Shown here: piece by piece, positions 1 through 64,000 of the stretch
How the letters are laid out: the number at the start of each line of letters is the position of its first letter
Numbering within the stretch: position 1 is the stretch's first letter
DNA from: Nocardioides daphniae
Lineage (GTDB): Bacteria; Actinomycetota; Actinomycetes; Propionibacteriales; Nocardioidaceae
Length of the DNA stretch: 64,000 nucleotides
Assembly: GCF_004777465.1 (NCBI RefSeq)
Contig: NZ_CP038462.1
Location: 992,001-1,056,000 of the forward strand
Direction of reading: 5' to 3'
Translations under genes and position numbers: made by a program
The notes under the pieces: generated by a model
Seen by the model: only the letters and a program-made list of their open reading frames with translations
Told to the model about the DNA's origin: nothing
Database searches by the model: none

Positions 1-71
1 ACGCTGTAGACGCCGTAGGGGAGGTTGTCGAGCCCGAAGAGGGAGTCCTCGGGGACGCTGAGCGCGGTCAT
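1..71 (-). CDS. fahA: fumarylacetoacetase, N-terminal fragment
   Basis: Only the first 23 or so codons are present; the gene runs off the left edge. The start ATG is at 71-69, and the readable N-terminus includes LFGLDNLPYGVYS, the typical opening of fumarylacetoacetases. The family hydrolyses fumarylacetoacetate to fumarate and acetoacetate, the last step of tyrosine/homogentisate degradation. The ATG overlaps the TGA of the preceding gene (ATGA, 4 bp), and hmgA lies two genes upstream, so it is the distal gene of a coupled homogentisate operon. The identification rests on a short N-terminal match plus strong context. Confidence 0.85.
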   Translation of the reverse strand, partial: MTALSVPEDSLFGLDNLPYGVYS

Positions 72-949
72 TCGTCGTTTCCTTCGAAAGGGTTGAGGTC
101 GAGCGTGAGGAGGCCGAGGTCGGCCATCTCGTCGTGTGGCTCGACGATCGAGCAGGTGCCGAAGCTGCGGAAGGCTGCCCGGACCTCGCCGCCGCGGGCG
201 GCAGCCGCACGTACGCGGGTGGTCACCGCCTCAGGGTCGCGCTCGGCGAGCGCCTGGACGACCTCGTCGGTGCCGGCGCCGCGCTGGGCGGCGTCGACGG
301 CGGCGAGCAGGTTGAGGAAGCCGTGCTGCTCGAAGCCGGTGCTCGGGTCGGTGTTGCGCAGCGCGTGGTGCAGGCCGGCGGTGGCCTTGAACGGCACCCC
401 CGCCTCCACCAGCGTCGACACAGCCTCGCCGAGCTCGCGCTCGTCGGGGTAGAGGTCGGCACGGATGCCGCCGGTGCGCAGCTTGGCCAGGTAGGGCGTG
501 CCGGCCAGGGCCTTCACGATCGCCGGGCGACGGTCGTCGCGGGGGAGCTCGACGAAGACCTCGATGCCGTCGCGCCCAGCCAGGGCCTCGGCCAGGGCGG
601 GGACCACCGCGTCGGGCTCGACGCCCTCGGGCACCACGACCTCCAGGGCCGCGACCACGACACCGCCGATCGCGTCGGCCGTGGCCAGCACGGAGCTGAC
701 CTCGCCCGGCGAGGGCACCGTCACCGCGACCTCGAAGCGCTCGTCGGCGTCCACCAGGTCGGCCAGCTGCGGCAGGGCCGCGGCCGACACGATGAACGGA
801 CCGACCAGGCCCGCGTGCCCGCTCGCCAGGTGCTCGCGGTGGGCCGGCACGGCCGACTCCAGCGCGAGGTTGCCGGGAGGGAAGATCGCCGCGTCGTCGC
901 AGAAGCCGGTGAGCAGGCTGCGTACGTCAGGATCGGTGGACAGGGTCAC
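68..949 (-). CDS. conserved protein of unknown function between hmgA and fahA
   Basis: I do not recognise a characterised family for this 293-residue soluble protein. No signal peptide or membrane segment is visible. Notable stretches are DDAAIFPPGNLAL near residue 20, KLRTGG near 160, FKATAGLHHALR near 190, FEQHGFLNLLAA near 210 and a C-terminal FRSFGTCSIVEPHDEM. The charged and aromatic blocks alternate with hydrophobic ones and would suit an alpha/beta barrel enzyme (inference). The start is taken as GTG at 949, which overlaps the hmgA stop as GTGA; a longer reading from 979 would overlap hmgA by 34 bp. It also overlaps fahA by 4 bp, so it is tightly coupled to homogentisate breakdown. The pathway needs a maleylacetoacetate isomerase and no recognisable one is nearby, so an isomerase or accessory role is possible but unproven. 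Confidence 0.8.
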   Translation of the reverse strand: MTLSTDPDVRSLLTGFCDDAAIFPPGNLALESAVPAHREHLASGHAGLVGPFIVSAAALPQLADLVDADERFEVAVTVPSPGEVSSVLATADAIGGVVVAALEVVVPEGVEPDAVVPALAEALAGRDGIEVFVELPRDDRRPAIVKALAGTPYLAKLRTGGIRADLYPDERELGEAVSTLVEAGVPFKATAGLHHALRNTDPSTGFEQHGFLNLLAAVDAAQRGAGTDEVVQALAERDPEAVTTRVRAAAARGGEVRAAFRSFGTCSIVEPHDEMADLGLLTLDLNPFEGNDE

Positions 950-2154
950 TTGGTGCCGCCCGACTGGCCGCCGTTCCACGAGTACGTGTAGACGCCGTCG
1001 TCGGTCGCGCGACCGGCCTCACCGAGGTCGAGCGGACGGAACGTGTCGACCATGACGGCGAGCTCGTCGAAGAACTCGGCGCCGATCGAATGCTCGTACG
1101 CGCCCGGCTGCGGGCCGTGCGGGTGACCGCCCGGGTGCAGGCTGATCGAGCCCTGGCCGATGCCCGAGCCCTTGCGGGCCTCGTAGTCGCCACCCACGTA
1201 GAACATGACCTCGTCGGAGTCCACGTTGGAGTGGTAGTAGGGCACCGGGATCGCCAGCGGGTGGTAGTCGACCTTGCGTGGCACGAAGTTGCAGATCACG
1301 AAGTTGTGGCCCTCGAAGACCTGGTGCGCCGGCGGCGGCTGGTGGACCCGGCCGGTGATCGGCTCGTAGTCGGAGATGTTGAAGGCGTACGGGTAGAGGC
1401 AGCCGTCCCAGCCCACCACGTCGAAGGGGTGGTGCGGCAGCGTGTGCACCGACCCGGCGATGCCCGACGGGCCCGGGCCGCGATGCTTGATGAAGACGTC
1501 GACGTTTTCGCCCTTGACGACGCGCGGGGCCGACGGGCCGCGCAGGTCACGCTCGCAGTAGGGCGCGTGCTCGAGGAGCTGGCCGTACTTGGAGAGGAAC
1601 CGCTTCGGCGGGCCGATGTGGCTGTTGGCCTCGATCACGTAGATCCGGGTCGGGCCCTTCGGGACGACCCGGAAGGTGGTCGCGCGGGGCACGATCACGT
1701 AGTCGCCCTGGCCCGCCTCGATGTCGCCGAAGACGGTCTCGACGACCGCCTCGCCGTCCTCGAGGTAGAGGCACTCGTCACCGATCGCGTTGCGGTAGTA
1801 CGGGCTGGTCTCGGTGGCGAGCACGTAGGACAGGCGGACGTCGGCGTTGCCGAGCAGCAGCCGGCGACCGGTCACCGCGTCGACGCCCTCACCCGGCGCG
1901 GCGTCGGGGAAGAGCTGGTGGGTCGAGAGGTGGATCGGTCGCAGCGGGTGGTTCGGGACCAGCGACAGGTCGCCGATCTCCCACTCGCGCACCTCAGCCA
2001 CGGCCGAGGGGATGTAGGTGTGGTACAGCAGCGAGGAGTCGGAGGAGAACCCCTCCTCACCCATCAGCTCCTCGAAGTAGAGGGTGCCCTCGGGGGAGCG
2101 GTGCTGGGTGTGACGCTTCGGCGGAATGGTGCCCGCGGAGCGGTAGAAAGCCAT
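946..2154 (-). CDS. hmgA: homogentisate 1,2-dioxygenase
   Basis: A 402-residue cupin-fold non-haem iron dioxygenase that opens the ring of homogentisate to maleylacetoacetate in the cytoplasm. The N-terminus MAFYRSAGTIPPKRHTQHR is characteristic. The C-terminal metal-binding region is intact: the His in YYHSNVDSDE, the Glu a few residues later (SDEVMFY), and the His in LHPGGHPHGPQPG match the two-His-one-Glu iron site of the family. Length agrees with actinobacterial and proteobacterial homologues. ATG at 2154 is preceded by a purine-rich GAAAGAAGAG. It lies downstream of a DUF2783-like ORF and a LysR gene on the same strand, and its stop overlaps the start of the next gene. Confidence 0.96.
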   Translation of the reverse strand: MAFYRSAGTIPPKRHTQHRSPEGTLYFEELMGEEGFSSDSSLLYHTYIPSAVAEVREWEIGDLSLVPNHPLRPIHLSTHQLFPDAAPGEGVDAVTGRRLLLGNADVRLSYVLATETSPYYRNAIGDECLYLEDGEAVVETVFGDIEAGQGDYVIVPRATTFRVVPKGPTRIYVIEANSHIGPPKRFLSKYGQLLEHAPYCERDLRGPSAPRVVKGENVDVFIKHRGPGPSGIAGSVHTLPHHPFDVVGWDGCLYPYAFNISDYEPITGRVHQPPPAHQVFEGHNFVICNFVPRKVDYHPLAIPVPYYHSNVDSDEVMFYVGGDYEARKGSGIGQGSISLHPGGHPHGPQPGAYEHSIGAEFFDELAVMVDTFRPLDLGEAGRATDDGVYTYSWNGGQSGGTK

Positions 2155-2187
2155 CGAACTCTTCTTTCGTCGATTCTCTGGTGAGGG

Positions 2188-2505
2188 TCAGCGGATCGAC
2201 TGCGCCAGGGCCACGGCCTCGGCGAAGTCGGACTCTCCGGCGCTGTCGCCCAGCAGCAGCGCCAGTCGGGTCAGGAAGCCGTCGCGGTCGTCGGCGGCGA
2301 CGGCGTCCAGACCTTCGGAGAGGGCCAGCCAGATCGCCTCGCGGGCGGCCTCGGCCGGGTCCTGCTCCGGAGCCTGCTCGAACGCTGCCTCCTCAACCAC
2401 TGCACTCGACACCACTGCACTCGACACCACTGCACTCGACACCACTGCACTCGACACCACTGCACTCGACACCACTGCACTCGACACCACTGCACTCGAC
2501 ACCAC
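2188..2505 (-). CDS. DUF2783-like small protein with VVSSA repeat N-terminus
   Basis: Reading from a GTG inside the tandem repeat gives 105 residues. Seven VVSSA pentapeptides come first, then an acidic linker, then a helical C-terminal part (REAIWLALSEGLDAV, FLTRLALLLGD, FAEAVALAQSIR). The C-terminal 60 residues resemble small DUF2783 proteins, which share an RLxLLLxxxxGD...EAxxxA pattern; I hold that assignment loosely. Every repeat unit offers GTG GTG codons, so the true start cannot be fixed, and the minimal protein could begin at the last unit (VVEEAAF). It ends 33 bp before hmgA on the same strand and probably belongs to that operon. Function unknown. Confidence 0.5.
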   Translation of the reverse strand: MVSSAVVSSAVVSSAVVSSAVVSSAVVSSAVVSSAVVEEAAFEQAPEQDPAEAAREAIWLALSEGLDAVAADDRDGFLTRLALLLGDSAGESDFAEAVALAQSIR

Positions 2506-3436
2506 TGTGGCATCCGACTGGTCGTCGGTCGAGGGGCGACGGCGCGGCCGGTGGCCAGCGCGTCGACGGTCGTACGCAGCCCTCCCGCAGCGCCGCGGGC
2601 GAGCAGCAGGCCGTCGGGACGCACCACGAAGAGCTCGCCGGGCTGGGCGCCCCAGGCGGTGGCGACCTCGGTGGCGGGGTCGTCGAGCACGGCGACCTCG
2701 GCCGGGGTCATGCCGACCACGCCGCCGGCGGGCGCCAGCACGCGGCTGACGAACGAGCGCGCAGTCTCGTACGTCCGTGTCCGGTAGGCGACCCTCGGCG
2801 TGAAGCCCGCTCGGGCGCAGCAGTCGTGCGCGTGGCTGCCGCTCGGCGGGGCGTCGAGCAGCACCATCGGGTCCTTGCGCAGGTGCGACAGGTCGACCGG
2901 GCCGGCGTCCTCGGCCAGCCGGTGGGTGGCCGGGAGAACCACCCGCGGCCGCAGGTGGGCCAGGGTGCCGTGCGCCCAGGTCGCGGCCAGGTCGAGGTCG
3001 TACATGATGGCGAGGTCGAGGTCGCCCGACTCCAGCCGCGAGGTCAGCTGGTCCTGGGTCAGCTCGTGCACCTCGAGGCGGGCCTCGGGGTGGCGCTGCG
3101 TGAAGGCGGAGACCAGCTGCGGCAGCACGGTCGGCGCCAGCGAGGGGTAGCAGCCCAGGCTGACCAGACCCGAGACGCCGCGCTCGTCACCGCGGGCGTC
3201 GGCCTCCAGCTCGGAGCCTGGTGCAGCAGGTAGCGGGCGCGCGGCAGCACCAGCTCGCCGCTGGCGGTGAGGCTGACGCCCTTGGCCTTGCGGCGGTGCA
3301 GCAGCTGCGTCTGCAGGTGGCGCTCCAGCTCCGTGACCGAGGCCGACAGTGCGGAGGGGGAGATGTGCAGGCGCTCGGCGGCGCCGCTGATGGTGCCGGC
3401 CTCGGCGACGGCGACGAAGGCCGCCAGCTGGTTCAT
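2271..3436 (-). CDS. LysR-family transcriptional regulator (frameshifted; 3' end runs into repeat)
   Basis: The N-terminal winged helix-turn-helix starts at ATG 3436 (MNQLAAFVAVAEAGTISGAAERLHIS) and the effector-binding domain follows in another frame (LVSLGCYPSLAPTVLPQLV onwards). They join at about 3216-3221, where restoring one base gives HQAPELEADARGDERG across the break, so a single base appears missing. LysR proteins are DNA-binding regulators, commonly of adjacent catabolic genes; here hmgA and its neighbours lie downstream on the same strand. The normal end should come near 2510, but the frame stays open through the 15-bp repeat (WCRVQ seven times) and stops only at 2271, overlapping the small ORF. 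The repeat may have displaced the original stop. Confidence 0.75.
2401..2505. repeat. 15-bp tandem repeat, 7 perfect copies
   Basis: The unit TGCACTCGACACCAC (minus strand GTGGTGTCGAGTGCA) occurs seven times without a mismatch, with partial unit sequence on either side. The unit length is a multiple of three and contains no stop in any of the six frames. On the minus strand it reads VVSSA in the small-ORF frame and WCRVQ in the LysR frame. The perfect homogeneity indicates recent expansion, and copy number may vary between strains. Confidence 0.97.
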
Positions 3437-3677
3437 CGTGAATGCCGGGACACCCTCTGCTCTGGCCACGACCTGACCGTAGTCGGGCGGCGCCGGAGCG
3501 GCCAAGGTGGGCCGTATGGCCTACCCAGAATCGGGATTGGGTGGTGGGTGTCCACGTTGTCTCGATTTGGGGGATGTGGGGCCGGAGGACTGCTGGCACG
3601 GTCCTCCTGCGGCATGTGGTCCTCGGGAGGGGGGCCACCCCGACGCGTCCGAGTGCGTGTGCCGCGGGAAGGGATCC

Positions 3678-4094
3678 ATGTCCTTGACGAAGTTCGTCGC
3701 CGTCGCTGCGGCGTCGGTCGTGGTCACGCTGGGCGCTGGCCTCGGTTCCGCCGCCCAGGCCGACAGCAGCGGCTACCTCGCCCTCCAGAAGAGCGACGGC
3801 AGCTACTACCGCGCCGGCTCGGTCTCCTTCGACTCCGACTCGACCACGAGCCCGGAGCGCGAGGTCTTCTCCGTGACCGACAACGCGGCCGACGGCTACG
3901 GCATCCGGATGGAGTGGAAGACGGCAGCGAAGTCCAACTCCTGCACCAACAGCCACGGCTCGGGGCGCGCGATCCTCTGCTCCTACGACCTGCTGGAGAA
4001 CCGCGACATCCAGTACCGGATCTGCGCCGTCGACTACGTGAACGGCGCCTACCGGACGATCAAGTGCGGCGGTTGGTGGTCCGACCGGACCTGA
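3678..4094 (+). CDS. small secreted protein of unknown function
   Basis: 138 residues with a Sec signal peptide (MSLTKFVAVAAASVVVTLGAG, cleavage expected after AAQA near residue 29). The mature part is about 110 residues, rich in Ser, Asp and Tyr, with three Cys that could form disulfides, and ends in a Trp-rich GGWWSDRT. No domain is recognised. ATG at 3678 is preceded by GGGAAGGGA. A strong hairpin follows the stop. It stands alone between a leftward regulator and a leftward CoA-transferase. Confidence 0.8.
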   Translation: MSLTKFVAVAAASVVVTLGAGLGSAAQADSSGYLALQKSDGSYYRAGSVSFDSDSTTSPEREVFSVTDNAADGYGIRMEWKTAAKSNSCTNSHGSGRAILCSYDLLENRDIQYRICAVDYVNGAYRTIKCGGWWSDRT

Positions 4095-4111
4095 TCAGGC
4101 CCGCTCGTGGC

Positions 4112-4142
4112 GACGCCCCTCCCCGAACCGGGGAGGGGCGTC
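4112..4142. terminator. bidirectional hairpin terminator
   Basis: A perfect 13-bp stem (GACGCCCCTCCCC with its complement) around a GAACC loop lies between two convergent genes, the secreted protein (+) and the CoA-transferase (-). No clear U-tract, as is usual in high-GC genomes. Confidence 0.8.
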
Positions 4143-4147
4143 GTGCG

Positions 4148-5407
4148 TCAGCGCCCGGTGGCCTCCGCGACCGCCTCGGGCGACCAGCCCAGCAGCTCGC
4201 CCAGGACGTACGCGTTGTGCTCGCCGAGGTCGGGCCCGACGTGGTGCACTGGCACCGAGCGCTCGCCGAGCACCGGCACGACGCCGGGGAAGGCGACCGG
4301 ACGTACGTCGTCGGCTCCGTCGACCTGCACGGGCAACGTCTGCACCATGTCGCGGGCCAGGAACTGCTCGTCGACCATGATGTCGGCGGCCGTCATGATC
4401 GGGCCCGCCGGGACGCCGGCGGCGTCGAGCACGGCGAGCGCCTCGTCCCGCGTACGGGCCGAGGTCCAGGCGCCGATCGCGTCGTCCAGCTCGTCGCGGC
4501 GGTCCCAGCGACCCTTGTTGTTGACCAGGCCGGGGTCGTCGGCGAGGTCGTCGCGACCGATGGCGCGCATGAACCGCGGGAAGAGGTTGTCGGCGTTGCC
4601 CGAGATGACCACGTCGCCGTCGGCGCAGGGGTAGGCGTTGGACGGCGCGATGCCCTCCATCCGTCCGCCGGTGCGTACGCGGGTCACGCCGTAGGCGGAG
4701 ACGTCGGGCACGAGCGACTCCATCATGGAGAAGATCGCCTCGTGCAGGGCGACGTCGACGTGCTGCTGGGTGGGGGAGGGGCCGGTGCTGCCGGCGCTGC
4801 GGGCCCGCTCGCGCTGGTGCAGCTGCATGACGATGCCGAACGCGGCGTAGAGCCCGGCGATCGAGTCGCCGATCGAGACCCCGACCCGCGACGGCGGGCG
4901 GTCGGCCTCGCCGACCAGCTCGCGCAGACCGCCGTACGCCTCCGCGACGGCCGCGAAGCCGGGCCGCTCCGACAGCGGTCCGGTCTGGCCGAAGGCGGAG
5001 ATCCGGGCGACCACCAGCTCGGGGTTGAGCGCGGCCAGGGTGGCGGCGTCGAGGCCCCACCTGTCCAGGGTGCCGGGGCGGAAGTTCTCGACCAGCACGT
5101 CGCAGGTGGCGATCAGCTCCTTCGCCGCGCGCAGGCCGGCCTCCGAGCGCAGGTCCAGCTCGACGGAGAGCTTGTTGCGGTTGAGGGTGCGGTAGAGCAT
5201 CGACGTCTCGCCGGCGAAGAGCCGCCAGTTGCGCAGCTCGTCACCGGTGCGCGGCCGCTCCACCTTGATCACCTCCGCCCCGAAGTCGGCGAGCATCCGC
5301 GTGGCGGTGGGGGCGGCGATGAAGTTGCCGAGCTCGAGCACCCGGATCCCGCTCAGCGGGAGGGCTGTGGGAGGCGGTCCGACGGGCTGGGGGGAGGCGT
5401 CGCTCAT
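4148..5407 (-). CDS. CaiB/BaiF family (family III) CoA-transferase
   Basis: 419 residues. Family III transferases move CoA between carboxylic acids through an aspartyl-CoA intermediate. The N-terminal block LSGIRVLELGNFIAAPTATRMLADFGAEVIKVERP is diagnostic, as are DLRSEAG, LVENFRPGTLDRWGL and QTGPLSERPGF. The candidate catalytic Asp is in the QHVDVALHEA region. The start is ATG at 5407, placed just before the conserved opening; the reading frame continues open far upstream but overlaps prfB antisense there. Its substrate is not evident, and neighbours on both sides are unrelated secreted proteins. Confidence 0.92.
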   Translation of the reverse strand: MSDASPQPVGPPPTALPLSGIRVLELGNFIAAPTATRMLADFGAEVIKVERPRTGDELRNWRLFAGETSMLYRTLNRNKLSVELDLRSEAGLRAAKELIATCDVLVENFRPGTLDRWGLDAATLAALNPELVVARISAFGQTGPLSERPGFAAVAEAYGGLRELVGEADRPPSRVGVSIGDSIAGLYAAFGIVMQLHQRERARSAGSTGPSPTQQHVDVALHEAIFSMMESLVPDVSAYGVTRVRTGGRMEGIAPSNAYPCADGDVVISGNADNLFPRFMRAIGRDDLADDPGLVNNKGRWDRRDELDDAIGAWTSARTRDEALAVLDAAGVPAGPIMTAADIMVDEQFLARDMVQTLPVQVDGADDVRPVAFPGVVPVLGERSVPVHHVGPDLGEHNAYVLGELLGWSPEAVAEATGR

Positions 5408-5500
5408 GGGGGCGGACTCTAGTTGCGCGGGTCGCGTTCGTGCAGGGGAGTGCGTAGGGTCGAGCACTTGTCGCACCCCCCAACGTCTCGGAGACCACTC

Positions 5501-5962
5501 GTGAACCGACTCGCTGCCCTGCTCGTCGCCCTCGCCACCACGCTGGCGCTGGTGCTCGTCGCGAACCCCGCCCCGGCCCAGGCGGCCACCGCGGCGCAGC
5601 GGTACGGCGCCGCGGCCGAGAAGGCCACCAACGTCGCGCGCGCCAAGCACGACCGGGTGAAGCTGAAGGGCAACCCGTGCCTGCGCAAGTACGCGCGCAT
5701 CCAGGCCACGAAGATGGCTCGCAAGAAGGACATCTGGCACCAGGACCTCAACGTGGTGCTGAAGAAGTGCAACATGTCGTGGGTCGGCGAGAACGTCGCC
5801 GTGGGCTACCCGAGTGGCAAGGCCGTGGTCAACCAGGGCTGGATGAAGTCGAAGGGGCACCGTCAGAACATCCTGCGCAAGCAGTTCCGCCTCGGCGTCG
5901 TGGTGGCCCGCAAGGGTGACGACGGGCGCTGGTACGCAGCCCAGGTCTTCGGCCGCCGCTGA
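5501..5962 (+). CDS. secreted CAP (SCP/PR1)-domain protein
   Basis: 153 residues with a signal peptide (VNRLAALLVALATTLALVLVA, cleavage after AQA near residue 29). CAP signatures are present: an H-containing WHQDLN, VGENVAVGYPSG, the GWMKSKGHRQNIL helix and a C-terminal WYAAQVFG. The family is extracellular, with roles in lipid or peptide binding. This copy keeps the two CAP histidines. GTG at 5501 puts the signal peptide at the N-terminus, and an upstream in-frame reading is not signal-like. It is a single gene ahead of prfB. Confidence 0.88.
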   Translation: MNRLAALLVALATTLALVLVANPAPAQAATAAQRYGAAAEKATNVARAKHDRVKLKGNPCLRKYARIQATKMARKKDIWHQDLNVVLKKCNMSWVGENVAVGYPSGKAVVNQGWMKSKGHRQNILRKQFRLGVVVARKGDDGRWYAAQVFGRR

Positions 5963-6016
5963 CCGGCTCGGCGGCTGGTTCGACCAGCCGACCGTGCGGG
6001 CCGTAGGCTGGCCAGC

Positions 6017-7135
6017 GTGGCTGGCACCGACTTCGACGTAGAGATCAAGCAACTCCAGGCGACGATGAAGACCATCGGCCAGGTCCTCGACCTGGACGCG
6101 ATGCGCATCGAGATCGCCGAGCTGGAGGACCAGGTCGGCTCGCCGGACCTCTGGGACAACCAGGAGAACGCGCAGCGCATCACCGGCCGCCTCTCCCAGC
6201 TGAACGGTGAGCTCGAGCGCTTCACCAGCCTCGACGACCGCATCGAGGACCTCGGCGTCCTCGTCGAGCTCGCGCAGGAGGAGGGCGACGCCGACTCGTT
6301 GGCCGACGCCCAGATCGAGCTCGACCGGATCAAGAAGTCGGTCGAGTCGCTCGAGATCCGCACCCTGCTCAACGGCGAGTACGACGCCCGCGAGGCCCTG
6401 GTCAGCATCCGCTCCGGCGCCGGTGGCGTCGACGCCGCCGACTTCGCCCAGACGCTGCAGCGCATGTACGTCCGTTGGGCCGAGCAGCACGGCTACCCGG
6501 TCGAGGTCTACGAGACCTCGTACGCGGAGGAGGCCGGCATCAAGTCGACGACCTTCGCGATCAAGGCGCCCTACGCCTACGGCACGCTCTCGGTCGAGGC
6601 CGGCACCCACCGCCTGGTGCGGATCAGCCCCTTCGACAACCAGGGGCGTCGCCAGACCTCCTTCGCGGCCGTCGAGGTCGTGCCGGTGCTGGAGCAGACC
6701 GACGACATCGACATCCCCGACGAGGAGATCCGCGTCGACGTCTACCGCTCGGGTGGTCCCGGTGGTCAGTCGGTCAACACCACCGACTCCGCGGTGCGCC
6801 TCACCCACATCCCGACCGGCACGGTCGTGAGCTGCCAGAACGAGAAGTCGCAGCTGCAGAACAAGGCCTCCGCCATGGTCGTCCTCAAGGCCAAGCTCCT
6901 GGCGCTGAAGAAGGCCGAGGAGAAGGCGCACCTCGACGAGATGCGCGGCGACGTGCAGGCGTCGTGGGGCGACCAGATGCGCAACTACGTGCTGAACCCC
7001 TACCAGATCGTCAAGGACCTGCGCACGGGCCACGAGGCGGGCAACCCGCAGGCCGTCTTCGACGGTGACCTCGACCCGTTCCTGGAGGCCGGCATCCGCT
7101 GGCGCCGCGGCGCCGAGAAGGCCGAGGCCAACTGA
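6017..7135 (+). CDS. prfB: peptide chain release factor 2
   Basis: 372 residues; the cytoplasmic factor reads UGA and UAA stop codons and triggers peptidyl-tRNA hydrolysis. The stop-codon-reading SPF tripeptide is in [12 protein letters not shown] near residue 200, and the catalytic GGQ is in [14 protein letters not shown] near residue 250. The open frame is continuous from GTG 6017, so there is no programmed +1 frameshift as in E. coli. It is followed by ftsE-ftsX, an M23 hydrolase and smpB, a conserved actinobacterial order. Confidence 0.97.
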
Positions 7136-7140
7136 TCCAC

Positions 7141-7180
7141 CCCGGGCTCGCCGTCCCGGGCTCGCCGTCCCGGGCTCGCC
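7141..7180. repeat. 14-bp short tandem repeat, 2.9 copies
   Basis: CCCGGGCTCGCCGT is repeated twice in full and once in part in the prfB-ftsE intergenic gap. Each unit is self-complementary in part (CCCGGG), so the stretch can fold, but it is not a clean terminator. Confidence 0.85.
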
Positions 7181-7234
7181 ACCCCCGGCGAGCGTCCCCG
7201 GGAGGCGCCCATGGCTCGGCTAGTGTCGATCCAC

Positions 7235-7924
7235 GTGATTCGCTTCGAGAAGGTCACCAAGTCCTACCCCGGCCACCCCCAGCCCGCCCTCGACCAGGTC
7301 TCGGTCGAGATCGAGAAGGGTGAGTTCGTCTTCCTGGTCGGGTCGTCGGGCTCGGGCAAGTCGACGTTCCTGCGCCTGGTGCTGCGGGAGTACCGACCCA
7401 CCTCCGGGCGCGTCTACGTCGCCGGCAAGGAGATCAACCGCCTGGCCAACTGGAAGGTCCCCAAGCTGCGCCGCGACATCGGCGCCGTCTTCCAGGACTT
7501 CCGCCTACTGCCCAACAAGACGGTCAGCGAGAACGTCGCCTTCGCGATGCAGGTGACCGGCCGCTCGCGCCAGGACATCAACAAGCTGGTCCCCGAGACC
7601 CTGGAGCTCGTGGGCCTGGAGGGCAAGGCCGACCGGATGCCTGACGAGCTCTCCGGCGGTGAGCAGCAGCGTGTCGCCGTGGCCCGGGCCTTCGTCAACC
7701 GGCCGATGATCCTGATCGCCGACGAGCCCACCGGCAACCTCGACCCGACCACCTCGGTCGGGATCATGAAGCTCCTCGACCGGATCAACCGCACCGGCAC
7801 CACGGTGGTGATGGCCACCCACGACGCGGGCATCGTCGACCAGATGCGCAAGCGCGTCATCGAGCTGGAGCACGGACGTACGGTCCGCGACCAGGCCCAG
7901 GGCGTCTACGGCACCCAGGGCTGA
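7235..7924 (+). CDS. ftsE: cell-division ABC ATPase FtsE
   Basis: 229 residues. FtsE powers the FtsEX complex, which couples cytosolic ATP hydrolysis to activation of periplasmic/cell-wall hydrolases at the septum. Walker [10 protein letters not shown] lies near residue 37, the Q-loop VFQDFRLL near 83, signature LSGGEQQR near 140, Walker B ILIADEP near 160 and the switch His in MATHD near 193. The start is GTG 7235 ([13 protein letters not shown]), matching the length of mycobacterial FtsE; an in-frame ATG 24 bp upstream is less likely. ftsX follows after 72 bp. Confidence 0.96.
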
Positions 7925-7996
7925 CCAGCCACACCACCCGACCGCCCCACCTGACTTGCTCGCCCACCCGTGTGGGCACACGAGAGGCCCCCATCC

Positions 7997-8908
7997 ATGC
8001 AGCTGCGTTACGTCTTCTCCGAGCTCGGCCAAGGGCTGCGCCGCAACCTGTCCATGCACCTCGCGGTGGTGCTGACCCTCTTCGTCTCGCTCACCCTGGT
8101 GGGCATGGGCGTCCTGCTCAACCAGCAGGCCACCAAGGCGGCCGACCACTGGGGCTCGCAGCTCCAGATCACGGTCTGGCTCTGCAAGACCAACGACTCC
8201 AACGCCGCCTGCACCGGCGAGGTGACCGAGGCCCAGCGTGACGCCGTCGTCGAGGTGGTCGAGGACAACCCCGAGGTCGCCGACTACCACCTGGAGTCGA
8301 AGGAGGAGGCGTTCGACAAGGTCAAGGAGCTCGTCGGCGAGGACCGCTTCGAGGGTCCGAACCCGGCCGCCACCGCCGAGGACATGCCCGAGTCGGTGTG
8401 GATCGAGCTCAAGGACCCCGACGAGTTCGAGGGGATCACCTCCGCGGTCACCGGCCTCGACGGCGTCTCCGGCATCCGTGACATGCGCGAGACCCTGAAG
8501 CCGATCTACGGCTCGATCAACGCGCTGCAGTGGGGTGCGCTCGGCATCGCCGGCTTCCTGGTGGTCGCGGCCCTGCTGCTCGTGGGCAACACGATCCGCC
8601 TCGCCGCCTTCGCCCGGCGCAAGGAGATCGGCATCATGCGCCTGGTGGGTGCGTCCACGTCGTACATCGCCCTGCCCTTCCTCCTCGAGGCGTTGGTCAC
8701 CGCCCTGGTCGGCGTCGGGCTCGCCGCCGGTGCCCTGGGCGCCTTCATGTGGTTCGGCATCCACGAGCGCGCCGGCGACACCCTGAAGTTCATGCCGTGG
8801 ATCGGTGGCAGCGAGTACGGCGTGGCCGTCGCCGCGATCGCGGTGCTCGGCCCGGTGCTCACCGTGCTGCCGACACTCGTGCTCACGCGCAAATACCTGA
8901 AAGTCTGA
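7997..8908 (+). CDS. ftsX: cell-division permease-like protein FtsX
   Basis: 303 residues. The topology is an N-terminal cytoplasmic stretch, a first transmembrane helix (residues about 22-45), a large extracytoplasmic domain to about 170 with a Cys pair (WLCKTNDSNAACTGE), then three C-terminal helices with a cytoplasmic FARRKEIGIMRLVGAS loop typical of FtsX. It transmits FtsE ATPase action to an extracellular hydrolase. ATG 7997 (MQLRYVFSELGQGLRRN) is the family-typical start. An M23 hydrolase follows 56 bp downstream and is the likely partner. Confidence 0.96.
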   Translation: MQLRYVFSELGQGLRRNLSMHLAVVLTLFVSLTLVGMGVLLNQQATKAADHWGSQLQITVWLCKTNDSNAACTGEVTEAQRDAVVEVVEDNPEVADYHLESKEEAFDKVKELVGEDRFEGPNPAATAEDMPESVWIELKDPDEFEGITSAVTGLDGVSGIRDMRETLKPIYGSINALQWGALGIAGFLVVAALLLVGNTIRLAAFARRKEIGIMRLVGASTSYIALPFLLEALVTALVGVGLAAGALGAFMWFGIHERAGDTLKFMPWIGGSEYGVAVAAIAVLGPVLTVLPTLVLTRKYLKV

Positions 8909-8964
8909 TCCCGCTCGGATACGGTCGATCCGTTCTCTTCCCCGAACAGTCGAAGGCCACCTTC

Positions 8965-10258
8965 GTGCGTCATTTCCAGCTCAGCTCCCGGCGGTCCGCC
9001 GTGCCCGCGCAGGCCCCGCACTCGCGGCGCCGTGCCCTGGCGGCCGTCCTCGTCGCCGCCCTCACCGCTGCTGCCCTCTCGGCGCCCGCCAGCGCGGACG
9101 ACCTGAAGAACAAGCAGAAGAAGAACAAGCAGCAGATCGAGAGCGCGCAGTCCGACCTGCACTCCTCGAGTGCGGCGATGCAGAAGGCCACCGCCCGGCT
9201 CACCTCGGCCCGCAACCAGCTCTCCGGCGCACAGATGGCGCTGGCCGCCGCCGAGGCCAAGGTGACCGCGGCCGAGAAGCGCGACGCCGAGATGCAGCGC
9301 GAGCTGGAGGAGGCCGTCGCCGAGCTGGCACGGGCCCGCAAGGCGCTCGCCGAGGGTCAGCAGAAGATGACGGTCCAGCAGAAGAACGTGGCCGCCACGA
9401 TCACCGACTTCTACCAGCAGGGTGACCCCTCGCTGATCGCCTTCGCGAAGCTGATGGGCGCCCAGACGCCCGCCGACCTGGCGCGGCAGACCGAGATGCG
9501 CGACGCCATCGTCGACCGTGAGGCGCACTCCTACCAGGAGCTGCTCGCCACCAAGGTCCTGCTCGACGTCAACGAGGCGCAGGTCGAGGAGGCCAAGGAC
9601 GACGTCCAGGTCAAGCGCGAGGCCGCGGCCGACCACCTCGACGCGATGGAGGTCCTCGAGGACGAGGCGACCCGGGCCCGCAACGCGGTCGCCCGCCTAG
9701 TCGCCCAGCGTCGCTCGGCGCAGGCCTCCGCCGCCCGTGCCAAGGCCGCCGACCAGCGGGCCCTGGCCAAGCTGCGCCAGGAGGAGGAGCGGATCGCGCG
9801 CATGCTGCGCCGTCGTGCCGCCCGCCAGGGTGGTGCCTCCAAGCCCGGCCAGACCGGGGGAGTGCTGTCGTGGCCCGTCCGCGACGCGCGCCTGTCGTCG
9901 CCCTACGGCTACCGCAAGCACCCGATCTACGGCTACTGGGGCATGCACGACGGCCAGGACTGGGCCGCCGCCTGCGGTTCCCCGCTCTACGCGACCGCCA
10001 ACGGCCGCATCGCCTCCTCCTACTACAGCGAGGTCTACGGCAACCAACCGGCTCGTGCTCGACCACGGCATCCTGTCCGGGGTCGGCGTCGCCAGCATCT
10101 ACAACCACGCCACGAAGTACGTCGTGCGCACCGGTGAGCGGGTCAAGCGCGGCCAGGTCATCGGCTACGTCGGCTCGACCGGCTGGTCGACCGGCTGCCA
10201 CCTGCACTTCACGGTGATGGTCAACGGACGCACGGTCGACCCGCGCAAGTGGCTCTGA
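8965..10258 (+). CDS. M23 (LytM) murein hydrolase with coiled coil, EnvC-like (frame disrupted)
   Basis: After a signal peptide (about residues 1-45, ending ASA) comes a long Lys/Glu/Ala-rich coiled coil to about residue 300, then a LytM domain. The domain has the Zn-site pattern GMHDGQDWAAACG and the C-terminal HLHFTV motif. Adjacent to ftsEX, it fits the FtsX-activated, EnvC-like class that cuts peptidoglycan or activates amidases. The frame breaks near 10042-10048: EVYGN should join RLVLDHGILSG directly, and the sequence there shows CAACCAAC where one CAAC would restore the frame (a 4-bp tandem duplication). GTG 8965 gives a proper signal peptide. If the break is real, the protein lacks the second half of its catalytic domain. 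Confidence 0.85.
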
Positions 10259-10338
10259 CCCACGCCTGACCACTCCTGACGCACGCCTTGACGCAGCCCC
10301 CGGGTAATTCTCTTGCCCCCGGTTGAGAGGATGGTCCA

Positions 10339-10818
10339 ATGGCCAAGGAGCAGGGCACGAAGCTGATCGCGCAGAACCGCAAGGCGCGTCACGACTACCA
10401 CATCGAGACGACGTGGGAGGCGGGCATCGTGCTGCAGGGGACCGAGGTCAAGTCGCTGCGCCAGGGCCGAGCGTCTCTGGTCGACGGCTTCGCCGAGATC
10501 GACAACGGCGAGGCCTGGCTGCACCAGGTGCACATCCCGGAGTACTCCCAGGGCACGTGGACCAACCACGCCGCCCGCCGCAAGCGCAAGCTGCTGCTCA
10601 ACCGCCACGAGATCGACAAGATCGAGCGCAAGGTGGCCGACAAGGGCTACACGCTCGTCCCGCTCTCGCTCTACTTCAAGGACGGTCGCGCCAAGGTCGA
10701 GATCGCGCTGGCCAAGGGCAAGAAGTCCTTCGACAAGCGTCACTCGCTGGCCGAGCGGCAGGCCAACCGGGAGAAGGAGCAAGCGGTCCAGCGTCGCCTC
10801 AAGGGCTTCAAGGACTGA
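10339..10818 (+). CDS. smpB: SsrA-binding protein SmpB
   Basis: 159 residues, an OB-fold protein that carries tmRNA to stalled ribosomes for trans-translation. Recognisable blocks are [50 protein letters not shown] ([14 protein letters not shown]) and the basic tail [21 protein letters not shown] at 10339. The next gene begins at the base after its stop. The tmRNA gene lies 1.6 kb downstream. Confidence 0.97.
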
Positions 10819-11751
10819 GTGGTGGCCGACCTCGAGACGCAGGCGGCTGCGCAGGCCGACGTGCACCCCGACGTGCACCCCGACGCCGCCGCGGTCCGGG
10901 CCTGGACCGAGCGACTGGCCCTGCCGGGGCTCTTCGACGTCCACACCCACTTCCTCCCGCCCCGGGTGATCGAGAAGGTCCGCGCCCAGTTCGACCAGGC
11001 CGGTCCGCTGATCGGCCGACCGTGGCCGCTGCGCTACCGCGACACCGACGCCGTGCTCGCGCAGGTGCTCCGTGACTTCGGGGTCCGCCGCTTCAGCGCC
11101 CTGCCCTACGCCCACAAGGCGGGAATGGCCGAGTTCCTCAACGACTGGGCCGCAGGCTTCGCCGCACGGGAGTCCGAGGCACTGCACTGCGGCACCTTCT
11201 TCCCCGAGCCGGGGGCGGCAGCGTACGTCTCGGAGCGGATCGCGAGCGGCCTCGAGCTCTTCAAGGTGCACGTCCAGGTCGGCGCCTTCCACGTCACCGA
11301 CCCGCTGCTCGACGACGCGTGGGGCGTCGTCGCGGAGGCTGGTACGCCGGTGGTGCTGCACGCCGGCAGCGGTCCGGTGCCCAACGAGTTCACCGGACCC
11401 GGCCCGGTCGCCGAGCTGCTGCGCCGCCACCCGCGCCTGACGCTGGTCATCGCGCACATGGGGGCGCCGGAGTACCGCGAGTTCCTGGAGCTGGCCGAGG
11501 GCTACGAGCGGGTCCACCTCGACACCACGATGGCCTTCACCGACTTCTTCGACGAGATGGGCGGGGTCTACCCGCGTGACCTGCTGCCGCGCCTGGCCAA
11601 CCTGCGCGACAAGGTGCTGCTGGGCTCGGACTTCCCCAACATCCCGTATCCCTACGTCCACCAGCTCGAGTCGCTGGAGGCGCTGGGGCTGGGGGAGGAG
11701 TGGCTGCGCGCGGTCTGCTGGGACAACGGCGTACGCCTCTTCGCTCGCTGA
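10819..11751 (+). CDS. amidohydrolase-family metal-dependent hydrolase
   Basis: 310 residues of the amidohydrolase 2 (TIM-barrel) superfamily. It has the N-terminal metal motif FDVHTHFLPP (HxH), a strand-5 FKVHVQVG, a strand-6 VVLHAGSGP, a later VIAHMGAPEY and the catalytic Asp in LLGSDFPNIPY. These enzymes use one or two divalent metals for hydrolysis or decarboxylation; the substrate cannot be told. The start is GTG at 10819, directly after the smpB stop (a second GTG follows at once), so it is probably co-transcribed with smpB. Confidence 0.85.
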   Translation: MVADLETQAAAQADVHPDVHPDAAAVRAWTERLALPGLFDVHTHFLPPRVIEKVRAQFDQAGPLIGRPWPLRYRDTDAVLAQVLRDFGVRRFSALPYAHKAGMAEFLNDWAAGFAARESEALHCGTFFPEPGAAAYVSERIASGLELFKVHVQVGAFHVTDPLLDDAWGVVAEAGTPVVLHAGSGPVPNEFTGPGPVAELLRRHPRLTLVIAHMGAPEYREFLELAEGYERVHLDTTMAFTDFFDEMGGVYPRDLLPRLANLRDKVLLGSDFPNIPYPYVHQLESLEALGLGEEWLRAVCWDNGVRLFAR

Positions 11752-11804
11752 CCTCGGCGCCCAAACGTGGTCTGCTGACAGGCGGCCCGTGGGCTCGTGT
11801 GAGA

Positions 11805-12307
11805 ATGCGAGACGTGGTTGCACCGACTTATGACGAGCTCTCCGCGCTTCCTGCCTACTGCGAGCAGGTCGTGCCCCAGGGCTTCGAGGACATCAACGGA
11901 CATCTGAACATCCGTCACTACGTGGGCATCGCCTCGAGGGTCTCGACGAGTCGCTCGTCGACCTCGGCATCCCCATGCAGTGGCCGAACATCGCTGGTCA
12001 GGCCGTCTTCACGGCCGAGCACCACATGACCTACGTGCACGAGCTGCGCACCGGCGACCGCCTCTCGGTGCGCGTGCGCCTGCTGGGTCGCTCCGACCGC
12101 GCCGTGCACGCCCTGGTCTACCTGCTCGACGAGACCCACCAGCGCGTCAGCTTCGTCATGGAGGAGATCTTCCTGCACGTCGACCTCGAGTCGCGCAAGA
12201 CCTCCGACTGGCCGGCCGACGTGGCCGAGAAGATCGACGCGCAGATCAAGAAGGACGCCGACCTTCCGTTCGAGGCCGTGACCTCGGGCGCGATGGCGCT
12301 GCGCTGA
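11805..12307 (+). CDS. acyl-CoA thioesterase, hotdog fold (frameshifted)
   Basis: The N-terminal frame gives a 4-hydroxybenzoyl-CoA-thioesterase-like opening, VPQGFEDINGHLNIRHYVGIASR, where D.NGH.N..HY is the hotdog active-site helix. The remainder (LDESLVDLGIPMQWPNIAGQ and on to SGAMALR) is in another frame. The join falls at about 11938-11942, and one missing base restores SRGLDESL. Together the parts give about 165 residues, the usual length. The start could be ATG 11805 or GTG 11814. It lies upstream of ssrA. Confidence 0.75.
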
Positions 12308-12400
12308 CCACTGCCGCACGCGCCGCGGCCGGGAATAACCGGTCGCGGCTCGTTGGTTGGAGTCAGTAGACTGCGCGAGCAGTGTGTTGAAAACTCAAGA

Positions 12401-12771
12401 GGGGCTGATCGGTTTCGACTTGGGACGTTAGTTCCAGGGGAAGCGGGTCGAGAAGCCAGCGTCATCTCGTAAACGACCGCTGGAAACCTATAGTTGCCAA
12501 CGTTAAGCGCAACGACTTCGCTCTCGCTGCCTGAGCAGTGATCGAAGGGTCTGACCGGGCATCCGTCCTCGTCCCGGACCCAGGCCTCATCTAGAGGACT
12601 TGCTTGTCACTCTCTGTCAGGAGGGGTGGCAGGGACTTTTTCCTGGCTGAGCCCGTCGGTGATGTGTCTGTGCAAGCACCGGGGCCGAGAAAAGCGCCAG
12701 CACCGACTACACCCGTAGAAGACCTGGATCGGCGCTCGAGGACCGGGGTTCGATTCCCCGCAGCTCCACCA
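12401..12771 (+). ncRNA. ssrA: transfer-messenger RNA (tmRNA)
   Basis: The 5' end GGGGCTGATCGGTTTCGAC and the 3' end GGTTCGATTCCCCGCAGCTCCACCA form the tRNA-Ala-like half, with CCA encoded. The internal reading frame runs from resume codon GCC at 12496 to TGA at 12534 and encodes the 12-residue degradation tag ANVKRNDFALAA. Length is 371 nt. It rescues stalled ribosomes with SmpB (10339-10818). A strong hairpin follows at 12802. Confidence 0.97.
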
Positions 12772-12801
12772 GCACCATTCACCACAGCCCTCTTGCTGAG
12801 C

Positions 12802-12837
12802 ACGACGACGACCCCGCCCCGGCGGGGTCGTCGTCGT
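12802..12837 (+). terminator. hairpin terminator after ssrA
   Basis: A 17-bp perfect inverted repeat (ACGACGACGACCCCGCC and its complement) with a minimal loop begins 31 bp after the tmRNA 3' end. Confidence 0.8.
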
Positions 12838-12897
12838 TCCGGGACCACGCCGGTCGCCCGGCGGCACCCGTGCGCCTTGGCAAGCCCCAGAGGAAAG

Positions 12898-13419
12898 ATG
12901 GACAATTGGCTCGCCGTTCTAGGGTTCGTGCCGATAGGTACGACGTCCGGCACCGTTTTTCTCTCGGGAGTGACCTTGCTAGTAGCCGTTTCTGTCGTGC
13001 TCGCCGTTGCTGCGGCCGCCGGTGCGTTCTTCACCTTCGGGCCTGGTCTGCGTACGCGTGGACGCCGTGTCGACGCCGCCGAGGCGCAGGTGCCCGAGGT
13101 GGAGGCCTGGGCGCAGCCCGAGTACCCCGAGGTCCTCGTGGTCAACCGCTCGCCGGTGCCGGTGCACGACGTCCGGGCCTTCGTGGCGCTGGGTCGCCGT
13201 CGCGCCAAGTGCGTGGGGTGGATCCGCACCCTCCCGCCGACCGGCGACAAGCCCTCGCGGGTGGCCATCAACGCCGACAGCCGCGAGCGCTGGATCGAGT
13301 GGCAGGGCGCTGAGCGCCGCGGTGGCCGCGACGTGGTCGTCGAGGTCACGTTCCGCGACCACACCGGTCAGCACTGGCGCCGCGACCGCACCGGCGCCTT
13401 CGCCGCGATCGACGGCTGA
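12898..13419 (+). CDS. single-pass membrane protein of unknown function
   Basis: 173 residues. A hydrophobic segment at about 20-45 (FLSGVTLLVAVSVVLAVAAAAG) is followed by a soluble domain with an EVLVVNRSPVPVHDVRAF stretch and a C-terminal WRRDRTGAF, resembling beta-sandwich-like accessory domains found after one membrane anchor. No function can be assigned. ATG 12898 is preceded by AGAGGAAAG. It is transcribed away from ssrA. Confidence 0.7.
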   Translation: MDNWLAVLGFVPIGTTSGTVFLSGVTLLVAVSVVLAVAAAAGAFFTFGPGLRTRGRRVDAAEAQVPEVEAWAQPEYPEVLVVNRSPVPVHDVRAFVALGRRRAKCVGWIRTLPPTGDKPSRVAINADSRERWIEWQGAERRGGRDVVVEVTFRDHTGQHWRRDRTGAFAAIDG

Positions 13420-13608
13420 GCCGGCGCAGGCCAGGCGCCTACTCGCGTGGGAGAGACTGGGTGAGGAGCCCCGCCTCCACGTGGTCGTGACCACGGTGGC
13501 GGGCTGCCTGCTCGGCACCCTCGGCGGGATGGTCACCGCCCGGCGGCAGCGGCGTCTCGCGCACGAGGCGGTCGTCGCCCCCTGACAGTCACCCTGACGG
13601 TCCACGGC

Positions 13609-13998
13609 CTACGGCTCCTGCTGGGGCACGCCGTCCGGTACGTCGGTGGTCGGGCTCGGCTCGTCGGGGCTGGGCGCCTCGGTCGGCGACCCCGACGGCG
13701 TCTGCGTGGGCGACGGCGACGGCGAGCTCGACCCGGTCCCACGACTCGGCGACGGCGACGGGCTCGTGCTGCTCGGCCGCGGCGTCGAGGGGGAGGGGCG
13801 TGGGGTCGGACGTACGGTCGGGGTGGGCTCCCGGGTCTCCTCCGGCTCGGCCGGAGCGCTCTCACGCGGGCGGTCCACCCCGGGCGTGACGGGGTCGGGT
13901 GCGGGCGGCCGCACCAGCAGGTAGGTGACCAGCGCCGCCACGAAGACCAGCCCCAGGACGACGGTGGAGGGGCGCGGGCGCGGGCGTCGGGCGGTCAC
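13609..13998 (-). CDS. membrane-anchored Pro/Ser/Thr-rich protein
   Basis: 129 residues: an Arg-rich N-terminus, one transmembrane segment (STVVLGLVFVAALVTYLLV, about 11-29), then a low-complexity extracellular tail of Pro, Ser, Thr and Glu (PSPSPSP, TPRP). Such tails act as cell-wall spacers or linkers. GTG at 13998 overlaps the stop of the MscS gene (GTGA), so the two are translationally coupled. It may assist the channel, but nothing in the sequence proves this. Confidence 0.75.
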   Translation of the reverse strand: MTARRPRPRPSTVVLGLVFVAALVTYLLVRPPAPDPVTPGVDRPRESAPAEPEETREPTPTVRPTPRPSPSTPRPSSTSPSPSPSRGTGSSSPSPSPTQTPSGSPTEAPSPDEPSPTTDVPDGVPQQEP

Positions 13999-14882
13999 TG
14001 TGTAGTCCCGGTGGGCTCGCCGGTGGCCAGCTGGGCAGAGGTGCGGATGTTCTCCCGCATCAGCGCCCGGGTGATCATCGCGCGCAGGGTCCGTCCGACG
14101 ACGAACTGCTTGCCGGGCAGCGTACGCGCCACCACACGCACCTTGAACTGGTCGACCTCGATGGACTCCACGCCCATCACCGCCGGCACGTCGAGCAGCA
14201 GCGGCCGCAGGGTCTCGTCCTCGTACGCTGCCGCCCCGACGTCGCGCAGGATGTCGTTGACGTGGTTGACGTCGGCGGTGACCGGGACCGGGACGTCGAT
14301 GACCGCGCGGGCCCAGCCGCGCGACAGGTTGGTGGTCTGGATGATCTGGCCGTTGGGCGTGATCACGACCTCGCCCGCGGGCGTACGCACGGTCGTGGTG
14401 CGCAGGCTGACCTCCTCGACGGTGCCGATCACCGGGTCGCCGACGCCAAGGGCCTGCAGCCGGATCAGGTCCCCGTAGCCGTACTGGCGCTCGGCGAAGA
14501 GGAAGAAGCCGGCGAGCAGGTCCTGCACGATCCGCTGGGCGCCGAAGCCCAGCGCGACGCCCGCCACGGTGGCCGCGGGCACGATGGCGCTCATCGAGAG
14601 ACCGAAGCGCTGGGCGACCATCAGCGCGGCGACGACGTAGATCGTCACGACGGCCACCCAGGAGAGCAGCTGGATCAGGGCGTGGTTGCGCTTGGCGTCC
14701 TCGGAGCGGACCAGGTTGTCGGTGTCGGGCTCGCGGTGCTCGATCCGGGTGGTCCAGCGGGCGGCGGCCCAGGTGACCAGGCGGGCGACGAGCACGGAGC
14801 CGGTCGACCACAGCACGATCTCCAGCCCCTCGCGACGGAGCCAGAGCACGAGGTCGGCGAAGGCCGTGGCTTCCGGGGTCAC
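13995..14882 (-). CDS. MscS-family mechanosensitive channel
   Basis: 295 residues. Three membrane helices are followed by the pore-lining helix and beta domain: AIVPAATVAGVALGFGAQRIVQDLLAGFFLFAE is the family-defining Gly/Ala-rich TM3 region, and RTPAGEVVITPNGQIIQTTNLSRGWAR is the start of the Sm-like beta domain. These channels release solutes on hypo-osmotic shock. GTG 14882 is the first start giving a sensible N-terminus. It is coupled to the downstream Pro/Ser-rich gene. Confidence 0.93.
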   Translation of the reverse strand: MTPEATAFADLVLWLRREGLEIVLWSTGSVLVARLVTWAAARWTTRIEHREPDTDNLVRSEDAKRNHALIQLLSWVAVVTIYVVAALMVAQRFGLSMSAIVPAATVAGVALGFGAQRIVQDLLAGFFLFAERQYGYGDLIRLQALGVGDPVIGTVEEVSLRTTTVRTPAGEVVITPNGQIIQTTNLSRGWARAVIDVPVPVTADVNHVNDILRDVGAAAYEDETLRPLLLDVPAVMGVESIEVDQFKVRVVARTLPGKQFVVGRTLRAMITRALMRENIRTSAQLATGEPTGTTQ

Positions 14883-14999
14883 GCGGCCACCGTACCCAGC
14901 GGACCTGACGCAGACACTCCGTCCGAGCCGGCGGCCGCCGGGCCGTGCCCGTCCACAGGACCGGAACTCCGGGCTTGCCCGGGGTCCTAGGGTCGAACC

Positions 15000-15416
15000 A
15001 TGAAGCCTCTTTACACCGCCACTGCCGTGTCCACCGGAGAAGGCCGCAACGGCCACGTCGAGACCACCGACGGCCTGATCGTCACCGACGTACGCACGCC
15101 CAAGGAGATGGGCGGGGAGGGCGGGGCCACCAACCCCGAGCAGCTCTTCGCCGCCGGCTACGCCGCCTGCTTCCACTCCGCGCTGAAGTCGGTCTCCAAG
15201 AAGGAGGGGGCCGACGCGGGCGAGTCCGAGGTCGTAGCCGACGTCTCCATCGGCGACAACGGCCAGGGCGGGTTCATGCTCGCGGTCGGCCTCGAGGTCA
15301 CCATGCCGAAGGTCGAGCGTGAGGTCGCCGAGAAGCTCGTGGAGAAGGCGCACCAGGTGTGCCCCTACTCCAACGCGACCCGCGGCAACATCGAGGTCAC
15401 GCTGACGGTCGCCTGA
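15000..15416 (+). CDS. ohr: organic hydroperoxide resistance protein (OsmC/Ohr family)
   Basis: 138 residues, a thiol peroxidase reducing organic hydroperoxides. Both active-site cysteines are present: AAGYAACFHSAL (Cys near 58) and HQVCPYSNATRGN (Cys near 122), together with the GGEGGATNPEQLFAAGYAACF block that separates Ohr from OsmC. No MarR-type OhrR regulator is adjacent. ATG 15000. Confidence 0.96.
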   Translation: MKPLYTATAVSTGEGRNGHVETTDGLIVTDVRTPKEMGGEGGATNPEQLFAAGYAACFHSALKSVSKKEGADAGESEVVADVSIGDNGQGGFMLAVGLEVTMPKVEREVAEKLVEKAHQVCPYSNATRGNIEVTLTVA

Positions 15417-15451
15417 CCGGTTCACCGACCCCGGCCGGTTAGCCTCCAGAC

Positions 15452-16483
15452 GTGGACGCAGTCGAGGCGGTGGACGACTTCCAGCGACGCCATGCCGTCG
15501 TGGGGTTCCCGCTCGCCGTCGTCTACAAGTACTTCGACGACCAAGGCCCCTACCTGGCCGCGGCGCTGACCTACTACGCCTTCATCGCGATCTTCCCGCT
15601 GATGCTGCTCGGCTCGTCGATCCTCGGCCTGGTGCTGCGCGGGGAGCCCGAGTGGCAGGAGGCGATCCTCGACTCGACGCTCGCGCAGTTCCCGATCATC
15701 GGCGACCAGATCGGTCGCCCCGAGGGCCTCCAGGGGTCCGTCTCCGGTGTCGCCATCGGCGCCGCCGTCGCCCTCTACGGCTGCCTCGGACTCGGGCAGG
15801 CCCTGCAGAACACCCAGCACGTGGCGTGGTCGGTGCCGCGCAACAGCCGCCCCAACCCCGTGTACGCCCGCCTCAAGACCTTGGTCCTGCTCGTCACGGC
15901 GGGGCTGTCGCTGCTCACCGTCTCGGTGCTGGCCACGCTGGTGAGCACCACCGACTTCGCCGGCGACGTCGTGCCCGGCGTCGTGCGTACGCTGCTCCCG
16001 TTCGTCACCGTCGTGGTGATCGGCGCCTTCCTCACCTTGCTCTTCCGTCTCTCCGCCACCGGGCAGCACTCGTTCGTGCGGGCCGCCCCCGGCGGGTTCG
16101 CCCTGGCCTTCATGTGGCAGGGCCTGCAGCTGCTCGGGGCCAGCTACGTCGCCCGCGTCCTGGTCGACACCAGCACGATGGCCCAGACCTTCGGCCTGGT
16201 CCTCGGTCTGATCGGGTTCCTGTGGCTGGGCGCGGTGATGGCCGTGCTCGCGATGGAGATCAACGTCGTCCTCTCGCGCCGGCTGTGGCCGCGTGCGCTG
16301 CTGACCCCCTTCACCGACAAGGTGCAGCTGACCGCGGCCGACCGGAGGGCCTACGCGTCGTACGCCCGGATGCAGCGTCACAAGGGGTTCGAGAAGGTCG
16401 CGGTCACCTGGGAGGAGGGCAGGGCGACCGACGAGGAGACGCCGCAGGAGCAGGCGGCAGACGGGCGGGGGAGCGGCACCTAA
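15452..16483 (+). CDS. YihY/virulence factor BrkB family membrane protein
   Basis: 343 residues with about six transmembrane segments and the YihY pattern: an N-terminal YLAAALTYYAFIAIFPLMLL, a central LYGCLGLGQALQNTQHVAW and a late FGLVLGLIGFLWLGAVMAVLAMEIN. The family was once called ribonuclease BN but is a polytopic inner-membrane protein of uncertain function. The C-terminus is a short charged tail. GTG start, 35 bp after ohr. Confidence 0.92.
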   Translation: MDAVEAVDDFQRRHAVVGFPLAVVYKYFDDQGPYLAAALTYYAFIAIFPLMLLGSSILGLVLRGEPEWQEAILDSTLAQFPIIGDQIGRPEGLQGSVSGVAIGAAVALYGCLGLGQALQNTQHVAWSVPRNSRPNPVYARLKTLVLLVTAGLSLLTVSVLATLVSTTDFAGDVVPGVVRTLLPFVTVVVIGAFLTLLFRLSATGQHSFVRAAPGGFALAFMWQGLQLLGASYVARVLVDTSTMAQTFGLVLGLIGFLWLGAVMAVLAMEINVVLSRRLWPRALLTPFTDKVQLTAADRRAYASYARMQRHKGFEKVAVTWEEGRATDEETPQEQAADGRGSGT

Positions 16484-16608
16484 GAGGGTTTTCACGTTCG
16501 TCTCACGCACCCCTCATGGCGGCTGCCCATGCTCATGTCATCGCCCCGGACGACCAGGTCGCCTCGAGGCAGCACCACGACATGACACCCATCGACGAGA
16601 GGACCCCC

Positions 16609-16995
16609 ATGTTCACGCTCCGCAAGACCACCGCCACCCTCGGTGCCACCGCCCTGCTCGCCACCGGCCTCGGCGCTGTCGCCACGGCCCCGGCCCAGGC
16701 CGCCGACCGCGAGTTCCGCTGCTCCGGCGCCGAGGTCGAGTTCGACGTCGAGAAGGAGGACGGCCGCTTCGAGGTCGAGGCCGACATCGACGACGCCAAG
16801 CCCGGCAGCAAGTGGCGCATCACCCTGCGCCACGACGGCAAGGTCTACTACAACAAGGTCCGCACGGCCGACAGCGACGGCGACGTCGAGGTCGACCGCA
16901 ACCGCCGCAACACCGCCGGCAAGGACGTCTTCAAGATCACCGTGAAGAAGGTCGGCAGCAAGAAGTCCTGCAGCCGCACCATCACCCGCCGCTGA
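16609..16995 (+). CDS. small secreted basic/acidic protein of unknown function
   Basis: 128 residues with a signal peptide (TATLGATALLATGLGAVATAPAQA; cleavage near residue 32). The mature domain alternates acidic and basic residues, has two cysteines (one near each end) that could close a disulfide, and looks all-beta (WRITLRHDGKVYYNKV). No family is recognised. ATG 16609 is preceded by GAGAGGA. A strong hairpin follows. Confidence 0.8.
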   Translation: MFTLRKTTATLGATALLATGLGAVATAPAQAADREFRCSGAEVEFDVEKEDGRFEVEADIDDAKPGSKWRITLRHDGKVYYNKVRTADSDGDVEVDRNRRNTAGKDVFKITVKKVGSKKSCSRTITRR

Positions 16996-17025
16996 CCCAG
17001 CGGACCCGCCCACGCGGGAACGACG

Positions 17026-17058
17026 ACGGCGCCCGCCCCGCGAGGGGACGGGCGCCGT
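17026..17058. terminator. hairpin terminator between convergent genes
   Basis: A 10-bp outer stem (ACGGCGCCCG with its complement) encloses a CCCC/GGGG inner stem with a GCGA loop. It sits between the secreted protein (+) and the RND transporter (-). Confidence 0.8.
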
Positions 17059-17091
17059 TCGTACGTCCGCAGCCGGTGCCAGCGGCTGGCG

Positions 17092-20000
17092 TCAGGCCGT
17101 GGCTGCCTCACTCGGCTTGGCCCTCTTCGCGGCCTGCTTCTCGTGACGACGCGCGATCCTGCGCTCCCGGCGACGCTCGACCAGCAGGTAGAGCACCGGC
17201 ACGAGGACCAGCGTCAGCACGGTCGAGGAGATCAGGCCGCCGATCACCACGATGGCGAGCGGCTGCGAGATGAAGGCGCTGCCGCCAGTCAGCCCCAGAC
17301 CCATCGGGGTGAGGGCCAGGATCGTGGCCAGCGCGGTCATGACGATCGGGCGCAGGCGCTTCCCGCCACCCTCGGTCAACGCCTCGACGATCCCGTCACC
17401 CGCGTTGCGCCGCTGTTGACGAGGTCGATCAGCACGATGGCGTTGGTGACCACCACACCGATCAGCATCAGGGCACCGATCAGCGAGGCCACGCCGAGCG
17501 GCACGCCGGTCAGCACCAGCAGGAGCAGGGCGCCGGTGGCCGCGAACGGCACCGAGACCAGCAGGATCAGCGGCTGCACGAGCGAGTTGAACGTGCCGAC
17601 CATGACCATGTAGACGATCGCGATGGCCACGACGAGGGCCAGCCCGAGCTGCGCGAACGCCTCGGCCTGCTCCTCGGCCACGCCTCCCAGGGTCACGTCG
17701 GTGCCCTCGGGGAGGTCGAGGTCGTCGAGGACCTTGTTGATGTCGGCGGTGAGGGTGCGCAGGTTGTCCGACGCCGGGTCGGCGGAGATGGTGACCGTGC
17801 GGTCGCCGTCCTCGCGGGCGATGGAGGCCGCGACCTTCTCCTCCTTGACCTCGGCGACCTGGCCGAGCGTTCCGCCCGGGCCGACCGGCAGCTGCTCGAG
17901 CTGCTTGATCGAGGTGGGCTTCGGGCCGGCCACGAGGACGACGTCCATCTGCTCGCCGTCGATCGAGACCCGCGCCGCCGGGGGCTGGAACAGCGTCTGG
18001 GCGAGCAGCCCGCCGAGCATCGGCGAGGTGACGCCACCGGCCTGCGCCTGCTGGCGAGCGACCACGGAGAGGATCGGCTGGGCGGGGGCGGCGTCCGAGG
18101 AGAGCTCGCCGATGCCGTCGACCCCGGCCAGCGCCTCCTGCACCTGCTCGGCCGCCTCGAGCAGGTTCTGCTGCTCGGTGGCGGTGACCACGACGTCCAG
18201 CGCGGAGGAGAAGCCGCCGCCCTGGCCGGTGCTGACCTGGATCTCGCCGTCGGCGTCCTCGAGCGTCGTGCGCAGCTCGTCGGCGACCTCGGTCGGGTCG
18301 GCGTCGTCGGTGAGCGTCACCGAGTAGGAGGTGCCGCCACCGCCGGTGAACGCGGCCATCAGCGGGTCGCCGCCGACCGTGGTGAGAACGGTCTCGATGC
18401 CGTCGACCTGGTCGATGAGCTTCTCGACCTCGCGGGCTGCGGTGTCCTGGCGGGCCAGGCTGGCGCCGGCCTCCAGCTCCTGGTTGATCGAGAGCGTGTC
18501 CTGACCGGAGTCGCCCAGGAAGTTCGTCTTCAGGAAGGGCGACAGGCCCACGGTGCCGAGCAGCACCACGAAGGCCAGCACGACCACGAGCCACGGCTTG
18601 CGCAGCGACCAGCGCAGGACCGGGTCGTAGAGGCGGCGCAGCCAGGTGCGGTCGTCGCTCTCCTCGGCCTGGGCGCGCAGCGCTGCAGCCTCGGCCCCGT
18701 CGACCGGCTGCGGCTCCTTGAGGAACCAGTAGGCCAGCACCGGGATGATCGTCAGCGCCACCAGGAGGGAGGCGAGCAGCGCGAGCGAGACGGTGATGGC
18801 GAACGGGCGGAAGAGCTCGCCCACCTGGCCACCGACCACGCCGATCGGCAGGAAGACCGCAGCGGTGGCGATCGTGGAGGAGGTGATCGCGCCGGCGACC
18901 TCGCGGACCGCGGTCACGATCGCCTTGATCTTGCCCTCGCCGTAGGCGAGGTGCCGCTTGATGTTCTCGATGACGACGATGGAGTCGTCGACCACCCGAC
19001 CGATCGCGACGGTGAGCGCGCCCAGGGTCAGGATGTTGAGGCTGTAGCCGCCGATCCACAGGCCGATCAGCGTGACCAACAGCGAGAGCGGGATCGAGAT
19101 CGCGGTGACGATCGTCGAGCGCAGCGAGTGCAGGAAGACCAGGATCACGAAGATCGCGAAGACCAGCCCGAGGCCACCCTCGGTGGTGAGGTCCTCGACC
19201 GACTTCTCGATGAACGGGGCCTGGTCGAAGGCGACCGAGAACTCGGTGCCGTCGCCCATCTTCTCCTCGAGCTCGCCGACGAGGTCGGCGACGGCGTGGG
19301 AGATGTCGACGGTGTTGCCGTCGGGCGTCTTGGTGATCGCGACCGAGAGGCTGGGGTCGCCGTTGGTGCGGGCGTACGAGGTGGGGGCGGCCTGGCCGAC
19401 CTCGACCTGCGCGAGCGTGCCGAGCGGGCGGGTGCCCTGGCCGACCTTGACCGGGACCTGCTTCAGCTCGGCGAGCGTGGTGGGCGTGGTGCCGACCTGG
19501 ACCGAGAGGGCGCGGTCGCCGGCGTCGAGGCTGCCGGCCGGGACCATGCGGGCGGCGTCGAGCGCCTCGCCGACCTGCTGGCCGGTCACGCCCTGGGCGG
19601 CCGCCTGCGGCTTGAGGGTGATCTCGACCCGGTTGGTCGGGGCGCCGCTGAGCTGGACGTCGCGGACACCCTCGACGTCGCTGAGCTCGGGGACGGCGAT
19701 CTGCTCGAGCTCGTCGGCGAGCTCGCCGGGGGCGAGGTCGGAGGTGACGGAGAGCTGCACGACCGGGAACTGCGAGATGTCGCCGGCGAAGACCGTGGGG
19801 TCCACCGACTCCGGCAGCGTCTGCAGCCCGACCATGGCGCTCTCGACCTGCTGCACGGCGCGGTCGAGGTCGGTGCCGTAGTCGAGGTTGAGCAGCACGG
19901 TGGAGGCGCCGGAGGAGGAGGTCGAGCTGACCGACTCCAACCCGTCGACGCCGGTGAGGGCGTCCTCGATGGGCACGGTGATCTCCTGCTCGACCGCCTC

Positions 20001-20171
20001 GGGGGAGGCGCCCGCGTAGGGGGCGACCACGCCGACCACCGGGAACTGCAGGTTGGGGATCAGCTCGAGCTTGAGGGAGCCGAGCGCGACGACGCCGAAG
20101 ATGGCGACGATCACGGTGGAGAGTGCCACGAAGGCACGGTTGCGCAGGGAGAACGAGGCGAATGAGCCCAC
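17092..20171 (-). CDS. RND-superfamily efflux transporter, AcrB/HAE1-like (frameshifted near 3' end)
   Basis: About 1025 residues with 12 membrane helices and two large extracytoplasmic loops. N-terminal FSLRNRAFVALSTVIVAIFGV starts the first helix, and the proton-relay region GRVVDDSIVVIENIKRHL in TM4 carries the paired Asp. IVYMVMVGTFNSLVQPLILLVSVPFA and PLAIVVIGGLISSTVLTLVLVPVLYLL are typical. It pumps hydrophobic compounds by proton antiport; Gram-positive members resemble SwrC. The frame breaks at about 17412-17416 (LIDLVN to RRNAGDGIVEAL), where one missing base is enough. GTG 20171 has AGGAG upstream. No membrane-fusion or outer-membrane partner is adjacent. Substrate unknown. Confidence 0.88.
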
Positions 20172-20311
20172 GGGGAGGTGCTCCTGAGTCGTGACGCGGC
20201 AGAAGGGCACGGGCGTCCGTGCTCGTTGAGGGTAGCCACTGGATCCCAAGCCTGCGCCCGAATATGGACGGTGTAGGGGTTACGTCCCGGCGAACCGGGA
20301 ACAGGGGTGGC

Positions 20312-21708
20312 GTGCGTCACGTCCCGCTGATCGTCCTCGCCCTCGTCCTGACCCTCTTCCCGTCCGTCGCCGGGGCCGCCGAGAATGAACGCGAGCTGCG
20401 CATCAGCAGCACCGCGGCCCGGTCCGGGGAGGTCTCCACGGTGACCTTCCTGGTGACCGCGTCGGCCGCCGAGCCCGTCTCGACGATCGACCTCGACAGG
20501 TGGGACGGGACGACCTGGCGCGCGTCACCACCCTCACCACCGACCCGACGGGGCGGGCCACGGCCGAGGTCACCCTGGGGCGCGACCCCGAGCGCAACCG
20601 GCTGCGGGCCACCCTGACGGCCGATGGCACCCGCCCTGCCGTGGTGCACGAGCACCTGCCGGTGCTGCAGCGGTGGAAGAGCGTCCTGACGATGCGCGCC
20701 CCGAAGACGGTCGTGGACGGGCGTCGCGCCGCCCTCGCCCTGCGGTGGCGGGCCGCCAACGACGAACCGGTCTCCGGCTGGGTGAAGGTGCAGGCCAAGC
20801 AGAAGCGCGGCAAGACCTACGCCAAGAGGTGGACGACCGTGGCGCGCGTGCGCACCGACGCCAAGGGCGTCGCGACGGTACGACGGACGCCGCGCTGGGA
20901 CACCCGCTGGCGCGCCGTCGGCGAGCGGCAGGCGTGGGTCGCGGGAGACACCTCGGGCGTCTCGCGCACCGACAACCGTCCGCCCGGCCAGCCGGTCGTC
21001 CTGCCGAAGGGGGCGCCGCGCCCCCGGGTCTCGCTGCCGCGGCCGCCCCGTGCGGTCGGCACGGGGGCCAACGTCGTGGTCCGCAAGATCCCGGACGGCG
21101 TGTGGAGGTCGATGGTCGGACGTTCGTGGCACAAGGGGTGCCCCGTCGGGCGTGCCGGGCTGCGTCTCGTCCAGACCAACTTCTGGGGCTTCGACGGCTA
21201 CCGCTACCGCGGCGAGGTGGTCGTCGCGAAGTCGGTGACCTCCAACTTCTCCGGTGCCTTCAAGGAGATGCACGCCAAGAAGGTGCCGGTCCGCCAGATG
21301 CGCCGCGTCGACCGCTTCGGATGGTCGAAGAAGCTCGGCGGTGCCGACGACTACCGCTCGATGGCCGCCGACAACACCTCGGTCTTCAACTGCCGCGGCG
21401 TCGTGGGCAACCCGCGCGTGCGCTCGCCGCACTCCTTCGGCCGGTCGCTGGACCTCAACCCCTGGGAGAACCCCTACTACGCCCGCGACGGGATCCACCC
21501 CAACAAGTGGTGGGCCGGGCGTTCCCACGCCCGCGTCGCCTGGCGCAGCCGCAACCACAAGGTCGTGCAGCTGCTCGCCCGCCACGGCTTCCGGTGGACC
21601 TACGGCACCTCCGACGCGCACCACTTCGACGCCGTCGCCGGCGCGGGCGGCAAGGGCCTGCGTACGCTGCTCGACTCGCCTGTCTGCTCGACGGACGTCT
21701 GCCACTGA
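20312..21708 (+). CDS. secreted M15-family D-Ala-D-Ala carboxypeptidase-like protein (frameshifted)
   Basis: A signal peptide from GTG 20312 (VPLIVLALVLTLFPSVAGA) leads an N-terminal beta-rich region of about 200 residues with RWTTVARVRTDAKG-type repeats. The C-terminal M15 peptidase domain follows, with zinc motifs SPHSFGRSLDLN (H then D) and SDAHHFD (H). M15 enzymes trim peptidoglycan peptides outside the cell. The frame breaks at about 20519-20524 (DGTTWR to VTTLTTD), and restoring one base joins the parts. About 465 residues in all. Confidence 0.8.
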
Positions 21709-21763
21709 TCCACCCCTAGAGTGACGACGGCACAGGTCCGCCCCACCACAGGAGGAAACCCCG

Positions 21764-22522
21764 ATGGGTCGTTTCGACGGTCGAGTCGCAGTCATCACCG
21801 GAGCCGCACGCGGCATCGGGTTCGGCACCGCCCAGCGGTTCGCCGCGGAGGGAGCCAAGGTCGCGCTGATCGACCTGGACGAGTCCGCCGCCGCACAGGC
21901 AGCCGCCCGCATCGACGGGGAGGCGATCGGGATCGGGTGCGACGTCTCCGACGCCCCGGCCGTCGACGCCGCCTTCGAGCGGATTGTGGCCGAGCTCGGC
22001 GGGGTCCACATCCTCGTCAACAACGCCGGCATCACCCGCGACAACCTGCTCTTCAAGATGACCGAGGACGACTGGGACCTGGTGATGAACGTGCACCTCA
22101 AGGGCGCCTTCCTGATGACGAAGGCGGCCCAGAAGCACTTCGTCGAGCAGAAGTACGGCAAGGTCGTGAACCTCTCGTCTGTCTCCGCCTACGGCAACCG
22201 CGGCCAGGCCAACTACGCCGCCGCCAAGATGGGCGTCCAGGGCTTCACCCGCACGCTCGCGATCGAGCTCGGCCCCTTCGGCGTCAACGTCAACGCGGTC
22301 GCGCCCGGCTTCATCGCCACGGAGATGACCGACGCCACCGCCGCCCGCCTCGGCATGGGGGTGGAGGAGTTCCGCGAGCTCAACGCCCAGAACAACCCCG
22401 TACGCCGTGTCGGCGTCCCCGACGACATCGCTGCCGCGGTCGCGTTCCTCTGCAGTGACGAGGCGTCGTACGTCACCGGCCAGACGCTCCTGGTCGACGG
22501 CGGCGCCAAGCTGGTCAGCTGA
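21764..22522 (+). CDS. short-chain dehydrogenase/reductase, FabG-like
   Basis: 252 residues with the classical SDR layout: TGAARGIG cofactor motif near residue 12, NNAG near 87, catalytic Ser in NLSSVSAYG, Tyr and Lys in NYAAAKMG, and LLVDGG near the C-terminus. It resembles 3-oxoacyl-ACP reductases and actinobacterial 3-ketoacyl-CoA or acetoacetyl-CoA reductases; the substrate is not set by sequence. ATG 21764 has a strong AGGAGGAA. It is monocistronic in appearance. Confidence 0.9.
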   Translation: MGRFDGRVAVITGAARGIGFGTAQRFAAEGAKVALIDLDESAAAQAAARIDGEAIGIGCDVSDAPAVDAAFERIVAELGGVHILVNNAGITRDNLLFKMTEDDWDLVMNVHLKGAFLMTKAAQKHFVEQKYGKVVNLSSVSAYGNRGQANYAAAKMGVQGFTRTLAIELGPFGVNVNAVAPGFIATEMTDATAARLGMGVEEFRELNAQNNPVRRVGVPDDIAAAVAFLCSDEASYVTGQTLLVDGGAKLVS

Positions 22523-22689
22523 GGCCCTGCCCACCGGGTGGGACGGCCGACGGGCGATAGTCGAGTCGTTCTGTCATATTTGACGGTGTCAGACTTGACG
22601 CCGCCCACGAGTGGGCGCGTTCTCCCGACGGGAGGGAGGACGGGGCAGCACACTGGTGCCCACCACGTTTCACGATCGGAGTCACGCAC

Positions 22690-23685
22690 GTGCGTTCACG
22701 TTCCCTCGGCCTCACCGCCGCCCTGCTCTCTGCGGCCCTCCTGCTCACCGGGTGCGGCGGCGGAGACGAGAAGAAGGAGCCGAAGGCCGACCCCACCGTC
22801 GAGTCGGCCGTTCCCGACACCTGGCCGCTGACCGGCGAGGAGTTGCCGGAGGGCAAGAGCGCCGCGCGCAACCACCCGGTGCTCGTCGCCAAGATCGACA
22901 ACACCTCCAGCGCCAGCCCCCAGGTGGGCCTGGGCAAGGCCGACCTGGTCTTTGAGGAGATGGTCGAGGGCCGGATGACCCGACTCGCCGCCTTCTTCTA
23001 CAGCCAGCTCCCCAAGGAGGTCGGTCCGGTCCGTTCGATGCGCGGCACCGACATCGACATCGTCTCGCCGGTCGACGGCATCCTCGTCACCTCCGGCGCG
23101 GCCCCGATCACCAAGGACCGCCTGGCCCGTGCCGGTGTCACCTTCATCGAGGAGGGCGCCGAGGGCTTCCGTCGCGACCCCTCGCGCTCGCAGACCTACA
23201 GCGTGATGGCCGACCTCAAGGTGCTCGGCAAGAGCAAGAAGGTCGACGAGGTCCGGCCCGACGACTACTTCGTCTTCGGTGCGCCCGAGGACCTGCCCGC
23301 CGGCAAGCCCGCCAAGGCCTTCGACGTCGACTTCGGCAACCACACCACCTCGTGGAGCTTCGCCAACGGCAGCTACGTCAACGAGACCAGCCTGGCCGGC
23401 CAGGGCGACGAGTTCCCGGCGACCAACGTGCTGGTGATCCGCGTGAAGGCGTCCTACGCCGGCTACGAGGACCTGGCCAACAACCGGGTCTACGACAGCA
23501 AGTTCCACGGCAAGGGCAAGGCCCAGCTCTTCCACGGCGGCCAGGTCATCGACGCCACCTGGCGCAAGGACGGCCCCAACGGAGCCCTCACCCTGCAGGC
23601 GGGCGGCGCCGAGCTGAAGGTCCCCGTGGGACGCACCTGGGTGGAGCTGCTCCCCGAGGAGGGCAGCGTGGCGCTCAAGCGCTGA
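22690..23685 (+). CDS. DUF3048 (YerB-like) lipoprotein
   Basis: 331 residues. A lipobox LLLTGC near residue 21 makes this a membrane-anchored lipoprotein. The body holds the DUF3048 blocks VLVAKIDNTSSASPQVGLGKADLVFEEMVEGRMTRL and GPVRSMRGTDIDIVSPVDG, and the C-terminal domain has WRKDGPNGALTL. The family function is not established; YerB of Bacillus is the namesake. GTG 22690 gives the signal peptide directly. A 16-bp hairpin closes the transcript. Confidence 0.9.
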   Translation: MRSRSLGLTAALLSAALLLTGCGGGDEKKEPKADPTVESAVPDTWPLTGEELPEGKSAARNHPVLVAKIDNTSSASPQVGLGKADLVFEEMVEGRMTRLAAFFYSQLPKEVGPVRSMRGTDIDIVSPVDGILVTSGAAPITKDRLARAGVTFIEEGAEGFRRDPSRSQTYSVMADLKVLGKSKKVDEVRPDDYFVFGAPEDLPAGKPAKAFDVDFGNHTTSWSFANGSYVNETSLAGQGDEFPATNVLVIRVKASYAGYEDLANNRVYDSKFHGKGKAQLFHGGQVIDATWRKDGPNGALTLQAGGAELKVPVGRTWVELLPEEGSVALKR

Positions 23686-23702
23686 CGCAGCACCGACGTC
23701 GT

Positions 23703-23740
23703 ACGAGGCCCCCGGCACCTGATCGTGCCGGGGGCCTCGT
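23703..23740. terminator. strong hairpin terminator
   Basis: A perfect 16-bp stem (ACGAGGCCCCCGGCAC with its complement) with a CTGATC loop separates the DUF3048 gene (+) from the convergent TetR gene (-). Confidence 0.88.
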
Positions 23741-23760
23741 CGCGTCGTGGGGCGGCGCGG

Positions 23761-24423
23761 TCAGGTGAGCGACGTGCCCAGCTCGCCGACGGCCGCCTCG
23801 AGCGAGCGGTGCTCCCGGCTGATCTGGCGCAGCGCGGCGATCATGAGCCCGAGGGAGGTCTCCACGCGGGTGGCCTCCTGCTCCGGGTCGGCGCTGGCGG
23901 CGACGGCGGCGCCGGCCGAGTTGATCGCGCCGAACATCACCCGGCTGAAGGTCCTGAGCAGCTCGTCGTCGAGCTGCCACTCGCCGGCGGTCAGCACCCC
24001 GTGGACCAGGCGTGACACGGTCGCGAAGGTGGAGCGGGCGTCGGGGCGGACCCCCGCCAGCCCGAGCATGACCGGGCCCTCCTGGATGACGATGCGCCGG
24101 TAGGCGCTCTCCCGGGCGATCTGCAGGTAGGCGTGCATGCCCAGCCGGGCCGCCGACCAGGGGTCGGGCTCGGCCTCGATCGCGGCGTCGATCCGACGTA
24201 CGGCGTCGGCCTCCACCTCGCGGTGGACGGCCGCGAAGAGGTCGGCCTTGCCGTCGAAGTGGTGGTAGAGGGCCCCCTTCGTCACGTGCGCCGCAGCCAC
24301 GATGCTGTCCAGCGACGTGGCGGCGTAGCCCTGGGTGGTGAAGAGGTCGCGAGCGATGCGGAGGAGGTCCTCCTTCGTCGCCGAGGAAGGAGCACGTCCC
24401 AGGTCCGAGGTCTGGCTGTCCAT
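23761..24423 (-). CDS. TetR/AcrR-family transcriptional regulator
   Basis: 220 residues. The N-terminal helix-turn-helix ATKEDLLRIARDLFTTQGYAATSLDSIVAAAHVTKGALYHHFDGKADLF is typical TetR; the C-terminal ligand domain is about 150 residues with MAYLQIARESAYRRIVIQEGP-like helices. Such proteins repress nearby genes until a small ligand binds. The divergent gene at 24577 is the only close candidate target. ATG at 24423. Confidence 0.92.
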   Translation of the reverse strand: MDSQTSDLGRAPSSATKEDLLRIARDLFTTQGYAATSLDSIVAAAHVTKGALYHHFDGKADLFAAVHREVEADAVRRIDAAIEAEPDPWSAARLGMHAYLQIARESAYRRIVIQEGPVMLGLAGVRPDARSTFATVSRLVHGVLTAGEWQLDDELLRTFSRVMFGAINSAGAAVAASADPEQEATRVETSLGLMIAALRQISREHRSLEAAVGELGTSLT

Positions 24424-24576
24424 CCGTCGATCCTAGGGTCTGGCGGTCGAGCAGCCGCGGGTGTAACAGGCGTCACGGGCGATCCGTTGGAATCAGCGTG
24501 CGCGACTACGTACCCTCGGTATGTCACCGGTCCCGGCCGGTCGTCGCACCCGCGCCGCTCACGGAAGGAGCCGTCC

Positions 24577-25095
24577 ATGCCCTGGACCTCGCCCCGCCGT
24601 GACCTCGTGCTCCAGGCCGTCCTGGAGGAGGTCGACCGTCGTCTCGACGGCCGGCTCCCGATGGACGTGAGCGGCGTCGACCAGACCTTCCGCGACGAGC
24701 ACACGCTCGCTAACGTGCTCCAGGTGCGCTGGCAGGCGGCACTGGCCGCCCAGGTCGAGCACGCCCTCGCCGAGGACCCCGACGACCCGCAGGCTGCCGT
24801 CGTACGCGCGTGGCGCCGGACCGTGCGTGCCCTCCCCGGCGTGCGCATGGTCCTCGACGGTGACTGGGAGCGCGCCGACGAGCGCCGCCGGGCCACCCTG
24901 GAGCGTCGCCGCGCCCGCCAGCACCAGTGGCTGGCCCAGCAGGCCGGGCACGTCGTGCTCGACCACCCCCTCGACGAGGAGGCGGTGGCCCTCGGTGCCG
25001 CCCTCGAGGCCGAGGGGCGCCGCTACTACCGTCCCGGCCGCCGGCCGTCGCCCCCGCCGCTGCTCAAGCGGCTGAAGGCGGTGCTCGCCGCCTGA
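24577..25095 (+). CDS. hypothetical protein, Arg/Ala-rich helical
   Basis: 172 residues, no signal peptide or membrane span. It is predicted mostly helical, with many Arg, Ala and Glu residues (ERADERRRATLERRRARQHQWLAQQ) and a C-terminal basic Pro-rich tail. No domain recognised. ATG 24577 has GGAAGGAG upstream. It is divergent from a TetR gene across 153 bp and may be regulated by it. Confidence 0.7.
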   Translation: MPWTSPRRDLVLQAVLEEVDRRLDGRLPMDVSGVDQTFRDEHTLANVLQVRWQAALAAQVEHALAEDPDDPQAAVVRAWRRTVRALPGVRMVLDGDWERADERRRATLERRRARQHQWLAQQAGHVVLDHPLDEEAVALGAALEAEGRRYYRPGRRPSPPPLLKRLKAVLAA

Positions 25096-25118
25096 CGGCC
25101 ACGCCGTCCCCACGATCA

Positions 25119-25195
25119 GACAGCCCCGATCCGGTGCACCGCGGTCTCCCTGCCGCGTCTCCCTCCCTCCCTCCCGCACCGGAGCCGGGGCTGTC
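25119..25195 (+). terminator. long hairpin, probable terminator
   Basis: Arms 25119-25137 and 25176-25195 pair over about 18 bp with a one-base asymmetry (GACAGCCCCG...TCCGGTGC), enclosing a 38-nt loop rich in CCCT. It lies between two genes on the same strand. Confidence 0.6.
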
Positions 25196-25267
25196 TCCTT
25201 GCCGGGCACCCGGGAAAAACGCGTCTGCGCCCTGACGGTCCGGGCGTCGGTCGGTCATGATGGAGCC

Positions 25268-25855
25268 ATGGGCATTCGCACTCCCGGCGCTCGCGACGTC
25301 ACTGCGGTGGCGCCCGGCATGCTGCTGGTGGCCCAACCGGCGATGGGCGACCCCAACTTCTCCGAGACCGTGGTGCTCATCCTCGACGTCGACGAGGACG
25401 GCGCCCTGGGCGTCGTGCTCAACCGGCCCTCGCCCCTCCTGGTCGCCGCCGTCTTCGAGGAGTGGCGCGACCTCGTGGGCGAGCCCGAGGTGCTCTTCCG
25501 CGGCGGCCCGGTCGGCACCGACGGGGCGCTGGCGCTCGCGCTGCTGCGTGACCCGGCCGAGGCTCCGGAGGGTTTCCGCACCGTCCTGGGGCGCCTGGGG
25601 GTGCTCGACCTGGAGACCCCGGTCGAGGTCGTCGAACCCGCCCTGGCGCGGGTGCGGATCTTCGCCGGCTACGCCGGCTGGGGGCCCGGGCAGCTCGCCG
25701 ACGAGGTGGCCGAGGGGGCCTGGTACGTCGTCCCGGCTGAGCCCGGCGACGTCTTCGCCGAGGACTGCGACGACCTCGTGCGCGAGGTGCTGAGGCGCCA
25801 GCCCGGCGAGCTGGCGTGGCACTCCACACGTCCTGCCGACCCTGACCTGAACTGA
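25268..25855 (+). CDS. YqgE/AlgH family (UPF0301) protein
   Basis: 195 residues. Family blocks are MLLVAQPAMGDPNFSETVVLILDVDEDGALGVVLNRPS near the N-terminus, VLFRGGPVG in the middle and RIFAGYAGWGPGQL near residue 135. Cytoplasmic; the molecular function is not defined, although the Pseudomonas homologue was linked to alginate regulation. ATG 25268 (MGIRTPG) has GGAG upstream. The 3' neighbour is the DUF3039 gene. Confidence 0.92.
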   Translation: MGIRTPGARDVTAVAPGMLLVAQPAMGDPNFSETVVLILDVDEDGALGVVLNRPSPLLVAAVFEEWRDLVGEPEVLFRGGPVGTDGALALALLRDPAEAPEGFRTVLGRLGVLDLETPVEVVEPALARVRIFAGYAGWGPGQLADEVAEGAWYVVPAEPGDVFAEDCDDLVREVLRRQPGELAWHSTRPADPDLN

Positions 25856-25906
25856 GGTGCGCAGGGTGCGGGACAGGTGGGGGAACTGGCCTAGACTGGC
25901 CGGACC

Positions 25907-26197
25907 ATGACCCAGTTCGGTTTCCAGCCCTCCGGTTCCACGCTCGAAGATCGCCGTACCGTCCCCGTCGAGGACGGCGACCACGAGCGGTTCTCGCACT
26001 ACGTCCCGAAGGACAAGCTGACCGAGGCGATGGTCATGGGTACGCCCGTGATCGCGCTCTGCGGCAAGGTCTGGGTGCCCAGCCGGTCGCCGGAGAAGTA
26101 TCCGGTCTGCCCGGAGTGCAAGGAGATCTGGGACAGCATCGGTCCCGGTGGTGGCTCTGGCGGACCCGGCGGCAACGGCGGGGGCTCCGACGCGTGA
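25907..26197 (+). CDS. DUF3039 protein, small Zn-ribbon-like
   Basis: 96 residues. The conserved core MVMGTPVIALCGKVWVPSRSPEKYPVCPECKEI contains one Cys then CPEC, a likely metal site. A Gly-rich tail follows (GGGSGGPGG). The DUF3039 family is actinobacterial and uncharacterised. Its stop overlaps the GTG of the helicase gene (GTGA, 26194-26197), indicating coupled translation and perhaps a shared role. Confidence 0.9.
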   Translation: MTQFGFQPSGSTLEDRRTVPVEDGDHERFSHYVPKDKLTEAMVMGTPVIALCGKVWVPSRSPEKYPVCPECKEIWDSIGPGGGSGGPGGNGGGSDA

Positions 26198-28005
26198 CGG
26201 ACCGGCCTGATGCCGCCTCCGTGACCCCTGCACTCTCCCCGGCATGGCCGGAGCGTGCGGCATGGGGCACGGCCACGTCGCTGCGCGCGTGGCAGTCGGA
26301 GGCGATGAACAAGTACTTCACCGAGCACCCCCGCGACTTCCTCGCGGTGGCGACGCCAGGTGCCGGCAAGACGACCTTCGCGCTCACCGTGGCGGCCGAG
26401 CTCCTCGCCCGCCGCGTCGTCGAGCGACTGGTGATCGTCGCGCCGACCGACCACCTCAAGACCCAGTGGGCCGAGGCCGCCGGTCGGGCCGGCATCCCGG
26501 TCGACCCGGCGTACTCCGCCGGGCAGGGCAAGACGTCGAAGGACTTCCTCGGCATCGTCGTCACCTACGCCGGCGTGGCGGTCAACCCGCTGGCCATGCG
26601 CATCCGCACGGAGCGCTTCAAGACGCTGGTGATCCTCGACGAGGTGCACCACGCGGGTGACGCCCTGTCGTGGGGTGACGGCATCCGGGAGGCGTTCGAC
26701 CCGGCGACCCGTCGCCTGGCCCTGACCGGCACGCCCTTCCGCTCCGACATCAACCCGATCCCGTTCGTCAGCTACGAGACCGGCCCCGACGGGGTGCCCC
26801 GCTCGCGCGCCGACTACACCTACGGCTACGGCGAGGCGCTCGCCGACCACGTCGTGCGCCCCGTGCTCTTCATGGCCTACTCGGGCGAGATGACCTGGCG
26901 CACCAGCGCGGGCGACGAGGTCGCCGCCCGCCTCGGAGAGCCGCTGACCAAGGACATGACCCAGCAGGCGCTGCGCACGGCCCTGGACCCCAAGGGCTCC
27001 TGGATGCCGGCGGTGCTGCAGGCCGCCGACAAGCGCCTGAGCGAGGTCCGCCGCCACGTCCCCGACGCCGGTGGCCTCGTCATCGCCACCGACCAGGACA
27101 GCGCCCGGGCGTACGCGAAGCTGCTCCGCTCCATCACCGGCGAGTCGCCGGTGGTCGTGCTCTCGGACGAGAAGGCCGCGTCGAAGAAGATCGGCACCTT
27201 CTCGAAGTCCGACGACCGCTGGATGGTCGCGGTGCGCATGGTCTCCGAGGGCGTCGACGTGCCGCGCCTGGCCGTCGGCGTGTGGGCGACCACCACCTCG
27301 ACGCCGCTCTTCTTCGCCCAGGCGGTGGGCCGCTTCGTCCGCGCCCGCAAGCGCGGCGAGACCGCCTCGGTCTTCCTGCCGTCGGTGCCGAACCTGCTCG
27401 GCTTCGCCTCCGAGATGGAGGTCCAGCGCGACCACGTCCTCAAGCGCAAGGTCTCCGACGACGGCGACATCTTCGCCGCCGAGAACGACCTCCTCGCCGC
27501 CGCCAACGCCAGCGAGTCGGCCTCCTCCGACCTCGACGGCTTCGCCTTCGAGGCGCTCGGCTCCAGCGCCACCTTCGACCGGGTGCTGTACGACGGTGGC
27601 GAGTTCGGCCACGCCGGTGAGGTGCACGTGGGCTCGGAGGAGGAGATGGACTTCCTCGGCATCCCCGGCCTGCTCGAGGCCGACCAGGTGCGCGACCTGC
27701 TGCACTCGCGCCAGAGCGAGCGTGCGCAGAAGCAGAAGAAGGACATGGCGGCCAAGGCCCGCGAGGCGATCCGGGCCACCCACGACGCCGAGAAGCTCAC
27801 CCAGCACGAGCAGCTCTCGGTGCTGCGGCGTGAGCTCAACGGCCTCGTCGCCGCCTGGTACCACCGCACGGGGCAGGCCCACGGGATCACCCACTCGACG
27901 CTGCGCAAGCAGTGCGGTGGACCACCCGCGGCCGTCGCGACGGCCGAGCAGCTCACCGAGCGGATCGAGAAGATCCGCGAGTGGGCGATGAAGAAGAGCT
28001 CCTGA
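26194..28005 (+). CDS. DEAD/DEAH-box superfamily 2 helicase
   Basis: 603 residues. Helicase motifs occur in order: Walker A VATPGAGKTTFAL near residue 55, motif II DEVHH near 150, motif III LTGTPFRSD near 175, and C-terminal motifs MVSEGVDVPRLAVGVWATTT and QAVGRFVRARKRGE (motif VI arginines). The C-terminal third is charged and helical with no known domain. Such Snf2/RAD25-like SF2 proteins translocate on duplex DNA or RNA; the substrate is unknown. It starts at GTG 26194, overlapping DUF3039. Confidence 0.92.
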   Translation: MTDRPDAASVTPALSPAWPERAAWGTATSLRAWQSEAMNKYFTEHPRDFLAVATPGAGKTTFALTVAAELLARRVVERLVIVAPTDHLKTQWAEAAGRAGIPVDPAYSAGQGKTSKDFLGIVVTYAGVAVNPLAMRIRTERFKTLVILDEVHHAGDALSWGDGIREAFDPATRRLALTGTPFRSDINPIPFVSYETGPDGVPRSRADYTYGYGEALADHVVRPVLFMAYSGEMTWRTSAGDEVAARLGEPLTKDMTQQALRTALDPKGSWMPAVLQAADKRLSEVRRHVPDAGGLVIATDQDSARAYAKLLRSITGESPVVVLSDEKAASKKIGTFSKSDDRWMVAVRMVSEGVDVPRLAVGVWATTTSTPLFFAQAVGRFVRARKRGETASVFLPSVPNLLGFASEMEVQRDHVLKRKVSDDGDIFAAENDLLAAANASESASSDLDGFAFEALGSSATFDRVLYDGGEFGHAGEVHVGSEEEMDFLGIPGLLEADQVRDLLHSRQSERAQKQKKDMAAKAREAIRATHDAEKLTQHEQLSVLRRELNGLVAAWYHRTGQAHGITHSTLRKQCGGPPAAVATAEQLTERIEKIREWAMKKSS

Positions 28006-28051
28006 CCCGGGCCTCCCCGGAAGTGGTCCCGCCCGGACGGAGCCGGGGGCG

Positions 28052-28525
28052 ATGGTGCAGGCTGTGCCCATGACCTCGACCGACGACGCCGCCGCACCCG
28101 CCGAGCTGGACGGCTACGCCCAGCTCCAGTTCGTGGTGGACGGCATCATCGAGGTGCCGATCGGCACCACCCTCGGCATGGACGGCTTCGACCTGGAGCG
28201 CGGCTCCGTCACCGTGTGGCTCACCCCCGACAAGGCGCGGCACTGGAACCCGATCGGGGTGATGCACGGCGGAGTGATCTCCACCCTGCTCGACACGGCG
28301 GCAGCCTGCTCGGTGCACTCGACCCTGGCGGCGGGGGAGGGCTACACCTCGCTGGACCTCAACGTGAAGTTCCTGCGGGCCGTGACCGAGGAGTCGGGAC
28401 GCCTCAAGTGCGTGGGCAGCGTGGTGCAGCGCGGGCGGCGTACGGCGTTGGCCCAGGCGCACCTGTACGACGCCTCCGACCGGCTGGTCGCGCACGCGAC
28501 CTCCACCTGCATGATCTTCGCCTGA
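28052..28525 (+). CDS. PaaI-family hotdog thioesterase
   Basis: 157 residues. The active-site helix NPIGVMHGGVISTLLDTAAACSV carries the HGG and Asp typical of PaaI-type acyl-CoA thioesterases; YTSLDLNVKFLRAV and RRTALAQAHLYD complete the fold. Likely cytoplasmic hydrolysis of aromatic or acyl-CoA. ATG 28052 has GGAG upstream; a second ATG 18 bp on is an alternative start. Confidence 0.9.
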   Translation: MVQAVPMTSTDDAAAPAELDGYAQLQFVVDGIIEVPIGTTLGMDGFDLERGSVTVWLTPDKARHWNPIGVMHGGVISTLLDTAAACSVHSTLAAGEGYTSLDLNVKFLRAVTEESGRLKCVGSVVQRGRRTALAQAHLYDASDRLVAHATSTCMIFA

Positions 28526-28570
28526 TCGCGCACCTCCCCACGGGCGCCACCGCTCGCTAGATTGGCGGCC

Positions 28571-29212
28571 ATGGCGGCGGAGACCTCGCAGACCCTGGAT
28601 CGCGGCATCCGGGTGCTGAGGCTGCTCGCGGAGTCGCCCGAGGGCATCACCGTGACCGACCTGGCCGTCAGGCTCGACGTCAACCGCACGGTCGCCTACC
28701 GGTTGGTCGCCACGCTCGAGCAGCACGGGCTGGTCCGTCGCAACGACAACGGCCTGCTCCATCTCGGGATGGGGGTGCTGACCCTGGCCGGGGCCGTCCA
28801 GCCGCTGCTGCGCGACCGCGCGGTGCCGATCCTGCGCCAGCTCGCCGAGACGGTCGGCTGCACCGCCCACCTCACCATCGCCGACGGTGACGAGGCGGTC
28901 GCCCTGGTCGTCGTCGAACCCTCCTGGACCGAGTACCACGTCGCCTACCGGGTCGGCTCGCGCCACCCGGTGGCGCAGGGAGCCGCGGGCAAGGCGATCT
29001 GCATCCTGCGCGAGGGCGACCAGCACACGCCGTACGCCGTCACGACCGGCGAGCTGGCCTCCGGCGCGCACGGCCTCGCAGCCCCCGTACGCGGTGTTGC
29101 AGGCCTGGAGGCCTCGGTCGGGATCGTCACCCTGGGGGGCCCGCTGGACGAGTCGGTGGTTGCGCCCCGGGTGCTCCGGGCGGCCGACGAGGTGGCCCTG
29201 CGCCTGCGGTGA
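28571..29212 (+). CDS. IclR-family transcriptional regulator
   Basis: 213 residues. The N-terminal winged helix (LDRGIRVLRLLAESPEGITVTDLAVRLDVNRTVAYRLVATLEQHG) and the GAF-like effector domain (VGCTAHLTIADGDEAVALVVVEP, HPVAQGAAGKAI) fit IclR, but the length is about 40 residues short of most members. ATG 28571. It lies 600 bp from hppD and could be a second regulator of aromatic catabolism, but it points away. The stop codon falls in a short tandem repeat. Confidence 0.88.
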   Translation: MAAETSQTLDRGIRVLRLLAESPEGITVTDLAVRLDVNRTVAYRLVATLEQHGLVRRNDNGLLHLGMGVLTLAGAVQPLLRDRAVPILRQLAETVGCTAHLTIADGDEAVALVVVEPSWTEYHVAYRVGSRHPVAQGAAGKAICILREGDQHTPYAVTTGELASGAHGLAAPVRGVAGLEASVGIVTLGGPLDESVVAPRVLRAADEVALRLR

Positions 29213-29242
29213 CCTGCGCCTGCGGTGACCTGCGCCTGCGGT
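29198..29242. repeat. 16-bp tandem triplication at the IclR stop codon
   Basis: GACCTGCGCCTGCGGT is present twice in full (29211-29226, 29227-29242) and once in part (to 29210). Each copy contains CGGTGA, so the stop is repeated. It looks like recent slippage. Confidence 0.85.
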
Positions 29243-29264
29243 GAGTCGCGACGGGAGGTGACCC

Positions 29265-31088
<1,824 letters not shown>

Positions 31089-31095
31089 TGAGCCT

Positions 31096-31632
31096 GTGCC
31101 GACCTACATCGCCTTCCTGCGTGCCATCAACCTCGGGGCGAGGCGCAAGTTTCCCAAGGACGCGATCGCGGCGGCGACCGCGTCGATCGGGGCGTGCGAC
31201 GTCGAGACGTACATCAACACGGGCAACGTACGCCTCACGTCGCTGATGCGCTCGACGGCCAAGGTCGAGGAGGCGCTCGAGGCCGCCTACCTGGCCGACC
31301 GGGGCTTCGAGGTCCCGACGATCGCCCTCACCCCGGACGAGCTGCGGCGAGTCGCCGAGGAGGCCGAGGCCGTGCGCGCCCAGCTGGGTGAGCCGAGGAC
31401 CCACTACGTGACGTTGCTGAAGGCGGCGCCCTCGGAGGCCGCGCTCGCTGCGGTCCAGGCTCTCGAGGCCCCCGGTGAGCGACTCGTCGTGCGGGGGCGA
31501 GGCGCTCACCTGCTGCTCGACGAGGGCATGCAGGGCTCGCGCCTGAGCAACGCCAAGGAGCTCAAGGCCCTCGGTGTCGGCACGGCACGCAACGTCACCG
31601 TCGTGCGTACGCTCGCCGAGCGGTGGTGCTGA
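31096..31632 (+). CDS. DUF1697 protein
   Basis: 178 residues with the DUF1697 opening TYIAFLRAINLGARRKFPKDAI and the VETYINTGNVRL block. The C-terminal half includes HYVTLLKAAPSE and SRLSNAKELKALG. Cytoplasmic, widespread, function unknown. GTG 31096, 53 bp after hppD on the same strand; linkage to tyrosine metabolism is not implied. Confidence 0.9.
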   Translation: MPTYIAFLRAINLGARRKFPKDAIAAATASIGACDVETYINTGNVRLTSLMRSTAKVEEALEAAYLADRGFEVPTIALTPDELRRVAEEAEAVRAQLGEPRTHYVTLLKAAPSEAALAAVQALEAPGERLVVRGRGAHLLLDEGMQGSRLSNAKELKALGVGTARNVTVVRTLAERWC

Positions 31633-31659
31633 GCCGCCCGCCGCTGGGGCCGGCCGTGG

Positions 31660-32259
31660 TCAGTGCGCGAGCAGCGAGACGCCCAGGGCGCCCATGACCA
31701 CGGCGATGCCGCCGTCGAGGATGCGCCACGAGCTGGGCTTGGCGAAGAGGCCGCGCAGCAGGCGCGAGCCGTAGCCGAGCGCGAAGAACCAGCAGGTGCT
31801 GGCGATCAGGGCGCCGGCGAGGAACCACCAGCGGTCCGCGCCGAAGGAGTTGGCCACCGTGCCGAGCAGGACGATCGCGTCCAGGTAGAAGTGCGGGTTG
31901 AGCCAGGTGAGGGCCAGTGCGGTGAGCACGGCGGTCTTCACGCTCATCTGGGTGCCGTCGCCGGCCTCGAGTCCTGTCGGGCGCCAGGCGCGCAGGGCGG
32001 CGTGGATGCCGAAGGCGATCAGGTAGAGGCCGCCGATGACCTGGGCGACGGGCAGGGCGGCCGGCCAGCGCTCGATCACGACGCCGAGGCCGGCGACGCC
32101 GGCGGTGATCGCGACCAGGTCGGAGAGCAGGCAGGTCAGCACGATCGGGAGCACCCGTTCGCCCCGGATCCCCTGACGGAGGACGAAGGCGTTCTGGGCG
32201 CCGATGGCGACGATCAGGGCAAGCCCGGTGAAGAGACCGGTGAAGAGCACGTTGAACAC
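31660..32259 (-). CDS. LysE/ArgO-type amino-acid exporter
   Basis: 199 residues, about six membrane helices. LysE family blocks are TGLALIVAIGAQNAFVLRQGIRGERV and ALALTWLNPHFYLDAIVLLGTVA. These export lysine or arginine. Starts at GTG 32259. A LysG/ArgP-type regulator is divergent 72 bp away, the classical exporter/regulator pair; which basic amino acid is exported cannot be read from sequence. Confidence 0.92.
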   Translation of the reverse strand: MFNVLFTGLFTGLALIVAIGAQNAFVLRQGIRGERVLPIVLTCLLSDLVAITAGVAGLGVVIERWPAALPVAQVIGGLYLIAFGIHAALRAWRPTGLEAGDGTQMSVKTAVLTALALTWLNPHFYLDAIVLLGTVANSFGADRWWFLAGALIASTCWFFALGYGSRLLRGLFAKPSSWRILDGGIAVVMGALGVSLLAH

Positions 32260-32331
32260 GCAAGCAACGCTATGTCGCCACGACTCATCAATCCAGCGAA
32301 GGATTGTGAGGAATCATTAGAATCTCTTGTT

Positions 32332-33252
32332 GTGAAAGACCTCACCCAGATCGACCCCGTCGCCCTGCGCACCCTGGCCACCGCGGTGCGCGTCGGCACC
32401 TTCGAGGCGGCTGCCCGCGAGCTCCACGTGACCCCCTCGGCGGTGAGCCAACGGATCAAGGCGTTGGAGACTCGGGTGGGCCGGGTACTGGTCCACCGGA
32501 CCAAGCCGCTCGAGGCCACCGACGCCGGCCACGTGCTGGTCCGGCTGGCTGCCCAGACGGAGATGCTGGAGCGGGAGGCCTACGCCGAGCTGGTCGACGA
32601 CCCCGACGACGAGACCGAGGCCGGAGCCCCATGGACCAGCGTCCCGCTGGCGGTGAACTCGGACGCGATGTTCGACTGGTTCGTCGAGGCGCTGGTGAGC
32701 GTGCGCGAGCGCCACAGGGTCACCTTCGACATCCTGCGCGAGGACCAGAGCCGCACCACCGAGCGGCTGCGTCGCGGCGAGGTGATGGCGGCGATCACCT
32801 CCGACCCGCGCCCGGTCCCGGGCTGCAAGGTCGAGCGGCTCGGGGTGATGCGCTACCTCGCGGTCGGCAACCCGGCGTACGTCGCCGAGCACCTCCCGGA
32901 GGGCCCGACGACCGCGGCGCTCGGACGGGCGCCGATGGTGGCCTTCGACCGCGACGACACGCTCCAGCACGACTTCCTGCGCAAGGTCACCCGGCGCCAC
33001 CTGGCGCCGCCGACGACGCTGATCCCGTCGGTGCACCAGTTCGACCACGCCGTCCATCGTGGCCTGGGGTGGGGGATGCTGATGGACTCCGAGGTCCGCG
33101 ACCACCTCGACTCCGGACGGCTCGTCGAGATCGTCCCGGGACGCCACGTCGACGTGCCGCTCTACTGGCAGCGCTGGCGCCTGGAGTCACCCGTGATGGT
33201 CGACCTCACCGCCGCCGTGACCGAGCAGGCCCGGGCGTGGCTGGGGCGGTGA
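32332..33252 (+). CDS. LysG/ArgP-type LysR regulator
   Basis: 306 residues. N-terminal DNA-binding domain IDPVALRTLATAVRVGTFEAAARELHVTPSAVSQRIKALE; the effector domain includes FDWFVEALV and DHAVHRGLGWGMLMDSEV. ArgP/LysG proteins activate the adjacent lysE/argO gene when lysine or arginine accumulates. GTG 32332 lies 72 bp from the divergent exporter; the intergenic gap is AT-richer than its surroundings and should hold the operator. Confidence 0.92.
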   Translation: MKDLTQIDPVALRTLATAVRVGTFEAAARELHVTPSAVSQRIKALETRVGRVLVHRTKPLEATDAGHVLVRLAAQTEMLEREAYAELVDDPDDETEAGAPWTSVPLAVNSDAMFDWFVEALVSVRERHRVTFDILREDQSRTTERLRRGEVMAAITSDPRPVPGCKVERLGVMRYLAVGNPAYVAEHLPEGPTTAALGRAPMVAFDRDDTLQHDFLRKVTRRHLAPPTTLIPSVHQFDHAVHRGLGWGMLMDSEVRDHLDSGRLVEIVPGRHVDVPLYWQRWRLESPVMVDLTAAVTEQARAWLGR

Positions 33253-33277
33253 GGCCGACGTACGGCACGGGTGCGAG

Positions 33278-34870
33278 CTAGAGCACCTTCGACAGGAAGG
33301 ACTGCGTACGCTCGTTCCGAGGGTTCGCGAGCACGTCGGCCGGCAGGCCCTCCTCGACGATGACGCCGCCGTCCATGAAGACCAGCTTGTCGCCGACCTC
33401 GCGGGCGAAGCCCATCTCGTGGGTGACCACCATCATCGTCATGCCCTCGTTGGCGAGGTCGCGCATGACGGCCAGCACGTCCCCGACCAGCTCCGGGTCG
33501 AGCGCCGAGGTGGGCTCGTCGAAGAGCATCATGTCGGGGTCCATCGACAGCGCGCGGGCGATCGCCACGCGCTGCTGTTGACCACCCGACAGGTGCGTAG
33601 GGTAGGCGTCCTCGCGGTCGGCGAGCCCGACCTTGGCCAGGTTGGCGCGGGCCACCTCGACGGCCTCGGCTTTGCTGCGCTTCTTCACGCCGCGTTGGGC
33701 GATGGTGAGGTTCTTCAGCACCGTCATGTGCGGGAAGAGGTTGAACTGCTGGAAGACCATGCCGATGCGCGAGCGCACCGCGTCGAGGTCGGTCTCCGGG
33801 TCGGTGATGTCGATGCCCTCGACCAGGACCTGGCCCGCGTTGGGCTCCTCCAGCCGGTTGACGCACCGCAGCAGCGTTGACTTGCCCGACCCCGAGGGGC
33901 CGATGACGCAGACGACCTGGCCGGGGTCGACGTGGAAGTCGATGCCCTTGAGCACCTCGTTCTTGCCGAACGACTTGCGCAGCCCACGGACGTCGATCGC
34001 GGGGACGCGACCGGACGGGGCGGGGGTGGTGGGGGAGTCGGTCATCGGGTCACCGGCCTTCTGCTGTCGGCGTTCCATCCACGCCACCAACTGGGTCACC
34101 GGGACGGCGATGAGGAGGTAGACGATGGCGATGGCCATCAGGGGCGAGGAGTTCGCATACGTGGTGAGGCCGTTCTGGCCGAAGGCCGTGAGGTCGCGGT
34201 CCAGGGCCTGCATCCCGATCACGCTGAGCAGCGCGGTGTCCTTGAGGAGCAGCACGAACTCGTTGGTCATCGGGGGGATGACGACGCGGAACGCCTGCGG
34301 GAGAACGATCGTGACCATGGTGCGGGGAGCGCTCATCCCGAGCGAACGAGCGGCCTCGGCCTGCCCCTTGGGCACTGCTTGGATCCCGGCCCGCAACGTC
34401 TCGGCCATGTAGGCCGCGGCCACCAGGATGAGGGCCAGGACACCGGCGGTCGCCATGCCCCTGAGCCCGAGGAAGGGCACGTCCGGCCAGCGGAACTGGA
34501 AGGCGAGGGGCACGCCGAAGCCCATCAGCAGGATGACGACGAGGGCTGGCAGGCCACGGAAGAACTCGACGTACGCCGTTCCGATCCAGCGGTACGGGGC
34601 CACGGGTGACATGCGCATCAGGGCGAGCACCAGGGCAAGGACGAGGCCGCCGGCGAATGCGATGACCGTGTACTTGATGGTGTTCCACGCGCCGATGGTG
34701 ATGATCTCGGGCCACAGCTTGGCCCAGACCTCTTCGCTGAAGAAGTTGCTCCTGATCGCCTCGACGTCAGCGATCGACGCCAGCCAGACGACGACGGCGA
34801 CGAGGAGCGCGTACATGGCGCCCCTCGTCAACCGTTCCTTGTTCTTCTTGGTCACCCGTGGTCCCGTCAT
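33278..34870 (-). CDS. polar amino-acid ABC transporter, fused permease/ATPase
   Basis: 530 residues in one frame. Residues about 1-270 are a HisM/GlnP-type permease with five or so membrane helices and the EAA loop [23 protein letters not shown]. Residues about 285-530 are a GlnQ-type ATPase with Walker [10 protein letters not shown], signature LSGGQQQR, Walker B MMLFDEP and switch VTHE. The join is a Pro/Thr-rich linker ([15 protein letters not shown]), with a possible internal ATG at the linker (MTDSPTT). It imports polar amino acids together with the binding lipoprotein encoded 35 bp upstream. Confidence 0.93.
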
Positions 34871-34905
34871 CGAGGAGAACTGTGGAGGTCAGTCTCTCCT
34901 GAGCC

Positions 34906-35691
34906 TCACTTGGCGGAGAAGTAGGTGTCGTAGATCTTCTGGTAGCGGCCGTCCTCGCGCATCGCCTCGAGGGCATCGTTGACGTCGTCCAGCAGACCGG
35001 AGTTCTTGGCCATGGCAAGGCCGTAGGCCTCCTCGGTCTCGTACTCCTCCACGATCGTGAAGCCGCCCTCCTTCTCGTGCTCCAGGTTGACCGGGAGGTC
35101 CTGGAGCAGGGCGTCGACCTGGTTCGACTTCAGGGCCGGCCACATCTCACCGTCGGACGGGAAGACGACGATCTCGGCGTCCTTGATCTCGCCGTTGGCG
35201 TAGGTCTCGCCCGTGGTGCCCTTCTGGACGCCGACCTTCTTGCCCTCGAGGTCGTCGATGCTCTTGATGTCCGAGCCCTGTGGGACCAGGAGCGACTGCA
35301 TGGAGTCGTAGTAGGAGTCGGACATGTCCATGACTTCCTGCCGCTCGGGGAGGATGCTCATGGCCGACGCGATCAGGTCGCAGTTGCCGGCGTTGACCTC
35401 GAGCCCACTCTTGAGGGCGTCGAAGCTCGAGTCGCGGACGACGAGCTCGAGGTCGAGCTCCTTCGCGACCTCGGTGACGATGTCGATGTCGAAGCCCTTG
35501 AAACCGGTCGGGGAGGACTTGTCGAAGTCCTCGAATGGCGGGTAGGGCACGTCGGAGCAGACGGTGAGCTTGCCCGCGGCGATGGGGCGGAACTCGCCGG
35601 AGTCCGCTGCGTCGCCGTTGTCGTCGGAGCCGCAGCCAGCCAGCGAGAGTGCCAGCGCCGCGATGGCGAGGGAGGTGAGGGTGCGCTTCAT
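34906..35691 (-). CDS. amino-acid ABC transporter substrate-binding lipoprotein
   Basis: 261 residues. Lipobox LSLAGC near residue 20. SBP family 3 blocks: LTVCSDVPYPPFEDF, GFKGFDIDIVTEVAKEL, DLIASAMSILPERQEVMDMSDSYY and GKKVGVQKGTTGETYA. It captures a polar amino acid outside the membrane and delivers it to the fused permease/ATPase. ATG 35691. First gene of a two-gene operon. Confidence 0.93.
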   Translation of the reverse strand: MKRTLTSLAIAALALSLAGCGSDDNGDAADSGEFRPIAAGKLTVCSDVPYPPFEDFDKSSPTGFKGFDIDIVTEVAKELDLELVVRDSSFDALKSGLEVNAGNCDLIASAMSILPERQEVMDMSDSYYDSMQSLLVPQGSDIKSIDDLEGKKVGVQKGTTGETYANGEIKDAEIVVFPSDGEMWPALKSNQVDALLQDLPVNLEHEKEGGFTIVEEYETEEAYGLAMAKNSGLLDDVNDALEAMREDGRYQKIYDTYFSAK

Positions 35692-35774
35692 GGCGGGATC
35701 CTATGTCGGGGGTCGTGCGCGTGGGGGGAGCCCGTCTCACGAGATCGGCACGTCATCTCACCGAAACACGACCG

Positions 35775-36545
35775 TCATTCGCCGCGGAAGACCGCGGAGC
35801 GTCGCTCGAGGAAGGCGGTCACGCCCTCGACGACGTCCTTGGTGCGGGCGAGCAGCGACTGGCCGCGGTGCTCCGCCTCCATGGCGGCCTCGAGGTGGGG
35901 GATCGTCGCGGCGTTGACGGCCTTCTTCGTGGCGGCCAGCGCCAGCGGAGCCCCCGCCTCGAGCTTGCCCAGCAGCGCCTCGACGACGTCGTCGTAGGTG
36001 TCCTCGGTGGTGACGTGGCTGACCAGGCCGGCGAGGTAGGCCTCGGCCGCCTCGAGCTTCTCGGCCAGCAGGGCCATCCTCATCGCGCGGGCCCGGCCGA
36101 TGGAGGCGGCCACCGTGGCGGTCGTCGCGCCGTCGGGCATCAGGCCGAGCCGGGTGAAGGAGAGGCTGAACGAGGCGGACGGGTGGGCCACGACCAGGTC
36201 GCAGGCCAGCGCGATCGCGCAACCGAACCCGGCAGCCGGTCCGTTGACCGCGGCCAGCACCGGCTTGTCGAGGGTCGTGATCGCCCGGATCGCCCGGTTG
36301 GCCAGCGCCATGGCGGAGCCGTCGGCGACCCGGTCGGGGTCGAGGCCGGAGAGGTCGGCGCCCGAGCAGAAGGCGCGGCCCTCGCCGGTCAGGTGGACCA
36401 CCCGGACGGTGTCGTCGGTGACCGCCTCCTCCAGGGTGACGGCCAGTCGCTCGACCATCTCCGGGGAGGCGGAGTTGAGGCTGTCGGGGCGGTCCAGGCG
36501 CAGGCGGAGGATCCCGCCCTCGCGGGTGACGGCGAGATCAGTCAA
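35775..36545 (-). CDS. enoyl-CoA hydratase/isomerase family protein
   Basis: 256 residues. Crotonase-fold motifs: GEGRAFCSGADLSGL (first oxyanion-hole loop), AVNGPAAGFGCAIALACDLVVAHPSASFSLSFTRLGLMPDGATT (second loop and active-site region). The usual second catalytic Glu is replaced by Asp or Gly in this stretch, so hydratase activity is not certain. The best start is TTG 36545, inside the pncA stop region, with GGAG 7 bp upstream. Operon with pncA. Confidence 0.88.
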   Translation of the reverse strand: MTDLAVTREGGILRLRLDRPDSLNSASPEMVERLAVTLEEAVTDDTVRVVHLTGEGRAFCSGADLSGLDPDRVADGSAMALANRAIRAITTLDKPVLAAVNGPAAGFGCAIALACDLVVAHPSASFSLSFTRLGLMPDGATTATVAASIGRARAMRMALLAEKLEAAEAYLAGLVSHVTTEDTYDDVVEALLGKLEAGAPLALAATKKAVNAATIPHLEAAMEAEHRGQSLLARTKDVVEGVTAFLERRSAVFRGE

Positions 36546-37113
36546 CGCGTACTCCGGCCTCTTCCATCTCGGCCAGTGCGGCCTTGGTCGTCCCGGGCGC
36601 CACCCCGGCACACAGGCGGGTCAGGACCCTGGTCCGGAAGCCGAGCCTTGCCGCGTCCAGCGCGGTCGCACGGACGCAGTGGTCGGTCGCGATGCCGCAC
36701 ACGTCCACCTCGGCGACGTGGTGCGTACGCAGCCACTCGGCGAGCGGGATGCCGCCCTCGGTCTGCCCCTGGAAGCCGGAGTAGGCCGCCGAGTGGTGCC
36801 CCTTGAGGAAGATCGCGTCGAAGGTGCGCGGGGTGAGGTTCTCGTGGAACTCCTCGCCCGGCGTACCGACCTCGCAGTGCTTCGGCCAGCTCGTCGCGAA
36901 GTCGGGCTCGGCCGCCCAGTGCTCGCCCGGGTCGATGTGGTGGTCGCGCGTGGCGACGACGTACGTGTAGTCGGGTGACCCCGTCTCGTGGTCGCGCCGC
37001 GCCGCCAGCAGCGCCCCGATGTCGGCAGCGACCCGCGCGCCGCCGGTGACGGCCAGGGAGCCGCCCTCACAGAAGTCGTTCTGCACGTCCACGATGACCA
37101 GTGCCCGAGTCAT
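36538..37113 (-). CDS. pncA: nicotinamidase
   Basis: 191 residues. It hydrolyses nicotinamide to nicotinate for NAD salvage. Catalytic Asp in VIVDVQNDF, metal ligands in TRDHHIDPGEHW, catalytic Lys in FLKGHHSAAYS and nucleophile Cys in ATDHCVRATALDA. ATG 37113 (MTRALVIVDVQ). pncB, encoding the next enzyme, lies beyond the 1-kb repeat-bounded element; the element may have been inserted between the two. Confidence 0.95.
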   Translation of the reverse strand: MTRALVIVDVQNDFCEGGSLAVTGGARVAADIGALLAARRDHETGSPDYTYVVATRDHHIDPGEHWAAEPDFATSWPKHCEVGTPGEEFHENLTPRTFDAIFLKGHHSAAYSGFQGQTEGGIPLAEWLRTHHVAEVDVCGIATDHCVRATALDAARLGFRTRVLTRLCAGVAPGTTKAALAEMEEAGVRVD

Positions 37114-37153
37114 GGGGTCAGCGTAGACCCGGATAGGTCGCTCGGACGTGCCC

Positions 37154-37209
37154 CCAGTGGTCACTTAGTGGGTGTTTTCGCGCTCTGGTGCCCACTAAGT
37201 GACCACTGG
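37154..37209. repeat. left hairpin of the putative element
   Basis: Perfect 19-bp arms, CCAGTGGTCACTTAGTGGG (37154-37172) and its exact complement (37191-37209), around an 18-nt AT-richer loop. The inner arm also encodes the last residues and TAG stop of the endonuclease gene. Related copies lie at 38192-38248. Confidence 0.95.
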
Positions 37210-38210
37210 CAGCGGCGACAGGCGGCGCGCCAGCGTCACGCGGCCCGTCGAGGTCAAGCACGACCCCTGGAGCAGATCTCGCCACCGCCGAAGATGCAGG
37301 GGATTCCGCCTGCGGCCCAGGCTTGCGTCGATGTCACGAAGCAGGCCATCGGGATCCCGGGTGAGGTCGTACGACGTGTACCCGCGACGGATCCAGCCCG
37401 CTGCGTCGAGACGCCGAGCTCGGGCGAGGTCCCGTCGCTGCTGCTCCACCGTGAGGTGGATGTCTCCGTCGTACTCGTGGAGCACCCGGAGCCCCGCCAG
37501 TCTGAAATCCCCGCGTGCCACGAAGCGCCCCTCTTGGATGACCTCGTACTGCGACTCCACCGGGGCCTCGACCACGTCGTGGAACAGCCGAAGGATCGAT
37601 TCCCATGGTGACTCGGACCGCGGGTCGGCATGACCGAGGAGGCGCCGCAAGCGGGTCAGACCACGCAGCCGGGTGGGTAGCTCGGTCAGTTCGCCCGGGT
37701 GAAAGTCGGGGTGTCGGACCAGCGAGTCGAGCATCAGGACGAGGTCAATCTCACCGAGGTCTCTGGCCAGTCCGAGAGCCACGCTGGACAGGGGTTCGAC
37801 GCGAAGTCCGTCGACGTTGGTCGCGTCAGGAAAGAAGGTCGGCCGTATGACGCGCAGGCCAGGTCTGCGGGGACGAGGCAGGGAGGCCGGCAGTGAGACC
37901 TGAACGGGCAGGCGAGGCAGCTGGGGTAGCCACAGGCCATGGAGCTGCGCGGCAGTCAGATGGCTGAACCGCGCTTCTGGCGGTAGCACGGCCTGTCAGG
38001 CACGGAGGTCGGCCCGCCAGACGTCGTCCGCGTCTGATGGGCGGTGTGCCCCGCGGGTGACTCGAGTCCACGCGGCTCTGTCGCCCTGTCCAGCGTGAGT
38101 GATCAACACGTCCATGGGCCAACGCTGGCTTGGACACGATCTGGGTGAGTGGCTCCGAGGCGTTGCCTGTGGATCAGACTCCTGGCTGACGCCAGTGGTC
38201 AATTAGTGGC
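37191..38210. mobile_element. putative 1.0-kb element with 19-bp terminal inverted repeats
   Basis: The inner arms of the two hairpins, at 37191-37209 and 38192-38210, match as inverted repeats at 17 of 19 positions and enclose one gene that fills the interval. Outer arms (37154-37172, 38230-38248) match less well (16 of 19). The gene's stop lies in the left arm and its longest upstream reading starts in the right arm. The interval has visibly more A and T than its neighbours. No transposase of known type is encoded, and no target-site duplication is clear. Whether it moves is inference. Confidence 0.45.
37195..38115 (-). pseudogene. PD-(D/E)xK-like endonuclease-domain protein (AbiEi/DUF559-like), interrupted by TGA
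   Basis: The frame from ATG 38115 (MDVLITHAGQGDRAAW) meets TGA at 37998-37996 and then continues in the same frame as QAVLPPEARFSHLTAAQLHGLWLP. Related proteins have Trp at that place (LRAWQ-type), so TGG to TGA is the likely change. The N-terminal part resembles AbiEi-like winged-helix domains. The C-terminal part has SPWESILRLF, then GDFRLAGLRVLHEYDGDIH, a Vsr/DUF559-type nuclease core. GTG 37989 after the stop could allow a 264-residue product. The stop codon lies in the flanking palindrome. DNA cleavage is inferred from fold only. Confidence 0.65.
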
Positions 38211-38248
38211 GGTCAGAGGGCCGGCGACGGCCATTAAGTGACCAGTGG
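38192..38248. repeat. right hairpin of the putative element
   Basis: Arms CCAGTGGTCAATTAGTGGC (38192-38210) and GCCATTAAGTGACCAGTGG (38230-38248) pair with three mismatches and a 19-nt loop. Both arms share the consensus of the left hairpin. Confidence 0.88.
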
Positions 38249-38296
38249 CGAGTTCGAGAGCGCCGAAAAGCAGCACCCGGAGCGAGAAGGGACCGC

Positions 38297-39598
38297 TCAA
38301 TCCAGGTGCACCGTCGGGATCACCGGCTCGCCACGGCTCAGCATCCGCGCCTGCACCGGCAGCTCGTCGCGGGCAGCCAGGTGGCGCTCCCGCGAGGCCG
38401 CCAACGGCTCGCGGCCGACCACGACGCCGTCGCGCACCAGGGGCACCAGCAGCTCGCGGTCGTCGCCGTCGTCGACCGGCGGCGTACCGATGCCGACCAC
38501 CTCGGCCTCCGCGACGCCGGCAGCGTTGCGGCGACGCAGGGCGTACTTGCGCCCACCCACGGAGCCCTTGTCCTTGCTCTTCTTCGCCACCGGCACCAGC
38601 TCGCCGTCGTCGCCCTCGCGCGCGACCAGCTTGTAGACGAAGCCGGACGTGGGGTGGCCCGACCCGGTGACCAGCTGGGTGCCGACGCCGTAGCCGTCGA
38701 CGGGGGCGGCGGCCAGGCTCGCGATCGCGTACTCGTCGAGGTCGCTGGTCACCACGATCTTCGTCTCGGTGGCGCCGAGGGAGTCGAGCTGCGCGCGCAC
38801 CTGGTGGGCCAGCAGGCCGAGGTCGCCGGAGTCGATGCGCACCGCGCCGAGCTCGGGCCCCGCCACCTCGACCGCCGTACGCACGGCCTCACCGATGTCG
38901 TACGTGTCGACGAGCAGGGTGGTGCCGCGGCCCAGCGACGTGACCTGCGCGGTGAAGGCGTCGCGCTCGGTGTCGTGGAGCAGGGTGAAACTGTGCGCCG
39001 AGGTGCCGGCGGTGGGGATGCCGTGGCGGTGGCGCGCGGCCAGGTTGGAGGTCGTCTCGAACCCCGCCACGTACGCAGCCCGCGCCGCAGCAACCGCTGC
39101 CTCCTCGTGCGTCCGGCGCGACCCCATCTCGATGCAGGGGCGACCGTCGGCAGCCCACGTCATCCGCGAGGCGGCCGAGGCGATCGCCGAGTCGTGGTTG
39201 TAGATCGAGAGCAGCACCGTCTCCAGCAGCACCGCCTCGGCGAAGGTGCCCTCGACGACCACCAGCGGCGAGTAGGGCAGGTAGACCTCGCCCTCGGGGT
39301 AGCCCCAGACGTCACCGGTGAACTCGTGGTCGGCCAGCCAGGCCAAGGTCTGCTCGTCGACGACGCCGCCCTCGTCGAGCACCCCCAGCACCTCGTCGTC
39401 GAAGCGGAACCGCTCGATGGCGTCGAGCGCCCGTCCGACCCCACCGACGACGCCGTAGCGGCGGCCCTCGGGAAGGCGGCGCGGGAAGAGCTCGAAGACC
39501 GCTCGACGCTGTGCGGTCCCGGCCGCCAGCGCGGCCTGGAGCATGGTCAGCTCGTAGTGGTCGGTCAGCAGGGCGGTCGACGGCGCTCGTTCGCTCAC
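38297..39598 (-). CDS. pncB: nicotinate phosphoribosyltransferase
   Basis: 433 residues. It forms nicotinate mononucleotide from nicotinate and PRPP (Preiss-Handler NAD salvage). Blocks: [58 protein letters not shown] (phosphorylated His region), [10 protein letters not shown] and [13 protein letters not shown] 39598. It is divergent from clpS, the same arrangement as pncB1-clpS in M. tuberculosis. Confidence 0.95.
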
Positions 39599-39624
39599 GT
39601 GCCCCACTGTGCCACGATGAGGCC

Positions 39625-39918
39625 GTGTCATCTCCCAGCCCCGTCGAGGTCGAACCGGACCTGCACGTCGACGACATCCTCCGCCCTGACCGCGGGTGGG
39701 TGACCGTGGTGTGGAACGACCCGGTCAACCTGATGTCCTACGTGACCTACGTCTTCCGGACCCACTTCGGCTACTCCAAGGCCAAGGCGGAGAAGCTGAT
39801 GATGGAGGTCCACGAGGAGGGCCGCTCGTCGGTCAGCACGGGCAGTCGCGAGGAGATGGAGCGCGACGTCCAGGCCATGCACGGCTACGGCCTGTGGGCC
39901 ACGATGGAGCGGGCCTGA
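39625..39918 (+). CDS. clpS: ATP-dependent Clp protease adaptor ClpS
   Basis: 97 residues. It delivers N-degron substrates to ClpC/Clp[56 protein letters not shown] covers the whole binding fold, including the N/D pocket residues. GTG 39625. Its stop overlaps the ATG of the DUF2017 gene by one base, as in other actinobacteria. Confidence 0.96.
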
Positions 39919-40500
39919 TGGGTGCCTTCACCCGGCACCGGGGCAGCGGGCGGGTCATCGCCAACTTCTCCGGCTTCGAGGCCGACCTGCTGCGCAACCT
40001 CGCCGCCCAGCTCGTCGAGCTGCTGCGCGACGAGCAGCCGGCCACGGCCGACGACGTCGACCCGCTGGCGGCGATGTTCGACTTCACCGGACCGGTGGAC
40101 GAGCCCGACGACCCGGTCCTGCTGCGGCTCTTCCCGACCGCGTACGCCGAGGACCCGGAGGCGGCCGGCGAGTTCCGCCGCTACACCGAGACGACGCTGC
40201 GTGAGGGCAAGGAGCGCACCGCCCTCACCATCATCTCCTCCCTCGAGGACGGCGGACTGCCGCCCGAGCTGGAGGACTTCGAGCTGGTCATCGACGTCGA
40301 GCTCGACCCGGCTGCCGCGATGGACTGGGCGGGGGCTGAACGACCTACGCCTCGCCTTGGCCTCCCGCCTCGGGGTGGAGGAGGGTGACGAGGAGTTCTG
40401 GGAGACCCTCGACGACGAGGACCCCCGCGCGGCTGCCCACGACATCTACGAGTGGCTGGGCTACCTGCAGGAGACCCTCGTCTCGGCCGTGGACGACTGA
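39918..40500 (+). CDS. DUF2017 protein (frameshifted)
   Basis: About 193 residues. N-terminal GRVIANFSGFEADLLRNLAAQLVELLRD and FPTAYAEDPEAAGEFRRYTETTLREGKERTA are DUF2017 signatures; the C-terminal LNDLRLALASRLGVEEGDEEFW...IYEWLGYLQETLV is in another frame. The break falls in the G5 run at about 40330-40334, and a sixth G restores MDWAGGLNDLRL. The family always sits next to clpS in actinobacteria and is uncharacterised. Confidence 0.87.
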
Positions 40501-40534
40501 GCCGGCGACCACCGAGCCGGCCACGGCCCAGCCG

Positions 40535-41812
40535 TCAGCCCGAGTGGGTCGTCACGCCGTAGTGGGCGCGGCTGCCCAGGGCCCACCGCGACACCGGCAC
40601 GATCGCCAGCGCGGTCGCGACCATGAGGGCTCCGAGCACCAGCCAGCCGAGCTGACCGACGCCGACGCAGAGCAGCACCACCACCGGCGGGCCGACCACC
40701 TCCATCAGGCTCCAGCCGAGGCCGCTGAACCCCTGGTACTGCCCCTGCCTCTCGTGCGGGGCGAGCCCCATCTGCAGCGCCCACTGGCCGCCCGAGCCGA
40801 CCATCTCGCCGACCACGTGCACCAAGCTGCCGCCGATCAGCACGACGGAGGCGAGCACAGCGCCGAGCGAGCCGGCGACCGCCACCAGGGCGAAGCCTCC
40901 GGCCAGGAAGAGGGAGGCGACCAGCATCGACCGCGCACCCTCGCCGACGGTCCCGCTGCCGTGCGAGAGTCGCACCTGGAAGAGCGCGACCATCGCGGTG
41001 TTGAGCACCAGCAGCACCGAGATCATCACGTGCGGCGCGGCGGTGTGCTCGGCCAGGTAGAGCACCATGCCGATGTCCATCACCACGAAGTGCACGCAGA
41101 AGATGCCGATCAGCAGGGTGAGCACGACGTACGGCACGTCGCGCAGCACGGCCAGGCGCGGCTCGCCGGCGACGACCGGGTGGGGCGGCAGGTGCGGGAG
41201 CCGCAGGGTGACCAGGGCGGCGACGGCGCAGAGCAGGGCGTCGACGACGAAGACGCCGATGTAGGCCCACGGCCGGTCGACCAGCAGGGCGAGGCCGCCG
41301 ACCAGGGAGCCCAGCCCCATCGAGACGTTGGTGACCGCGCGCAGGTACGCCTTGAACTGGACCCCGCGGCCACCGCGGGCGAGCTGGGCGATCACGCCGC
41401 CCCGCACGGCGTGCCCGGAGCTCTGGAAGAGGGCGAGCGCGCCCATCAGCAGCGCGAGCTCGAGCGGCGTACGCGCGAGCACCGGGGTGGCGGCGAGCAG
41501 CGCGGTGAAGGCGGCGGTCGCCACCATCACCTCGCGCGGTCCGCGGGTGTCGGCCAGGTGGCCGGCAGGCACCTGGACGAGCAGCCCGACCAGGCCGGCG
41601 ACGGAGAGCGCGAGCGCCACCTCGCCCGGCGCGAACCCGGCGACCCGGGTGAAGTAGAGGGCGCTGGTCGTCATCAGCGCGCCGCTGCCGAAGCGGTGGG
41701 CGAAGGTGCTGGCCGCGAGGATCCGCAGGTCCGGGTCGAGCGGGATGCCCCGCCGCGTCATCGGAGGACGGGGCGCCGGCGCCGTGCCGGCACCGGGGGT
41801 GGTCGAGGTCAT
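40535..41812 (-). CDS. MFS transporter
   Basis: 425 residues with 12 predicted membrane helices. The loop 2-3 motif HLADTRGPREVMV replaces the canonical GxxxDRxGRR; the second half begins near DVPYVVLTLLIGIFCVHF. Resembles actinobacterial efflux MFS proteins; substrate unknown. ATG 41812 has AAAGGCGG upstream. It is inserted between DUF2017 and mec, where M. tuberculosis has a peptidase gene. Confidence 0.88.
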   Translation of the reverse strand: MTSTTPGAGTAPAPRPPMTRRGIPLDPDLRILAASTFAHRFGSGALMTTSALYFTRVAGFAPGEVALALSVAGLVGLLVQVPAGHLADTRGPREVMVATAAFTALLAATPVLARTPLELALLMGALALFQSSGHAVRGGVIAQLARGGRGVQFKAYLRAVTNVSMGLGSLVGGLALLVDRPWAYIGVFVVDALLCAVAALVTLRLPHLPPHPVVAGEPRLAVLRDVPYVVLTLLIGIFCVHFVVMDIGMVLYLAEHTAAPHVMISVLLVLNTAMVALFQVRLSHGSGTVGEGARSMLVASLFLAGGFALVAVAGSLGAVLASVVLIGGSLVHVVGEMVGSGGQWALQMGLAPHERQGQYQGFSGLGWSLMEVVGPPVVVLLCVGVGQLGWLVLGALMVATALAIVPVSRWALGSRAHYGVTTHSG

Positions 41813-41956
41813 GTCCGCCTTTCGGGTCGTGTGTCCCGGGATCATGAGACTGCACCGCACGACGGCCGCGCAAATGGATTCCGGCCCGGGTGCTGCGCCC
41901 GTACGCTGCGCGGCCACGCGTCGAGCCGCAGCCCACGCTCGCCTAGGATTGGGGCC

Positions 41957-42372
41957 GTGCTGACCATCACCAAGGCCCTGCGTGACGCCGTCATCGCCCA
42001 CGCCCGTCGGGACCACCCCGACGAGGCCTGCGGCATCATCGCCGGCCCGGAGGGCAGCGACACCCCCACGCGCCTGGTCGAGATGGTCAACGCCGCCAGC
42101 AGCCGACGTTCTACGAGTTCGACTCGACCGAGCTGCTCACCCTCTACAAGCAGATGTGGGCGGCCGACGAGGAGCCCGTCGTCATCTACCACTCGCACAC
42201 CGCGACCGAGGCCTACCCCAGCCGCACCGACATCGGCCTGGCCAGCGAGCCGGGAGCCCACTACGTCCTGGTCAGCACGCGCGACCTGGATGACGGGGGA
42301 GAGGCGGAGTTCCGCTCCTTCCGGATCGTCGACGGCGTCGTCACCGAGGAAGAGATCACCTTCACCGACTGA
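41957..42372 (+). CDS. mec: M67 (JAMM) metallopeptidase, CysO-cysteine hydrolase (frameshifted)
   Basis: About 138 residues. JAMM residues: Glu in DEACGIIAG, and HSHTATEAYPSRTD (HxH...SxxD). In M. tuberculosis Mec cuts cysteine off the CysO-cysteine adduct. The frame breaks at about 42103-42106, where CCC appears as CC; restoring one C gives NAASSPTFYEFDS. GTG 41957. It precedes cysO by 60 bp, forming the mec-cysO-cysM cluster. Confidence 0.9.
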
Positions 42373-42432
42373 CCGGCGCCCTGCCGCCGGCCCCATCCAC
42401 CGAGCTCACCCGAGTCCCTGAGGAGTCCCACC

Positions 42433-42708
42433 ATGGCCATCGAGGTCAAGATCCCGACCATCATGCGCACCTACACCGACGGCGAGAAGGCCGTCACCGG
42501 TGAGGGCGCCACCCTCGCGGCCCTCATCGAGGACCTCGAGGCCAAGCACCCCGGCATCGCCGAGCGCCTGCTCGAGGACGGCAAGCTGCGCCGCTTCGTC
42601 AACGTCTACGTCAACGACGAGGACGTGCGCTTCCTCGGTGGCCTCGAGGCGAAGCTGAGCGACGGCGACGAGGTCGTCGTGCTCCCCGCCGTCGCGGGCG
42701 GCTGCTGA
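42433..42708 (+). CDS. cysO: sulfur-carrier protein CysO (MoaD/ThiS-like)
   Basis: 91 residues, beta-grasp fold. IEVKIPTIMRTYTDGEKAV, LRRFVNVYVNDEDVRFLGGL and SDGDEVVVLPAVAGG match mycobacterial CysO. The Gly-Gly end carries the thiocarboxylate used by CysM. Here the gene encodes one more residue, Cys, after GG, so the carrier is made as GGC and must lose that Cys before activation. ATG 42433. cysM starts 4 bp after its stop. Confidence 0.95.
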   Translation: MAIEVKIPTIMRTYTDGEKAVTGEGATLAALIEDLEAKHPGIAERLLEDGKLRRFVNVYVNDEDVRFLGGLEAKLSDGDEVVVLPAVAGGC

Positions 42709-43659
<951 letters not shown>

Positions 43660-43663
43660 GCCC

Positions 43664-44791
43664 TCAGCTGGCCGGACGCACCCACTTCAGGTGCTGGTCG
43701 GCGTTGAGCTCGCTGCCCGGCACGGGCGCGAGCCCGAGCAGGTCGAGCACGAAGTTGGCGGCGTCGCCGTTGCGCACCGGCGGCAGGTCGGCGTCGTACG
43801 CCGGCTGCCGGCGCCCCGGGCCGGCGACCGTGCCGGGGTTGATCGCGTAGAGGTCGGCCCCCGTGGCGATCCCAGGACCCTGGGCGACGAAGAGGATCTG
43901 CTGGTTGCCCAGCTTCGTCTCGTCGCTGTGGCGTCGTCCGCCGTCGGCGCCGTGGTCGGAGGTGAGCACGACCGCCACCTTGCCGCGCAGCCGTGGGCTG
44001 GTGCGGATCGTCCTGAGCACCTCGCCGACCAGGGCGTCGGTGCTGCGGACCGCCCGGCGGTAGGCCCGCGACGAGAAGCCCTTGGCGTGGCCGGTCCGGT
44101 CGGGGGCGGCGATGTGCCAGAAGCGCAGCGTCCGGTTCTTCCGGCGCAGGTCGCGGCGTACGTCCCGGGCCAGGCGTGCGTCGTCGGCGCGCACCTGGAA
44201 GCGGTCGATCGACCTGCCCCAGGTGCGGTTCCAGAGCCGGAACTTCGTCTTGCCGGCGAAGACCGCCGAGCTGCCACCGGCGCCGTCGACGCGGGTGAAG
44301 ACCGACGCGACCCGGTGGCCTGCAGCCTTGTGGACGGTGGCGGGTGAGCGGCGGTCGTCGTTCCACCAGACGCCGTGGCCGCCCTGCTCCGCCGTGATCC
44401 GCCGCCCCGTGACCATGCTGGTGTGGTTGGGCAGGGTCTTGGTCAGCTCGACCTCGGTGCGGGCGTTGCGGGTCGACGTGCCCTGGGCCATGAGCCGGTG
44501 CAGGGCCGGCGTGCGCTTGCGACCCAGCTGGGCGACGACCGCGGGGGAGAGGCCGTCGACCGAGATGAGCAGGACGCTCCTGGCCGTCGGTGCAGCGGCC
44601 GGTGCAGAGGCCGGTGCAGGGACCGACGTCGGGGTGGCGGCTCCGCCCGGCGCGACGTCGGTGCCCGCGTGGGCCGTCGTCGGTGCCAGGAGGCCGGCGA
44701 CGAGGAGCGTCACCGCGACCAGCATCGCGGCGAGCTGGGTGGCGAGCTGGCCGGTCAGCGAGGAGTGGGGGACTGCGATCCGAGGGCGCAC
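43664..44791 (-). CDS. secreted alkaline-phosphatase-superfamily phosphodiesterase
   Basis: 375 residues. After a signal segment (AAMLVAVTLLVAGLLAPTTAHA) and a Pro/Ala linker comes a type I phosphodiesterase/nucleotide pyrophosphatase domain: metal Asp in LLISVDGLSP, Thr nucleophile in LPNHTSMVTGRR, DRTGHAKG and TSDHGADGG. Extracellular hydrolysis of phosphodiesters or pyrophosphates is expected. GTG 44791. Convergent with cysM (4-bp gap), in a place where M. tuberculosis has a rhomboid gene and murI. Confidence 0.88.
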   Translation of the reverse strand: MRPRIAVPHSSLTGQLATQLAAMLVAVTLLVAGLLAPTTAHAGTDVAPGGAATPTSVPAPASAPAAAPTARSVLLISVDGLSPAVVAQLGRKRTPALHRLMAQGTSTRNARTEVELTKTLPNHTSMVTGRRITAEQGGHGVWWNDDRRSPATVHKAAGHRVASVFTRVDGAGGSSAVFAGKTKFRLWNRTWGRSIDRFQVRADDARLARDVRRDLRRKNRTLRFWHIAAPDRTGHAKGFSSRAYRRAVRSTDALVGEVLRTIRTSPRLRGKVAVVLTSDHGADGGRRHSDETKLGNQQILFVAQGPGIATGADLYAINPGTVAGPGRRQPAYDADLPPVRNGDAANFVLDLLGLAPVPGSELNADQHLKWVRPAS

Positions 44792-44987
44792 CTCTCCACG
44801 GTAGGTGGGTGGGTGTGACTTGTCACAGGCTCGTCGCGAGGGCCGCCCGCGACGACTGGGCAGGGCCGCCGGAGCCGCCCGGGGAGACGTGAGATGGATC
44901 GCCCCTGCCGCCCCCGGGGCACGGAAGCACATAACCTTGGGCCGGTACGCGCACCCCACGCGCGCACAGTCCGTGAAGGGAAAGCGC

Positions 44988-45752
44988 TTGAGGCTCACAG
45001 TCGTTGGCTGCTCAGGGTCCTACCCGGGCCCCGACTCCCCGGCGAGTTGCTACCTCCTGGAGGCGGAGCACGAGGGCCGCACCTGGCGCGTCCTGCTCGA
45101 CCTCGGCAGCGGCGCCCTGGGCGCGCTGCACCGCTACGCGGACCCCCTCACCATCGACGCCGTCTTCCTCTCCCACCTCCACGCCGACCACTGCCTCGAC
45201 CTCTGCGGCTACCACGTGATGCGGAAGTACCACCCGACCGGGCCGCAGCCGCGGATCCCGGTGTGGGGGCCGGGCGGCACCGACGTGCGGATGGCGAAGG
45301 CCTACGACCTTCCCCTCGACCCGGGCATGACCGAGGAGTTCGACTTCCGGGTCTGGGGCGAGCCGGTCCACCTCGGCCCGTTCACCGTCGAGGCGGTGCC
45401 GGTCGAGCACCCCGTCCCGGCCTTCTCGCTGCGGGTGACCTGCGCGGGCAAGGTGCTGGCCTACACCGGCGACTGCGGCCCGTGCGACGGCGTGCGTGAG
45501 GCCGCCCTCGGCGCCGACCTGCTCCTGGCCGAGGCGTCGTTCGAGGAGGGCGCCGACAACCCCGCCGCCCTGCACCTCACCGGCCGGGAGTGCGCCGACC
45601 TGGCGACCGTGGCCGGGGCGCCCCGACTGGTCCTCACGCACATCCCGCCGTGGCACGACCCGCAGGTCGTCCTGGAGGAGGCGCGGGCCGCGTACGACGG
45701 TGAGCTCGCCCTGGCGCGCAGCGGCGCGGTCTACGACTTCACCACCTTCTGA
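44988..45752 (+). CDS. MBL-fold hydrolase, Rv1339-like cyclic-nucleotide phosphodiesterase
   Basis: 254 residues. RLTVVGCSGSYPGPDSPASCYLLE opens the fold; SHLHADHCLDL is the HxHxDH Zn site; YTGDCGPCDGV and the late LTHIPPWHD supply further ligands. M. tuberculosis Rv1339, in the same cysM-rph interval, is an atypical class II cAMP phosphodiesterase. TTG 44988 has GAAGGG at a good distance; GTG 44973 is an alternative. Confidence 0.9.
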   Translation: MRLTVVGCSGSYPGPDSPASCYLLEAEHEGRTWRVLLDLGSGALGALHRYADPLTIDAVFLSHLHADHCLDLCGYHVMRKYHPTGPQPRIPVWGPGGTDVRMAKAYDLPLDPGMTEEFDFRVWGEPVHLGPFTVEAVPVEHPVPAFSLRVTCAGKVLAYTGDCGPCDGVREAALGADLLLAEASFEEGADNPAALHLTGRECADLATVAGAPRLVLTHIPPWHDPQVVLEEARAAYDGELALARSGAVYDFTTF

Positions 45753-45832
45753 GCCGCCCAGCACATCGTTCCCGGCGCCCACGGAGCGGGGGACGCCCCG
45801 GCTCGCCGACTTGATGCGGCAGTCTGTACGTC

Positions 45833-46743
<911 letters not shown>

Positions 46744-46747
<4 letters not shown>

Positions 46748-47553
46748 GCATCGCCGCCCCGACCCGTACGTTCGACGTCTCCGGCACCCGGCCGGTCCCG
46801 TTCGGCCGCCACGTCGGCGTCGAGCTGCGCAAGATGACCGACACCCGCGTCGGCCTGTGGACCCTCGTCGTCATCGGGATCGCCACCGCCGGCGTCATCC
46901 TGATCTCGTTCCTCTCCACGGGCGACGAGGTGGAGAGCCGGACGTTCCTCAACTTCTTCCAGAACACCAACACGCCGCAGATGCTGCTGCTCCCGGTGCT
47001 GGGCATCCTGCTGGTCACCCAGGAGTGGGGCCAGCGGACCACGCTCACGACCTTCGCCCTGGAGCCGTCGCGGATCAAGGTGGTCGCCGCCAAGACCGTG
47101 GCCGCCCTGCTCTTCGGTCTCGCGGCCGTCGTGCTGGCGGCCGTCATCGCGGCCCTGGCGGCTGCGGTGGGTGGCGCCAGCGACCCGTGGGCCGACACCG
47201 AGTGGCTGCGCCTGGCCAACCTCACGCTGCTGCAGGTCCTGGGCGTGCTGCAGGGGGTGGCCTTCGGGCTCCTGGTGCTGAACTCGGCCGGCGCCATCGT
47301 GCTCTTCTTCGCCCTGCCGGTCGTCTTCAACCTGGTCTCCACCTTCTGGGGATGGCTCAACGAGCGGGCCGGCTGGATCGACCTGTCCACCGCGCAGAGC
47401 CCGCTCTACGGCTTCGACTCGATGACGGGCGAGCGCGTCAGCGCCACCCTGACGGGGGAGCAGTGGGCCCAGCTGGCGGTCGTCTGCCTGATCTGGATCG
47501 TGCTGCCCTACGTGGTCGGCCTCGTCCGGGTGCTGCGCAGTGAGATGAAGTGA
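46744..47553 (+). CDS. ABC-2-type transporter permease
   Basis: 269 residues with about six hydrophobic segments: LWTLVVIGIATAGVILISF, MLLLPVLGILLVTQEWGQRTTLTTFALEPSR (conserved QEWGQRTT elbow), LLFGLAAVVLAAVIAALAA, GVAFGLLVLNSAGAIVLFFALPVVFN and a final LIWIVLPYVVGLV. Pairs with the overlapping ATPase gene. Substrate unknown. Confidence 0.88.
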
Positions 47554-47619
47554 ACGTCGCGCAGGGCCCCGGCGTCGGGGCTGTCAACGCTGTCGGAGCG
47601 ACGCCCTAGGCTCGTCCCC

Positions 47620-48372
47620 ATGACTGACTCCACCTCCACCACCCACCCCCCGCGCGTCGACGGTCGGGCCGACGACGAGCTGCGTGAGATCCGGTTCACC
47701 CGCAACTGGCAGGACCACCCGGCCGGGTCGGTGCTGGTGGAGTTCGGGCGTACGCGGGTGCTCTGCGCGGCGTCCGTCAGCGAGGGCGTGCCGAGGTGGC
47801 GCAAGGGGTCGGGCCTGGGCTGGGTCACCGCTGAGTACGCGATGCTCCCGTCGGCCACCAACACCCGCTCCGACCGCGAGTCGGTCAAGGGGCGCATCGG
47901 TGGGCGTACACACGAGATCTCGCGGCTGATCGGGCGGTCGCTACGCGCCGTCATCGACTACAAGGCGCTGGGGGAGAACACGATCCAGCTCGACTGCGAC
48001 GTGCTCCAGGCCGACGGCGGCACGCGCACGGCGGCGATCACCGGGGCGTACGTCGCCCTCCACGACGCCGTCGAGTTCCTGCGCAGCCAGGGCTCGCTGG
48101 CCGGCGAGCCGCTGACCGGTTCGGTGGCTGCGGTCAGCGTCGGGATCATCGACGGCGCCCCGCGCCTCGACCTGCCCTACGTCGAGGACGTGCGCGCCGA
48201 GACCGACATGAACATCGTGATGACCGGCGACGGTCGCTTCGTCGAGGTGCAGGGCACCGCCGAGGGCGTGCCCTTCGACCGCGCCGAGCTCGACGGCCTC
48301 CTCGCCCTGGGTGAGAAGGGCTGCGCCGACCTGACCCGGATGCAGCGCCTGGCCCTGGGCCTGGAGGCCTGA
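47620..48372 (+). CDS. rph: ribonuclease PH
   Basis: 250 residues. Phosphorolytic 3'-exonuclease maturing tRNA 3' ends. [15 protein letters not shown] opening ([19 protein letters not shown]), [15 protein letters not shown] phosphate site and the [20 protein letters not shown] block. ATG 47620. rdgB follows after 1 bp, the usual actinobacterial pair. Confidence 0.97.
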
Positions 48373-48373
48373 G

Positions 48374-49000
48374 GTGTCGACCGAGGGGGCACGGATCTTC
48401 CTCGCGTCACGCAACGCGAAGAAGATCGCCGAGATGGAGCGGATCCTGGCCGAGCACGTCCCTGACGTGCAGGTGCTGGGCCTCGACGACGTCGACGACT
48501 ACGACGAGCCCGCCGAGGACGAGGCGACCTTCGAGGGCAACGCCCTGCTGAAGGCGCGCGCCGGCGCCGCGGCGACCGGGCTGCCGTCGATCGCCGACGA
48601 CTCCGGTCTCTGCGTCGACGCGCTCAACGGCATGCCCGGCGTGCTCTCGGCGCGCTGGGCCGGTCGGATGAAGAGCGACACCGCCAACAACGAGCTGCTG
48701 CTCGACCAGCTCCACGACGTGCCCGACGCCCGCCGGGGCGCGCACTTCCGCTGCGCCGTGGCCTGGGTGATGCCCGACGGCACCGAGCGCGTCGTCGAGG
48801 GTCGCATGCCGGGCCGGGTCATCCGCGAGATGCGCGGCTCGGGCGGCTTCGGCTACGACGTGCTCTTCGTGCCCGACGAGTACGCGACCTCGGGGCTGAC
48901 CTCGGCCGAGATCCTGCCCCAGGAGAAGGACCGGATCTCGCACCGCGGCCGCGCCCTGCGCGAGATCGCGCCGCTCGTCGCCGCCGACCTGGCCCAGTAG
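48374..49000 (+). CDS. rdgB: XTP/dITP pyrophosphatase, RdgB/HAM1 family
   Basis: 208 residues. Removes non-canonical purine NTPs. IFLASRNAKKIAEM, ATFEGNALLKARA, IADDSGLCVDALNGMPGVLSARWAG and FGYDVLFVPDE are the family motifs. GTG 48374 lies one base after the rph stop. Confidence 0.96.
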   Translation: MSTEGARIFLASRNAKKIAEMERILAEHVPDVQVLGLDDVDDYDEPAEDEATFEGNALLKARAGAAATGLPSIADDSGLCVDALNGMPGVLSARWAGRMKSDTANNELLLDQLHDVPDARRGAHFRCAVAWVMPDGTERVVEGRMPGRVIREMRGSGGFGYDVLFVPDEYATSGLTSAEILPQEKDRISHRGRALREIAPLVAADLAQ

Positions 49001-49039
49001 GGAGCCTCCGGGCTTGACGGCCGGCTGCCGGGGTGCGAC

Positions 49040-49924
49040 TCAGACCCCGGCAGTCGCCGTTGCCTGCGGCTGCGTCGACTCGCGACGCGAGACGAAGCGA
49101 CCCCAGGCGGCGGCGAAGATGAACATGATGATCGAGTAGACGGCCGCCGGCACCGAGATCTCGGTGTTGTCGAGCACCTCGACGGCGACGAAGATCGCGA
49201 GCGTCGAGTTGTGCACGCCGATCTCCATCGACGACGAGATCGCCTGCGGCCCGGGCACCCCGAGCGACTTCGGGACGAAGTAGCCCACGGCCAGGCTGGC
49301 CGCGCAGAAGAGCGCGGCGGCGAGGCCGATCTGGGCCAGGTAGTCGCCGATGTTCGCGCGCTCGGCCAGGATCACGCCGAGGATCAGCACCACCAGGATG
49401 AGTGCCGAGGCGATGCGCACCGGCTTGTCCATCCGCTCGGCGAAGCCGGGCTTGCGCGCCTTGACCAGCATGCCGATGCCCACCGGGACGAGGATCAGGG
49501 CGAAGACGTTGAGGATCTCGCCCAGCGGCATGTGCACGTCGTCCTGGCGGCCGTACCAGCTGATGGCGAAGCCGGTGATCAGCGGCAGGGTCACGATCGC
49601 GATCAGGGAGTTGACCGCGGTCAGGGTGATGTTGAGGGCGACGTCGCCGCGGTAGAGGTGGCTGAAGAGCGCTGCGGTGGTGCCGCCGGGTGAGGCCGCC
49701 AGCAGCATCAGTCCGATGCCGAGCAGCGCGGGCAGGTCGAGCGCCACGACGAGCCCGAAGCAGAGGGCGGGGAGCAGCACCAGCTGGCAGGCCAGCGCGA
49801 TCACGGCGGCCCGCGGCTGCTTGCCGACCCGCTTGAAGTCGTTCACGGTGAGGTCGAGCCCGAGCCCGAACATGATGATGCCGAGGGCGATGGGCAGACC
49901 GATGGTCGTGAGCGCTGAGTCCAT
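49040..49924 (-). CDS. bile acid:sodium symporter (BASS) family transporter
   Basis: 294 residues with nine or ten membrane helices. FGLGLDLTVNDFKRVGKQPRAAVIALACQLVLLPALCF and LLAASPGGTTAALFSHLYRGDVALNITLTAVNSLIAI (crossing region) are typical. Imports anionic organic compounds with sodium. ATG 49924; convergent with rdgB. Confidence 0.9.
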   Translation of the reverse strand: MDSALTTIGLPIALGIIMFGLGLDLTVNDFKRVGKQPRAAVIALACQLVLLPALCFGLVVALDLPALLGIGLMLLAASPGGTTAALFSHLYRGDVALNITLTAVNSLIAIVTLPLITGFAISWYGRQDDVHMPLGEILNVFALILVPVGIGMLVKARKPGFAERMDKPVRIASALILVVLILGVILAERANIGDYLAQIGLAAALFCAASLAVGYFVPKSLGVPGPQAISSSMEIGVHNSTLAIFVAVEVLDNTEISVPAAVYSIIMFIFAAAWGRFVSRRESTQPQATATAGV

Positions 49925-50038
49925 GGCGACGCACCCTAGGGTGACGTGGGTCACTTCGGGAAGGGGCGGCCACCCCTCGGACATGCCGGACGGCGGCGTG
50001 TGCGACAGTGTCGGCCCGCGCGGGGACCGACGTCCCGG

Positions 50039-50120
50039 TGCCGAAGGGGGGACTCGAACCCCCACGCCCTGGAGCACAGGAACCTAAATCCTGCGTGTCT
50101 GCCAATTCCACCACTCCGGC
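50039..50120 (-). tRNA. tRNA-Leu (anticodon TAG)
   Basis: Acceptor GCCGGAG pairs with CTTCGGC; anticodon loop TTTAGGT flanked by CAGGA/TCCTG gives TAG, decoding CUA. A long variable arm (CTGTGCTCCAGGGCGT region) marks class II Leu. T-loop TTCGAGT present. CCA is not fully encoded. Confidence 0.93.
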
Positions 50121-50139
50121 CTGAGGAGAAAGTCTAGGT

Positions 50140-51078
50140 ATGCCAGCCACTCAGTCCCGCACAGGGATGTCGATCGAGTTCCGTGGCCTCACCAAGTCGT
50201 TCGGGGGAGTGCAGGCTGTCCAGGACCTCAGCTTCGACGTGGCTCCTGGCCGCGTCACCGGCTTCCTCGGCCCCAATGGCTCGGGCAAGACCACGACACT
50301 GCGCATGCTGCTCGGCCTCGTCACGCCCGACGCCGGCACCGCGCTCGTCGGGGGACGTGCGTACGCCGACCACCCGCACCCGGGCCGCGTGGTCGGCGCC
50401 TCGCTCGAGGCGAGCTTCCACCCCGGCCGCACGGCGCGCGCCCACCTGCGTACGTTGTCGCCCCACGTCGGGGTCGGTGACGCCCGCGTCGACGAGGTGC
50501 TCGCCCAGGTCGGGCTGAGCGCCGCGGCCGAGCGCAAGGTCGGTGGCTTCAGCCTCGGCATGCGCCAGCGCCTGGCGCTGGCCACCACGCTGCTGGCCGA
50601 CCCCGGCGTGCTGGTGCTCGACGAGCCGGCCAACGGCCTCGACCCCGCCGGCATCATCTGGCTGCGCGATCTGCTCCGCTTCCTGGCGAGCGAGGGACGC
50701 ACCGTCCTGGTCTCCTCCCACGTGCTGGCCGAGGTGCAGGCCACCGTCGACGACGTCGTCGTCATCGCCGAGGGCCGGCTCGTCCACGCCTCCAGCCTGG
50801 CGGAGATGGTCCACCTGGCCGACTCGCACGTGCGCCTGGCCGGCCCCGACCTCGCCGCCCTGGCCAGTGCAGCCCAGCAGCACGGCTGGAGCGTCGACCG
50901 CCACGGCGACCACCTCCGCGTACGCGGTGCCCGCGCCGCCGAGGTCGGCTCCGCCGCGTTCGCCGCCGGTCAGGTCGTCCACGAGCTCACCGACGTGGGC
51001 GCGAACCTCGAGGAGACCTTCCTGGAGCTGGTCGCCCGCGGGGCAGCCGGCACGGCCGGTGCGGAGGTGGCGGCATGA
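50140..51078 (+). CDS. ABC transporter ATPase (paralogue of 45833 gene)
   Basis: 312 residues. Walker A GPNGSGKTT, signature FSLGMRQRLALA, Walker B VLVLDEPANGLDP, switch VSSHVL. It shares RVTGFLGPNG and DEPANGLDPAGI with the ATPase at 45833. ATG 50140 or, with a more typical N-terminus (MSIEFRGLTKSFGG), ATG 50167. The stop overlaps the permease start. Confidence 0.9.
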   Translation: MPATQSRTGMSIEFRGLTKSFGGVQAVQDLSFDVAPGRVTGFLGPNGSGKTTTLRMLLGLVTPDAGTALVGGRAYADHPHPGRVVGASLEASFHPGRTARAHLRTLSPHVGVGDARVDEVLAQVGLSAAAERKVGGFSLGMRQRLALATTLLADPGVLVLDEPANGLDPAGIIWLRDLLRFLASEGRTVLVSSHVLAEVQATVDDVVVIAEGRLVHASSLAEMVHLADSHVRLAGPDLAALASAAQQHGWSVDRHGDHLRVRGARAAEVGSAAFAAGQVVHELTDVGANLEETFLELVARGAAGTAGAEVAA

Positions 51079-51887
51079 GTGCCTGGAAGGCGTCGCTGAC
51101 CTCGGAGCTGCGCAAGTCGACCTCGACCTCGCTGTGGTGGATCCTCGCCGGGGGTGCGTTCCTCTACCTCGGCTTCATGGGTGCGCTGATGGGCTTCGCC
51201 GCGTCGGTGCCCGTCGAGGAGGGCGGCCTTGGCGGCGACGCGATGGACCCGGTCGCGCTGGTGAAGTCCGTCTACTCGCTCCCGGCGGCCATGGGCTACG
51301 TCTTCCCGCTGGTCCTCGGGGCGCTGGCGATCACCGGCGAGATCCGCCACCGCACCCTGACCTCCAGCCTGGTGGCCGACCCCAGCCGCACGCGCCTGCT
51401 GGTCAGTAAGGTGGTCGTGCAGGGTGGCTTCGGCGCCCTGATCGGCGCCTGCAGCGTCGTCGGCGTCGCGCTGGGGGCCGTGCTTGCGTTCGCCGCCACC
51501 GGCACCGACCCGCTCCTCGGCTCCGCCGAGGTGTGGCAGACGTTCGGGCTGACCGTGCTGGCACTCTGGCTGTGGGGCATGGTCGGTGTCGGCTTCGGCG
51601 CGCTGGTCACCAACCAGGTCGCCTCGATCGTGATGATCCTGGCGTTCACCCAGCTCATCGAGCCGATCCTGCGACTCGCCCTGGCTGCGGGCGGTGACGT
51701 CACCTCGGCGATCTCGCTCTACCTCCCGGGCGCAGCCGCCGAGGCGCTGGTCGGTGCCAGCATCTACACCGCCATCGGCGCTGCCGACCTGCTGCCGCAG
51801 TGGGCCGGCGGACTGGTGCTGCTGGCCTACGCAGCGCTCTTCGCCCTGCTCGGGCGGGTCACGACGCTGCGCCGCGACCTGACCTGA
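51075..51887 (+). CDS. ABC-2-type transporter permease
   Basis: 270 residues, six hydrophobic segments. MGYVFPLVLGALAITGEIRHRTLTSSLVADPSRTRLLVSK is the conserved elbow region; AVLAFAATG, ALWLWGMVGVGFGALVTNQVASIVMILAF follow. Functions with the overlapping ATPase gene. Substrate unknown. Confidence 0.88.
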   Translation: MSAWKASLTSELRKSTSTSLWWILAGGAFLYLGFMGALMGFAASVPVEEGGLGGDAMDPVALVKSVYSLPAAMGYVFPLVLGALAITGEIRHRTLTSSLVADPSRTRLLVSKVVVQGGFGALIGACSVVGVALGAVLAFAATGTDPLLGSAEVWQTFGLTVLALWLWGMVGVGFGALVTNQVASIVMILAFTQLIEPILRLALAAGGDVTSAISLYLPGAAAEALVGASIYTAIGAADLLPQWAGGLVLLAYAALFALLGRVTTLRRDLT

Positions 51888-51913
51888 CCTGCGTACGCCC
51901 GGGGCACGGGCCG

Positions 51914-52382
51914 TCAGTCGAGCGCGAGGTCCCGACGCAGCTTGGCGACGTGGCCGGTGGCCTTGACGTTGTACTGCGCGACCTCGACCTTGCCCTCGGG
52001 GTCGACGACCACGGTCGAGCGGATCACGCCCTCGACGACCTTGCCGTAGCTTCTTCTCGCCGAAGGCGCCGTAGGCGGTCAGCGTCTCCTTCGTCGGGTC
52101 GGAGAGCAGGGTGATGGTGAGGCCGTCGCGCTCACGGAACTTGGCGAGCTTCTCGGGCTTGTCGGGGGAGATGCCGACGACCTCGTAGCCGGCGGCCTTG
52201 AGGGAGTCGAGCGAGTCGGTGAAGTCGCAGGCCTGCTTCGTGCAGCCCGGTGTCATGGCGGCCGGGTAGAAGTAGACGATGACGCGGCGGCCCGCGAAGT
52301 CGGACAGCGAGACCTGCTCGCCGGTGTCCGAGGTGAGGGTGAAGGCGGGGGCGGTGTCGCCGGCGGCGAGGCGGTTGCTCAC
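51914..52382 (-). CDS. bcp: peroxiredoxin Bcp/PrxQ (frame disrupted)
   Basis: About 156 residues, thiol peroxidase. AGDTAPAFTLTSDTGEQVSLSDFAGRRVIVYFYPAAMTPGCTKQACDF has peroxidatic and resolving Cys five residues apart. The C-terminal part (YGKVVEGVIRSTVVVDPEGKVEVAQYNVKATGHVAKLRRDL) is in another frame; the break is at about 52046-52050 after GEKK, where two bases seem missing or one extra. GTG 52382 has AGGAG upstream. Confidence 0.88.
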
Positions 52383-52516
52383 GGAGGTCTCCTGGGGTCG
52401 CAGGGGCGGCGGCCGGTCCGGCCGGGCACGAGGGGAGGCTACCGCTCCGGTGGAGGGCGTGCTCGCCCCTGCTGCCTGCCCTGTCGCCGCCACCGACCGG
52501 TTGGTAACCTGCCGGG

Positions 52517-52768
52517 GTGACCAATGACGTTGCCGCCCTTGAGCGGGAGATCGAGCAGACTCGCGAGCGCCTGGCCGACACCTTGGACCAGCTTCTCTAC
52601 CGGGCCCACCCGAAGACCATCGTCAGCCGAGAGGTCACCACGCTCAAGTCGCACTTCGTCGACCTGGACACCGGTGCCCCGCGCACCGACAACATCCTCA
52701 AGGCCGCCGCGGGCGTGGCGGGGTTCGTCGTGCTCTTCGCGGTGATCCGCAAGATCGCTCGTGACTGA
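52517..52768 (+). CDS. DUF3618 membrane protein
   Basis: 83 residues. N-terminal heptad-like helix ALEREIEQTRERLADTLDQLLYRAHPKTIV is the DUF3618 motif; one C-terminal membrane helix (AAAGVAGFVVLFAVIRKIA). Function unknown. GTG 52517; its stop overlaps the GTG of the GroES-like gene (GTGA). Confidence 0.9.
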   Translation: MTNDVAALEREIEQTRERLADTLDQLLYRAHPKTIVSREVTTLKSHFVDLDTGAPRTDNILKAAAGVAGFVVLFAVIRKIARD

Positions 52769-53108
52769 CCCTTCCCTCGCCTCCGGGGGCTTCAAGGCCC
52801 CGATCAAGATGTTGCACGACCGACTCCTCGTCCAGGCGGACGAGGAGGCAGGTGAGCGTCGTTCGTCCGGCGGGATCGTGATCCCGGCGACGGCTGCGCT
52901 CGGCGCCCGGCGCCTCAGCTGGTCGAAGGTCGTCGCCGTCGGCCCGCAGGCGCGCGCCGTCCAGGTGGGCGACCGCGTCCTCTTCGACGCCGAGGACAAG
53001 GCCGAGGTCGAGGTGCACGGCGAGGTGTACGTCGTCATGCGCGAGCGTGACGTGCACGCGGTGGCCTCCGAGCGCCTCGAGGGCGGCTCGACCGGCCTCT
53101 ACCTCTGA
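52761..53108 (+). CDS. GroES-like (Cpn10-fold) co-chaperone family protein
   Basis: 115 residues. IKMLHDRLLVQADEEAGERRSSGGIVIPATA resembles the GroES opening, and GDRVLFDAEDKAEVEVHGEVYVVMRERDVHA the closing strands. The canonical mobile loop (GGIVLPDSA-type) is shortened to SGGIVIPATAALGARRL. No groEL is adjacent. It may be a divergent co-chaperone. GTG 52761 overlaps the DUF3618 gene by 8 bp. Confidence 0.85.
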   Translation: MTDPSLASGGFKAPIKMLHDRLLVQADEEAGERRSSGGIVIPATAALGARRLSWSKVVAVGPQARAVQVGDRVLFDAEDKAEVEVHGEVYVVMRERDVHAVASERLEGGSTGLYL

Positions 53109-53153
53109 GGCGCCCTGGCCGGTCCCTGCCGAGCCGATCCCTGCCGAGCCGGT

Positions 53154-54798
53154 TCAGGTGGGCAGGTAGACGCGGAACGTCGTCCCGACGTTGACCCGTG
53201 AGGCGACCTCGACCTGGCCGCCGTGGCTCTCCACGATGGAGCGCACGATCGACAGGCCCAGGCCGGTGCCCTGGATGTGCTTCTCCTGGGAGACGGAGGA
53301 GCGGAAGAACTGCGAGAAGAGCCGGTCCAGGTCTTCCTCGGGGATGCCGTAGCCGGTGTCGGAGACCTCGATGATCGCCCAGGTCCCCTCCTGAGTGAGG
53401 CGGACCGCGACCCGACCCAGCGGCGGCGTGAACTTCACGGCGTTGGACATCAGGTTGACCAGGACCCGTTCGAGCTTCTCCGCCTCGCCGGTCACCGTGA
53501 CCGGGTAGGGCGGGAGGTCCATCTCCAGGCTGACCTCGGCCGAGCGCAGGCGCGGCAGGATGGCCTGCTCGCCGGCCCGCACCACCGCGACCAGGTCGAC
53601 GGGGTTCTGGGCGATCTCCATCTTCTCGGCCCGGAGCCGGGAGAGGTCGAGGAGGTCGTCGATCAGGGAGAGGAGGCGTCGACCGTTGTCGCCGATGCGC
53701 ACGGTGGCCTCGCTCTGGTCGGGGGAGAGGCGCCCGAAGTCACCGTCCTCGAGCATCTCGGTGTAGCCGATGATGTTGGTGATCGGCGTGCGCAGCTCGT
53801 GGCTGACCGTCGAGACGAAGGCGTCCTTGACCCGGTCGACCTCGCGCATCTCCTCCAGCGCGCTGCGCTCGGCCTCGAGCGCCTCGAAGACGGTGTTGAG
53901 CTTCCGCTCCGCGACCTGGTCGGCCTTGGCCAACGCCTCGCGACGGCTCTCGGCGCGGGCGCGGGCGCTGCTGATGTTGAGCGCGACGACCGCCACCGAG
54001 CAGGTGATCAGGAAGATCTGCACGTAGACCATCTGCAGGTCGTCCGGGAGGTTGCGGTCGTGCGTGGCGCCGACGTACGGGCCCTTGCCCATGGCGGTGA
54101 AGTGGGTGATGACCAGGCGCACCACGATGAGCTGGAGCAGCGTCTCCAGCAGCGACAGGCGCAGGCCGGCCCACATCAGCAGCACCAGGACGACGTACGG
54201 GAACTCGGTCGTGAACGAGGTCGCGAAGATCGTCAGCGTCGCGGTCACCAGCAGCGTCCACTGGGCCGCACGCTCCGGCCAGGTGGCCAACGAGGGGGCG
54301 TCGCGCCCGCGCATGGCCAGGGGCAGCCAGAGGATCAGGGAGGCCGTCATGTCGACGAAGGAGCCGGCGATGAGGGCGGCGACCTCGTCGACCCCGCTCA
54401 GGGCACCCACCAGTCCGATGGGCACCGCGACGATGAGGCCGCCGAGGTTGGCCGCGACGACGACGCGGAGCAGGTCGAACTCCGTCCGCATGCGCAGCTC
54501 GCCCTGCGACTCGCGCAGCACCCGCAGGGCGGCCAGCGCGGCAGCCACGCCGGAGAGGCCGAAGGTCAGCGCGAGGGGGAGGGACGCCGAACTGCCACAG
54601 GCTCACCGAGGTCGCCACGACGGCGACGGCGGCCAGGGCGAGGCGAGCCGTCCCCTGGACCATCAGCAGGGCCACGGCGACCAGTCCCAACGGGTACAGG
54701 CCCATGCCGGCACCCCCCGGGGCCGCGGAAGCGTCCGCGAACGCTCCCAGCAGGGTGCAGGCGAACAGCAGCAGCAGGCCCTTTCCTGCTCGGGACAT
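53154..54798 (-). CDS. membrane sensor histidine kinase (frameshifted in the membrane region)
   Basis: About 548 residues. An N-terminal polytopic region (about eight hydrophobic segments, MASE1-like), then a coiled coil, HisKA with VSHELRTPITNIIGYTEMLEDG (phospho-His) and HATPase with NAVKFTPPLGRV, SDTGYGIPEED and GTGLGLSIVRSI. The break is at about 54585-54600: SLWQFG must join SLPLALTFGLSG, needing one base. ATG 54798. No response regulator is adjacent. Architecture parallels the kinase at 60691. Confidence 0.88.
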
Positions 54799-54968
54799 CC
54801 AGGTCCTCCCCACGTGAGATGTCGCTGCGCCATTGTCACAGGGTTGACCTCGCCACGCCCGAGGAATGGACGAGTTGCTCGTCCGTGCCCGTGGGACAGG
54901 ACGCGCGCGAGAACGTCTTGACCCTGTTACAAGCCGTTAACCGGCACCCGCGTCTAACAAGCAGTTGG

Positions 54969-54985
54969 TGAAACATCAATGAAAC
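54969..54985. promoter_or_regulatory. TGAAAC direct repeat, 11-bp spacing
   Basis: TGAAAC-N5-TGAAAC lies in the 276-bp gap between the divergent kinase and secreted hydrolase genes, about 90 bp upstream of the latter. One-turn spacing is typical of regulator direct repeats (for instance PHO-box-type sites). No regulator can be named. Confidence 0.3.
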
Positions 54986-55074
54986 GGACGGTTCGTAGCG
55001 TCTGACCCCCACCTGCGGCTCCCCCCCCAGCCGTCCTTGACCGGCGGCACCGCAGGTGGAGAAGGAGGACCCCC

Positions 55075-58000
55075 GTGATCACCCGTGCCCGAGGCAGGCT
55101 CGCGTTCTCGCTGAGTACTGCCGCGCTCCTGGCCGTCCCCCTGTTGGCGGCCCTGCCCGCCGCCAACGCCGCCCCCAGCGGCGACGGCTGGTCCGTCACC
55201 GCCGCGCCCGGCGGCTACCAGGTCACCGTCGACCTGGACAAGCCCCTGCCGATGCGCTCCGACGCCCCCACACTGGTCGTGGACGGGACCACCCTCGGTC
55301 TCGCCACCGAGTCCGAGGACGGCTCCAGCCTGAGCGTCTTCACCACCGATCCCTCGGTGCTGGAGGCCGACGAGGTCGAGGCGGGCTGGGCCAGCCAGTC
55401 CTTCGACGCCACGTCCCCCGACAGCACCGTGGTCGAGGTGCCTGACGCCGCCAGCATCAAGGCGCTCGGCGTCGACCCCGACGAGCACGGTTCCTTCGCG
55501 TGGACCGAGTCGATCTACAAGTTCGGCGACGAGGCCATCGACCTGGCCAACATCGCGGCGTCCGCGGCGAGCTCGAGGGCAAGGTCTACCTGCCCAGGAC
55601 CGGCGGCGCCCGCCCCGTGGTGATGCTGCTGCACGGGCGTCACACGTCCTGCTACGGCACGGGCCCGACGCACAACAACCGCTGGCCCTGCGCCACCGCG
55701 CCCGACAACGAGCTGCGGATGTCCATCCCCAGCTACGCGGGCTACGACAACCTGGCCCAAGCCCTGGCCAGCCACGGCTACGCCGTCGTCTCGGTCTCGG
55801 CCAACGCCATCAACTCCAACGACAACCAGCTCGCCGCCGACCGCGGTGCGGTCGCCCGCGGCCAGCTGATGCTCGACACCCTCGAGATGCTGCGCAAGGC
55901 CAACGCCGGCGAGGCCGTCTCCTTCACCGACACATGGACCGGTGACACGCTCGACCTCGACGCCGCGCTCACCGAGGGGGCACGGTCGTACGAGCTGCGC
56001 CGCGAGGGCTTCATCACCGGTGCGCCGGACCTCGACGCCGTGCGTGCCGCCGACTTCGAGGGCCGCTTCGACTTCTCCAACATCGGCATGATGGGCCACT
56101 CGCGTGGTGGTGAGGGCGTCACCGCCGCCGCCACCCTCAACCAGAGCCTCGACAAGCCGTGGGAGATCACCTCGATCCTGCCGCTCGCCCCGGTCGACTT
56201 CGGTCGCATGACCGTGCCGAACGTGCCGATGAACGTGGTGCTGCCCTACTGCGACGGCGACGTCTCCAACCAGCAGGGCCAGCACATGCTGGACGACTCC
56301 CGCTACGCGTTCGGTGACGACGTGCTCCGCTCCGCCACCTGGATGATGGGCACGAACCACAACTTCTACAACACCGCGTGGACGCCGGGCCTGTACCGCT
56401 ACAGCGTCTCCGACGACTGGAGCAACTCCGCCGCGCGTCGTACCGACCCGACCTGTGGCACCGACCCATCGGTCGCCTCGACCTCGATCCGGATCAGCGC
56501 CGCCGACCAGTACGCCCTCGGCAGCGACTACATGACCGCGTGGTTCCGCCTCACCATGGGCGGCGAGAAGACCTTCCTCCCGATGTTCGACGGCACCGGC
56601 GTGCTCCCGCAGAGCGCGAAGGGCGCGGACGTCCGCACCGTCGCCACCGCTCCCTCGTCGGCGCGCAGCACGGTCGCCTCGTTCGAGAACGCCAGCACCC
56701 GGGTGACCCAGACCGCTCAGGCCAGCACCACCGTCTGCGCGAGCCTCGGCGGACGTACGGCCGGCACCGAGCTGCCCGCCTGCGCCACCACCCTGGCCAG
56801 CTCGCAGGTCCCGCACTGGACCCCCGCCACCAACGGCGGCAACGTCCCGGCCACCCCGGTGACCCGGATGACCTGGACCACCCAGGCCGGCGAGGTCCGG
56901 GTGGGCGTGGCCAAGGGCCAGCGTGACGCCTCGGCGTTCGACCGCCTCTCCGTCAAGATGGCCGCTGACGAGACCGTCGCCACCGCGACCGACCTGACGC
57001 TGAGCGTCATCGACGGCGAGGGGGAGCGGTACGACGCCCTCGTCAGCGAGCTCAACCCCTTCGCTCTGACCCGCCTGCCGGCCTCCTCGTCGTCGGCCGG
57101 GATCAACACCCTCAAGAAGGTCGTGCTCCAGCAGGTCAACGTGGAGGTCGCCGACCTGGCTGCCGCCGGTCTCGACGTCTCCGACCTGCGCGAGGTCCGC
57201 TTCAAGGCCGTGGACGCCGAGCCGGGCGCCGCCTACCTCTCCGACCTGGCCCTCGAGTCCTCGTCGGTCGGCACCGCCGACTCGAAGCCCATGCCGGTCA
57301 TCGGCGTGTACGCCCCGAACGTCGAGGAGGGCAACGCTCCCGACTCCTACGAGCTCGCCGTCCACCTCGACGCCCCCGCGCCGAGCGCCGTCGTCGGCGA
57401 CGTCTCGGTCCTGGGCTCCACGACCGGGCGGGCGGGCATCGCCACCCAGAAGGTCACCTTCGCCCCCGGCGAGACCTGCAAGGTCGTGAGCGTCGCCCTG
57501 CAGGGTGACCGTGCGGCCAGCGCCACCGCCACCACCCAGGTGACCTACAGCGTCATCAACACCCGCAACGCGGTGATGGGCGTCGAGGCCATCGGCTTCA
57601 CCCAGGTCCGTGAGGACGACGGAGTCACCGGCTCCGCCGTCGAGGTCGCACCGTTCGGCAAGGCGGGCGACCCGTGCGCCGAGCTCGAGGCCGTCCGTGC
57701 CGGTGGCGTCCTCGACGTCGCCGACGAGGTCGCCCCGGGTGCCGACCTGACCGTGGGTCTGGCCGGCAACCGTGCCGGTGAGGCCGTCACCGTCACCGTC
57801 GACGGGTTCGAGCCCACCACCGTCGTCGCCGACGGCACGGGCGTGGCGAGCGCCACCGTCGCGGTCCCGGCCGACGCCGAGCGTGGCGAGGTCGCCGTGA
57901 GCGCCGTCGCTGCGGGCACCCGACGCACCGCCGAGGCGGTCGTCAACGTCCGTGACGCCAGCACCACCACGCTGGCGGTCAACCCCACGACCCCGAAGCT

Positions 58001-58526
58001 GGGGCAGAAGGTGACGCTCACCGCCACCGTCGCCGGTGGTGACACCGCCGGCACCGTCGAGTTCCTCGACGGCAAGAAGTCGCTCGGCACGGCTGCTGTG
58101 GCCTCCGGCCAGGCGACCCTGACGGTCAAGGGCTTCAAGGCCGGCGCCCACTCGCTGGTCGCGAAGTTCGGCGGCAGCGCGGTCACCTCGGCGTCGCAGT
58201 CCATCCCGGTCGAGTTCGTCCTGGGCAAGGGCGTCACCGCCACCAAGGTCGCCGGCCCGAAGAAGGTCGGCAAGGGCAAGAAGTACGTCATCCGCGTGGC
58301 CGTCACCGGCGCCGCAGGTGAGGAGAAGCTCACCGGCAAGGTCAAGGTCGTCGTGAAGGGCGCCAAGAAGGCGACCCGCACGGTCACCGTCAAGGCCAAC
58401 GGCACCGCGACGCTCACCTTCGTGGCGCCGAACCGCAAGGGCAAGCTCCGCATCGTCGCCACCTACGTCGGTGCCGGCAGCTACAAGGCGAGCACCTCCA
58501 CGGTGAAGGTGGTGAACGTCCGCTGA
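55075..58526 (+). CDS. large secreted alpha/beta hydrolase with C-terminal Ig-like domains (frameshifted)
   Basis: About 1150 residues. Signal peptide (residues about 1-32, ending ANA), a 130-residue beta region, an alpha/beta-hydrolase with PVVMLLHGRHTSC and nucleophile GHSRGGEG near residue 345, then beta-sandwich regions and a C-terminal Big_3-type Ig repeat (TTTLAVNPTTPKLGQKVTLTATV, GTVEFLDGKKSLGTA) plus a basic beta tail. The break is at about 55568-55572: DLANIAA to VRGELEGKVYLP, one base missing. GTG 55075 has GGAGGA. An extracellular esterase or lipase role is inferred. Confidence 0.83.
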
Positions 58527-58574
58527 CCGGGGCTGACACACTCCTGGGCTGACGCACACCAGGGCTGACACAGC

Positions 58575-58609
58575 AGAAGGGCGGGAGGTCGATGACCTCC
58601 CGCCCTTCT
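58575..58609. terminator. strong hairpin terminator
   Basis: A 16-bp stem (AGAAGGGCGGGAGGTC and its complement) with a GAT loop lies between the secreted hydrolase (+) and the end of a leftward tRNA-Lys gene, so it may serve both. Confidence 0.85.
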
Positions 58610-58615
58610 CGTCCG

Positions 58616-58688
<73 letters not shown>

Positions 58689-58791
58689 CCGTGCCCCCGC
58701 GTGCGAGGGTGCGTCCAGCGTAGCCAGTGGGACCTCGCCAGCCAAGGGAGTTCGGGCCTGGGGGCAGGAGGCGGGCCGGCCGGGCAACGCA

Positions 58792-58823
58792 GAAGGCCCC
58801 GACCGGAACCGGTCGGGGCCTTC
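58792..58823. terminator. hairpin terminator of tRNA-Lys copy 2
   Basis: A 15-bp stem (GAAGGCCCCGACCGG and its complement) with a two-base loop, immediately downstream of the leftward tRNA gene. Confidence 0.8.
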
Positions 58824-58828
58824 GTCTG

Positions 58829-58901
<73 letters not shown>

Positions 58902-58994
58902 CCGCTGCATCGGGTCTCCCCTCGCAACGAGAAGAACAGTAGCACCGGGGTCAGGGGCCGCCAAAATCGGGGGCCCGCGACTCGGGTGCGGTCC

Positions 58995-60565
58995 TCAGCG
59001 AGCCTCCAGGACCGCCTGCGCAGCGTTGTGCCCGCCCAGTCCGGAGACGGCTCCGCCGCGGCGCGCCCCCGAGCCGCACATCAGCACCGCGTCGTACGGC
59101 GTGGCCACGCCCCAGCGCTCCGCGGGCGTCTCGAGCTTGGCCCGGTTGGGCGCCCACGGCCAGTCCAGGTCGCCGTGGAAGATGTGCCCGCCCGGCATCG
59201 CGAGCTCGGCCTCCACGTCGTGCGGAAACTTCGCCTCCAGGCAGAGCTTGTCGTCGGCGTCGAGTGCCACGCAGTCGAGGATCGAGCCGGTCAGGTGCTC
59301 GTCGATGCTGGCGATCGCGCGCTGCACGGCGGTCACCCGGTTGGCCTCGCCGTCCGGGCCGGTGAAGAGTTCCTCGGGCATGTGCAGCCCGAAGTAGGTG
59401 AGCGTGTGCACGCCCATCGGCGCCAGGTCCTCGAGGATCGAGGGGTCGGTGAGGGAGTGGCAGTAGACCTCCCCGGGCGGACGCTGCGGGACCTCGCCGG
59501 CGAGCGCCTCCTCGTACGCGAGCTGCAGGTCGCACCAGCCCTCCGACAGGTGCATGGTGCCCGAGAAGGCGACCCTGGGGTCGACGCCCGAGCGCAGCAT
59601 CGGCAGCCGCTCGAGCAGCAGGTTGAGCTTGAGCTGCGAGCCGGCCGGCTTCGCGGGACGGGTGGCCTCGTCGCCGAGCAGCCCCGCCATCGTCCACGGG
59701 GCGACGCCGGAGAGCACGTGGCGGGCGGTCGCGCCCTGCTCGCCCTCGGCGGTGCGCCACCGGACCTCGGCGCCGTGCGCGCCGGTGGAGACCGACGTGA
59801 CCTCGGCTCCGGTGACCAGGGTCGCGCCGGCGAGGGCGGCGGCCTTCGCGAGTGCGTCGGTGACTGCACCCATGCCGCCGACCGGCACCCGCCACTCGCC
59901 GGTGCCGTTGCCCATCAGGTGGTAGAGGAAGCAGCGGTTCTGGGCCAGCGAGGCGTCGTCCATCGACACGAAGGTGCCGATCAGCCCGTCGGTGGCGACG
60001 ATGCCGCGCACCGTGTCGTCGGCGAACCGTTCGGTGATGGTGCGGCCCAGTGGCTGGGCGACCAGGTCCTGCCAGATCGACGGGGCGACCGCCGCCGCCA
60101 CGTCGCGCTCGCGGGGGAGGGGCTGGGTGAGGGTCGGAGCGACCACGGCGGTCAGCTCGGCGACGTCGGCGTAGAACTGCTGCCAGGCGGCGTACTCGTC
60201 GTCGCTGCCCGTCAGCGTGCGGAAGGACGCCTGGGTCGCGGCCCCCTCCGGGCGCTCGACGAGCAGCCCGCCCGGGGCCCGGTGTGCAGGTGCGGGGTGA
60301 AGGAGGACGTACGTCGTGACGAGAGGGTGACGTCCAGCGAGAGGTCGCGCATGATCTCGTCCGGGAGCAGGCTCACCAGGTAGGAGTAGCGCGACAGGCG
60401 GGCGGGGAGCCCGGCGAAGGGCCGCGTCGACACGGCGGCGCCACCGAGGCGGTCGAGCCGCTCGAGCACGAGCACGGTCAGCCCGGCGCGGGCCAAGTAT
60501 GAGGCGCTGACCAGGGCGTTGTGTCCGCCCCCGACGACAATTGCGTCATAGTCATTTCGGGCCAT
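58995..60565 (-). CDS. phytoene-dehydrogenase-like FAD oxidoreductase (frameshifted)
   Basis: About 524 residues. FAD-binding [29 protein letters not shown] from ATG 60565; C-terminal [31 protein letters not shown] binds FAD as well. The frame breaks at about 60273-60280, where GGG lacks a G: HTGPRAG to [12 protein letters not shown]. Related to CrtI/COG1233 oxidoreductases, but no crtB or other carotenoid gene is near, so the substrate is open. Confidence 0.87.
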
Positions 60566-60690
60566 GTGCTTCGTCACTCGGTCAAGGTAGAGCAACCGTG
60601 GCGAGTTGAGCGACGAAACGCTGACTTTAGGTGTGACACGCGTCTAGTGTCCGGGGGGTAATGGGAGTGGCACAGGCAGGAGGGGCCCGG

Positions 60691-62787
60691 ATGACCACAC
60701 ACCCTCGCACCTCGTTTGCCCTGCTCGCGATCTTCACGGTCGTGGTCTCGTTCTACCTGGTCGGCGTCCAGCCGGAGCCGTTGGTCGTGACCGAGGCGTT
60801 CCCTGCCGGGTTGCTCGCCGGCGCCTGGCTCTTCGTGCCGCGGCGGCTGCACGCGCTCTTCTTCGTCTGCGCCTGGGCGGTCTCCGCAGGCATCTACCTC
60901 GTCCTCGACCGGGACCCGCTGGTCGCCCTCGGCTGGGCCGGCGCCGCCGTCGTGGGGTCGGCGATCGTGGCCCACGGGATCACCCGCGGCCCGGAGCGAC
61001 GGGCCGCGCTGCTGACCGAGGACGACCTGCGTCGCTTCATCGGGCAGACCTTCCTGGGGTCGCTGGTGGCCGCCGGCATCACCGGCGCCCTGGCGAGCGT
61101 GCTCGGCAACACCCAGTGGTGGGTCGCCGCACTCGGCGTCGGTGTGGCCCACCTGGGCACCTACGTGGTGCTGCTCCCGCACTTCCTGGGCCGACCGCGC
61201 TACCCCGGGGTCGCGCCGCTCGCCGAGCGCGTCGTCCAGTGGATCTGCACGGTCTCCTTCACCGTCATCGCCTTCCTGCCGCTCGACCTGGGGCCGTCGC
61301 TGGCCTTCGGCGTGATCCCGTTCCTGGGGTGGGCGGCACTGCGGGCACCGATGCGCGAGACCCTCGTGCAGTTCCTGGTCGTCGCCACCACCAGCCACGC
61401 CATGACCATGCAGGGGCTCGGTCCGTTCGCCGTCGACCCTGACGGCACGGTGCTCGAGGCCGAGATGATCACGGTGATGTACGCGGTCTGGGTGCTGGCC
61501 TGTGGCCTCACCACCATCCCGTTCTCCCTGGCCGTCGGCGTCCAGCGGCGCGAGTCGTGGCAGTCGCGCCAGGAGCAGGCGCGGGTGCGCCAGCTGGTCC
61601 AGAGCGCGACCGGCGTGGCGATCATCGGCACCGACGCCCACGGGCACATCGACCTCTTCAACCCGGGCGCGGAGACGATCTTCGGCTACACCTCCGAGGA
61701 GGTCCTCGGTCTGATGCCGAGCGTCTTCCTCACCCACGAGGAGACCGAGCGCGTCGCGACCCTGCTCAGCACCCGGCCGACCTTCGTGGACGTGGCGTAC
61801 GAGCTGGCGAGCGGTGCGGTCGAGAGCCTCGACGTCGACTTCCTCCGCAAGGACGGCTCGGTCGTCACGCTGCAGTTCTCGATGTCACGGATCTACAGCT
61901 CCGATGGCAAGGTGCTGGGCTACGTCAGCACCGGCGAGGACGTCACCAGCCGGGTCAAGCGCCAGCAGGCGCTGGAGGAGGCCCTGGCCCACGAGCGGCT
62001 GGCCGTGGAGAACCTCAAGGAGGTCGACCAGGTCAAGGACGCCCTCGTCTCAGGCGTCAGCCACGAGCTGCGCACCCCGATCACCTCGATCCTGGGCTAC
62101 CTGGAGATGCTCGAGGACGGCGGCTTCGGCCCGCTCTCCGGGGCCCAGGTGCAGGCCCTCGGCCGGGTCAAGGGCAACAGCAACCGCCTGCTCTCGCTGA
62201 TCGACGACCTGCTGACGCTCTCGCGCATCCAGGACGGCTACCTGGCCGTGGAGACCACCCGGCTCGACCTGCGCGACGTGGTCTCCACCGCCGGCCACGA
62301 GATGCTGCCCGCGCTGGAGGCTGCCGGGCTCGACTTCACCGTGGAGGTGCCCGAGGAGCCCGTCGCCGTGGTCGGCGACGCCGAGCGCCTCGGCCGTGTC
62401 GTGGTCAACCTGGTCGGCAACGCGGCGAAGTTCACCGACCGCTTCGGCTCGGTGACCGTGCGCCTGGAGGTCGACGGGGACGACGCGGTCGTCGCCGTCA
62501 CCGACACCGGCATCGGCATCCCCGAGGAGGAGCAGGACCAGCTCTTCGACCGGTTCTTCCGAGCCACCTCCGCCCGCGAGCGCGCCATCCAGGGAAGCGG
62601 CCTCGGCCTGGCCATCGCCCGCGCCCTGGTGCAGTCGCACGGAGGTAGCATCGAGGTCGACTCCCAGGTCGACGTCGGGTCGACCTTCCGGATCCGGCTG
62701 CCGCTGGAGGGGACGTTGTCGGTCCTCGAGCAGGCAGGCGGGCCGCCGTTGGAGCAGGAGACCGCGGGCGCCGTACGCCGGCGCTGA
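60691..62787 (+). CDS. membrane PAS histidine kinase
   Basis: 698 residues. An N-terminal region of about eight membrane segments (MASE1-like, residues about 10-300), a PAS domain (GVAIIGTDAHGHIDLFNPGAETIFGYTSEEVLG), HisKA with VSGVSHELRTPITSILGYLEMLEDGG and HATPase with NLVGNAAKFTDRFG, VTDTGIGIPEEEQ and GSGLGLAIARALV. ATG 60691 has AGGAGGGG upstream; an ATG at 60661 is less likely. No partner regulator nearby. Divergent from the oxidoreductase gene. Confidence 0.93.
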   Translation: MTTHPRTSFALLAIFTVVVSFYLVGVQPEPLVVTEAFPAGLLAGAWLFVPRRLHALFFVCAWAVSAGIYLVLDRDPLVALGWAGAAVVGSAIVAHGITRGPERRAALLTEDDLRRFIGQTFLGSLVAAGITGALASVLGNTQWWVAALGVGVAHLGTYVVLLPHFLGRPRYPGVAPLAERVVQWICTVSFTVIAFLPLDLGPSLAFGVIPFLGWAALRAPMRETLVQFLVVATTSHAMTMQGLGPFAVDPDGTVLEAEMITVMYAVWVLACGLTTIPFSLAVGVQRRESWQSRQEQARVRQLVQSATGVAIIGTDAHGHIDLFNPGAETIFGYTSEEVLGLMPSVFLTHEETERVATLLSTRPTFVDVAYELASGAVESLDVDFLRKDGSVVTLQFSMSRIYSSDGKVLGYVSTGEDVTSRVKRQQALEEALAHERLAVENLKEVDQVKDALVSGVSHELRTPITSILGYLEMLEDGGFGPLSGAQVQALGRVKGNSNRLLSLIDDLLTLSRIQDGYLAVETTRLDLRDVVSTAGHEMLPALEAAGLDFTVEVPEEPVAVVGDAERLGRVVVNLVGNAAKFTDRFGSVTVRLEVDGDDAVVAVTDTGIGIPEEEQDQLFDRFFRATSARERAIQGSGLGLAIARALVQSHGGSIEVDSQVDVGSTFRIRLPLEGTLSVLEQAGGPPLEQETAGAVRRR

Positions 62788-62845
62788 CGGCCGCACGCGA
62801 GGGCGTACGACGGGGGCACGCCGCCCGTGCCGGCCCCCGGACGCG

Positions 62846-62878
62846 AAGGAACCCCCGGTCTTCGACCGGGGGTTCCTT
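62846..62878. terminator. hairpin terminator
   Basis: A 15-bp stem (AAGGAACCCCCGGTC and its complement) with a TTC loop lies between the kinase (+) and tRNA-His (-). Confidence 0.87.
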
Positions 62879-62887
62879 GCTGACTGG

Positions 62888-62961
62888 GGTGAGTGACGGG
62901 GCTCGAACCCGCGACAACCGCGACCACAACGCGGTGCTCTACCAGCTGAGCTACACCCACC
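62888..62961 (-). tRNA. tRNA-His (anticodon GTG)
   Basis: Acceptor GTGGGTG/CACTCAC with an extra 5' G opposite discriminator C, the His identity pair. Anticodon arm CCGCG-TTGTGGT-CGCGG gives GTG; T-loop TTCGAGC. CCA is encoded at 62887-62885. Confidence 0.95.
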
Positions 62962-63002
62962 ATGGCGACTTGCTGGACAAGTCGTGAGGAAGCATAGAGG
63001 AC

Positions 63003-63650
63003 TCAGGCGCCCGGTGTGGAATCGGGGGTGCTGGCACCGCCCTGCAGGCCGGTGACGGAGCCCGCGTGCCTGGCCGCGATCTCCTTGGCCGTGCTCGAGT
63101 CGGGGCCGGGCGGCGTCACGAAGACGGCCTCGCGGTAGTAGCGCAGCTCCTCGATGCTCTCCTGGATGTCGGCGAGAGCGCGGTGGTTGCCGCGCTTCTC
63201 CGGCGCCTGGAAGTAGGCGCGGGGGAACCAGCGCTTGGAGAGCTCCTTGATGGAGGAGACGTCGATGTTGCGGTAGTGCAGGAAGCCCTCGAGCCCGGCC
63301 ATGTCGCGGGCCAGGAAGGCGCGGTCGGTGCCGATCGTGTTGCCGGCCAGCGGGGGACGGCTGCCCTCGGGGCAGTGCTCGCGGATGTAGGCGAGGACCT
63401 GGGCCTCGGCCTCCTCCATGGTGACGCCGCCGTCGAGCTCCTCGAGCAGGCCGGACTTCTGGTGCATGTCGCGGACGAAGTCGATCATCGTCTCGAGTGA
63501 CTCCGCCGGGGGCTTGATGATGACGTCGACCCCCTCGCCGAGCACGTTGAGCTCGAAGTCGGTCACCAGGGCGGCCACCTCGATCAGGGCATCCTTCTCG
63601 AGGTCGAGGCCGGTCATCTCGCAGTCGATCCACACCAGTCGGTCATTCAC
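63003..63650 (-). CDS. orn: oligoribonuclease
   Basis: 215 residues. DEDDh 3'-5' exonuclease degrading short RNA oligomers such as pGp[13 protein letters not shown] (DxE), [17 protein letters not shown] and the final [13 protein letters not shown] (H and D) are intact. The C-terminal 30 residues beyond the core are variable. ATG 63650. Confidence 0.96.
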
Positions 63651-63755
63651 GGGCCACGACCCTACTAGTGATCGCCGACATCCGAGGGGTCGTGGGCCTC
63701 GACCGTCGGCACGGGGCTGCCGCTCGCGCTGTGGGCGCTGACCTAGGGTGTGGAC

Positions 63756-64000
63756 GTGCAGCCTCCACGCGTCTGGCAGGGAGCGTTTCCCTGGATCGGT
63801 CTCGTCGCCCGTCTGGCGACCGGCGGCGTGTGGCTCGTGGCCGGGGCGATCAAGCTGCCCGACCCCTACGAGAGCATCAGCGCCGTGCGGGCGTACGAGG
63901 TGCTCCCCGAGGCGCTCGTCCCCGCGGTCGGCTACCTGCTGCCGGTGGTGGAGGTCGCGATCGGTCTGCTGCTGATCCTGGGCCTGCTGACACGCACCAG
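63756..64000 (+). CDS. DoxX/MauE-type membrane protein, 5' part
   Basis: The first 81 codons are present; the gene continues past the right edge. GTG 63756 opens a protein with [38 protein letters not shown] and a second helix [21 protein letters not shown], the two-helix pattern of DoxX/MauE proteins, which are thiol-redox-linked membrane proteins. Partner genes are not visible here. Confidence 0.85.

Follow-up and report, generated by a model that had tools for sequence, protein, structure and literature searches.

The window that we analysed is a stretch of 64,000 nucleotides from Nocardioides daphniae (G000:C1:992001-1056000), which lies inside a single 3.56-Mb contig. It contains a nuclease-like gene that has a palindromic site at either end and that sits between pncB and pncA (Table 1). 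The domain matches of the two neighbors bear out this location, which an earlier note had proposed. Elsewhere in the window, there is a tmRNA gene at 12401-12771 and a tandem pair of tRNA-Lys(CTT) genes at 58615-58688 and 58828-58901.

Table 1. Features of the palindrome-flanked segment and its neighbors. Positions are those of the window.
Feature	Position	Strand	Remarks
Whole element	37154..38248		1095 bp, pncB on one side, pncA on the other
Left palindromic site (3' side of gene)	37154..37209		arms 37154-37171 and 37192-37209, 20-nt spacer
Right palindromic site (5' side of gene)	38192..38248		arms 38192-38209 and 38231-38248, 21-nt spacer
Longest intact ORF, nuclease-like gene with DUF559/Vsr-like domain	37195..37989	-	
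5' part of nuclease-like gene	37999..38115	-	39 codons, ATG at 38113-38115
In-frame TGA	37996..37998	-	Trp here in the intact paralogues L018 and L019
pncA	36538-37164	-	Isochorismatase, E 4.9e-30
pncB	38297-39631	-	NAPRTase_N, E 7.2e-24

The earlier note had described four copies of a 19-bp motif, and all four are present, at 37154-37172(+), 37191-37209(-), 38192-38210(+), and 38230-38248(-). The 19-mer is expected 0.01 times by chance, and none of 100 dinucleotide shuffles of the window reached four matches. The copies form two hairpins with the described features: the left hairpin has 19 bp and no mismatch (its arms reach 19 bp if 37172 and 37191 are counted in), there are three mismatches in the right hairpin, and 17 of 19 positions agree between the inner arms. 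The note had taken these inner arms as the ends of the element, but the unit is the whole two-arm site of ~57 bp that is found at each end.

The TAG stop of the longest ORF lies inside the left hairpin, as had been noticed. The note also described a single enclosed gene. A DUF559-like gene is indeed there, but its frame is interrupted: 39 codons are followed by an in-frame TGA and then by 266 codons. Because of this nonsense codon, the window copy is probably decaying, and the stop speaks against its being a working element. By eye, the window ORF keeps the E..D..ExDG..H..D residues of the nuclease part, which are invariant in 70 relatives.

In Pfam, the C-terminal domain of the window ORF has sub-cut-off matches to DUF559 and MTES_1575 (Vsr-like), and in a distant relative (L144), DUF559 scores above the cut-off. 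The window ORF has no match in NCBIfam. A paralogue has no relative by sequence in the PDB, and nothing in Foldseek reached E ≤ 0.001. In the model, the segment of residues 171-270 matches nucleases of the Vsr type, with I-Bth0305I as the nearest to the nuclease domain. The N-terminal part resembles Rv2827c, and the paralogue L018 matches PADLOC's AbiEi models. Overall, the predicted structure combines a putative AbiEi-like part with a nuclease domain of the Vsr/I-Bth0305I type. Among the Pfam matches with E ≤ 1 for the window ORF and six relatives, there is no transposase of the Y1 family. The window has no second gene between the sites, and the neighbors are pncB and pncA rather than a toxin of the AbiEii/DUF1814 type.

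A search for the 19-mer across this genome and its relatives, which the note had suggested, gave 11 hairpins in G000 (two at the gene and nine gene-free) and none in 197 other genomes of the taxonomic family, allowing up to 3 mismatches and a fixed 21-nt spacer. We therefore rejected the idea that the window motif is common to the relatives, as just 1 of 198 genomes has the hairpin. The distance from arm to arm is 39 bp in 10 of the 11 hairpins and 1 base shorter in the window's left hairpin, while the spacers differ. All 11 are intergenic, although two overlap the longest possible gene start by a few bases; the surrounding genes were called by a simple codon-usage script, and ~78% of a 132-kb sample of G000 was called as coding. 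The hairpins lie between convergent, divergent, and tandem gene pairs.

A looser version of the motif matched 12 stretches in a collection of genome contigs, and five of these are one repeat from a Thermoflexus MAG. It had no match in viral contigs, and none in the Nocardioides of the contig collection, which may omit the window's own genome or very near ones. In the Thermoflexus MAG (L037, L042, L043, L044, and L045), one 57-bp palindrome, each time with the same near flanks, is found ~47 bp from the ends of five contigs. The assembly broke at this repeat, which is perhaps a mobile element in its own right.

G000 also encodes three close paralogues, with 50-53% identity to the window gene, and each of the four genes has a bipartite palindrome of its own, with one copy on either side. 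An intact paralogue at G000:C1:2901203-2902117, for instance, has a site of 54 bp. The motifs of the three paralogues have 5, 4, and 5 copies. Two copies per motif flank the gene, and the remainder are solo, so that the four palindromes have 9, 3, 2, and 3 solo copies. Because four paralogues in one genome have four motifs, the motif goes with the gene and not with the genome. Motifs two and three were found in G000 only (147 and 98 genomes searched, including G000), while motif four has two further copies in G054, one of them next to the family gene of that genome. Within a pair, the sites of the four G000 elements are 50-81% alike. In the two largest palindrome families of G000, direct repeats of 4-9 bp abut 0 of 16 sites, and GTAG or CTAC is found within 16 nt outside 0 of 16 sites. 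Two other DUF559 genes of G000 are more distant: at L114 (3475-4515), the open frame has hairpins of one motif (GGGAGTGTTGAGGCCA type) on either side, and at L113, there are hairpins at neither end.

A homologue of the family is encoded in 93 of 98 genomes of the genus, and the named relatives of a paralogue protein are mostly from Nocardioides, in the order Propionibacteriales. The paralogue L018 is also found, with 100% identity, on a contig of 3.61 Mb. According to the earlier note, palindromes at many sites without the gene, or the gene in genomes without the motif, would count against the proposal. Taken literally, both were found: nine sites in G000 are gene-free, and homologues occur in 93 of 98 genomes while the hairpin is in 0 of 197. 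But gene-free copies are predicted by a mobile system with cognate palindromes, and many of the homologues without the window motif have their own palindromes on both flanks.

To describe the flanks across the family, we used 72 loci: the window gene, its three paralogues, 28 loci returned by the homologue search, and 40 stretches that were picked from the list of homologues before their flanks were seen. (L056, at a contig end and with no match, was left out of all hairpin counts, and L108 was left out of the 72-locus counts.) Hairpins with a score of at least 12 are found just upstream of the gene at 44 of 72 loci and at the stop codon at 27 of 72, as compared to 3, 5, 1, and 0 in control zones of equal width; the two zones were set after the positions had been seen, and the control zones may be coding DNA. 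With a score of at least 10, 63 of 72 loci have a hairpin in at least one zone, 26 have one in both, and 9 have one in neither. These counts are not of independent events, because many of the loci are orthologues, including 23 of the 72 that are at one locus and all in one direction.

A stricter comparison uses hairpins of the same motif at both ends (arm score of at least 9), which 32 of 72 family genes have, versus 0 of 203 other genes from the same stretches. Some hairpin with a score of at least 9 is present at one end or the other of 69 and 84 of these 203 genes. With wider zones, the same motif is found at both ends in 4/4, 15/28, 7/21, and 7/19 of four sets of family loci and in 0/27 pncB controls (L093 and L100 left out). 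Flanks paired across different loci reach the threshold in 0, 6.9, 11.4, 0.9, and 1.3% of cases; the rates of 6.9% and 11.4% come from motifs that are common to sister loci. Beyond the genus, but within the same order, 8 of 17 loci from other genera and families have the same-motif layout, counting family loci alone. Among the sites fetched from other genomes, some are more than 1.5 kb from any family gene (3/6 in G231, 3/6 in G193, and 2/7 in G067). At L124, L077, L128, and L055, which have a GGTGGCGGCA-type motif, several motif hairpins lie beside the gene, versus a single pair elsewhere.

The similarity of the arms tracks protein identity (Mantel r = 0.63 across the 63 of 72 loci that have a hairpin; 0 of 2,000 permutations were as high, and the largest gave 0.18). 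The motif is common to 80% of pairs at 60-80% protein identity, 59% of pairs at 50-60%, and at most 6% of pairs below 40%. This agreement is partly the descent of a linked unit. Ten pairs of relatives were chosen for dN/dS, and the values of 0.13-0.31 indicate that the family genes are under purifying selection.

For a comparison of orthologous places, we took the best-scoring 29 pncB loci from 55 genomes with a match (59 searched). We did not find pncA in 4 of the 29 (L084, L086, L087, and L100). In 21 of the 25 relatives with both genes, the pncB-pncA gap is just 0-136 bp, which rules out the possibility, raised by the note, that the junction always carries the segment. The other four have other inserts. 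Using tblastn with the window ORF, we found no family gene in the gaps of L080, L093, L094, and L105, so these are not the same element, and a six-frame translation of the L105 gap shows other reading frames. L141 (G229) had been grouped with these loci by flank similarity, but we did not count it because we found neither gene of the pair there.

A family element is present between pncB and pncA in four genomes: G000, G231, G054, and G108. Each has its own motif, and the proteins from G231, G054, and G108 are 34-51% identical to the window protein. The elements of G000 and G231 point the same way as the two genes, and those of G054 and G108 are opposed to them. The G054 element has one hairpin above the score used. 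In G231, the match to the family gene (L108, about 4472-5246) is split over two frames, which suggests that this copy is probably frameshifted or broken; with it, two of the four copies at this place look broken. The pncB-pncA gap of G108 (L058) also has further CGAAAAA(A)CAGGTGGGGT repeats outside the element, which are perhaps remnants of another palindrome family.

Direction varies at other places as well. L051 and L053 have flanks that are 86-91% identical, with the element between them reversed, which could reflect an inversion or two insertions. Both directions are also found within a group of eight loci and within a group of three.

We surveyed the prcA-pafA interval in 70 of 98 genomes. 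In 14 of the 70, the gene is within the stretch, and in 27, the gap is at most 130 bp. The other 29 include G229 (L129), in which the element is outside the stretch, and two genomes with one palindrome and no gene, G247 (L209) and G232 (L217). L209 runs from prcA to a single palindrome and on to the next gene. When it is aligned to L116, which has palindrome, gene, and palindrome, the two parts that match share an overlap of 30 bp, which is the palindrome itself. L217 keeps one palindrome too, with a less complete alignment. The solo palindrome at an orthologous place could be the state before insertion. At L116, L129, L209, and L217, a gene that resembles FAD-dependent oxidoreductases by sequence lies between the element or solo palindrome and pafA.

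In some elements, the two ends are nearly the same. The 57-bp sites within L062 are identical, including the spacer, as are those within L066, and between these orthologous loci the sites are 95% identical; the two sites of L050 are 94% identical. Such pairs suggest either that the ends exchange sequence or that insertion duplicates the whole site. A duplicated whole site could have the role of a target site duplication.

The window segment belongs to a family of ~1.1-1.25 kb units, each made up of a palindromic site, a gene, and a second palindromic site. Our preferred explanation, to which we give a probability of roughly two-thirds, is that a palindrome-recognizing nuclease mobilizes its own gene together with its sites, and that these units are a family of small elements. 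Two protein molecules would bind the two arms of the cognate ~57-bp site via their N-terminal parts, and their nuclease domains would cleave within the ~21-bp spacer, which varies. If both ends were cut, the gene would be freed and one site left behind, and insertion of the gene into a cut solo site would rebuild the site-gene-site arrangement. Because the site is symmetric, insertion would be possible in either direction. This mechanism would account for the whole sites at both ends, the solo sites, the two directions, and the empty places. It leaves unexplained the multiplication of solo sites and the sites that are more than 1.5 kb from family genes. We infer the binding, the cutting, and the movement from sequences.

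A closely related idea is a strict free-standing homing endonuclease, with the solo palindrome as its target and double-strand break repair copying the gene in. It overlaps with the mechanism above and differs in the route by which the gene is copied. A nuclease domain nearest to I-Bth0305I would fit, a symmetric target would explain both directions, and the solo sites would be available targets. But an insertion by homing would be expected to split the recognition site. Here, a complete two-arm site is retained on either flank, which would leave the ends of the gene open to further cutting. We consider strict homing to be unlikely.

The N-terminal part raises the question of regulation: binding of 23-bp inverted repeats within the promoters of their own genes is described for AbiEi and Rv2827c (PMC7319586). 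Given the likeness to Rv2827c and the AbiEi models (for L018), and one site directly upstream of the gene, the AbiEi-like part might repress its own gene via the palindromes; the solo copies would be operators of other genes, and nothing would move. We think this is quite improbable. The same site is also at the stop codon, three solo window-motif sites lie between convergent genes, whole segments are missing or reversed at orthologous places, and the conserved nuclease domain would be left idle.

It is less plausible still that the palindromes are MITE- or REP-like sequences that are moved by another enzyme of the cell, with a gene picked up between two of them. Most of the palindrome copies in G000 do have no gene beside them. 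But four palindromes in one genome are each paired with their own paralogue of a single family, this pairing recurs in other genera and families, and the motif tracks the relatedness of the proteins. Finally, ordinary transcription terminators on either side of a small gene seem highly implausible. In their favor, the hairpins are intergenic, 5 of the 27 empty prcA-pafA gaps hold a hairpin with a score of at least 12, and many of the 203 other genes have some hairpin at one end or the other. But none of those genes has the same motif at both ends, a hairpin family in 1 of 198 genomes is unlike a terminator, and three solo copies lie between divergent genes.

Returning to a nuclease that moves its own gene, we considered how such an element would relate to known systems. 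REP-type palindromes are widespread, and to our knowledge, the proposed mover, where one is given, is an HUH tyrosine transposase. The layout resembles that of REPtrons, as the flanking palindromes also occur gene-free in the genome for 4 of 4 close G000 paralogues. RAYTs belong to the HUH tyrosine transposases (IS200/IS605 type) and act on GTAG-tagged REPs, whereas the protein here is predicted to be a nuclease of the Vsr/I-Bth0305I type. Also unlike REPs, each site is a palindrome with two arms, about 50-60 bp long, and in many loci the spacer is variable. In PMC8266576 and PMC3733652, REPtrons and TIRtrons are described as genes flanked by palindromes or terminal repeats, with gene-free copies as well, and with an enzyme and a repeat that co-evolved. 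We do not place the element among them because the defining HUH enzyme is missing. The note's suggestion of a REP/RAYT-like layout with a nuclease product, and possibly a new mobile or self-recognizing element, fits the relatives, but not as a description of a working copy in the window.

Homing endonucleases of the EDxHD type, such as I-Bth0305I, have a similar nuclease fold, according to the model. I-Bth0305I is intron-encoded. It is derived from a phage, while the element here has a free gene, with a putative AbiEi-like part, that is enclosed by two complete sites; as far as we have seen, there is a whole two-arm palindrome at each end, and the gene does not split it. The difference from AbiEi and Rv2827c antitoxins is that a nuclease domain follows the AbiEi-like part, and that the window element has no second gene. 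The DUF559 and MTES_1575 entries share the C-terminal domain, but their names, by which we compared them, say only "unknown function" and "REase" and do not mention flanking palindromes or mobility. Among the matches listed from openly licensed PMC literature, no title or abstract opening describes a DUF559 or AbiEi gene with flanking palindromes.

Because the layout recurs with different palindromes, and with gene-free copies elsewhere, we suspect a type of selfish element that has not been described. With no HUH enzyme, and with a site that the gene, as far as we have seen, does not split, we would regard it as categorically new, although it would be a new variant if all gene-plus-palindrome elements were counted as one kind. 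We see about even odds that this is a new class of prokaryotic mobile element, present in several families of Propionibacteriales. Dimers of an AbiEi-like/Vsr-like nuclease would bind the two arms of their ~57-bp palindrome, cut the spacer, and carry the gene out of such sites and into others, so that gene-free palindromes remain across the genome. Such a class would be REP/RAYT-like but independently built on a restriction-type nuclease fold.

If this is correct, then a second, unrelated enzyme fold would have the layout of a gene with its cognate palindromes, which would imply an independent origin. Because each paralogue brings its own predicted target, the idea is directly testable, and the family would provide many natural pairs of proteins and sites with different specificities. 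It would also suggest a function for many proteins that are now named hypothetical, DUF559, or "very-short-patch-repair endonuclease."
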